In this document: one piece after another, positions 1 through 34,184 of the stretch
How positions within the stretch are numbered: position 1 is the stretch's first letter
How the letters are laid out: each line of letters opens with the position of its first letter
NCBI GenBank assembly: GCA_004565275.1
Contig: SDOX01000184.1
Location: 6,352 to 40,535, forward strand
Direction of reading: 5' to 3'
DNA from: Nannochloropsis salina CCMP1776
Lineage: Eukaryota; Sar; Eustigmatophyceae; Eustigmatales; Monodopsidaceae
Length of the DNA stretch: 34,184 bases
Notes under the pieces: generated by a model
Database searches by the model: none
Told to the model about the DNA's origin: nothing
Seen by the model: the letters and a program-made list of their open reading frames with translations, nothing else
Made by a program: the position numbers and the translations under genes

Positions 1-11
1 GTTCCCTCCAG

Positions 12-1286
12 GCCCGGGTGAAGGATTTCTATCGGAAGCTAACGGCGGCACACAGCAAGGCTGCCGCTCACCTCAGCGACGGACGGGAGGAAGAGAAGCA
101 GCAAAGGGAGAAGGAGGAGCGAGACGGCAAGCTTCGGTGAGGAGGGAGGGAGGGAGGGAGGGAGGGAGGGAGGGAGGGAGGGGCTGGTGTGGCTTCTTTG
201 GTGGAAGGTTCTCGCTTGGTGTATCAAGTCATCTCAAGTCGGATCGACATCCTCCTCCTATTCGCCCTCCCTCCCTCCCTCCCTCCCTCCCTCCCCTCCT
301 TGCGTCCTCCTCCGCCCTTTCAGGCGGGAAGCACAAGCCCTCTTTCCCGTGTCGCGGGGCACAGACCACGAGACCCTTCCTCGCAGCGAAGGAGGGAGGG
401 AGGGAGGGAGGGGTGGAAGGAGGGAGAGAAGCCGTTCCCGAAGTGCTTCGCCCGGGCGGCTTGCGCGGGGGGGAAGCGACGACCGGGGCCAGGAGGAGCA
501 GAAGCTCGACAATGAGAACATCGGTAGGGGGAAAGCAGGGAGGGGTTGAGGGAGGGAGGGGGGGGAAGGAAGGAGGGAGGGTGGGGGGGGGGAGGGAGCA
601 CATAGAGGGGCCGGCCAGCACGAAGCGGTTGGGAAGCCCTTGCGTACAGGGAAAAAGAAAAGACAGGGGGCCGTGGAAGGCGGGAGGGAAGAAGAGGAAA
701 GAGGGAGGGTGGTGAGCCAAGCGTTTTGTTCATACCTATCTTCCACCTGCAGGCATGTCGATGCTGGCTAAAATGGGGTGGCAGAGCGGGCGGGGCCTGG
801 GCCTTGATGGGTATTTCCTCGTATCCTCCTTCCCTCCCTCTATCCCGTCCTGTCTCCTTCCTCCTCCTCTTTCTTCTCTTGCTGGATTCTTTCCTCTTTA
901 CAACGCCTGACTTGGGAGAGGTCGTTGCTCTTTACCGTCGTTAAACATTGTTTTTTCCCTCTTCTCCTCCTCTCTCCTTCTTGCCCTGTTCCCCATCTTT
1001 TTCTTCTCCTAGGAGCGGCATTGCCGAACCCGTCAGTGCTGAGGGCAGTCTTGCGCCCAAAAGTCGTTTGGGATTGGGTGCATCCAAGACGAAGGGGGGG
1101 AAAGAGGTGGACGAGCTGTTTGACTGGTGGGAGGAGCAGACCAGGAACCGGAAGGGGGAAAGATCGAGAAAGAGAGGGAGAAGTGCGAGCGAGGAGAGGG
1201 GGCGAGACGGCAGCAATTGCAGTAAGAATGGTGGTAGCAGTAGCGGCAGCACCAACAAAATAGGTAGTGGTGATGATGCAAAATGA
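12..1286 (+). CDS. G-patch, RS-rich splicing-factor-like protein (5' end outside window)
   Basis: Exons 12-136, 324-523, 753-810 and 1013-1286; the splice phases (2, 1, 2) join into one frame ending at TGA 1284-1286. The first visible exon gives a charged helix (KDFYRKLTAAHS). The second has an RS tract (RRERSRSRSASPGR) and then DNENIG, which leads straight into a G-patch split over exons 3 and 4: MLAKMGWQSGRGLG, LDGSGIAEPV, and RLGLG near its end. G-patch proteins bind and activate DEAH helicases in pre-mRNA splicing or ribosome biogenesis. The ENxGxxML.KMGW lead-in is like SUGP1 and CHERP, so a SURP/G-patch U2-associated factor is the best guess. A SURP domain would lie upstream, outside the window. 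Exon 2 also carries a short EGGREGG stretch encoded by a GGGA array. The G-patch call is firm; the subfamily is inference. Confidence 0.82.
137..323 (+). repeat. Intron with GGGA array after the donor and CCCT array before the acceptor
   Basis: The intron opens gtgaggagggagggaggg, with about 11 GGGA units up to 183. It later carries a CCCT array at 265-297, ahead of the cag acceptor at 321-323. The two arrays are complementary, so the intron could fold on itself. GGGA runs are also classic G-quadruplex motifs. Confidence 0.8.
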
Positions 1287-2555
1287 AAGAAGCGCAGAGC
1301 CGTAAGGGAGACTAGTGGAGTGCATTGTAGAGAACGATGCGTGCATTGTGGAAGGTCTAAATAGCACCCAATTTTGCAATCAGTCAAAGCAAGGATCAAT
1401 GCACTTCTCCTTTTTTCTGCTTTACCTTCTTTTTTGAAATTTCTTGTCCACAAGCTCTCTGGTGCAAGACGTAGTGCATTCTCATATTATCAGGCATTTA
1501 AACAGACATTCGAACGCCTGCACTCAGACGCCATTGTTTTCCAGCATCCAAAGGGCGCATCACGCAGGGAATAGCGGAGAAATAAATCGCGAGCAGGCAT
1601 GAACCAGTTCCAGGCAAAAGGCTTGTCGATCAAGCGCAGCAAAAGGGAAGCAACTAGCTGCCACATATACTTGCACCTAGCACTCCCTTAGTTTTTTTCC
1701 CCTTGACCAGATGACAAACACTGAAATCGAGAGCTGAACCTTTTTCACGTCCTGGGTCATCAAAAAGAATAATTATGACTTCTCAAAGAATCTTTTGAGA
1801 AGACTGTTGCCAACAATACCGCGACCACTTGATTGCATATCGTGGGAACATTATACGATTCTTTTAATGTCCAATCTGTCTGGTATTACGCATGTATACG
1901 ATCATCTTAGAGCTGGCCGAATAAAAGCGTAAAGAGACGACACAAAAATGTAATTCGCCCGAGAACCCTGTCACTCAACCGTTAGCTGCACCTTTATGCC
2001 GTAATTTCGAATTTGGTACAAGGGATGACGCAGTACCGAGGTAACGCCACAGCCGTTAACTTTGAAATTAAAATCTTAAAACATTCCCAGAGAGCGCAGC
2101 GACCATGTGAAAGCCTGTATGGGAACTAGAAATTCTTCAAATGTCCAATCAGCCAGATAACCAAGTATCGATTGAATCTTTTCACAGCTCGCCGAATAAA
2201 AGTGCGAAAGAAAATACACCAAATGTTTAGTTCTCCCGAGAGAGCTGGGGGATGGCCGTTAGCTTACACAGCTTACTACCGTATACTCAAATATGGTACA
2301 CGGAAATGACTTCAAAACTCCATCGATCTTTCTCATGTCAAGCACACCTTCTTTTGGCAAGTCGCTGTCGAAATTCAGTGCGCTTGGTGGAAAGGCATGT
2401 CTACCTGATCCTTAACATTTCATAGCCAAGAAGACCTCGTGGAAAGATCTAGTGATTCCATCAGTAGGGGCATAAAGATCCCCTCGTCCCAAATAAACTT
2501 GATTACAATTTTAATGTACAGGCTTCAAGGTCAAACCTACGATTCGACGAGAGTT
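1287..2555. other. Intergenic, no gene seen
   Basis: This is AT-richer DNA between two + strand genes, free of GGGA arrays. It holds the 3' flank of the G-patch gene (an AATAAA at about 1580 could serve polyadenylation), a diverged direct duplication (separate entry) and the promoter region of the next gene. ORFs here are short and have no recognisable product. Confidence 0.6.
1866..2313. repeat. Diverged direct duplication, period about 274 bp
   Basis: The first copy starts at 1866 and the second at 2140, both with aatgtccaatc. Shared landmarks in the same order are agct.gccgaataaaag, a purine/A-rich stretch, ctcccgag/cgcccgag, ccgttagct, and atttggtac/atatggtac followed by aatgac/gatgac. 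Divergence is substantial, so the duplication is old. The function is unknown. Confidence 0.65.
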
Positions 2556-4805
2556 ATGCGTTACTGCAGTGTCTTCCTTCTTCTAGCGGCTGCCACTGTC
2601 GGCACGGCCAAGTTCAACAACATTACGGGAGGCCTTCCTAACGCACGCAGGCCCAAGTATCCTGGTACGCTCTGACTATTGCCGATACACACCTTTACCC
2701 TATGTGCCACACTGATCTCTGTCGGACCTTCCATCCCGATCAGGCACGAAGAAATGCGATCCGACCCGCTGCATTTGCACGCCCGAAGCATTCATCGAGG
2801 CTTTCCTGAACACGCCTAACTTGAGCGGAAATATGACCACTAATCCCAACCTCGACTCCACCGTCATCCCTTTTCCCGTGTGTGTTGGCGAGGAGCTTGT
2901 TGGTCGCGTGAACGGCAATGGTATCCCTCCCCTTACTCCGACGCTCTCTCCACTAGGTACGAGCTGTAAGACAGAGGAGGAGATGATTTATACTCCTTCC
3001 AAGTGTGGTCAGTTTCCTATCCTCACCACAAACACATACCACCTACGCAACAAACAATAGATCGGCAAAAGCACATGACTTTTGTATTCGACAATATTGG
3101 ACTGGAAAAGATCCTGGCCTTGGGGCAGTATCGTGCGAAGCAGATTCTGTCTTTGATCGGGTACGAGTCGGACATGTGGAAACCACAATCTTCAAGTTCC
3201 ATCGTACTCATACCTCATTTCCCCCAGATACGGCGCGATCGACACGTTCACCTGCAATCCTGATCCGGCAAAGCAACAACTGGTCGTCTTGCAGATCAAA
3301 GAGCCCAATGTCGGAGGGGCGTGCCGGCGTAAGAATCCCAGTAAGTACACTACTGGACAGTCGCTACGCACGCAGCGAGAGAGTGTATAACAACCCTTTG
3401 CATGCACCAACAGACGACCCCTACAGCAAGATTCCCAACAAGTGCAACAGAAAGCGTAAGTCTTGGTATTGTCGTTCATTCGCATGATACACAAGCATAT
3501 ACTACCGTGACGGCGAAACGTATCGACTGACTATTCTTCCATCCTCTGTACGTGATTATATGTGATTTCATACAAAGTGAGGATGTCTGCCATCTGGGAT
3601 AACGCACTGGTTTGGCTTGAGCGTGTCTTCAGGAAAGACTTGAGCCGTTTCGAGGTGAGAAAGGAAAAAGTCAATGGAAGATAGACCTGGACGATGGGAA
3701 GCCAGAAAAACTCATATTGACACTTCCTACTGTCTCCTTACTACAGCCTGCCATGAACATCCTCAAAACGTAAGTATCGACAGCAACGTAGCGATGACCA
3801 TGCCACGAGATAGTCATGCTATCGCACACACAGGACGCGATTCGAGACGTTGACTGGCTGCCGCCCCGACGACGTCGCAAAGCTTTACTTTCCTTTCGAT
3901 AGGACTTTTGCGAACCTGACAGCCGCAGGTAAGCCAGGACGACATACATTGATGCGAAAAATGTCACGCACACTCAGTGCGTATGTCGTGCACGTCTGTT
4001 ATCATAACTTGTGATCGAATCCCCCGCATTCCAAGGCTGCTCCGACGTATTCGCGAACTCTGTGGTCGAGTTTGCCACTACTCCCTGCTACAAGCCCTCC
4101 ATTGCGCAAATGAACGAGTACGCCTCCAAGTTTCTCTACTACTCTGAGGGCCGCAAGGGCCGCAAGACCAATTACTGTGAAGGTCAGTGCTCCGCGTATA
4201 ATAGTTGGCAGACGTGCACTTGCACGGCTAGGCCTATCTCTCTCACATCCGGTTTTTATCATGTGCGTACATTGTCATGTCTCGTGTCGTGATGTACCAG
4301 CGGACATTCTGCTCCAGCAGCTTGATCCTACGTCGCCGGACATCGCTCAGCAGTTGCGGGCATACTTTTTCATCACGCAGTCTTTCAATGGCTACTATGC
4401 CGGCTATGGGGTAAGTACGGCGACGTATAGAGGAGGAGCTATATCGCTTGAGCGCTGTCATGGGAATCTATCGCGGCATGTGCTCACTTATATTGTTCCA
4501 TTCCTCTTGACTGTACAGTGGACTGCGAATGACTATGCGCTGCCACAGATCCCCGAGTGGTGGATCAATAATCAGCTATACGGTGAGTGTCTAGTAGCAG
4601 TCTTGTGTCCATGCACGACGACATCGGAAGGCATATGATCGCAACTCTCTTAATGTGACACCTCACACCGGATGTATAATTCTTCACAGCCAAGGCAACA
4701 TGGGCTAGCGTCGGACTGAACTGCTCCATGTCGTCCGATCCAGCAGAGGTCCAGGCATTCTCTGTCGAGAATGCTTTCGTGCCTTACATGGCTGGTTTCA
4801 ATTAG
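2556..4805 (+). CDS. Secreted Cys-rich glycoprotein candidate, 419 aa, 12 exons, unknown function
   Basis: Exons 2556-2664, 2744-3007, 3061-3160, 3228-3340, 3414-3455, 3578-3654, 3747-3769, 3834-3928, 4036-4182, 4301-4410, 4519-4582 and 4690-4805. All phases close and the exon sum is 1260 nt, ATG to TAG. It begins with a clear signal peptide (MRYCSVFLLLAAATVGTA). The mature part has over a dozen cysteines (KKCDPTRCIC, TSCKT, PSKC, FTCNP, GACRR, NKCNR, TGCRP, GCSDV, TPCYK, NYCE, LNCSM) and N-glycosylation sequons (NIT, NLS, NMT, NLT, NCS). No transmembrane helix follows the signal, so it is probably exported or placed in the wall or an endomembrane lumen. I do not recognise the family. A 36-nt in-frame stretch at 2921-2956 also has intron-like ends. 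Gene structure is well supported; function is not. Confidence 0.82.
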
Positions 4806-6537
4806 ATTCTACAATAAGCATACCTTGCCACTTGCCAGAAGTGTCGGTGAAAGAGTGCACTCGTTTGCGCACGTCTCACTGGCCAGCTTGGATGCGTATT
4901 GTGACCGATGGCCGTGGTTCTCTCTCACGACTGAAGTCTTCTTTGTTCCTCGTAAGCTGTACCTCTACGGTACTGTCTTGATATATATGTTTTATTCCTG
5001 AGGTACTATCTTATAAGGTACTGTCTTACCGTGTTTCTCGGTCGCACGCGCCTTTTTATGTTGCGAAATAATACCTTCATTTCGAGGACTGAGTGTGTCT
5101 CTGTGTGTGTGCGCTTCGGGTGTTTTGAGAAGGCCCGCAGGTGTTTCGTGATTTGATTTTCTGTTCCGTAATATATCTGGATATAAAATAGGACACGTCA
5201 GTTCAGGCATATCTAGTTATAATACTTCGTACAAAGGGCCAAAAAAGTGCAGATGCCTTTGCCTATTTATTGAAAAAGCCCTGTCTTATGCTAGTAATCG
5301 TTCTTTTCCGTAGAGTTTTTATATCGTTAATACAATTTATCAAGTTTAGATATAAGCTTTTTGTATACACTGGGAGTTTCTTAAGAAATTTATGCACTTG
5401 TTCAATGCAAACCAGTATTCATTTATCATCCTATCCAATATTCGCTAAAGTTTGCCCTCCCACAACTCAACCCGACATCAAATTTATCGGAAATTCAGCA
5501 CCGACTTTGTGGGCCGCTTTTCAATCCATTCCTCTGACAAAAATGCGAGCTTCAGTAAATTAAAAAAATAGAAAGTAAGCATCGGCCACTAGACGCAGAG
5601 AAACTTGATACTGAATACCGCCGCATTCGGTCATATGGGTTGTTTCTTTGTTGCATAACCAGCGGCATGCTCCCAGAGGCGAGGGACATAGCCGTAAGAA
5701 GTCTGTGCCTACCCTTCGTGAGCTCAGCAGTGTTATCCGGAAGGGAAGACGAAACAACTGTGCGTGCACTTGACTTTCGTCAGGAGTGCTCCGTCTGTCA
5801 TGGAGCGGGTGTGCCTAATGCCTTTAGACCAGTGAGGTCCGATCGCGAGTTGACATAAGCCCCCCCGTTGTGCCACCGAAACCATTCATTGCAGAGATTT
5901 TTCAAACCCCCTCCGTTGACGGTAGCCGTAGGAAAGGAGAAATATCATCAGTTTGCCGATGGAAAAAGAACGTGGCAGCCATATGTATCAAGAGAAATGA
6001 AGGATTTTCTTCTTCTACCAGGTGGTGCATCGCAATTTGTCCGGCAGGTGCTCAAAGCGCTCTTCCTATTGATTTCGTCGGAAAACCATCATTTTCGCCT
6101 TTTCAGACGCTCTCTGCTTTGATCATAAGCCGGAATCTTCCTACAGACTTCTCACGACAAATCCTCGTATTCATTCCTATGACAAAATGTGCTTTTCAAC
6201 GCGAGGCGCGCTCTATCAATTGATACGTCACGAGAAACAGCATTCTTGCCTTTATGACAGAACAATTTTTCCGGAATTTTTCCGGAAATATATCCACCAT
6301 CGGAAACCAGAACTTGAAGCCTGGTACACCTCACCACGCTTCCCCCTTGCTCGATCAAAGACAAATGCATGTGATCGGCTGAATTAGTAGTAAAAGGGTG
6401 CCTTTGTGGTTTCTTTCAGGCACACTTGGAGCTCACGGAATCGTGTGTCACTTCCTCCATGCTCGCACGTCCAAACCTGAACAGCTCCCCCTTCGTTTTT
6501 CCAGGCACCTAGTCCGCAAAACGATCGCAAAAAAAAC
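4806..6537. other. Gene-poor spacer, no gene seen
   Basis: AT-rich 3' flank of the secreted Cys-rich gene and 5' flank of the next secreted-protein gene. A short motif, ggtact(g/a)tctt, recurs at about 4969, 5001 and 5019. Two close TTCCGGAA palindromes lie at 6269-6276 and 6280-6287. ORFs of 60-117 codons occur in several frames but have no recognisable domain, signal peptide or intron structure. Confidence 0.55.
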
Positions 6538-7526
6538 ATGCCGTCTCTTTACCACGCTTCAACGTTCGTAGTTGGGCTCTTGCTTGCCAGCACTGGGGCA
6601 GCGAATGCCGAGGTGAGTCCGTCCTATCCGCCTTTTTACTAGGAAGAGCCGTGGGAATGCTGTTCTCGTTCACACAACCTGATAGGAGACTCGTTATCCT
6701 CCGTGCTTCTTACATGCTACTCAACCTGCTCCACTGCATCGATATGGCTGACTATTGATTGGACAGGTATTGCGAGGGACCGCTGATAAAGAGGAAGTCA
6801 CAGATATCTACACGAACCCGAAAGTCAACGGAGCCCGGGTGGACTGGTGCTACGGTATAGCGTCTTTCATGCCCCTTGTTTCCCTCCTTTTTATTACCTA
6901 TATGCATTCCTTCTCATGGTTTCCAGGCATGCAATGAATGGGGCACATTCAGGAGGCTTTCCTCCTTCCCGTGACTCTCGTGCTGACAAAGAGATGCGTT
7001 GTCTCCCTCCTCCTCCCTCCCCTTCCCCCTTCCTGCCCTCAGGCTACGACTTCCGAATGGGCCCGGGCACGGACAATCCTGCCGCTTTTCTGGGGTGTGG
7101 TCAGGATGCCGCGGATGCCTATTGCCGGCTAAGGGGTTACGAAAAGGCCTCGGTAGGGCGGGAGGGAGGGAGGGAGCGAGGGAGGGAGGGAGGGATGGAG
7201 GGAGGGAGGGAGAGCGGGCGGGTGAAAGGAGGGAAGGTAGAAATACCGCTAAGTACAGCGACACTGATTTAAGATATGAGGTGTAATAAGGGTTGTACAA
7301 TCAGATGGGTTTGTTCCGTGCCTAGCGTCATTCCCCTCTCTGTTCTTCTTCCTTCCCTCCCTCCCTCCCTCCCTCCCTCCCTTCCTCCCTCTCGGTTTCC
7401 CCCCCAATATTTAGTCCTACGAGAAGGACGCCGGCACTACTGAGACCACCGTTTATCTGCTTCAAAATACACACAATCCCAATCCGGTTCACGACGCTTT
7501 CCGAAGCATTGTGTGTGCGCGCTCGG
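6538..7526 (+). CDS. Small secreted protein with a [11 protein letters not shown]-type domain; 3' end unresolved
   Basis: Exons 6538-6612, 6767-6854, 7043-7152 and 7415-7526. Exon 1 is exactly a signal peptide ([18 protein letters not shown], ending ANAE). The mature protein has VDWCYGYDF, then [19 protein letters not shown], then [13 protein letters not shown]. This W-C ... GCG..AADA(F/Y)CR...GY ... F..I.C layout recalls a small secreted domain I have seen in bacterial and plant proteins, but I cannot name it with certainty. The cysteines probably form disulphides. The last exon runs into a GGGA array. Either a gtaggg donor at 7527 splices on (for example to tttcag at about 7770, giving a short GLGRRNHS-like tail), or the array is translated as an EGGR tail to TAG at 7630. 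Extracellular location is inferred. Confidence 0.72.
7153..7414 (+). repeat. Intron with GGGA array at 5' side and CCCT array at 3' side
   Basis: The donor gtagggcgggagggaggg leads into GGGA units to about 7213. A CCCT array at about 7350-7390 precedes the ttag acceptor at 7411-7414. This is the same arrangement as the intron at 137-323. Confidence 0.75.
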
Positions 7527-7527
7527 G

Positions 7528-7661
7528 TAGGGAGGGAGGGAGGGAGGGAGGGAGGGAGGGAGGGAGGGAGGGAAGGGAGGGGAAGAGAAGGAGGTCAAGC
7601 AGCAGGGAAGATGCGAGATGTGCAGTGGGTAGGACGACGTGAGAAAGGGGAGGGAGGGAGG

Positions 7662-7745
<84 letters not shown>
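7528..7745 (+). repeat. GGGA array followed by a (GA)n microsatellite
   Basis: A GGGA array at about 7528-7580 is followed, after mixed sequence, by another GGGA patch. From about 7665 comes a nearly pure GA run of roughly 40 units, interrupted once by GACAGA at about 7714. The array directly follows the last recognisable exon of the small secreted-protein gene. Confidence 0.85.
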
Positions 7746-7750
<5 letters not shown>

Positions 7751-7798
7751 GAAAAAAAATGCTTTCAGAGGGTCTTGGCAGAAGAAACCATTCTTAGA

Positions 7799-8507
7799 GT
7801 AGAATACCTCATTAGGGTAAAAAAAATTCTCGTGGGACGCGAGGTCTCAATCCCTTTGCCCGCACGGGAAAGAAAGGGATTCGAACTCCGGGTGGCACAA
7901 GAAGGGGGCTTTTGCCACCCTCCGTGTCGAGCGTCGAACGTGGGAAGGGAAGCGCGGGCACACGAGGGAAGGGAAGGCACAGAGGGCGATAGGAAAAAAA
8001 GGAGGAGCGAGGAGGGCGATCAATCCTCTTTCATGACGGTAAGATCGCCTTCCGGCTTTCCGTCCAACATTCAGCAAAGGCATACGCCACCACATGTTTT
8101 TATTAAAAAAAAAGGGGGAAAAAAAACTTTTAGCCTGTACGTCATTGCGATTAGGGGAATTCGTGGCGTGGATGCCCTCCTGTCCATGTTGTCGCGTATG
8201 GAGCATTCGAATGTTGTGCGTGCAACTTAACCCAAGACATGCTTCTCTAAACGCCCAGATCTGTCGCCTCCCCTTCTTTCCCCAAAGAGCGCTACGTCCT
8301 CCCTCCCTCCCTCCCTCCCTCCCTCCCTCCCTCTCTCCAGTGGCCCCGTCATCCCCAACGCACATGACTTCTGTCTGTCCCTGCTTTCCTCTCTCCCTCC
8401 TTCCCCCCCATTTCTCATAATCCCCTTCCCCTTTTTTCCTCCCACCGAATGAGGAGGGAAGGGAAGGAGAAAGATCATCATTTACACACCATGTCGCGCA
8501 CCCTTAC
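7799..8507. other. Spacer between a + gene and a - gene, no gene seen
   Basis: Contains an A-rich patch (about 8105-8130) and a CCCT array (about 8297-8333). If the GIDE-like gene on the minus strand had further 3' exons they would be here. I looked for a C3HC4 RING pattern on the minus strand and saw none. Confidence 0.45.
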
Positions 8508-9998
8508 TCAATTGTACGCCCTCCCACCCACCCACCCTCCCTCCCTCCCTCCCTCCCTCCCTCCCTCCCCCAAGACCGCCTGGAGCAGAAGAAAGTTCCG
8601 ACGAGACAGGAGGGCAGAGAGGCAAAAGAGGAGAGCCGTGCCCCCCGCGATGTAAAGCTCAATTCGCGCCCTGCTCTCGACCTGAAGGAGAAAGGGAGGG
8701 AGGGAGGGAGGGTCAGGTTTCAGACGCCTTCTTGCCGAGGTAAAGGACAAGGGGGGGCGGTCACTTTTTAAAAATATATAGGCTAAGAGGGTCCATTGTC
8801 AACGCCATGATAATTATTTTAAATAATGTTTTATTTGTAATTATTAGGCTGAAAGGAGAGAAAAATCAGGCGAACGCACACCTTGAAGGTCAAAAGCTAC
8901 AAGGGAGGGCTGCAGGCAGACAGGCAGGGAGGAAGGGAAGAAAGGGAGGGAGGGAGGGAGGGAGGGAGGGAGGGCCTACCTTCGTGAGCAGCTCGGATTC
9001 CGTCAGAAGCGTGATCACGTAGGGCTTCGTCCTTGCACTGAACAGCGTAAAGGGGGGGAAAGGAAGGGAAGCGGGGGGAGGGTGACGGAGCCGGTCTTCC
9101 CGGGCGGGTTTTCTCCCCTCTCGCCTTCCCTCCCATTCTCTCTCCCTCCCTCCTTCCTTCTTCCCCTCCCTCCCTCCTTTCCTCCCTCTTCCCTCCACAT
9201 ACCTTGATCAATTCATGCTTCTCTTTCCAAATGTCCTGAACGAGGGAGGGAGGGAGGGAGGGAAGGAAGGAGGGCGGGAGCGGGAGGAGAAAGGGAGAAT
9301 AAGAGGAGGGAGGGAGGGCGGAGAGGGAGGAAGAGAAAGACCGGGGAGATCGAAAGAATGGAACACAGACGAGTACAGGGAGGATGGATGGATGGATGGA
9401 TGGATGGATGGATGGAGGGAGGGAGGGAAGGAGGGAGGGAAAGGCCCACCTTGGTATAGACGAGGCCTCCGTCCGTGCTGTCTTGGGAGCCGCTCTGTCG
9501 TTTCCCCCGCCGTCGATGCACTTGCCCCTTGGCGCGATCCATCTCCTCCACCACCCGATACTCCAACGCGTGCAGGAGGACGCAGGACACCCCTAAGGGA
9601 GGGGAGGAGGGAGGGAGGGAGGGAGGGAGGGAGGGAGGGAGGGCCTGAGCCTGCAGCCTGGCGGTATGGGACCGAACCCTCCTCCTTTTCCTTTCTCCCC
9701 TCCGTCCTTTTCAATTACCTGCTTTCGGAGATTTTATCGCCAATGCCTGTTCCTGTTGCCAAGGGAGCAAGTACCTTGGGTGAGCTCTCTCTCTGCCTGG
9801 CCCGCCTGCCTTCCCCCCCTCCCTCACTTTCGCCCTTCCTCTCCTCGATCGCTCCCTCTTCCCTTCATTCTTTCCCATCATCCTTCTATCTCTCTCCCCG
9901 TCCCTTCCCTCTCTCTTGCCCCCCTTTCTCCCTTACCTGAACCTCGACAGGCACTGTCTGTGCCGTTGCAACCTCTCCTCCTCCTCCTCCTCCTCCTC

Positions 9999-10029
<31 letters not shown>

Positions 10030-10478
10030 TCCAGGCCTAACAACGCTTATCTTCCCCGTCACTTTGACGTACTCCCCTTCTTTCATGTCAGCCAGCCGCC
10101 GATTGGGAACATTTCGAAGCAAATGGGAGAGCATGAAGCGTTTGATAAAACTGAAATATGGAAGGCAAACCGGGAAAGAGTGCAGGAGGGAGGGATGAAA
10201 GAGCAAATATAGCCCAGACAAGCCAGCACTCGCGCTTCCTTTGTTGCCATTCATTTTCGTATGCTGTAGCTTGCCATGTCATGAAGATCACAAATGTCAT
10301 ACCAGCAGGGCCGACCCTCTCTCACACCCCGAACCCAAGCTATCGTGCCTCACCTGTAGGAGTAAAAAGAAGACACTCCACAAGAAATCAGCGCAACGCC
10401 CCCAAAGACCCATGCCTTCACCCGCAAGTCTCTTTCCTGGCCCCATATTTTTTCCAGCAACCGGTCTTTCAAACCCAT
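8508..10478 (-). CDS. Two-TM membrane protein with GIDE-like (MUL1/SP1) region, no RING seen
   Basis: Minus-strand exons 10478-10354, 10150-10045, 9752-9719, 9592-9450, 9235-9203, about 9024-8980, and 8681 to a TGA at 8508. Phases close. Residues about 22-41 form a TM (VKAWVFGGVALISCGVSSFY). Then come LADMKEGEYVKVTGKI, VSCVLLHALEYRV, IWKEKHELIK, PYVITLLTESELLTK and a second TM (IELYIAGGTALLFCLSALL). KxGxYVKVTG followed by a Cys-aliphatic core is typical of the At1g16860/GIDE group. The block from PYVITLL to TM2 aligns by eye with human MUL1 (YYLSSQDFDSLLQ...TM). MUL1 and plant SP1 are organelle outer-membrane E3 ligases with a C-terminal RING, which is not visible here. The last exon runs into a CCCT array and ends in an EGGR-like tail. 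Weak points are the gttgtt donor at 10044 and the 5' edge of the 9024 exon (a stronger acceptor at 9038 gives the wrong phase). Confidence 0.66.
9382..9416. repeat. (GGAT)n microsatellite
   Basis: About eight and a half GGAT units inside an intron of the minus-strand GIDE-like gene, flanked directly by GGGA units. The GGGA to GGAT transition suggests a point change spread by slippage. Confidence 0.9.
9976..10022. repeat. (CCT)n microsatellite
   Basis: About 15 CCT units. On the minus strand this reads AGG repeats, inside the intron that follows the KEGEYVKVTGKI exon. Confidence 0.9.
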
Positions 10479-11336
10479 GCTGTCTGTGAGAAAGTCGTCA
10501 GAGGAGGGAGGTTGAGATAGCCCCTCCCTAGTAGGGTGAAGGTGCTACATGCGGCCATAGCCTTCAACACCTAAAGTCAAAGCTTTCATACTTGCACGTG
10601 AGAGAGTATGTATTGTGTAGAGCAATTTGGCTCTCAGGGTGAGCATGGAAGCAAGGCAGTCGCCCCATGCGATGAATAGAGGATAGGAACAAGAGGAAAC
10701 GTTGATCTATGGTAAGGAGTCTTGAGAGGTAGTTACTGACTACAGCCAATAACCTCATTTACTGCACACACGGAAGTATATGGAAGCACCGCTGACCAAG
10801 ACGGTCTCGTGAGCATATTTGGTTACGTCCAAGTCGTTCCGTTAGGATTATCACTGGTTTTAAGAACAAAATTTATCTCACGTCAGTGGGCCGAAAGTCC
10901 TGGAGGGAGGGACTCGATCAAGCCCAACGACACCAAAAGAAATTCCATCCAAGCATTTGGCGTTTTATGTCTGAGTGATCATATGAAGCCAGGATATGTG
11001 ATGCTCGTGTGTCCTATAGCCTGGGGGTGCTATTCATTGCTGCTGGCAGCCACTTCAAGGTACCTTTCCTTCCACGAAGCGCACAGATTTCGAAGGCTCT
11101 GGAAGATATCGAGCAAACAAACCAGAAAGTGTCATTAATATCCAAGGATAACAAAAGAAAAAATGTATCAACTTTGAGGTGAATACATGTAGGCTTCTTT
11201 CTTGCCATAAAGGTCGCGCCTCTTGACAGGCGCCGTTCGCCATAATCCAACCCCGCTTTCCCACAAGCTGCTTCAACAACGCTTCAACCACTTCAGTCCC
11301 CATTCCCCTTTATGTCCCTGTCCTTTCTCAGGCCTG
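10479..11336. other. Spacer between two minus-strand genes, no gene seen
   Basis: This would be the promoter side of the GIDE-like gene and the 3' flank of the orphan gene upstream of it. Minus-strand ORFs at 11014-11303 and a plus-strand ORF at 10809-11138 are open, but have no splice context or recognisable product. Confidence 0.45.
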
Positions 11337-12351
11337 TTACTTGGGCGTGGCGTAGAGAGGCACGGAGGAGCAGGTGGCGGTGCGTTTCGTGAAGGCGAAG
11401 GAGGAGAGGGAGCCGAGAGTTTTTCCAGGCTTGATGGGCCTGCGTCGAGGGAGGAAGGGAGGAAGGGTACATGAGAGATATAAGGGTTAGGGCTCTTATA
11501 TATGAATCCCGAGTCAAAAATAATTCGATATTGCCGCCCGGGGTTGAAGCACGAAGCCGTATGGACAAGAGAGGGAGGAAGGGAGGAAACGCAACGGAGC
11601 CGGTGCGAAGAAAGCGTGCTCGGTCGATAGGACAGGCAGAACTCCACTGACGCATGCACACTAGACGGAGACGGGAGAAACGAAGGGCCCGACCATGATG
11701 TAGAAAACAAGCGAGGAGGAGAGCAAGGGCACGCAGGGAGGAAACATAAGGCCGAGGGAGGACGTTCAAAACCGTCCCTCTTTTCCAAGAGCCTTCGAAA
11801 TCAGTCCATGCTCTTCACGCTCAGGGGGATGAAAGGGATACAAAGGAGGGAGCAAGGAACCGGGAAAAGCTATAACGTACGGGAGGGTGGAGCCAAAAAT
11901 TTGTGCCTCATTCCGCAGGGCACGAGGTTGTCCTGTGTGGTACGGGTGTGCCAGTACAAGAGAAACGGGCAAGGCTTGAATGTATCAACAATGTGACCAG
12001 GGTGCAGGGCGAGAAAGCCTCCTCCCCTTCATTGCCCAGAAAAGTGCGCCGCCTTCCTCGTGATCTCTTCGTGCTTAAATGTGGCTACCGCCGTCTGGGC
12101 ACGCACGGTATAAAGCGTGACTTTGCCTCCCCTCCACCGTCACCGTCTGGCACGGAAACACTTCCAAAAATGCGTTTTCCATCCACGTTGTACTCTTGGT
12201 CCTCTTCAAGAGATTCATGCATCGTGCGCGCACCTGACGCGTCCCTCCAACCCCTGCCGCCCGAACCCTGTGCTTCCTCACCTTGACGGGCTACCACCAA
12301 CAAGTCCGTAGGCTTGAACTTGTTGGAAATGACGGCAAAGACCTTCGTCAT
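11337..12351 (-). CDS. Possible four-exon orphan gene, 104 aa
   Basis: Candidate minus-strand exons 12351-12282, 12233-12144, 11932-11881 and 11439-11337. Phases 1, 1, 2 close and the sum is 315 nt, ATG to TAA. It starts MTKVFAVISNKFKPTDLLVV with a good gtgagg donor. The last exon follows a strong pyrimidine tract (cctcccttcctccctcgacgcag) and reads PIKPGKTLGSLSSFAF..., ending VPLYATPK. I do not recognise the product. The middle exons are uncertain: the first two can be read as one ORF of 88 codons without splicing, and other frames around 12030-12120 also look protein-like. The first and last exons are the best supported; whether they belong to one gene is inference. Confidence 0.38.
11481..11492 (+). 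repeat. Short telomere-like motif
   Basis: TAAGGGTTAGGG, one TTAGGG hexamer with a near-match before it. Probably chance on its own. Confidence 0.35.
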
Positions 12352-12831
12352 ATTCTCTTGAACAAGTGAGGAAAGTGAACGGGGAAATAGCGTTGTGGGA
12401 ATGAGAATGAGGATCAGGCCAAATTGGCCTGATTGATGCCTTTAGAACGAATGCTGACATTTACATCCTTTCGGCGCACACGTCGTACACTGTGCAGATA
12501 AACTAGATGTAAACTTTCACATTGCTGGAGAAAACATACTCGAATGCCAGCAGGAAAACGACAAATTGATATATGTGTCTAGAAAGCGTGACGATGGAGC
12601 CAAAGCTGCTGAACGGGGGAGGGAGCGTCCCGAATGTCTGCGAATAAACCACACAGACATGCGAAGACTCCTCCAGACTCCCAATTAACCAACCCGTTGA
12701 GTCTATCAAACCACAAACCAGGTCTCTCAAGCCGCGCTACCGACGCCGGGCCAATGTACTTTTTGGTAGCGCTCCTACGAGGTGCCCTGGGGTAGAGGCT
12801 TCCCCTCCCTGGTTGCCTTTAGCCACGCCCG

Positions 12832-12907
12832 CCCTCCCTCCCTCCCTCCCTCCCTCCCTCCCTCCCTCCCTCCCTCCCTCCCTCCCTCCCTCCCTCCCTC
12901 CCTCCCT
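12832..12907. repeat. CCCT array, about 19 units (longest in window)
   Basis: Nearly uninterrupted CCCT tetranucleotides. The minus strand reads GGGA, a four-guanine-run motif repeated many times, hence a strong G-quadruplex candidate. Confidence 0.95.
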
Positions 12908-12930
12908 TACAACACCAAGCCAAGCTTCTT

Positions 12931-13238
12931 CGAATGTCATTCGGTGATGGTACATCATCAATGTGGACATGATGGATGTTTAAACCGTACGCTCATTGCA
13001 CCTGCGTATATCACGAGCGGGCACGAGTCATCAGTATGTTCCGGTACCTCCCCATAACCCCCATCTCAGCCTTCCTCCTTCCTTCCAATGTTACTTGGTG
13101 ATTGTATGTCATAAATGTGGACATAAAGGATGTTTCGGCCTTACGTTCATTGCACCTGCGCGTACCACTGGCGGGCAATCCCCATTAGTATGTTCCGTTA
13201 CCTCCCCGTAACCTCCGTCTCGGCTCTCCTCCCTCCCT
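12931..13238 (+). repeat. 154-bp tandem duplication with a shared short reading frame
   Basis: Two copies, 12931-13084 and 13085-13238, share many blocks in order: aatgt, ggtgat, tgtggacat, ggatgttt, cattgcacctgcg, agtatgttccg, tacctcccc(a/g)taac. Both copies keep one open frame ending at the same TAA: (H/K)(Q/K)CGH.GC, then T.IAPA, then VCS.TSP. The match includes Cys and His spacing. The copies differ at roughly a quarter of positions. Whether the peptide is made is unknown; no start or splice context is clear. Confidence 0.7.
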
Positions 13239-13625
13239 ACATTGCAGTCTATGCCTCACATATCTACGCCAGACGTAGGTTGGCTAATCTTGAAATTTGA
13301 ATAAATTTGTTTCTGTTTTCATAGAGTCATCGTTATATCGAAAACCGGAACTTCCACCTGCCTTGATTCTTTTTCTCTCCTCCTCCTCCTGCTCTTACTT
13401 GTCCTCCTCTTGCATCTCATTTATTTTTTTCCCCCTCCATCTCCACTTGTTGTATGGTTGAATATTCAATCGATAATTACCAAGGACTTCATGAGGCAAA
13501 AATATCAAAGATCCCATCATTTCTTTTTTCCTTTCCCTTTCCTAGTCTCTCAGGCTATTTCAAGGAGGCTCAGCTTGCCTCTTCAACCTTTTTCTCCCTT
13601 TACCGACAAAAAGAGGCCAAATTGA

Positions 13626-16600
13626 ATGTTCATGACAAGCAAGGATAGAAAAAACAACGATGATCGATGTGCTGGTAGCGATTATGATTGGGGCTTGGAC
13701 GCAGATGTCTCCGCAATGACCGCAAGGAACGAAGTGAAGATGAGGGAGCAACACAAATCGGATCGAGCGGCTAGGGAGGAAGGGGAGGAGAACGCCAGAT
13801 CGTCCGACCCCTTTTCTTCGCCTGCTTCTCGCACCCCTAAACGACCCAGACTGAGCAAAGGCACGCATGGCAGCGTCGCGGGCAGCGGACGAAGGAGCAG
13901 CATCTCACCTTCCAGCCTCCACGTCCACCTTACCTTACCACGTCATTCGCATTCGTCGTCCTCTTCCTCCACTCTTGCTTCCTCCGACACAAACGGGCAA
14001 TCTGGCTCCCTCCATTCGCCCTTCCTCCTTCCCCTTCTTCAGAAGTGCGGACTAGCTTTCGAGCAAAGAATCAGGCCCTTGATAGCTACCTACCTTACTG
14101 CTCGTGACATCGTGTACTTCAGCCAGACCTCCAAGGTACGTACAGAGGGGGCAGATGAGAGTGGGAATTAGGGAGGGAAGGGTGGACGAGTCTGAGGGAA
14201 GCCTCTGACTGCTCCTTTCCCGCCTCTAAGTGCAATCTTGTTATTCGCGAGCGAATGGGGTGAGGCAATCCCTTCTTCCTTCACCTTTCGTTGTCGTCGG
14301 GGGATACTTCCCTGAAAATGCGCCTCTCCCGTGGCAGATTTATGTTGTGACAGCATGCTCCTCCCCCCTTTTAACCCTCCTCCCCTCTCCTACCCTCCCT
14401 CAGGGTTTTCTTCCTTCCAAGGCGGAAATTGCCTCTCTCCATTTTCGAGGACGCGTTCCTCTGTCTTTGCTGCAGTCAATAGAGGTGGACCGGGCTTTTT
14501 TTCGCCCTCCTCCCTCTTCCTCCTCTTCCTCCTTTGCTGCCACGATACATCCTCCCTGCCTCCCTGCTGCCCTCTCTACTCCCTTCTTTCCCTTCCACAT
14601 CTCCTCTCTCACACTCTCGGTCAGGAAGCACACCAGGAAGGAGGGAGAAGGGAGGGAAATGTAAAATATGCAAGGAACATGGGGAGACTGAGGGAAAGGA
14701 TGAGGGGGGGAGGACTTATGGTGGCGAGAAAACAACCAGACGAAGACACGAGGAGATAGGCGCCCTGTGTGGTCGAAAGATGACCTTTCCCTCACTTCCC
14801 ACCCCTCTTTTTCGCGCATTTCCCCCCTTCATTTTCCCCCTCGTCGTCTTCAGGACCTATGGACGGTCCACGACGTGAATACCCTCAAACATCTCTTCAA
14901 GCGCCTTTCTTTTCCCTCCCTCCGCCAACTTCGCCTTGTCTCCTTGTCCTTCGGCCCCATGGGGGAGGGAGGGAGGGAGGGAGGGGAGGGGAGGGGAGGA
15001 CAAGCATTTGCCGAGAGCCTACTTGCGGTGATCTCTGGGCTGAGGGTTCTGGAGATGGAATGGCTGCCCGACAAATCCTCGAGGAGAGAGAGGGAAAGCT
15101 GCGTAGCGCTCTGCTTGGAGGTAGGGAGGATAAAGGGGAGGAGGAAGGGGAGAACAAGGGAATAAAGGAAGAAAAGGAGGAGGAGAGGGAGGAAGGGAGA
15201 TAGGAAGATGTGAGTGCGTACCCGTGTTTTCGGTGCAGGTGTCAGGAACGAGGCTTCTCTCTGCACTTTATGTGTTTTTCTATATTTTTTCCCCCTCATC
15301 TTTTCCTCTCCCTCCCTCCCTCCCTCCCTCCCTCCCTTCCAACTCCCAACAGACTTTTAGCAGCTTTCCCTACCTCCAGGTCCTTCGCATACATTCTCGC
15401 AAGGTAACCTTCCCTCCTTCCCTTCCTCCCTCCCTCCCTTTCTCCTTCCTTCCTCTTTTCCTCGAGTCTTTCCTTCCATGATTTCTCCTTTCCTTCAAGA
15501 GAAACTCCATCCAGCCCTTTCATCATCACAAACACTCCCCCCCCCCCCCCGCGCCTCTTTAAGTCTCGTCCTTACACCCTTTCCGTGCTCCCTCTCTATT
15601 TTCCTCCCTCGATACCACCTAACCGCTTTAGATCTCTGAGGACACCGTGGTTGCGTTGACCTATGGCCTTGATCGGATGTCCAATTTAACGACCTTGGAG
15701 GTGGGCCTCCCTCCCTCCCTCTCTCCCTCCTTCCCTCCCTTCCTCCCTCCCTCCCTCCCTCCCTTGCTCTCCTCCTCCAATCCTCCCTTTTTCACGGCTT
15801 CTTCAAACGTTCAGGATTCAAAATGACTAAACATTGCAAGGATCTCCTGCTCCCATTTTCTTCCTCTTCTTCCGTTGTCCCCGCTTTAGCTCCGTTCTAC
15901 CGTCCTTACTCAGGAGATACCTTCCCTCACCCTCCATCGCTTCTTGCACGCCCTGTTTTCTTCTCCTTCCTGTCGGACCGTTACCTCCTTCCCGACCGCC
16001 CTCCCGCCTTCCTCCTGCCATTCCACCTCCCTGTCCACACTCACGCTCGTGGGATTGGGCTTGAGAGAGGGAGGGTGGGAAGGAGGGCGGGAGGGAGGGA
16101 GGGACAGCGGGCTGAGAACGGTAGTGAATGGAGTGCTTCAGGCCGTACAAGCCATCTCCTTGGAACAGAAATGCGCTACCGCCGACGAGGCGGTGGAAGT
16201 GATCGATGTGGACAAGACGTGGGAGGGAGGCCTCGAAGAGGAAGGGCGAGCAGAAAGGGACGGAGCGGAGGCAGGGAGGGCAGGGGAGGGTGAAGACGAG
16301 AACCATATTTCGGACTGCTTGGGGTGGGAGCGAACGAGAAACACCGCAGGCAGCGAAAATGTCCTCTTCAGTCCCGGCAATCCAGGAGGGTATCCGCCCT
16401 TCTCTCCTGCTCCCTCCCTCCCTCCCTTCCTCCCTCCCTACCTCGGGCTCCAAGTCTTGGACTTGGGCAATAATTTTCTCGGTGGAGATACCTTCCCCCA
16501 CCTGCCCCCACCCCTTCCTTCTCCCTTCTCTCCTTACCTCTCGGGCTCGGCGGAGGGAGTAACAGATAGAGATACATTGGAAGACAGTACTTTTACGGCC

Positions 16601-18133
16601 CAGCAATCGGAGGGAGGAATCGAGGGAGGGCGGGGGGAAGGGAGGGAGGCACCCGCATCTCCCCTTCGAAAGGTACACCGGAGGAGCAAGACACGCCGTC
16701 GCCTCGCGCCGAGAGGGATGGAAGGAGGAAGAACGATGAAGGAGGGAGGGAGGGATGGTAGGGCAGACCCATTCAAATCCCTCCGCCTCCTCCTTCACCA
16801 CCTGCCCCTCCTTCGGTCTCTCTCCCTGAGCCACTGCTTCCTAGACGGCGCCCAGGGACACCTGGACAGTCTCTGCGACGCTTTCTTCCCCTCCTTCTCC
16901 TTTTCTTCCTCAGCTCAGACCCCCCTCTCTCCCTCCTTGCCCGCCTTGCACCCGTCCTTCCCCTCTTCTTCCCTCTACTCTTCCTCCTCCTCTCCCGCCT
17001 TCTCGCGACTTTCCTCGTTGGACTTGTCCCGCAATCCACGCCTTCTCCCCCCCGCCCATCGACCCTCCCTTGCTCCCCCATGTCTTTCAACAGCAGTTTC
17101 TCACTGTTCTAATGAAATGGAATTTACAGGGGATGAAGCAGTTGGTGAGCATGCGGAGGAGAAAGAGGGGTGTACGGCATTAGTAGCCCGTCGGGGCAGC
17201 AACAATCCGCAGGAGAGCTACGCGGGCAGTGAAAAGGGAGCTGGACCACAACAAACGGTGTCATGGCGTTGCCATGGAAGCTTCCAGAAGGATGGAACAG
17301 AATCTCCACCCCCTAAAACCACCCGATCTGCCAGCCCCCATCTCTCTTTCCCGCCTTCACCGACTGCACTCTCCCTTCTCCTTCAGCGTCTTCCCCACCT
17401 GCGATCTCTGTCTCTCTCCCACTGTCGACTAGGAGATGGTGGAGTCCTCCTTCTTCTCCCTGCCCTCGTTTCCCTCCCTCTACTCGAGCAGCTTTTTCTC
17501 GCGAACAACGAGCTCTCAAGTGCTGGGATCCAAGAACTCGCATGCATGCTGGCAGGGGATGGCGAGACAGAGAAAGGGCGAGGCGCAGGACAAGGGATTA
17601 AAAAGGCAGATGGAGGACGTATCGTGCACTTACAGGGGGTAGTGAAAGAAGGGGGAAGGGCAACGGAGACACCTAGGCCGACAAAAGAGAACCAGGAGGA
17701 GCACGGTGGGGAGGATAGAGGGAGCCACGACGAATCTTCGCAAGGGGAGTGGTACCGTCCACTGTGCGAAGCAAAGGCAGACGATGTCCATGTCCTCGCA
17801 GGAAAAAATTCAGGAGAAAAAGCAGCTCCAGTGCCTCAACAGGGGGGAAAGGAAAAGGGAAGGGGGAGAACTATACTGCTTCCTTCTCTGACAGCGCTGG
17901 ATGTGTATGGGAATGCCGGTGGTTCTCTGGGGGTGACGGCCTTGTGCAGGTGCTTGCAGCGTCGACGTGACCGTTGGGAGGAGAAAAAGAGGGAGGACGG
18001 GCGATTAATCGTTGATATGAGGCACAATGGGACCACGCTGGAGGATGCCAGGAAAATAGTTGAGATGATGATGGAGGGGAGGAAAGAGAGAAGAGCAGGG
18101 TACCAAATCACCGTCAGAACGGGATTCGTCTGA
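13626..18133 (+). CDS. Large leucine-rich-repeat protein with F-box-like segment, 1073 aa
   Basis: Exons 13626-14135, 14404-14484, 14854-15120, 15353-15403, 15632-15700 and 15890-18133. Every internal junction is phase 0 and the sum is 3222 nt. The N-terminus is polar and Ser-rich with a basic TPKRPRLSKG patch. Residues about 145-170 (IRPLIATYLTARDIVYFSQTSK) resemble an F-box helix pair. Leucine-rich segments follow: FPSLRQLRLVSLSFG, ISGLRVLEMEWL, FPYLQVLRIHS, LQVLDLGNNFL (about residue 511), LLRSLSLSHCFLDGA (about 634), LRSLSLSHCRLGDGG (about 834), LEQLFLANNELSSAG (about 861) and LTALDVYGNAGG (about 994). The spacing and 'LSL-SHC' style fit RNI/cysteine-containing LRRs as in F-box substrate receptors. 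Long Pro/Ser/Gly/Glu low-complexity stretches sit between repeats in the 2.2-kb last exon, and exon 3 contains an EGGREGGEGRGG insert. A role in SCF-type ubiquitination is inference. Confidence 0.85.
15121..15352 (+). repeat. LRR-gene intron with purine-rich 5' part and CCCT array before the acceptor
   Basis: The donor gtaggg is followed by G/A-rich sequence. A CCCT array (about 15308-15340) precedes the cag acceptor at 15350-15352. The next intron (15404-15631) and the one after (15701-15889) also carry CCCT-rich patches. Confidence 0.7.
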
Positions 18134-19048
18134 GAATGTGTATGATGTATATAGATGAAGGATATAAAGGTGGGTGATGCGACGAAACATATGGAGGCTC
18201 ACCCATTCTTCGCCCCATGGGAGTGCACAACTAATAACTTCTGACTTAGGGAAAGCATAATGATTCTGCGACGCCTGAAAATTGCAAAGATCAACGGTAC
18301 TCATGCTTCACTCTCCGAAAATACTATCAAAGAATCAACCGATGGCGTGAAATGGTATATGGCAATCCACTCTCGCAAGTTAAAGGAAATAGAATGGAAA
18401 TAAATATGAGATCTCGAGAGATCCCCTTATTTGTATAAGAAAAAGACGCCTTGAGCACTTCTCAAATCAATGGCTTTCTCTCAGCATTAAGTCAAAACTA
18501 TTTTATATCAATGTGAACGAAGGAAGCCTTTTCGATTATCGAGGATCGACTACTTTTGTCTTCATGAAAATGAGTACCTTGCAACTTAATTCGCGATCAT
18601 CAACTCTCTCAACACAATTTCGGAGTTGACACATGTAAATTTCAGCTGTACCTCATGAATTGCGGGTTTGAATGTGGTGTCGTTCGACAAAAGCTCGTCC
18701 CTTCGGCCACTCCGATTGTTTATTGCTTGCTTTGAAAGCAGCAACACAGATTATTTATTGATTCTTTTGAAAGTTCAAAAAACCGTTTCCGTGCACTCTC
18801 GGCTACCATTTGTCCTGCGAAGACGATATCCGACGGCGACAATTACTTGTCTTGTTCCTTCTTTGGTTTACGCCGTCTCCTCTGGATAGCTGCCTGCAAA
18901 TATGTGAGTGTACCTTTGCCGGACAAATACAAGATACATAAACTTAGCCGCGCGCAACTGCAGACCTCATCATGGTAGCAATAACCTCCTCTGTAACAAT
19001 CTTTCTTTCCCCCTTTCCTTTCAGCTCCAGCTTCTATTAAGTATCATT
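18134..19048. other. AT-rich intergenic spacer, no gene seen
   Basis: 3' flank of the LRR gene and promoter of the CobW gene. It has no GGGA arrays. ORFs are short. Confidence 0.6.
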
Positions 19049-21888
19049 ATGCCGTCCTTTACTCCTGAAGCGCTTTCACCTTATCGTCGATTGCATACAT
19101 TTACTGTGCCGGGCATGCAATTTCAAGATTTGGTGGTCAAAGTTCTTGAGAAGCCCCAGGCCTCGTCTACTTCTGAATCTTCATCAACCTTTCTTCGCGT
19201 TCTTGTCGGGTACGTTCGTGCGTGAAATTCATATGGCACCGAGATTAAAGTCTGTCAGAAACATTAAGATAATTTTGCAAAGTGTTTCCAAGGAAAATCA
19301 CAGTATGTCATCCGTCACATCCCAAATTCAGGGACGAGACTGCGGTGATAGAGCTCGTGTACCGCGCCACACGCAACGTCAACGTCCGATGCGGACGATT
19401 TCTCCTCGTCTCTGGGCTTGTCAACTGTAAGGATGGCATTCTTCAGCTCCATTGTGGACCGCGCGCCCAAGACCTGCAGTCGTTGCACAAGCATGGGGGT
19501 GCATCCTTTCTGGTCCCTCCCGCCGCACGTGCCAACAATCTTTCGGCCGTTGTGCACCACGTGGGGGTATTACCGGTCAGACCGGTCCCTTTCCAGTCTC
19601 TGCGTAATGGCAACGTCCAAAAGAAAGGGGAGACGCGCCGGGCCAGAATGGGAAGGCTCCAGTTCGTCAAGACTAGGACCGCGGAGGAGCCTTCCCCTGA
19701 CCCTCCCTATACCGTCGAGTACGGCCTCAAGAGTCATTGCGGGGTGTGGTACGTGGCCAGTACAAGCCCTCGCTCCCACGAATCCTTCCTGGAGACGGCC
19801 GCTCGTGCCTTGGAGGAGGCTGTGGAAGGGGAGCGTGCGATAGGGCGGGAAGGGGAGGAGGACGAGGAAGACACCATATGCGAGGGCTACCCATGCCGTC
19901 GGTCTTATCAACTGGCCGTGCATCTTCCCTGTATCACCGAGCTCCACCGCTCGAAGGAGTCTGCGGACGAAAAGACGCATGCCTACCATTTTTATATCGC
20001 CCTGGCCCCCGCTCAAATAACCGAGGTCGACGGGCAGAAAACCACTTGCTCTCTTACCAAAGCCGCCAGCGGTAGCTGTGGCAGTGGCAACAGCAGCAGC
20101 GACGATGGAAGCGTTGTCTCCACACCCACCATAGAGACAACAGCGTTGGAGACGGCACATGACGCGACGGCCCTGTTGTGGAAATCCCGTCGGGAAGTCA
20201 AGGTCTGTCGTCATGAGGAGAAAGGAAAACATGCCTTTCCCCCTGTAGATCAGGCACGGAATTTGCTGGAAACCGGGCTTCGTACTGGAGGAGGAATATT
20301 GGCTGGGCCCGGGTGGGATGCCTTGCGCGAATTTTTCCAGGAGGGAGTCACCGACAGGGACGAAGAGATCGCTCCGCCGGCAGGGGTGAGCGATCCACAG
20401 AGCATGGCAACGGTCCAGTCTTTGTTGCAGAAAATATCGTTACTCGAACGACCCGAGGTACTACCAGTGACGTTGTTGAGCGGCTTCCTGGGGGCAGGCA
20501 AAACGACGCTTTTAAGGCATGTGCTCAGCCAACAAGCGGGCTGGAAAGTCGCGGTGTTGGTCAACGATATGAACGAATTGAACATTGACGCCACCTTGAT
20601 CACCCAGGACCGCCGCCGCCGGGTGGAAGTCGTAGGCAAGCCGTTGAGCGAGGAACGGATAGTGTCCCTCTCCAACGGCTGCATTTGTTGCACGCTCCGG
20701 GAGGATTTGCTGGCGCAGATTGTCGAATTGGCCCGGACAACTACGTTTGACTACCTGATGATCGAGAGCAGCGGGATCTCAGAGCCCATGGCCGTGGCTG
20801 AGACGTTTACCTTCGAAGATGAGCACGGCCGTTCCCTCTCGAGTCTGGCCCGTTTGGACACGACGGTGACGGTGGTGGATGCCGCGGACCTACCACGACA
20901 TTTGCAGGCGTGGGAGAAAGCCAGCACGGAGGAAGGAGGAGACCAGGCTTGCGCCCTGGGGGGAACAGGGGAGGAGAAAAGTTTGGCCGAGTTGATGGTG
21001 GAGCAAATCGAGTTTGCGGACGTGATTGTCCTGAACAAGGTGGATCTGCTGGCTTCGCCGGCGGCACTAGCATCCAATGGTGTGGGGGGCAACCCTTCCT
21101 TGCCCAGAGGCTCGTTCCAATGGAGCCTCCCCGTCCTGATTTCGGCTCTGCAAAAACTCAATCCGCGGGCCAAGATCGTAGTGGCAGAGCATGGCCGCGT
21201 CGATCCGGCCCAAGTCTTGCACACACACGCCTTCTCGATGGAGAAAGCGCAGGCCGCCCCTGGGTGGTTGCAGACGTTGCGGGGGACGAAAATGCCGGAG
21301 ACGGACGAATTTGGAGTGACCAGCTTCTGTTACCGCCGCCGTCGGCCTTTTCACCCGGCCCGGCTCCATGCCTTGCTGTTTGCGGAGGGAGACGAGGAGG
21401 GAGGGAGGGAAGGAGGGAGGGAGGGCGGGACGGAGGGCGGGCAGGCGGGTCCGGCCGCAGGACCCCTTGGTTCCCTCATCCGTGTCAAGGGTTACCTGTG
21501 GCTGGCCACACACATGCAACACATGGTGTTCTGGTCCTTGGCGGGCAGCGTGCACAGTTTCACGGCGAACGAGGAGGAAAAATGGTTGGCCGCCATTGAC
21601 CCGGTGGAATGGCCCGAGACCCTGACGGCAGCCGAGCTCCGGGCGCATTGGGAGCCCGTGTGGGGGGACCGACGGCAGGAAATCGTCTTCATTGGGGTTG
21701 ACATGGAGCAGACGAAGGTGGAGGAGGCCTTGGACGCGTGTTTATTGACGGAGGAGGAAATGACGCGCATGACTCCGGGGGAATGGGCGGAGGTCTTTGT
21801 GGACCCTTTTGTAAGGGAGGGCACGGACGGGCGTGACGACGACAGCGAGCTTGGGAGCGAGGGCGAGGATGAGCTGGGGGATGGTTGA
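19049..21888 (+). CDS. COG0523 / CobW-ZNG1-type G3E GTPase metallochaperone, 905 aa
   Basis: Two exons, 19049-19209 and 19332-21888, joined at phase 2 (sum 2718 nt). The G3E GTPase domain starts at about residue 430: Walker A GFLGAGKTT (438-446), Asp-containing VNDMNELN, the metal-binding GCICCTLR with C504-I-C506-C507, ESSGISEP (about 532), TVVDAAD, and the guanine-specificity NKVD (622-625). A CobW C-terminal domain follows (KGYLWLATHMQHMVFWSLAG from about 774, then the acidic tail). This family binds Zn (or Co/Ni) at CxCC and passes it to target metalloenzymes under GTP control. ZNG1 supplies Zn to methionine aminopeptidase. Odd points are an unrecognised N-terminal extension of about 430 residues containing several Cys/His, and a GGGA-encoded [11 protein letters not shown] insert (21388-21430) inside the C-terminal domain. 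The GTPase call is firm; the metal and target are not visible. Confidence 0.93.
21388..21430 (+). repeat. GGGA array inside a coding exon (EGGR linker)
   Basis: The array is read in frame within the CobW C-terminal domain, between the HALLFAEGDE segment and the GPLGSLIRVKGYLW strand. It lies where bacterial relatives have a short loop. Confidence 0.85.
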
Positions 21889-22822
21889 AGAGGGGTGGCA
21901 GTGGGAGGGTGGAATAAAAGGACCGCAAATCAGGGAGCAGCGGCCCTATAGGACGCTACCGGGACGAGGCAGCTAGCTAGCTGTGTACTTGTATGGAAAG
22001 GGACGAATGTGGCCAGCATTGTTTGTCCTCGATACTTTTTTTGCTTTCTTTGGGTTTTTAAACGTCGAGCATCCAACAGGCAGCATCGGATGGACCGTGG
22101 AGGCAACACGGATCAGTAGGTATGGGCCATATCACAAGCGGCGGCCTGACCGCCGTTCTATTGGCACCGGTCGAATGAGAACGAAGACTAAGGAGGATTT
22201 AGAGGATTGAATCATTATAGTCAGACTGGCTTCTCCAATAAGTATTCAGAATGCTGCGGGAGGCAATGTACACGTGCGAAATGCTCTGCTATCCTGACTC
22301 TTGCGCCCCTTCTTATAACATCACATTACGCAAGCATTCAGTCGCAAAAAAGGCGAAGTAGATTGATCTATGCTATTTTGTTTCCGATCTCCAAAGTGAA
22401 CATGAACAAATACCAGTAAAATGCGTCGAAAAACAGAAAATTTCCTATCCGCAAGGATAAGAGAGGAACTAGAGATTCTGACATGATAGAATGGCGCTGA
22501 GGAAAAACGAGTGGCAGAACACCCTCCAAAATCACTTTATAAGGCTTCTTTGATGAGATTTATTTGCTTCGGCGGGTTGATTCCTGTTGCTTAGTATTTA
22601 ATTCCCCAAAACGAAATCCTGTCTTTTTTGTTCCGCTCGCGGACAAGAAAGCTTTCGCTTCAGCGACGGCTGGGCGAGGGGCAGCAAAGGAAGGAGGGAG
22701 AGCACAAAATAAAAAGATGCTCATAGTTCACCCATTTCTGTACTCTGTCCTGTCTAGCGATTGTTTTCTTTGAGTGAACAGGGTTGTGCGTGTTTGAGGT
22801 GGGATCGGGTCTGGGCGCTGGA
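21889..22822. other. Intergenic spacer, no gene seen
   Basis: 3' flank of the CobW gene (AATAAA at about 21912) and 5' flank of the next + gene. A small inverted repeat, cggcgg-cctga-ccgccg, lies at about 22140-22156. If the following gene has an upstream exon it would be here; a tgaacag acceptor-like site lies at about 22780. Confidence 0.5.
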
Positions 22823-23637
22823 ATGTTCAGCAGCGGCATGCTGGGCTCGGTGAGAAAAACAGGGATTGGTCCAACGACGCTGCACCACGCGCATCAAGCA
22901 TCAAGAATGGGCGGGTCTTCCTCGTCCTTACCGCAATATAAAGGCATGGGATCGAGCGATATGGCACCTTTTAATGGGTTTAGGGAGGAGGGAAGGGGGT
23001 CGGGGGGGGACGACAGGAACCCTCACCTCGGCTCCTTGGTGGTGAAAAACGAAAGAGGGCTCAGAGAAGAGGTAAGTGCGGCGGAACACGACACACGTCA
23101 TTTATAGTGCCGTGAGATGGCCAAGCCTCTCCTTCATGGGAAGGACGCGTCGTGGCATTTTGGGCCATTGGAAGGGGATGGGATAGGACTTGAACCCAAA
23201 TGACATGCGAATAAGTTGCTAGTGTCCACAAACACTACGAGTAAAAAGAGGGTGAGGCTCCTGCTTTGAGGAACCGGCGAAGGAGATAGAAATGGAGATG
23301 GGACATTGTCTTGCATCCTTTCATCCCAGAGTTTGTCTCTTCCTCATTTCCCTCTCTCCCTCCCTCCCTCCCTCCCTCCCTCCCTCCCTCCCTCTTCTAG
23401 CTCTCGGAGATCATCGTTCGCCTCTACGCCTGTTCGCTTACTGTCGTCTTCTTAATCGCTGAAGTCCAGCACGCTCCCCTCCTCCTTCCCACCTTCGAGG
23501 CCTACCTCCCCCTCCTTCCCTCCCTCCGCCCCGCCCTCCCCCGCGCCTTCCTCCTCGTTTTCCTGGGGGCCCTCCTTCGCTTGCCTTCCCTCGCAGCCTC
23601 CACCCTGTGGGAGGGAGGGAGGGGGGGAAAGTACTGA
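22823..23637 (+). CDS. Membrane protein fragment, possibly COPI-associated/TVP15-like, probably 3'-truncated
   Basis: Exons 22823-23071 and 23401-23637 join at phase 0 (gtaagt donor, pyrimidine-rich ttctag acceptor). The N-terminal 83 residues are polar (Gly/Ser-rich, ending [11 protein letters not shown]). Exon 2 starts [22 protein letters not shown] (TM1) and continues to [18 protein letters not shown] (TM2). The pattern 'E..[17 protein letters not shown] ... [11 protein letters not shown]' resembles COPI-associated/TVP15 proteins of the Golgi, which have four TMs. This frame stops at TGA 23635-23637 just after entering a GGGA patch, so two TMs would be missing. The minus strand of the same exon has a long acidic ORF, but the + strand splice signals favour this reading. 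The family call is tentative, and the start could be further upstream. Confidence 0.5.
23348..23393. repeat. CCCT array before a 3' splice site
   Basis: About 11 CCCT units end at the tcttctag acceptor at 23393-23400 of the COPI-associated-like gene, and so serve as its pyrimidine tract. Confidence 0.9.
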
Positions 23638-23638
23638 C

Positions 23639-24307
23639 ATGGGATGCATTTTGCGAGCATGCAATCCATCATCGCCTTGTACAGCTCCAGCTTGTTCTTG
23701 ATCGAGAAATTGATGAAATTCGTGTCCACCAGCACGCGGAAAGGAGGGCCCAAGGAGGTGTTGTACTTGAAAAACATGCCGGTGGGTACCGCCTCTCTGG
23801 GGACGAGAGAGAGGGAGAGAGGGAGGGAGGGAGGGCACGTCACAGAAGCAGGGCTCTTCCTGTAGATAGGGTCCTGCCCCTATACGTCCATTTCAGAGTC
23901 TAATAATATTCTCACACTTCACGTCGTTGCGCCTTGACAGCAGCCTCAGCCTTCTTCTTCGCCTTTTCAATATTTTCCTTCCTGAAGCAGCGTGGGGAGA
24001 ACATGAGGGAGGAAGGGAGGGAGGGAGGGAGGGAGGGAGGAGGTCAAGGAAGATACTCATGGGGATAACGTTCTCAACTATATCTGCCTCTTGTTGCTTT
24101 GCCTGCCATATTGCGTGGAGAAATAGGCACTTTATACGGTTGTCTATAGGTCCTGAAAGGCACATACTTGGATTTAATTGACAAAAAAACGTGACACCCC
24201 CTCCTCCCTCCCTTTCCCCTCCCCTTGTTCACTCACAGGCGAGGGTCCTTAGGTGAGATCTGCTTCTTCATCACCGCATACTTGCGTGTCTTTTTGGCCT
24301 TACCCAT
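23639..24307 (-). CDS. FCF1: FCF1/UTP24 rRNA-processing PIN-domain protein, only the N-terminal half present
   Basis: Minus-strand exons 24307-24237, 23981-23916 and 23796-23639, with phases 2, 2, 1. The protein starts [16 protein letters not shown], then [18 protein letters not shown], then [20 protein letters not shown] and [19 protein letters not shown], ending MLAKCIP. This is nearly collinear with eukaryotic FCF1 (MGKxKKTRKYA...FFxYNTxLGPPY.[16 protein letters not shown]...MMDCLYAKCIPC). FCF1 is the small-subunit-processome endonuclease that cuts pre-18S rRNA in the nucleolus. The first catalytic Asp (VDTN) is present. The second half of the family (ITDCVMAEIEKLG through the C-terminal PIN acidic residues) is not found downstream on this strand: after a gtcagt donor comes a GGGA/CCCT patch and unrelated sequence. 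About 99 of the usual ~195 residues are visible. Confidence 0.9.
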
Positions 24308-25542
24308 ACTCTATAGCACCTAAGGGTCTGTGGTGGTCATAAGAAGGGAAGAAGGGAAGCAAGGAGGAAAAGAGGGAGTGAGGGAGGGAGTGAGGGAGGA
24401 AGGGTGGGTGGGAGGGGTAAGAGCACGCAAAAAAATCACAAGTCAATGGCATTTTTGCCCAATTCCGATGAGGAAAAATCTCCCTCATTACAAACTTCAA
24501 CAAATCATGCGTCCCAAGAACGTCAATGAACCATTTTTATCTCCATCTCCCTGTATTTCGTGACTTCTTGCCGGTTTGAAGTTGTTCCTCGTCGAGCCTG
24601 ATCTTGCCCTGCTTCTGATCGAGGCGCCAATGTGGTGCAACCCTTTGTCCACGCCCACTCAAGAAGACCCAAAAGCCGCACAGGCATGAGACAGTGTGTA
24701 GCACAACGTCCCGCGTTGTGTTGTGCTTGTCGAGCGCGGGGGGGGGTTGTGGTTTGGCATCATTTAGTTGCACGACTTGCCTCTCGTGGGCGGATTGTTC
24801 TCTTCCCGCGCTGTATCCCCTTATTTCATGGCACAATTTCTTGCGGCACACAAATCGAGGACGCCCTTTCTCCCCTCCTGCATGCCACATGCCGATGAAG
24901 AGGGCGTGTATCCCGTGTGATAAGACGGTGGCCGTGTCCAATGTGTTTTATGTACGCATCAAAGCTTTCTTGAAGCATGGGACCCCGCCAGCACGACATC
25001 CAGGCTCTAGGAGCTTTGTGCGATCATTTCGCGTTTTCCCGGCACAAAGTCATGGCTCCGTCGCCTGGTGTCTGATGCCACGAGCCGTACGCTCGTGGCA
25101 TGCAGGAAGTGGAGGGGCTAGGGGTGGTGGTGGATGCGTGCTGGTGTTGTTGCGGGCGTCACATGTAATATTGCCGCAGTTTCCTGCTCGAAGCGGTATG
25201 TCTTGAAATTGAAAAAGATCAATGCGGGGCAATTGCCATATTCATGTGCCGGTTCGCACCGCCGACGTGTGCCACAGGCACGGTCAGATGCCAGTGTTTG
25301 TGTGAGGAGGAACCTGTAGGCCGGGTGAGCTGTTCGATTCGTGGCTGTTTTTTTCGTATTTGCAAGCTTTGAATATGTGTAGGAATCTCCCTCCTCCCTC
25401 CTCCCTCCCGATCAACGCCTTTTATTTTACACACTCAATGCCCACAGGACTGAACACCAGGACACACACGCGCACCACTGTGCAGTCGGCTTCTCCCTTC
25501 TTTCTTGATTTCCCTGTTTACAAACCTGGGCCTCGAGCATTT
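24308..25542. other. Shared upstream region between divergent FCF1 and MAF1
   Basis: 1.2 kb between the two start codons. An unspliced + ORF (24694-25209) and a - ORF (24941-24537) overlap here, but neither has a recognisable product. A strong hairpin lies at 25075-25101. The region may hold a bidirectional promoter or an unrecognised exon set; I cannot tell which. Confidence 0.5.
25075..25101. other. Perfect 11-bp inverted repeat (hairpin)
   Basis: atgccacgagc - cgtac - gctcgtggcat: an 11-bp perfect stem with a 5-nt loop, in the FCF1/MAF1 intergenic region. Confidence 0.85.
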
Positions 25543-25913
25543 ATGAAGTACCTAGACTGTGAACGTCTGGGGTTGATGAGTGCAGCACTGGCCAATCGAC
25601 GCGTGGGAGACAAGGTCTTGATGGGGAGAATAGAGGCTTACTCATGTACGTGATACTCGCCACATGGCTTTGTGATCGGGAAGAAGTGGCTCTATCTGTG
25701 GGGTGGGGCCTTACCCTCCCTCCCTCCCTTCCCCCCTCCCTCCCTCCCTCCCTCCCTCCCTCCCTCCCTCCCTCCCTCCCTCCCTCCCTCCTTCCCTCCC
25801 TGCTTGCCCCCCCTTTTTCTCTGGTTCAAAACGCACAGGCAAACCCCTATCGGACGACAAGCGTCTCAAGAAAGAACTGGAACTGTCCTTCCGTGAGGAC
25901 GGGGCTCATCACG
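25543..25913 (+). CDS. MAF1: MAF1, RNA polymerase III repressor; only the first two exons present
   Basis: Exons 25543-25645 and 25839-25913 join at phase 1. The product starts MKYLDCERLGLMSAALANR, followed by GDKVLMGRIEAYSCKPLSDD and then KRLKKELELSF. This matches the MAF1 N-terminus (MKxLE...L...L......I.GRIEsYScKmagdDKxLfK). MAF1 binds Pol III and shuts down tRNA and 5S transcription under stress. The intron carries a long CCCT array. After the second exon (phase 1, gtgggg donor) the sequence runs into a GGGA patch and then the 3' end of a minus-strand gene. The conserved C-terminal half (containing the WSFNYFFYNK-type box) is not found on this strand. The gene is therefore truncated here or the assembly is broken. 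Confidence 0.85.
25734..25800. repeat. CCCT array in the MAF1 intron
   Basis: About 15 CCCT units with a few CCTT and C6 interruptions, upstream of the cacag acceptor at 25834-25838. Confidence 0.9.
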
Positions 25914-25988
25914 GTGGGGAAGGGAGGGAGGGAGGAAGGGAGAGAGGGAGGAAGGGGAATTATTGCTAGGCAGTCGTGCAAAATGAAT

Positions 25989-26270
25989 TTATTTCTCCCG
26001 ATATGATTTGGGGTTCATTCTCTTCATCTGCGGATGAATGACGTCCCTCCTTCTCCTCCTTCGTCTCCCTCCCTCCCTCCCTCCCTCCCTCCTTCCCTCC
26101 CTCCCTCCCTCCCTCCCTCCCTCACCGCGTCTCGTTCCAGTCGAAGCCGCTGCACGGACTTCACCAAACTCTCCATGTTGATGGCTTCCTCCTCTTCAAT
26201 AGCTTCCTCCCTTCCTCCCTCCCTTCCTCCCTCCCTTTCTCCCTTCCTCCCTCCCTCCCTCCCTCTCCAT
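25989..26270 (-). CDS. 3' end of an unrecognised minus-strand gene
   Basis: The last exon 26027-25989 reads MKRMNPKSYREK then TAA, after a ccgcag acceptor. The preceding exon ends at 26126 with a gtgagg donor at phase 0 and reads EAIEEEEAINMESLVKSVQ, then RLRLERDA. The helix-forming, charged sequence looks like the coiled C-terminus of a eukaryotic protein. The family was not recognised. Its 5' limit is unclear because the frame runs into GGAAGGGA repeats from about 26215 to 26262, which read as GREGGRKGE. Exons further upstream may exist near 26380. The intron at 26028-26125 carries a GGGA array on the coding strand. Confidence 0.42.
26066..26123. repeat. CCCT array next to the minus-strand gene's donor
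   Basis: About 14 CCCT units with one CCTT change. On the coding (minus) strand it is GGGA directly following the gtgagg donor, as in the + strand genes. Confidence 0.9.
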
Positions 26271-26499
26271 GCCCGAGGTGAAGGGGAGGAGCGAGGATAG
26301 GCTGGTAGCGGCCGTGAAGGGGAAAGAGAGACAGAAGAAGGAGAGGTGGGGGTACACGCGATTCTTCCTTCGTGCCTGTACAAGTGTAGAGGCGGAAATG
26401 ACGCCAAGACGGGAGAGAAGGAGGCAGGGAGGGAGGGAGAGAGGGAGGGAGTGAGGGAGTGAGGGAGTGAGGGAGGGACCGTCACATTATGATAGTTGC

Positions 26500-26595
26500 T
26501 TATGGTTCCTTCTTTTCCCGGAGCTTTTCCTCCAAAAAGATGGACACGAAGTTCGACGTCATGAGATGCACAAAGTAATCACCAAAGGGCTTGGT
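26500..26595 (-). CDS. Possible C-terminal exon, unknown protein
   Basis: The minus-strand frame reads TKPFGDYFVHLMTSNFVSIF, then LEEKLREKKEP and TAA. Codon use and composition look coding. The upstream splice site is poor: no pyrimidine tract precedes it. About 200 nt upstream on the same strand, an acceptor with a good tract (taccctttattcccag, exon start 26799) opens a frame containing GHIAVLEDVDETSAAEMHRH, which could belong to the same gene. The opposite strand is also open. Low confidence in strand and structure. Confidence 0.25.
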   Translation of the reverse strand, partial: TKPFGDYFVHLMTSNFVSIFLEEKLREKKEP

Positions 26596-27143
26596 CTCTT
26601 CTATTTATACGCACCGGCTCTCGTCTCCCTCCCTGTCTTTGCGTTGCTGCCGACCAAGGCGACTGCCAGGGTCTTGGTTATCATATCTTAACTTGCCGTG
26701 CCTGTGCATTTCAGCCGCAGACGTTTCGTCTACGTCTTCCAGGACGGCAATATGCCCGGTATATCGGCCAAAAGTCGAGCGGGGTGGAGGTCGTGGCAGC
26801 TGGGAATAAAGGGTAGGGGACAAACAGGGAGGAAATTGACCAGAGCCGTCTTGATCATTCCTGTCCATTTCCCTGCAAAAACTCTCCGGAACAGCACGGA
26901 CGTCACATGCGTTGCCTATCTCCATGCCTGTGAGCGCATCCGCGTGGAAAATTCATCGTGAATGAGACATTTTTAAAGTCCCGAATAGACGCAAAGGAGA
27001 GGGAGAGGCTTGAATCAGATTGAGCGAGGCACTGGCGAGACCCTCCCTCCCTCCCTCCCTCCCTCCCTCCCTCCCTCCCTCCCTCCCTCCCTTCCACGAC
27101 ACACACTCACGACCACGACACCCGCACAGTGTAGGAACGTAGC
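26596..27143. other. Unassigned stretch upstream of the oxygenase gene
   Basis: Contains the possible minus-strand exon starting at 26799 and a CCCT array at 27041-27092, just upstream of the oxygenase start. Nothing firm. Confidence 0.4.
27041..27092. repeat. CCCT array upstream of the oxygenase gene
   Basis: About 13 CCCT units, about 50 bp before the first ATG of the 2OG oxygenase gene, so in its promoter or 5' leader. Confidence 0.93.
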
Positions 27144-30100
27144 ATGCGTACAGGCCTGCGCAGGATCTGCCGTTGTCCCGGACGGTCCTATCGACGTCCT
27201 TCCTTTCCCCTTCCCGAAGGCACTGTCTGCCGCTTGTCTTCCTCCTCCTCCACCACCACCATTCCTGTGATTGACTTGAGCCCTTTCGTAGACCCACACG
27301 CCTCCGAAAGCTCAAAAACACAATGCGCAGAGGCTGTCCATCATGTAAGGGCGAGCGGGGGGGATTGAGACGGGGACTTGGTGTAAGGAGGTTAAGAAAT
27401 CGGCATAAGAAGGCAGGTTGAAGATGCTTGGGAAGGGGGGGGGGCTTTTTACCCCTTTCTTGTGACATTTTCTTGGAAGAGATGGAAGCGGGTAAAATCA
27501 GGGTAGGAGGAAAGGGTGTTTGCATAGCTTATCAAACTGCCGCCACGCTCCCTTTTTTTATTCCTTCCTTCACTCATGTCTCACACACACACAACCGTGC
27601 CTCCATCCTTCCTTCACTTGGCCGCAGGCGGCAGTCAATGTGGGCTTTCTCTATGTGAAAAATCATGGGGTAGACCCGAGTATCATGGACGGGGCACTTG
27701 CGCATGCGCGGGCTTTTTTTTCCCTCCCTCAGGTGCGTGCACCAAGGAAGGAAGGAGGGAGGGAGGGAGGGAGGGAGGGAGGCGCGGACGCAAGGCATTG
27801 CTAGTATGGAAAGAAAACGTCCTCTGTGTGTGATTTCCATTCTTCCTTGCGGGTATTGCAGGTTGTGAAGGAGGAGATTTCCATTCTGAACCAATACCAG
27901 GCGCCGTCTAATAAAGAGGGGACCACCCCGCCTCTCTCCTGTCGAGGTTACCAAAAGGTACGCGCCCTCCGTCCCTCCCTCCCTCCCTTCCTCTCTCCCT
28001 TCCTTCCTCCCTCCCTCCCTCCCTCCCTCCCTCCCTGCCTGCCTGCCTTTTTCCCTCCCTCCCTCTTTCCCTTTTGATCCCGACCCAATCCTCCCTTTCT
28101 TTGTTCTTGTCCCCTCCCCCCCTGTCTTCCATTCCCTCATCCCTCCCTTCCTACCCGCCTCTTCCTCCCTCCCTCCCTCCCACCCACCCACCCACCCTCT
28201 CTCCCTCCCTCCTTCCTTCCTCGAGGCCATGTGCGGGTTGGGGAACCGACTCATGCGCGCCTTCTCCTTAGGTTTCGGCCTTCCCGAAAATTATTTCGCG
28301 CCATTTTACCACCGTTCCTTCTGGTGCCTCCGTCTCATCCGGTGCGTCCCTCCCCTGACAGCCCCCCTCAACTTCAGTCCACTCCTCACACGACCCTCCC
28401 TCCCGCCCTCCCTTCCTCCCTCCTTCTCACGCCCCCCAAACAGCTACCCGCCTGTCTCTCCCCAGGAACGAGAGAGCCTTTCCTCAGGCCTAGGGTGCGG
28501 CGAGGTCCGTCCCTCCCCATCCTCCCTCCCTCCCTCCCCCCCTCCGCGCGGTGCTTCCCTTTCCCCTCTGGACACTTCCTTCCTTCTCAGCCCTCCATGG
28601 CTTTCGCTTTCTTGTCAATATATACGAGAAAGGCTTTCGTTTTCTTGTCAATATTTGCGACAGAGGGACGTGTACCCTTTCTACCCGATGCCCGCGGGTG
28701 TGATGGGAATCCCCTCCTCCCTCCCTCCTTATGCCCTCCTATTCACTCGATATCCCCCCTACTTTCCTTTTCTTCTTCTTTGAGAATCTTCTCTTCCTTT
28801 CCTCCCCCCTCCATTCCATTTCCCTGAGGTCTCTCCGCCTATGTCCTCCCTCCTCTCCTCTTCTTCCTCTTGAGCCCATCCCTCGGTGACGCGTGGAGTA
28901 TCTTCCCTGCCTTTATTTTCCTGGCATGCCGCCTCTCCCCACGTGTCGTTCTCATCCCATTTTTCAAAAAATACTTTCCCTCCTTCCTTTTCTCCACTCC
29001 CTCCTCCCTCAGCACTCAGATTACGGGTGTCTGACCCTCCTGAACATGGATGAATCGACGCAGGCGTTACAGGTAAGGTGTCAATGGAGGGGGGAAATAC
29101 CCGGAAAGGGATAGAACGCTCTCAACGCAATGAAGAAGAGGAAGGAAGGAGTCTACAGAGACCTTGAAGGCAACAAAGGAGGGGAAGGAAGGAAGGCGAG
29201 AGGAAGCCAGGGCGAGGGGAAAGAGAGGATGGCGCGCGAGCTATTTGACGTGCATTGGATTGTCTTGATCCAAATACCCTTTCCTCCATGAAAATCGCTC
29301 CGTCCGCCCCATTTCTCCCTCCCCTACTTCCTCTCCCTCCCTGCTTCCCTCCCTCCCTCCCTCTTTTCCCTAGGCCCGCAACACCCAGGGTGCATGGATC
29401 TTCGCCGACCCCATTCCGGGTACCCTTTTGGTCAACATCGGTGACATGCTCTCCAGATGGTAGGCGCAGGCTTTTCCTTTTCTTCCCTTCCTCCCCTTCA
29501 CGTCGCCTCATCTAGCCTCCCACGTACTTTGCCTTTTGTTTTCCATTCTCGGCCTCCCGTGTCGAGAAAAACGGCAGCATTTCCTTCCAATTTCCATGCC
29601 TTTGGTCCTTCATTTCCTCCATTTCCTGCGTTCGCCCATCACCTTTCCTATCTCGTTCTATCACTTCCCTCGTGGCAACCTTCTTCCAACGATGAAGGAA
29701 ATGCTCCCCCCCATCCTCAGCCCAATTTCCCCTCGAGACAAGCTTGTCCCCTCTGATCACGCCTCCCTTTCTCCCTTTCTCCCTCCCTCCTTCCTTCCCT
29801 CCTTCTCTCCCTCTCTCTCAGGTCGAACGGGAAATTCAAAAGCACGCCGCACCGTGTCCTCCCCGCAGTAGGAAAGGCTCGAATCTCCATTCCATTTTTC
29901 TTTGAGCCCAATTTGGACACCCTGGTGGTGCCTCTGCCTGAATGCGAGAACTACGCCCGAGGTAAAGTTAGGGTCAGGGTTAGGGCCTGAATTGGATTTG
30001 CCTTTCACATCCCTTAAGTACAAACATGTATCTGGATGAATGGTCGATACATATTCATGGCCTGAACTTGCCGTTATGTATTATGTATTTGAGATTGTCT

Positions 30101-30381
30101 GTCTTCAACTTCAGTCGTACGTCTTCTTTCTGAGGACAGTTGGGAGATACGTTGTGAATTACTTCGCTGACCACCTTCCATATTTTTTTATTCTTATATA
30201 ACTATATTACATTATATATTACACAGCGCACGGGAAGATTTACTCCTCCGTCCTGTTTGCCGATCATTTGCGCTCGAAAGTCACGAATAACTTTTCCTTT
30301 TTGGAGCCGAGTCCGACTGCAACGTCACTGACCGGGTCAAAGGTCCACACAGTTGACGGAAAGGGAAGCGAAAGGCACTGA
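27144..30381 (+). CDS. 2-oxoglutarate/Fe(II)-dependent dioxygenase (isopenicillin-N-synthase-like fold), 339 aa
   Basis: Exons 27144-27344, 27628-27732, 27862-27957, 28226-28341, 28444-28504, 29013-29072, 29374-29459, 29822-29961 and 30227-30381; phases close (1020 nt). An Arg-rich N-terminus (MRTGLRRICRCPGRSYRR) could be an organelle-targeting signal. Then IPVIDLSPF and VGFLYVKNHGVD (DIOX_N), RGYQK, LMRAFSLGFGLPENYF, CLRLIRYPP and GCGEHSDYGCLTLLNMD with the iron ligands His-x-Asp. LLVNIGDMLSRWSNGKFKST is followed by PHRV with the third ligand His, and then ARISIPFFFEPN. The ligands and fold signature are complete, so an oxidase/hydroxylase activity is likely. The substrate is not predictable. 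Between RGYQK and AMCGLGNRLM the family usually has some 50-60 residues (a GPNQWP-type segment) that are absent. The 268-nt intron there is almost entirely CCCT repeat. Confidence 0.9.
27958..28225. repeat. CCCT-rich intron at the position of a missing protein block
   Basis: Nearly all CCCT/CCTT/CCCA units between oxygenase exons 3 and 4. No coding segment for the expected intervening residues is visible in it. Confidence 0.8.
28599..28664. repeat. 33-bp tandem duplication in an oxygenase intron
   Basis: Two copies of ggctttcg(c/t)tttcttgtcaatat plus about ten diverged bases (28599-28631, 28632-28664). Confidence 0.8.
29968..29985 (+). repeat. Telomere-like hexamers in an intron
   Basis: TTAGGG-TCAGGG-TTAGGG directly after the gtaaag donor of the last oxygenase intron. 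Confidence 0.7.
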
Positions 30382-32937
30382 TGGTTAGACACGGTGCCAA
30401 TAGGCGACTTCTACAGACTGTAGCTCGGAGAAGGAGGGGGAAATAAAAATGTAACTAAGGCACCTGCAATAGTCTCTCATTGCTTATTGATGTTTATAAG
30501 GCATGAAGGCATGTGTAACCTCCCTATAAACTTTGAGTCTTTCGCTCGCATATGGGCACCGTTTTCTCTAAAATTTCTTGTTCGATGTCTTATCAAATTG
30601 GTATGCTACGTTTATGTGGTCATGCGGTGTGATTGGGATACTTAAAATGGCTAGAACGTGGCTGAAGCGTGTGATTCGAGGTCATTCCGGAGTCGAGTAC
30701 GAGTATGCTGGACTGATCGTATATGATCAGCTGGAGAGTTAAGACACACGCGGGGGCATCGGACTTCCGATGCAGTAGACAAGTCTTTGTCGCTATCTGA
30801 CAGGAGTAGGCCGCACTTGTCCTAGCTGTGTCTCCTCAAATCGTCAATAATATCAACGTGGACTACTACGCTGTGTATATTTTGTAAGTGATGCGCAACC
30901 CATCCAGAATCACAATGAAACGATCTATGAACAATATAAACGACCAGGCAAGGCGCTGTTTGAGTCACAGTTGCACCAAATATGAAGAGGCGCCGATGAT
31001 GCCGGAGGCAGAAGCCAAAGGGTTTCGATACGTAACATCCTATGGTTGAACAACAAAAGCGATTAAGAGCCATGCAATAGAAAGTCAACCGTGACCATAC
31101 ACTGTTTTGGTTAAACAATAAAAGGGAAAAGTGTGCTTTCATCAGAAAATGACCTTTTACACGCACAATGCATTTGAAAATCGATGCACATCTTCATCAC
31201 ACTTTCACCGACACTCTAGACAATTATGTTCAGGTGTACATGGCTGCTCTCATCCTTTTCACACATGTGGATACGTATATTTCACCCGGACTCAATACCT
31301 TCAGCAAACTTACCGTAGTCCTTCGAGCTACGCTTGGCCCCTGTGGTAGAGCTGCAGAAGATGGCTGTGACCATGAGGCCCATAATCAAAGCGATTCATA
31401 CCAACAGATACGCGAGACGGATTGCTAGTTGTATTGCTTTTGACTGTGAGATAGACAGGACATTTCGAAAGGGAAAGATGGTAACAGATCAAGCTCGTGC
31501 CTCACAAGATATTCCCATGTCAGTTAAAATACAAGGCGTACGGTTATGTTAGTCGTCAAACGACGTATGTCTATACATTTAAACATGTTGCGTACATAGA
31601 AAAGACATAAACCTGCGCAAAGGCGCATGTAGGCTGAGAGATGAATCAACGTTAATATTATGCATGTCAGGATGCAAGTCGGTTTTCCTGGACACATGGC
31701 AGACAAATAAGACCAAAAGAGTCCTCTTCTAGGAGTCCTCGACCAGGACCCGACCGTTTCAGTTCCGTAAGTATTTCAATCGCACACTGTTGGTGTCTCG
31801 ATCTGCACACATACACGGTTGATGTGAAGATTGGACATCATTGATAGAAGTAAGAAGTACGCATGTAAAATTACATCTCGAATATTTGGGGAGAAGCCGT
31901 TGCCTGATTCGCTGCACACTTAACGCAAGGGAAAGGTGTGCCCTTAGCGGTCTCATACCTTAACAGGACTTTTAGGAACCCTATCTTCGGGTAAACTGCT
32001 ATCAAGAGACATGTAATCGAAAAGCACTAGTTTCATGCATAGTCTTGAGACATCGAATGAGACCTGGACAACAAAGGCTAGGGGTATAATTGGAGGCTAT
32101 GGCGACCGTTTCCATCCTGGCGCCTCGTTGTTGACTTAAACAACGAAACTTTCCGTTACGACAGACCTATCGGTGGCGTGTGCACGTAACTAGACTAGAT
32201 ACATTTCGCTTCTTGGAAGGGAAGCGGCGGTCATCGAAGTCACAATAAGATCTCAGCATTTTTAAGATTTTGGTCTTTAAACAATCTCTGTCTGGGTCGA
32301 TGCCTTTGCATCTAACGCTGATCAAATATTGAAATGACATTCTAAAACATTCGCCGATAAGATCAAATATTGAAATGACATTCTAATACATTCGCCGATA
32401 AGATTTCTGGATCAACACTCCTTAATATCTATAAAAATCTGAAAAGCTTTCAATATTACTGAAGCGAAACTTCTACACTACATTGAATTGTCAGTCAGAC
32501 AGATCTGTGTGGCGTTATAAATGAAGGAATGCGTAAAATATAATATATATCAAAGAAGCAATAATATGATGTGATTGCTGTCCGAACGTCGACCCGCAAG
32601 TCGTAAATTTTCCCTTGAATTCGACATTTTCGTGATGGGAAAAAGAGATAAGGTCCGTTTTTTATCTGCTGATAGGGAGCTACATTCGATAGCCATAGAA
32701 AAGGAGATTTGTAGTGCATGCCCAATGGAAATGAAGCCGAAAAGCTAGAGATGTAAAGCTTGCGTCTGTGAAAGTAACGAAGGATAAATAAATTAAAGGC
32801 GCCTTGAAGCAAACAACTAAGCGACAAAGCAAAGTTTACATTCTTAAGTTTGCCGACTCATAGAGCTCTGAAGTTTTTGCAAAGTAAAGCAGGATGAGAG
32901 CGGACACAAACCACGGCTAGGCACTACTCATGACCCT
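30382..32937. other. Long AT-rich spacer between convergent genes, no gene seen
   Basis: 2.5 kb between the 3' ends of the oxygenase (+) and the SEC22 gene (-). No GGGA array, no recognisable protein; ORFs reach 114 codons without domain or splice support. It holds one 41-bp tandem duplication. It could contain an unannotated noncoding transcript, but nothing shows one. Confidence 0.6.
32320..32401. repeat. 41-bp tandem duplication, nearly identical
   Basis: Unit gatcaaatattgaaatgaca... at 32320-32360 and 32361-32401, differing at one base, so recent. Confidence 0.93.
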
Positions 32938-33951
32938 TTACCAAAAAAATTTCAAATATAAGACAAGTAGGGCGATACCCCCCATAAGGAGAAAAGGGGC
33001 GTATTGATGGTACAACGCCTGTGAGGTACACGACAACGGAAGGATGTGCAGGAAAGAAGGAGGGTTAAGACAGGAGAGAAAGAGAGGAGAGAGAATGCGT
33101 GAATATATTTTCAAGTCTGCGATCCACTTCATGCACCACACGACATTTTCCGCTCAATGCAACGCCACGACAGACTTTTTCCCCCTCTCGCCTTTCGTCC
33201 CTTCTTTCCTCTGGTCTATTCCCTCCCATGCAGTTCCTTCATACCATCATGGAGAGTTTTTTCGCGCCCCATTTGTATTTCTTAGAGTCGTTCACGAGTT
33301 TGGAGGAGGTCTGTGAGATGTCTGAAGAGGGCAAGGGGAAGGGGCTGAGCAAAGGGGGTAGGAACAAACTGGTCCAAGAAAGCAAAAGTAATTGGACGGT
33401 GCTCAAGAGGAAAGTAAAGTCATGACACGAAGGAAAAGGAAGAGAGAGGCTGGCAGCAGCATCACCCGTATGTTTTGATCGAGGACTTCAGCACTGCGGG
33501 CTCTCCTAGTGCGGAAACCACGAGCAGGGAGGAATGTAGGGAGAGAGGGAGGGGGAGAGGAAGAATAGGAGGATCGGGTAGGAGGGAGGAGAGAGGAGGG
33601 AGGGAGGGTCGGGGACGAGCACATACTATCCAAGCGCTCTCCCCGGTTCAACACCTCCTGGATGTTCTTCTTCATGATGGAGCTGATATCCACCAAGTCC
33701 TCTGTGAGCTGGAGGGACAGGCGCGAGGAAGGGAGGGAGGGAGGGGGGGAGGGAGGGAGGGATTGAGGGAGGGGTACCGAGACCGGCGGAAGTGGTCATC
33801 TGGCATGCAGACAGAATCCTTCGTCCTGTTCCCCGTATTTCCAATCTTGCTTTGCTTCCTTTTCCCCTCCCTCCTAGGAAGCTCACTTTCGACGTATTCC
33901 GACGCGAGGAGGGGTCCAGGTAGTCCCTCCGCTTGCTCTGGATGAACTTGT
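32938..33951 (-). CDS. SEC22: SEC22-type longin R-SNARE (5' end outside window)
   Basis: Minus-strand exons 33951-33887, 33708-33627, 33321-33245 and 33018-32938 join in phases 0, 1, 0 and end at TAA 32938-32940. The first visible residues (DKFIQSKRRDYLDPSSRRN) match the end of the longin domain (FDxFIQKTKxLYxDxRxxRN). The SNARE motif follows: LVDISSIMKKNIQEVLNRGE, with the zero-layer Arg in LNRGE, then RLDNISQTSSKLVNDSKKYK and WGAKKLSMM. A C-terminal anchor YAPFLLMGGIALLVLYLKFF ends one Trp before the stop. SEC22 is the R-SNARE of ER-Golgi vesicle fusion. A possible alternative exon at 33505-33466 was dropped because 33321-33245 gives the family sequence. The longin domain lies beyond 34184 or in the unresolved 33.96-34.18 kb stretch. 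Confidence 0.93.
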
Positions 33952-33959
33952 CTAAACCG

Positions 33960-34184
33960 GCCAAGGAGGAAGGAAGGAGGGAGGGAGGGAGGGAGGAAGG
34001 GAGGGAGGGAGAGAGGGCGCGAGGCTAAGGTTCTCAGCGACGGACTTGTTGTCATGCGGGATGGGGAGGAGGGGCCAGGAAGGCCGGAGGACCGCGAAAG
34101 GGTGAGAAAGGAAGGAAAACATCCCTCCTACAGTCCTGTCGCCCCGCGGGGGGAGGGAGGGAGGGAGGGAGGGAGGGAGTTCGT
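33960..34184. repeat. GGGA-rich end of window, in a SEC22 intron or its flank
   Basis: Several GGGA arrays (about 33975-34010 and 34149-34179). No exon supplying the longin RPYAFI-type segment was recognised, so the next 5' exon is probably outside the window. Confidence 0.6.

Follow-up and report, generated by a model that had tools for sequence, protein, structure and literature searches.

Truncated FCF1 and MAF1 genes in a Nannochloropsis salina assembly are best explained by sequence dropout at GGGA/CCCT arrays

Breaks and collapses at simple repeats have been described in draft assemblies, as set out in the part of PMC7757076 consulted here. For relatives of the present alga, the consulted part of PMC8570151 describes a very high simple-repeat content and, for M. 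gaditana, two short-read assemblies with low completeness; the PacBio assembly of M. gaditana is 30.7 Mb (PMC5814478). On tetranucleotide arrays in Nannochloropsis, our literature search found nothing relevant. Here we analysed a window of 34,184 nucleotides (the whole stretch of DNA under study), corresponding to positions 6352–40535 of contig SDOX01000184.1 (C49) in a 26.5-Mb, 103-contig assembly of Nannochloropsis salina CCMP1776 that is presumably short-read. Spliced genes, the size of the genome, telomeric TTAGGG ends and introns rich in arrays are all in keeping with an alga of the Nannochloropsis/Microchloropsis type. As in the draft assemblies treated in the consulted part of PMC7757076, sequence appears to fail beside G-rich simple repeats, and sampled contig ends and N-runs occur at such repeats. 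Unlike the cases described there, the joins in our window carry no N, and exons vanish without a visible gap.

The exon coordinates confirmed that FCF1 on the minus strand and MAF1 on the plus strand stand back to back, as an earlier note on this DNA had proposed for what it regarded as a displaced block. FCF1/Utp24 is a PIN-domain rRNA-processing nuclease that is essential in yeast, and MAF1 is a repressor of RNA polymerase III. FCF1 exons 1–3 (24307–24237, 23981–23916 and 23796–23639, minus strand), whose edges are the preferred one among several possible splice choices, encode approximately the first 99 of 198 residues. The window gene aligned with residues 1–101 of the 198-residue human FCF1 chain (E = 5.9e-30), with 70% identity in exon 3, and the exon-3 motif pattern had a single match in the window. 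When human FCF1 was searched against the whole assembly, exons 1 and 3 were found at a single genomic location, which is this one; even the 26 residues of exon 1 were detected. Compared with known FCF1/Utp24 proteins, the N-terminal region and the first half of the PIN domain, including DTNFINFS, are present, whereas the second PIN half with KGTYADDC is absent from the readable assembly. We take this absent half as missing sequence and not as a sign of a different protein. A GT donor-like site (gtcagt) follows exon 3, and the adjacent array is intronic.

Several searches were directed at the second half of FCF1. Beyond residue 101, tblastn of the window yielded only chance-level matches (best E = 0.038, on the opposite strand and 13 kb off), and a degenerate KGTYADDC pattern with up to three mismatches had zero matches on either strand of the window. 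With one mismatch allowed, KGTYADDC had zero matches in the readable assembly as well, a pattern search that is blind to a motif split by an intron. The PF04900 profile, the human FCF1 query (beyond the window exons) and the C-terminal half of yeast FCF1 recovered no FCF1 remainder from the readable 26.5-Mb assembly, each reaching only one open frame on another contig (C45); the absence is judged on readable sequence only, and N stretches could hold the missing exons. The C45 frame was rejected as the remainder because it reads like UTP23, and we assume it to be a UTP23-like paralogue. Also rejected was a tiny intron of approximately 34 bp leading from FCF1 exon 3 into the antisense of the left-hand gene's exon, as none of the three minus-strand frames was FCF1-like by eye. 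From the same readable assembly we recovered control dyskerin over 392 of 420 residues (query 23–414), PCNA over 258 of 261 (query 1–258) and RAD51 over 316 of 339 (query 24–339), as well as a further RAD51-like gene spread over three exons, including an exon of 44 residues at 48% identity. Recovery of the controls and of exons of 44 and 26 residues indicates that the search is able to see such exons; the control genes are mostly single-exon and thus no fair sample of array-rich genes.

MAF1 exons 1 and 2 (25543–25645 and 25839–25913, plus strand; other splice choices are possible) encode the N-terminal box only, with the motif GRIEAYSC. This box matched two MAF1 chains of solved structure (E = 1.7e-4 and 4.1e-4), and Pfam Maf1 was matched at positions 2–29 of 174 with 18.2 bits, below the 28.9-bit cut-off. 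The later conserved boxes were unmatched in low-power genome searches that missed the known MAF1 exons as well and so had no working positive control; in the window, nothing but chance-level matches appeared beyond exon 1. MAF1 exon 2 ends at a GT donor-like site (gtgggg) that runs into an intronic GGGA array at the right junction (25914–25956). Head-on to MAF1 lies a tentative last exon of a minus-strand gene (26124–26221), an open frame ending in gtgagggaggg; its codon score of 8.5 is possibly inflated by purine-rich sequence, and Pfam gave no match and no known relative for it. The right boundary of the block is less certain than the left.

At the left boundary, the neighbouring gene (plus strand) comprises exons at 22823–23071 and 23401–23606, the second of which is membrane-protein-like and ends at gtgggagggaggg, with a donor-like site (gtggga) at 23606. 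No later exon was identified after this position. The earlier note had called this gene COPI-associated-like, a label that we dropped: the gene had zero Pfam matches at E values up to 1 (up to 10 for the second exon), it did not fit the family profile PF08507, and PF08507 searched over the assembly gave three matches below the cut-off, all on other contigs and none on the contig of the window. The left junction (23607–23638) consists of 32 bp over a GGGA array of only about 20 bp, in which the intron of the left gene meets FCF1 intron 3 head-on. These 32 bp, where the two introns collide, leave no space for an acceptor in either of them. The joins at the block edges contain no N. The proposal that all three genes are cut off at arrays stands in part. 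The distal parts of FCF1 and MAF1 were not found beside the GGGA/CCCT arrays and the left gene does stop at one, but none of the three is cut in mid-frame; their last exons end at donor-like sites, and the FCF1 and MAF1 arrays are intronic.

A similar hole was present in a gene that is unrelated to the FCF1–MAF1 block and lies outside it. This 2OG-Fe(II) oxygenase gene (27266–30381, plus strand) has nine identified exons that read through to a stop codon in a single frame, with a complete 3′ end, and includes exons of approximately 20 residues. Both Pfam DIOX_N and 2OG-FeII_Oxy were matched, the DIOX_N match reaching only position 65 of 117. In five PDB alignments, out of 68 chains matched, the oxygenase was short by 33–49 residues between query residues 64–68 and 90–98, the solved chains carrying an extra 45 residues (9ovh), 44 (6jyv, where the N-terminal part of the alignment is weak when taken alone), 49 (the thymine dioxygenase chains 5c3p and 5c3o) or 33 (6lsv); natural variation in length could account for part of this difference. 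Inside this residue gap lies the exon joint at residue 93/94, and the corresponding intron (27958–28225), which is filled with CCCT arrays, is the site of the missing residues. Since the same kind of hole occurs outside the block, the fault is not peculiar to it. Exon loss at arrays involves unrelated genes, namely FCF1 and the oxygenase, with MAF1 a probable further case.

Assembly dropout at GGGA/CCCT arrays is, in our judgement, the best explanation for these observations and a highly likely one. Three stretches would be missing from the assembly: one between exon 2 of the left gene and FCF1 exon 3, one after MAF1 exon 2, and one inside the oxygenase intron 27958–28225. Their flanks would have been joined at short, near-identical arrays of the kind present in many introns here, and low coverage or false overlap at G-rich simple repeats may have been the cause. 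The organism itself would possess the missing exons, and MAF1 would have been affected in the same way as FCF1; since FCF1 is essential in yeast, its true loss is unlikely. FCF1 and MAF1 most likely form a normal head-to-head pair and lie where they belong. Counting against dropout, the left array of about 20 bp is short for a false overlap, and the joins are free of N. The suggestion in the earlier note that arrays had served as false overlaps survives insofar as an assembly fault is the preferred reading, although the arrays would have led to lost sequence rather than to a displaced block.

The gene fragments are real; a displaced or rearranged module is not supported, because relocation predicts the rest of FCF1 elsewhere, and this was not present in readable sequence. 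We consider it quite unlikely that the assembler moved the FCF1–MAF1 block here from its true place with arrays as false overlaps. Such a move would be consistent with the arrays at both block ends, and the neighbours could be incomplete too; however, the distal FCF1 exons should have remained at the true place, where no search of the readable assembly found them, and the oxygenase hole outside the block would need a separate cause. Arrays at both ends would equally fit a true array-mediated insertion or translocation in the living genome that broke FCF1, MAF1 and the left gene, yet this would have disrupted an essential rRNA-processing nuclease, no left-behind FCF1 half was detected in the readable assembly, and FCF1 exons 1 and 3 occur once only. 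We regard such an event as very unlikely.

We give similarly little credence to FCF1 and MAF1 being complete in place, with remaining exons that were missed because they are tiny, diverged or nested in neighbouring genes. In favour of this reading, the oxygenase has exons of about 20 residues, and the MAF1 queries were of low power. Nevertheless, with an exon 3 that is 70% identical to human and a 26-residue exon that was detected, no piece of the second FCF1 half appeared on either strand of the window, and the introns of the left gene and FCF1 collide within 32 bp. In an exceedingly improbable scenario, FCF1 would be truly split, its halves being transcribed from two loci and united by trans-splicing, with complementary GGGA/CCCT intronic arrays pairing the transcripts and the second locus lying outside the readable assembly. 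Spliced-leader trans-splicing is reported in relatives in the consulted part of PMC8570151; for exon joining by trans-splicing in relatives, we saw no report in the literature that was consulted for other purposes.

Marks of simple repeats elsewhere in the assembly are also in favour of dropout. Both N-runs met in the sampled assembly stretches (nine, 88 kb together) begin at a purine repeat. One of them follows GTGAGGGAGGGAGGGA immediately, and the exon that precedes it bears a weak resemblance to glycerol-3-phosphate dehydrogenase (17 bits against a cut-off of 23.1); the far side, seen for one of the two, does not start with an array. Of 20 contig ends fetched, one was telomeric (TTAGGG) and was excluded before the count. 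In six of the other 19, the final 60 bases contained a run of 20 or more bases that were all purine or all pyrimidine, compared with 5.5% of 3,430 background windows (p = 4e-4). Contig starts were left out because 16 of 18 read N.

Biologically, the locus is ordinary under this explanation, and the result is foremost a practical warning for users of the assembly. In this assembly, whole exons can disappear from genes whose introns are rich in GGGA/CCCT, and no gap marks the loss, so that without reads neither a truncated gene nor a seeming rearrangement next to an array should be taken as biology. Any claim of FCF1 or MAF1 loss made from this assembly is unsafe.

Arrays are abundant in this DNA. 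Of the 12 introns examined in four genes, 8 contained an array with three or more exact units (one of the eight being the suspect oxygenase intron), and 18% of positions in 22800–30400 are no more than 30 bp away from an array of this kind. A count over 125.8 kb gave 36 arrays of at least five units, to which the window contributed 24 and the nine sampled stretches (88 kb) the other 12. With this abundance, an exon edge beside an array is to be expected in the window, and it is the missing downstream exons that are remarkable instead. Codon-score scans for exons were of little use, as purine-rich repeats inflate GAG and GAA codons.

Within window positions 23072–30226, the arrays were CCCT-sense in seven of the eight array-bearing introns, and 6 of 12 introns had an array within 50 bp of the acceptor. 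In this small sample, CCCT arrays near acceptors look as if they were polypyrimidine tracts. Elsewhere in the window, we observed a 154-bp tandem repeat in two copies with 78% matches (12928–13236) and a 41-bp AT-rich tandem repeat in 2.1 copies with 97% matches (32320–32404). An 871-codon open frame (19273–21888), which may encode a CobW-type GTP-binding protein, contains an in-frame GGGA array at 21384–21449.
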